A stretch of 8,138 nt of DNA, from positions 1 through 8,138 of the forward strand of contig NYZA01000153.1 in NCBI GenBank assembly GCA_002686955.1, written 5' to 3'. The position numbers were made by a program, and so were the translations under genes. Below are positions 1-8,138 of this stretch, piece by piece (the stretch's first letter is position 1; each line of letters opens with the position of its first letter). The DNA is from Gemmatimonadota bacterium. GTDB lineage: Bacteria; GCA-2686955. Under the pieces are notes generated by a model. The model was not told the origin of the DNA, did no database searches, and saw nothing but the letters and a program-made list of their open reading frames with translations.

Positions 1-2
1 CC

Positions 3-176
3 TGCATCGACGCCGGCGACCCCACCCTCGAAGACGGCATCTCCGACTGGCACCCTCGGTGGCCACGCTGGTATCCCAACGGCGCCCGCTCCGATATGGG
101 CGCCTACGGTGGGCCTGGCAACACCGGTTGGTTGCCGATCGGCGGGCCGACACCTCGGAAGAGGGTTAGCCGATGA
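3..176 (+). CDS. C-terminal fragment of a secreted beta-helix / choice-of-anchor type protein
   Basis: This is an open frame entering from the left edge, with 57 codons visible and a TGA stop at 174-176. It begins CIDAGDP, and residues 29-37 read RSDMGAYGG. This pairing of CIDAGDP with R-x-DMGAYGG is the characteristic closing block of many secreted right-handed beta-helix / choice-of-anchor proteins in FCB bacteria and Planctomycetes. Between the two motifs lies a Trp/Pro/Arg-rich loop (DWHPRWPRWYPNGARSD). After the motif there are about 20 residues ending in a short basic stretch (PRKRVSR). No C-terminal sorting domain or membrane anchor follows. The function of the whole protein cannot be read from this piece. 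The coding assignment rests on the motif alone, because the start and the main domains lie outside the window. It is separated from the next gene by about 500 bases and is probably not part of the downstream operon. Confidence 0.7.
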   Translation, partial: CIDAGDPTLEDGISDWHPRWPRWYPNGARSDMGAYGGPGNTGWLPIGGPTPRKRVSR

Positions 177-255
177 GATGCGTGGCCTGCTGGACGTCCG
201 CGACTTTAGCCCGAGCTTGCCGCCGAACGGGCGGTAAGTGTCTGCATGGCAACGA

Positions 256-272
256 GTCTGACGCGGTCAGAC
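256..272. repeat. Perfect 7-bp inverted repeat, possible hairpin
   Basis: GTCTGAC, the 3-base loop GCG, then GTCAGAC form a perfect hairpin about 80 bases after the stop of the upstream gene. There is no downstream T-run, so it is not a standard intrinsic terminator. It could be a 3'-end stabilising hairpin, an operator or chance. Confidence 0.35.
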
Positions 273-624
273 GCATGACCTACGCGACTACGTATCGGCC
301 GAGTGCCCTTCCCCGGCACAAATAGGGCCCCATTCGGCCCCCGCTGCATCCACGCTGGCTGCGTTGCTCCTCCTCGCAGTAGCCTCCGGCGATGACTCGT
401 CGTCGCGCCCAGCCAGCGCGGCGCATCGGCGCTCTCATTTGCGTGACCGTGTTTGCGCCAGGGGGCACCAAGTGGGACGCGCGATGGACCAGATCGACGC
501 CCTGCGTGCTGGCGACGGAGTTGACTCCCGCGCCCCACCGAGCGCTCGACCGCGCCGCGTGACGGTAGCGGACGCCATGACGCCGAAAGGTCGCGCTGGC
601 GCCACGCAGCGAGGAAAGCTAGCC

Positions 625-630
625 TACACT
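625..630 (+). promoter_or_regulatory. Weak candidate -10 element upstream of the M50-scpA operon
   Basis: TACACT matches the sigma-70 -10 consensus at four of six bases, including the key first TA and last T. It lies 42 bases before the M50 start codon. No good -35 is present at 16-18 bp upstream, so this is only a candidate for the operon promoter. Confidence 0.22.
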
Positions 631-672
631 TTTGCCCGGCGCGGCCCCTCTACGCTCCGCCACGAAGCCCCC

Positions 673-1308
673 ATGCTCTCCCACGTCATCATAATCGTTC
701 CGGTCCTGCTCTTCTCCGTGATCGTGCACGAGATCTCGCACGGCTACGTGGCCCTCCGCCTGGGCGATCCGACCGCCGCGAGGCTCGGCAGGCTCACGCT
801 GAATCCGCTGCCGCATATCGATCCGGTGATGACGATCCTGCTCCCCGCCTTTCTGATCATCTCGAACGCGGGGATCGTTTTCGGCGGCGCCAAGCCGGTT
901 CCGATCAACCCCTACAATCTGCGAAACCTGCGCCGAGACAGCGCCGTCATCGCCCTGGCCGGGCCCGCCTCGAACGTCGTTCTCGCCCTCGCCTGCTGGA
1001 TTGTCCTTCTGCTGATGGAGGCCCTCGGCCTGGGAGGGTCGCCTTCGACCATCGATGGAGCGGTGGGGTTGGTTCTCGGCTACGGCGTCTTCATCAACAT
1101 CGTTTTGGGGTGGTTCAACATGCTGCCGATCCCGCCCCTCGACGGCTCCAAGGTGGTCGCCTTCCTGCTCTCGCCGGAGAACGCCGCCCGTTACCTTTCG
1201 ATCGAGCGCTACGGTTTTGTCGTGCTGATCGTTTTCATCATGGCGGGGGGGGTGCGATTCTGGATGGCCCCGATTCCGCGCCTGCTCTCGCTCATGGGAT
1301 TGGTCTAG
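673..1308 (+). CDS. Site-2 protease family membrane metalloprotease (M50)
   Basis: This is an intramembrane zinc protease of the short, PDZ-less M50 group; the substrate is unknown. It has 211 residues, the usual size for the group. The first hydrophobic segment carries the zinc motif HEISH at 19-23. It is followed by GDPT (31-34), GRLTLNPLPHIDP (39-51), AKPVPINP (73-80), AGPASN (96-101) and the second active-site region FNMLPIPPLDG (148-158), whose Asp should be the third zinc ligand. Further hydrophobic segments lie at about 103-117, 130-147 and 181-191. The frame stays open upstream to 364, but those 103 extra codons are Arg/Ala-rich and unlike the family. I chose ATG 673 because the hydrophobic first helix begins there. 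No clear Shine-Dalgarno precedes it, so the start is slightly uncertain. The scpA start lies 4 bp after its stop. M50-(trpS)-scpA-scpB is a recurring bacterial neighbourhood; no trpS is present here. Confidence 0.93.
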   Translation: MLSHVIIIVPVLLFSVIVHEISHGYVALRLGDPTAARLGRLTLNPLPHIDPVMTILLPAFLIISNAGIVFGGAKPVPINPYNLRNLRRDSAVIALAGPASNVVLALACWIVLLLMEALGLGGSPSTIDGAVGLVLGYGVFINIVLGWFNMLPIPPLDGSKVVAFLLSPENAARYLSIERYGFVVLIVFIMAGGVRFWMAPIPRLLSLMGLV

Positions 1309-1312
1309 CGAG

Positions 1313-2050
1313 ATGTTCGGGTCCGAGACTTACCGCGTCGAGCTCGAGCATTTCGAGGGGCCGCTCGATCTCCTGCTCTTTTTGATCCAGCGCGAAGAGG
1401 TCGATATCTACGACATTCCGATCGCGCGGATCACCCAGCAGTATCTCGAGTTTCTCGATCTGATGCGCTCCCTCGATCTCGACGTGGCGGGCGAGTACAT
1501 CCTCTTGGCGTCGACGCTGATCGCCATCAAGTCGCGCACTCTGTTGCCGGTCCCGGAAGTCGACGAAGAGGGCGAGGTCATCGATCCGCGCCAGGAGCTG
1601 GTCCGCCAGCTTCTGGAGTATCGCCGCTTCAGGGCGGCGGCGGAAAGGATTGGCGATATCGAGGTGACGCGCCGCGGGATCCACGGCCGCGGAGACGGTG
1701 CCGCCATGCCCGACGCCCCGGCGGCGGAGCTCGATCTCGGGCTGTACGAGCTCTTGGCGGCTTATCACCGAGCGCTCAACATGGCCGCGGTGCGCGAGGC
1801 CGCGCGGCCGGTGGTCGAGCTGGAGACGGTGCGGATCGAGGATCAGGTGCGCATGATCCGGCACAGGCTCGAGCGTTCGCCGCGCCTGCGCCTCTCCGAG
1901 CTGATCGGCGCCGCCCCCGTGCGCCTTCATCTGATCGTGACCTTCATGGCGATCCTCGAGCTGGTGCGCCTCGGCGAGGTGGGGGCGCGCCAGCCGAACG
2001 CTTTCGACGAAGTCTATCTCTACCGGCGGGAGTCGACCTATGACCGATGA
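1313..2050 (+). CDS. scpA: Segregation and condensation protein A (kleisin)
   Basis: ScpA is the kleisin subunit that bridges the SMC heads and, with ScpB, forms the bacterial condensin that organises and segregates the chromosome. The 245-residue product has the normal family length. Its N-terminal SMC-neck-binding domain shows the hallmark FEGPLDLLLFLIQREEVDIY at 14-33, followed by the helix AGEYILLASTLIAIKSRTLL (59-78). The middle (about 80-175) contains an acidic linker and the ScpB-binding region. The C-terminal winged helix includes LIVTFMAILELVRLGEV (207-223) and ends in a typical VYLYRR. The ATG is 4 bp after the M50 stop, with no strong Shine-Dalgarno, which suggests translational coupling. 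The 3' end overlaps the scpB start by 11 bp, the classic scpA-scpB coupling expected for subunits of one complex. Confidence 0.97.
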   Translation: MFGSETYRVELEHFEGPLDLLLFLIQREEVDIYDIPIARITQQYLEFLDLMRSLDLDVAGEYILLASTLIAIKSRTLLPVPEVDEEGEVIDPRQELVRQLLEYRRFRAAAERIGDIEVTRRGIHGRGDGAAMPDAPAAELDLGLYELLAAYHRALNMAAVREAARPVVELETVRIEDQVRMIRHRLERSPRLRLSELIGAAPVRLHLIVTFMAILELVRLGEVGARQPNAFDEVYLYRRESTYDR

Positions 2051-2900
2051 GGGGCTGAACACCTTCGTGCCGGTCGTCGAGGCGCTGATCTTCGCTTCCG
2101 ACGAGCCGCTCTCGACGCGACATCTCGTCGAGCTGCTGCCGGAGCTCGAGCCGGAGGATCTCTCTCGGGTGCTCGAGATGCTCGATTCGGCGCTCGAGTC
2201 GGCCGAGCGGGGCCTGCGTCTCGAAGAGGTCGCGGGCGGTTGGCGCTTCACGACGCGCGAAGAGCACGGCCCCTTTCTCGACCGCCTCTTCAAGGGGAAG
2301 CGCACGCAGCGCCTCACCCAAGCGGCTCTCGAGTCGTTGGCGGTGGTCCTCTACAGGCAGCCGGCGACCAAGGCCGAGATCGAAGCGATCCGCGGCGTGT
2401 CGGTCGACGGCCCTCTGCGCACCCTTCTCGATCGAAATCTGATCAAGGTGAGCGGCCGTGCCGATGGGCCGGGGCGCCCCCTGCTCTACTCGACGACGCG
2501 CGAGCTGCTGAAGCACCTGGGGCTACGGAATCTGCGCGATCTGCCGCAGCTCGATGAGCTCGAAGGGGTGCTTGAGACCTCCGAGGAGGGTGATCCCGAT
2601 CAGTTGGAGCTGGGGCAGAGTGTCGCCGAGGGGAGCGATCCCGGAGAGGCTCCGGAAGAGGGGGGCGCGCGGGACGAGAGCACCGAAGTGAACGAGGAGT
2701 CCGATGGAAAGGAAGAGGAAAGGGCGTCCGGGCCGGTCGGCGCGGGGGCCGGTGAAGAGGAGCGAGAGCAGTGGGAAGGGGAAGGGGACGAAGAAGAAGA
2801 GGGCCGCGCGGACGAAGGCGCCGGCCACGGCGAAGCGGGAGGCGCGACGGTCGGCCCGAAGGGCACCGAGGCGGGTCCCGTCCCGAACCGAACGGAGTGA
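2040..2900 (+). CDS. scpB: Segregation and condensation protein B with long acidic C-terminal tail
   Basis: ScpB forms dimers of paired winged-helix domains that bind ScpA in the SMC condensin. Residues 8-170 match the family: VPVVEALIFASDEPLS (10-25) opens the first winged helix, LTQAALESLAVVLYRQPATK (92-111) the second, and the conserved signature GRPLLYSTT lies at 145-153. The start at 2040 has GGGAG at 2028-2032, 7 bases upstream. Typical ScpB proteins are about 180-200 residues; this one has 286. From about residue 175 to the end the sequence is low complexity and acidic, with 37 Asp/Glu in 112 residues, including a run of acidic residues at 250-254. It is probably disordered. The last 65 codons are shared in another frame with the rluB start, so part of the tail is constrained by, or a by-product of, overlapping coding. 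Confidence 0.96.
   Translation: MTDEGLNTFVPVVEALIFASDEPLSTRHLVELLPELEPEDLSRVLEMLDSALESAERGLRLEEVAGGWRFTTREEHGPFLDRLFKGKRTQRLTQAALESLAVVLYRQPATKAEIEAIRGVSVDGPLRTLLDRNLIKVSGRADGPGRPLLYSTTRELLKHLGLRNLRDLPQLDELEGVLETSEEGDPDQLELGQSVAEGSDPGEAPEEGGARDESTEVNEESDGKEEERASGPVGAGAGEEEREQWEGEGDEEEEGRADEGAGHGEAGGATVGPKGTEAGPVPNRTE
2695..2699 (+). promoter_or_regulatory. Shine-Dalgarno supporting the overlapping rluB start
   Basis: AGGAG lies 4 bases before ATG 2704, inside the scpB coding region. It favours initiation at 2704 over the only other ordinary in-frame start before the S4 domain, GTG 2752. It therefore supports the full 197-bp scpB/rluB overlap. Confidence 0.6.
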
Positions 2901-3618
2901 AATCCGCCTGAACCGCTTTCTCGCCATGGCGGGAGTGGCCTCTCGGCGGGCCGGAGACGAGCTGATCCGCGAGGGGCGGGTGTCGGTGGACGGAGCGATC
3001 GAGACCTCGCCCGGCCGCCGGGTCGATCCGGAGTCGAACGAGGTGAAGCTCGACGGCCGGAGCTTGCGGATCGAGCAACGCCGGATCTATGTGCTCGTGA
3101 ACAAGCCGACCGGTTGTGTCGTCACCGCCGCCGATCCCCAGGGGCGGAAGACGGTTCTCGATCTCGTGCCGAAGCTGCCGGCTCGGGTTTTTCCGGTCGG
3201 GCGACTCGATCTGAACTCCACGGGGCTGGTGCTGCTCACCAACGATGGAGAGGTCGCCGAGAGGCTGGGCCATCCCCGCTACGAGATCGAGCGGGTGTAC
3301 CGGGCGAAGGTCAGTGGAAGTGTGTCGACGGAGCTGCTCGAGCGTCTGGAGCGTGGCGTGACGCTGGACGACGGCCCCGCGCGGGCCTTGCGGGCACGGA
3401 CTGTGAAACGGAACCAGGGGAGCACGGTGATCGAGCTCAGGGTCGGCGAAGGGCGATTCCATCTGGTGCGGCGGCTGATGGACGCCATTGGACATCCGGT
3501 CCGCCGCCTCACCCGGGTCTCGATGGGGCCGCTCTCACTGGGCGCGCTCCCTTTGGGCGAAGCCCGTCCGCTCACGATGTCCGAAGCCCGCTCACTGCGG
3601 CGCGCACTGGGGTTGTAG
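2704..3618 (+). CDS. rluB: 23S rRNA pseudouridine synthase, RluB/RsuA family, with basic N-terminal extension
   Basis: This enzyme isomerises a uridine to pseudouridine in rRNA. The scpB neighbourhood favours RluB (23S, near the peptidyl transferase centre) over RsuA or RluE/RluF. The product has 304 residues. An S4 RNA-binding domain starts at IRLNRFLAMAGVASRRAGDE (67-86). The catalytic domain follows, with YVLVNKPTG (129-137), the active-site motif GRLDLNSTGLVLLTNDG (166-182; catalytic Asp169), and the C-terminal EGRFHLVRRL (249-258) and GHPVRRLTRVSMGPL (263-277). Before the S4 domain is a roughly 66-residue basic tail with 27 Lys/Arg and only 5 Glu, probably disordered and RNA-binding. No ordinary start codon lies between GTG 2752 and the S4 domain, so an overlap with scpB of at least about 150 bp is forced. 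ATG 2704 has an AGGAG and gives 197 bp. Confidence 0.95.
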   Translation: MERKRKGRPGRSARGPVKRSESSGKGKGTKKKRAARTKAPATAKREARRSARRAPRRVPSRTERSEIRLNRFLAMAGVASRRAGDELIREGRVSVDGAIETSPGRRVDPESNEVKLDGRSLRIEQRRIYVLVNKPTGCVVTAADPQGRKTVLDLVPKLPARVFPVGRLDLNSTGLVLLTNDGEVAERLGHPRYEIERVYRAKVSGSVSTELLERLERGVTLDDGPARALRARTVKRNQGSTVIELRVGEGRFHLVRRLMDAIGHPVRRLTRVSMGPLSLGALPLGEARPLTMSEARSLRRALGL

Positions 3619-3687
3619 ACTCGCCCAGGCGACACTCCGAGCACCTCGAAGAGAATTCAAGCAACCACTCGATCGAACCGAGAGCCA
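3619..3687 (+). other. 69-bp gap between rluB and the Rossmann-fold gene
   Basis: This is the largest gap inside the operon. I see no intrinsic terminator. There is no -35/-10 pair with acceptable spacing. GAGAG at 3681-3685 region is the only weak ribosome-binding candidate for the next gene. Read-through from rluB is the simplest assumption. Confidence 0.4.
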
Positions 3688-5403
3688 ATGGACATTCAGG
3701 GCAAGACCGTTCTCGTTCTGGGCGGATGGGGCCTCGTGGGCATGGCCGTCTGCCGGGAGCTGCTTGTGAAGCAGCCGCGCAAGCTCGTCGTCACCTCTCT
3801 CACGAAGCAAGAGGCCGAGAGCGCGGCCGACCGGCTTCGAAAAGAGGCGCCCGATGGTGTCGAGCTGGCGACCGCCTGGGGCAATATCTTCGTGAGGGAC
3901 GAGATCAAGGGAGCCTCGCGGGGCGAGATCCTGGGATCGGCCGAGTTTCGGGCGATGGTCTTTCACGACAGCATGGACGAGCTCTCGGAGGAGCTCCTGG
4001 CCGGCTCGACCCTCTTTCGAATCATCGACGAGCATCGTCCCGAGATCGTCGTCGACTGCGTCAACACCGCCACCGGCATCTCATATCAGGATGTGTACGA
4101 CAGCTTCCGCAGGGTAAGGCGAACCACCGAATCGGGGGACGGGGACGCCTTGCGAACGGAGACCGAGAAGCTGCTCTGCACCCTCTATGTTCCGCAGCTG
4201 ATCCGCCATGTGCAGATCGCCTACGAAGCGATGCGGCGCGCCGGCACCGAGATCTACGTGAAGATCGGCACCAGCGGAACCGGAGGGATGGGCCTCAACA
4301 TCCCCTACACCCACTCGGAAGAGAAGCCATCGAGGGTGCTGCTGTCGAAATCGGCGCTCGCGGGGGCGCACAGCCTTCTGCTCTTCCTGATGGGGCGCAC
4401 TCCCGACGCTCCGATCACCAAGGAGATTAAGCCCGCCGCGGCGATCGCATGGAAGGGGATCGAGTATGGCGAAGTGATGCGGGGTGGGCGGCCGATTCGG
4501 CTCTTCGACTGCGATCCGGAGGGCGGAGTGTTGCTCGGCGATCGTTTCGATCTGCGGCCGAGCGCCGAGGAGTGTGGGGCGAGGCCGTACCCGTCGGCGC
4601 GGGGGCAGGAATCGTTGCGATCGGTGTACGTCGACACGGGCGAGAACGGGATCTTCTCTCTGGGGGAGTTCTCGGCGATCACGGCCGCGGGGCAGATGGA
4701 GTTCGTCACACCGGAAGAGATCGCGCGCAATGTCGTCTTCGAGATCCGTGGAGGGAACACCGGTCGTGACATCATCAACGCACTGGACAACGCTGCGATG
4801 GCACCGACCTATCGGGCGGGCTTTCTCCGCGGGTCGGTGGTGGAGAGGATGTTGGAGCTGGAGAAGGAGCACGATCTGCATTCGGTGGCCTTCGAGAATC
4901 TGGGGCCGCCTCGCCTTTCGAAGCTGCTCTACGAGGCCCATCTCTTGCGCCTCACCTGCGGCACGATCGACGAGGTGCTGCGCCGCGGCGCCGAGGAGCT
5001 CTCCGCCGCGGCGTGGGAGCGGATCCGCTCCGATGACAAACTTCGCTCCGAGATCGTTTCGATCGGCATTCCGATCCTCGCGCCCGAGGGGGACCGGCTT
5101 CTTCGTGCTCCGGAGATCAAGATCCCGCCGCACCGGGGCGACGATGTCGTCTCGGCCGATGCGCGTGAGCGCGACAAGTGGGCGGAGGCCGGCTGGATCG
5201 ATCTGCGAGCGGCGAACTGGGGAGAGTGGCTCCGGCGGATCGAGACGATGGTGACCGAGGCCGAGAAGGCCGACGGCGACGATACGAGCTCCCGCGTGTT
5301 CATGGAGAAGCGCTTCTTGTGCCGCACCGATGACGTGCGCATCGGCAGCTTGGTGGCCTGGATCTTCATCGAAGAGGAGAAGGGCGAGAGGATGAAGGGG
5401 TAG
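3688..5403 (+). CDS. Uncharacterised NAD(P)-binding Rossmann-fold (SDR-like) protein
   Basis: The 571-residue product belongs to no family I can name with confidence. The N-terminus is a clear Rossmann dinucleotide-binding fold: strand KTVLVLGGWGLVG (6-18) with the glycine motif G12-x-x-G15-x-x-G18, then helix MAVCRELL and strand KLVVTSLT (32-39). A further core strand is EIVVDCVNTATG (119-130). KIGTSGTGGMG (192-202) followed by LLSKSALAGAHSLLL (218-232) resembles the SDR active-site Ser and the helix carrying the catalytic Lys (here Lys221), but the YxxxK tyrosine position is Val217. Residues from about 250 to 571 form a large extra region with no domain I recognise. It contains charged helical stretches and no signal peptide or clear membrane segment, so it is probably cytosolic. 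The frame is long and codon use resembles its neighbours. It ends 5 bp before cmk, which implies cotranscription. Its enzymatic activity and substrate are unknown. Confidence 0.85.
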   Translation: MDIQGKTVLVLGGWGLVGMAVCRELLVKQPRKLVVTSLTKQEAESAADRLRKEAPDGVELATAWGNIFVRDEIKGASRGEILGSAEFRAMVFHDSMDELSEELLAGSTLFRIIDEHRPEIVVDCVNTATGISYQDVYDSFRRVRRTTESGDGDALRTETEKLLCTLYVPQLIRHVQIAYEAMRRAGTEIYVKIGTSGTGGMGLNIPYTHSEEKPSRVLLSKSALAGAHSLLLFLMGRTPDAPITKEIKPAAAIAWKGIEYGEVMRGGRPIRLFDCDPEGGVLLGDRFDLRPSAEECGARPYPSARGQESLRSVYVDTGENGIFSLGEFSAITAAGQMEFVTPEEIARNVVFEIRGGNTGRDIINALDNAAMAPTYRAGFLRGSVVERMLELEKEHDLHSVAFENLGPPRLSKLLYEAHLLRLTCGTIDEVLRRGAEELSAAAWERIRSDDKLRSEIVSIGIPILAPEGDRLLRAPEIKIPPHRGDDVVSADARERDKWAEAGWIDLRAANWGEWLRRIETMVTEAEKADGDDTSSRVFMEKRFLCRTDDVRIGSLVAWIFIEEEKGERMKG

Positions 5404-5408
5404 CGCGA

Positions 5409-6149
5409 ATGGCGAGGGGACCGATCGTCGCGATCGACGGCCCGGCCGGATCGGGAAAGAGCACGACCGCCCGGCTCGTCGCCGAAGGGCTGGGCTTCAC
5501 CTATCTCGATACCGGAGCGCTCTACCGAGCGGTGACGCTTCACGCGCTCAATCTCGGCGTGGATCCAGAAGACGAGGAGGGACTCGGGCGGGTCCTCCGG
5601 GAGATCGAGCTTCACTTCGAGCCGACCGGTGCCGGGGAAGGACCGAGGCTGATCATGAACGGGCGCGATGTGAGCGAAGAGATCCGGTCGATGCGCGTCG
5701 CCGCTTCGGTGAGCGCCGTCGCCCGTTCGGCGGTGGTGCGGGGAAGCTTGGTAGATCTACAACGGGAGATCGGCCGGGCGGGGGGATTCGTCGTGGAGGG
5801 CCGCGACATCGGTACGGTTGTGTTCCCCGACGCCGAGATCAAGGTCTTCCTGGTCGCCGATGTGGAGCAACGGGCCGAGAGGCGGCTCGGCGACCTCAGG
5901 CGGGCGGGCGACACCGAGATATCTCTGGAGCAGGTGCGGAAGAACCTGCTCGACAGAGACGCGATCGACTCCGGCAGAGCGATCGCCCCCTTGCGAAAGG
6001 CGGCCGATGCGGTCGAGCTCGATACTTCCAGGTTGACTATCGCCGAGCAGGTTGACAAAGTTGTCTGTTTCTGCACTTCCCTTCCAACCTCCACCCCAGA
6101 CCGGTCCGCCGGATCGCCCGGCGAAGCCGCGCCGAAGTCTCGTTCCTGA
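5409..6149 (+). CDS. cmk: Cytidylate kinase
   Basis: Cmk phosphorylates CMP and dCMP with ATP, recycling pyrimidines from RNA turnover and supplying CDP/dCDP. The product has 246 residues. The P-loop is GPAGSGKST (11-19), followed by the acceptor-site block YLDTGALYR (32-40). The CMP-binding insertion includes MNGRDVSEEIR (83-93). GRDIGTVVFPDA (131-142) and the lid/arginine region DRDAIDSGRAIAPLRKA (182-198), ending in ELDTS (203-207), are all canonical. The start has AAGGGG at 5395-5400, 8 bases upstream, and lies 5 bp after the previous stop. The catalytic domain ends near residue 218. The remaining about 28 residues (from CFCTSLPTS onward) are Ser/Pro/Ala-rich and atypical, and the DNA encoding them may carry rpsA control signals. 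cmk next to rpsA is a deeply conserved arrangement. Confidence 0.97.
   Translation: MARGPIVAIDGPAGSGKSTTARLVAEGLGFTYLDTGALYRAVTLHALNLGVDPEDEEGLGRVLREIELHFEPTGAGEGPRLIMNGRDVSEEIRSMRVAASVSAVARSAVVRGSLVDLQREIGRAGGFVVEGRDIGTVVFPDAEIKVFLVADVEQRAERRLGDLRRAGDTEISLEQVRKNLLDRDAIDSGRAIAPLRKAADAVELDTSRLTIAEQVDKVVCFCTSLPTSTPDRSAGSPGEAAPKSRS
6052..6080 (+). promoter_or_regulatory. Candidate internal promoter region for rpsA inside cmk, with a small dyad
   Basis: A perfect -35 consensus TTGACA sits at 6052-6057, but no good -10 lies at the ideal 17-bp spacing. The nearest is TGCACT at 6072-6077, which is too close at 14 bp. A second TTGACT at 6033-6038 has CAAAGT at 17-bp spacing. The -35 overlaps a perfect 5-bp dyad, GACAA-AG-TTGTC (6054-6065). 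Separate rpsA promoters within or near cmk are known in enterobacteria, so the position is sensible, but the evidence is weak. Confidence 0.22.
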
Positions 6150-6163
6150 GAGAAGGGGCTTCG
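6122..6163 (+). promoter_or_regulatory. Possible rpsA leader stem-loop spanning the cmk stop codon
   Basis: CGAAGCC (6122-6128) can pair perfectly with GGCTTCG (6157-6163), and inside the loop TCTC (6138-6141) can pair with GAGA (6148-6151). A competing 5-bp pairing uses CGAAG at 6133-6137 with the same 3' arm. The structure ends about 18 bases before the rpsA ATG and contains the cmk stop. It would be a reasonable place for S1 autocontrol, but this is inference from pairing alone. Confidence 0.28.
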
Positions 6164-6172
6164 ACGGAATAT

Positions 6173-6177
6173 GAGGA
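6173..6177 (+). promoter_or_regulatory. Shine-Dalgarno supporting the rpsA start
   Basis: GAGGA lies 4 bases upstream of ATG 6182. It supports this start over the in-frame ATG at 6284, which has no purine-rich sequence ahead of it. Confidence 0.5.
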
Positions 6178-6181
6178 TTCG

Positions 6182-8138
<1,957 letters not shown>

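Follow-up and report, generated by a model that had tools for sequence, protein, structure and literature searches.

The genes scpA, scpB, rluB and cmk form an operon which is known in bacteria, for example in mycobacteria (PMC3323550). For overlaps between co-directional genes in general, all 715 cases longer than 60 bp were classed as errors and none as real; most long co-directional overlaps were put down to wrong starts which extend the 5' end or to frameshifts (Palleja 2008, PMC2478687). In 2008, the overlap of holD and rimI was the longest co-directional one accepted as real; it comprises up to 56 bp and is conserved in Enterobacteria (PMC2478687). Termination-reinitiation is most efficient where genes overlap or lie very close together, and coupling of this type needs overlaps of few nucleotides (PMC10666635). 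It was also argued that selection is not required for long phase-1 overlaps (Fonseca 2013, PMC3887535). Our literature search revealed no paper on an overlap of scpB and rluB.

The window, i.e. the whole analyzed stretch of 8,138 nucleotides from a Gemmatimonadota bacterium, contains the same genes in the same order as the mycobacterial operon (PMC3323550); all coordinates given here refer to the forward strand. It differs from this operon by an additional gene between rluB and cmk (3688-5403) and by a scpB-rluB overlap of unusual length. The 571-aa product of the additional gene has no Pfam match, and its sole model match is a weak one to the reductase DprE2 (E 1.2e-5). An overlap of 11 nt is found between scpA (ending at 2050) and scpB (starting at 2040) as well. 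scpB (2040-2900) encodes 286 aa, with the ScpB fold at residues 12-171 (Pfam) and an acidic low-complexity tail from about residue 175 to 286. The product passes the family models PF04079 with 170.6 bits (cut-off 27.4) and TIGR00281 with 108.8 (cut-off 89.2). The gene for an RluB/RsuA-type pseudouridine synthase (2704-3618) lies in the +1 frame relative to scpB and encodes 304 aa, with the S4 domain starting at about residue 67. S4 (PF01479, 39.7) was detected at residues 68-110 and PseudoU_synth_2 (PF00849, 72.7) at residues 129-260; these two domains and a TIGR00093 score of 158.1 (cut-off 109.3) place the protein in the RluB/RsuA family. Among the RluB/RsuA/RluF models, the equivalog model of Escherichia coli RluB, specific for 23S U2605 (NF007976), scores best, with 153.8 below its cut-off of 290. 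Because of this score the name rluB rests partly on gene order, and the exact rRNA target is left at the RluB/RsuA-type level.

The two genes share 197 nt (2704-2900), which encode the end of the acidic ScpB tail and a basic N-terminal extension of RluB. The initial annotation had reported this overlap in the +1 frame, and the open reading frames, coordinates, frame and length could all be reproduced. The open rluB frame follows TGA 2689-2691 and contains only two ordinary start codons (ATG, GTG or TTG) ahead of S4, namely ATG 2704 and GTG 2752 (2752-2754); the next one, ATG 2926, is already located within S4. Since GTG 2752 is the sole other ordinary start, at least 149 nt of the overlap are forced, the whole range being 149-197 nt, and no ordinary downstream start abolishes it. 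It had likewise been proposed that the overlap is mostly forced and of uncommon length. Both points hold: no ordinary start was found in the rluB frame between GTG 2752 and S4, and the forced stretch of 149-197 nt, which is the unusual part, is the longest of 73 junctions surveyed below. A Shine-Dalgarno-like GAGGAG (2694-2699) is located 4 nt upstream of ATG 2704 and is mostly unpaired in the predicted fold; RNA folding around ATG 2704 is otherwise unremarkable (z -0.70). GTG 2752 has no clear Shine-Dalgarno sequence.

As in holD-rimI, the overlapping genes are co-directional housekeeping genes. However, holD-rimI does not exceed 56 bp and is conserved in Enterobacteria, whereas the overlap described here comprises 149-197 nt and is known from one genome. 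The short unidirectional overlaps with termination-reinitiation (PMC10666635) are comparable in that co-directional operon neighbors are involved and the downstream start lies inside the upstream gene. These overlaps are typically 1 or 4 nt long, whereas the start in the window lies 197 nt before the scpB stop, so that an internal Shine-Dalgarno sequence is needed.

The charges of the two tails are opposite. Residues 222-286 of ScpB contain 20 D/E and 6 K/R, and residues 1-66 of RluB contain 27 K/R and 5 D/E, exactly as counted in the initial annotation, which had also pointed out correctly that a shift by one base turns GAG/GAA into AGG/AAG. The ScpB tail was recoded with synonymous codons according to the usage in a 285-kb sample of the source genome (173 ORFs, 74,497 codons). 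The +1 frame was open in 46% of these resamplings, and 33% K/R were expected in it compared to 41.5% observed (P about 0.01). In the reverse direction, recoding of the RluB extension yielded 11% acidic residues in the ScpB frame compared to 30% observed, a value reached by 0 of 20000 resamplings. The charge mirror is mostly automatic and expected from the ScpB composition. A basic frame arises automatically from an acidic one, whereas the reverse does not hold. This asymmetry makes it probable that the acidic ScpB tail represents the primary reading of the shared DNA. A comparison of 66 ScpB tails of at least 25 aa from many bacteria gave a mean of 29% D/E and 7% K/R, with 28% K/R in the +1 frame; the window ranks 11th of the 66 in this comparison. 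Junctions which overlap in the +1 frame do not differ from the others in their +1-frame K/R fraction (0.27 vs 0.29, P = 0.34). The idea that the opposite charges call for a special explanation is not supported: the tail of ScpB is acidic throughout bacteria, and its +1 frame is just as basic where RluB does not use it. It is also doubtful that each protein gained an extension, as had been suggested, because only the RluB extension looks derived.

A codon signal was found within the overlap. Glutamate is encoded by GAA at 10 of 17 positions, compared to 6 of 32 in the remainder of ScpB (P = 0.009) and with P = 0.053 against the adjacent ScpB tail alone; among 84 Glu-rich windows taken from 10 sampled genes, none has a GAA share as high. 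In the rluB frame, 10 lysine codons were observed and 4.6 expected (P = 0.006), while the rare AGG occurs 6 times with 10.5 expected (P = 0.02), all of these being small signals from one genome which were picked post hoc, with uncorrected P values. By the same test, neither the gain of Lys nor the loss of AGG is seen in the adjacent ScpB tail or in the core. The shift from AGG to Lys hints that the rluB frame may be translated within the overlap. The total K/R excess and the rluB-frame codon fit were dropped as overlap-specific evidence, since the non-overlapping ScpB core shows both.

Searches at the level of genus, family, class and phylum led to one other genome (G001) for comparison within the phylum. 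Its ScpB is 70% identical, and its contig ends inside the ScpB tail. No rluB was found in this genome, even at E ≤ 10, and no other of its contigs carries the sequence of the contig end. The +1 frame in G001 contains stops over part of the tail, followed by an ATG and basic residues at the contig end, in a tail for which the alignment is ambiguous. The similarity of 'MTRKRSGRE' in this sister genus to 'MERKRKGRP' was considered as a conserved rluB start and rejected: a match as good as this one of 28 nt (19 identities) occurs elsewhere in the window, and in the protein alignment this part of G001 lies further along the tail. At L087, from the nearest other phylum, the rluB reading frame can begin directly at S4 (MRLNRYLA). 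No relative was found in the viral contigs searched.

Junctions of scpB and rluB were collected across bacteria by anchoring on RluB (80 loci) and on ScpB, and both genes were located with profiles built for this survey. Among the 73 junctions with S4 at most 60 nt from the scpB stop, the forced overlap is at least 4 nt in 54, at least 50 nt in 10 and at least 100 nt in 4, counted by simple rules (ATG/GTG/TTG starts) on an uncurated set with a few near-duplicates. All ten forced overlaps of at least 50 nt are in the +1 frame. The longest is that of the window (149 nt), followed by L148 and L093 (131 nt each) and L041 (113 nt). In Calditrichota, the junctions reach from a 190-nt spacer to a forced overlap of 113 nt, which indicates that the gene border moves. 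Judged from predicted genes, the scpB-rluB overlap is widespread, and that of the window is a long example at one end of a continuum, since the surveyed junctions vary from spacers through short to long overlaps. This is in line with the view put forward in Fonseca 2013 (PMC3887535). The forced overlaps in several phyla suggest that the scpB-rluB pair may be an exception to the rule of Palleja 2008 (PMC2478687).

The overlap of the window is probably real and a long example of this widespread arrangement. We consider it fairly likely that the rluB start moved upstream into a tolerant acidic ScpB tail and that the basic extension arose mainly as a by-product. scpB and the rluB-type gene would then be consecutive genes of a conserved operon with a labile +1-frame overlap as their border, and the ScpB tail, which is probably disordered, would tolerate change. 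Having no ordinary start beside S4, rluB would most likely start at ATG 2704. GAGGAG would serve as ribosome-binding site, and other ribosomes would begin at ATG 2704 while those translating scpB pass over it. Reinitiation by the terminating ribosome seems unlikely, because the scpB stop lies 197 nt downstream of ATG 2704 and coupling by reinitiation needs overlaps of few nucleotides (PMC10666635). The 66-residue extension would be the tail DNA read with a shift of one base, its charge being mainly a by-product, and we infer that the direction of origin was from the ScpB tail to the RluB extension. Against this reading stand the stops in the +1 frame of G001, the finding of Palleja 2008 (PMC2478687) that none of 715 co-directional overlaps longer than 60 bp is real, the small size of the codon signals and the K/R excess in the ScpB core.

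The strongest rival, which we nevertheless regard as unlikely, is an assembly error. The AAA run near 2900 may lack one A; the true rluB start would then be a third-frame GTG in GTGAAA (2897-2902), and the long overlap an artefact. This GTG directly overlaps the scpB stop (TGA 2898-2900), and with the extra A the sequence GTG AAA ATC CGC CTG AAC would give MKIRLNRF, an N-terminus of usual length with a 4-nt overlap as at many surveyed junctions. Wrong starts and frameshifts are also blamed for most long co-directional overlaps (PMC2478687). However, such an error would have to be postulated, and 78% of the 285-kb genome sample lies in ORFs of at least 200 aa, with 56 ORFs of at least 500 aa; these long, intact ORFs indicate that frameshift errors are infrequent in this genome. 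A purine before TGA yields an overlapping GTG or ATG by chance roughly half the time, and the shift to GAA and Lys in the overlap would stay unexplained. A start at GTG 2752, with a 50-residue basic extension and an overlap of 149 nt, is hardly probable; apart from ATG 2704 no other ordinary start precedes S4, but GTG 2752 lacks the good Shine-Dalgarno sequence of ATG 2704. Very improbable is a start by termination-reinitiation at ATC 2902 just past the scpB stop. GGAG lies just upstream, the resulting N-terminus would match the family, and reinitiation is favored at overlaps or very short distances (PMC10666635). However, the overlap carries codon signals of the rluB frame. ATC start codons are very rare, which also speaks against it.

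Selection could further have shaped a true overlap. In one form, which has little chance of being correct, both charged tails would be functional and maintained by overprinting, for example by binding each other or by binding rRNA and DNA. The preference of Lys over AGG and a comparable pair of acidic and basic tails at L108, from another phylum, fit such selection, but the charges are expected from the ScpB composition and equal in unused +1 frames, and the overlap length differs between related genera elsewhere. Rather improbable is also that, in a true 197-nt overlap, selection at ScpB wobble positions tuned a new Lys-rich RNA-binding arm of the pseudouridine synthase, as part of a general route from acidic C-terminal tails to basic N-terminal arms of the following gene. 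With the start at ATG 2704 and the extension as a by-product, which we favor, a basic flexible arm could still aid rRNA binding or add non-specific RNA affinity to S4, and ribosomes which translate scpB across the rluB start could render the initiation of rluB partly dependent on scpB translation. The extension is probably derived from the acidic ScpB tail as a by-product, and any function or coupling is putative.

If real, the overlap exceeds several-fold the 56 bp which were once regarded as the maximum for a genuine co-directional overlap (PMC2478687). The survey points to scpB-rluB as a natural model for the movement of gene borders, because the length of the overlap differs both within phyla and between them and the genetic code converts an acidic tail into a basic extension with no additional change.

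Locus L108 (genome G058) contains a very acidic ScpB tail with 55 D/E and 4 K/R among 111 residues, and a possible RluB extension of 84 aa with 30 K/R, although starts nearer to S4 are also present; a search of the surrounding class yielded no relatives. In 36 of 74 junctions, scpB ends at or within the sequence that encodes S4. In many unrelated groups (gap -14, -11, -10 or -4; e.g., L019, L042, L097, L107, L029 and L145) there is no scpB stop before rluB, and scpB reads on to a stop triplet which lies out of frame within the conserved 'RLNK' codons of RluB; in the gap -14 group this stop is TAA or TAG. In three genera from two families of one class (that of G043; L094, L216 and L217), which overlap by about 89 nt or more, the scpB TAA is located at the identical position inside the RluB S4 codons.
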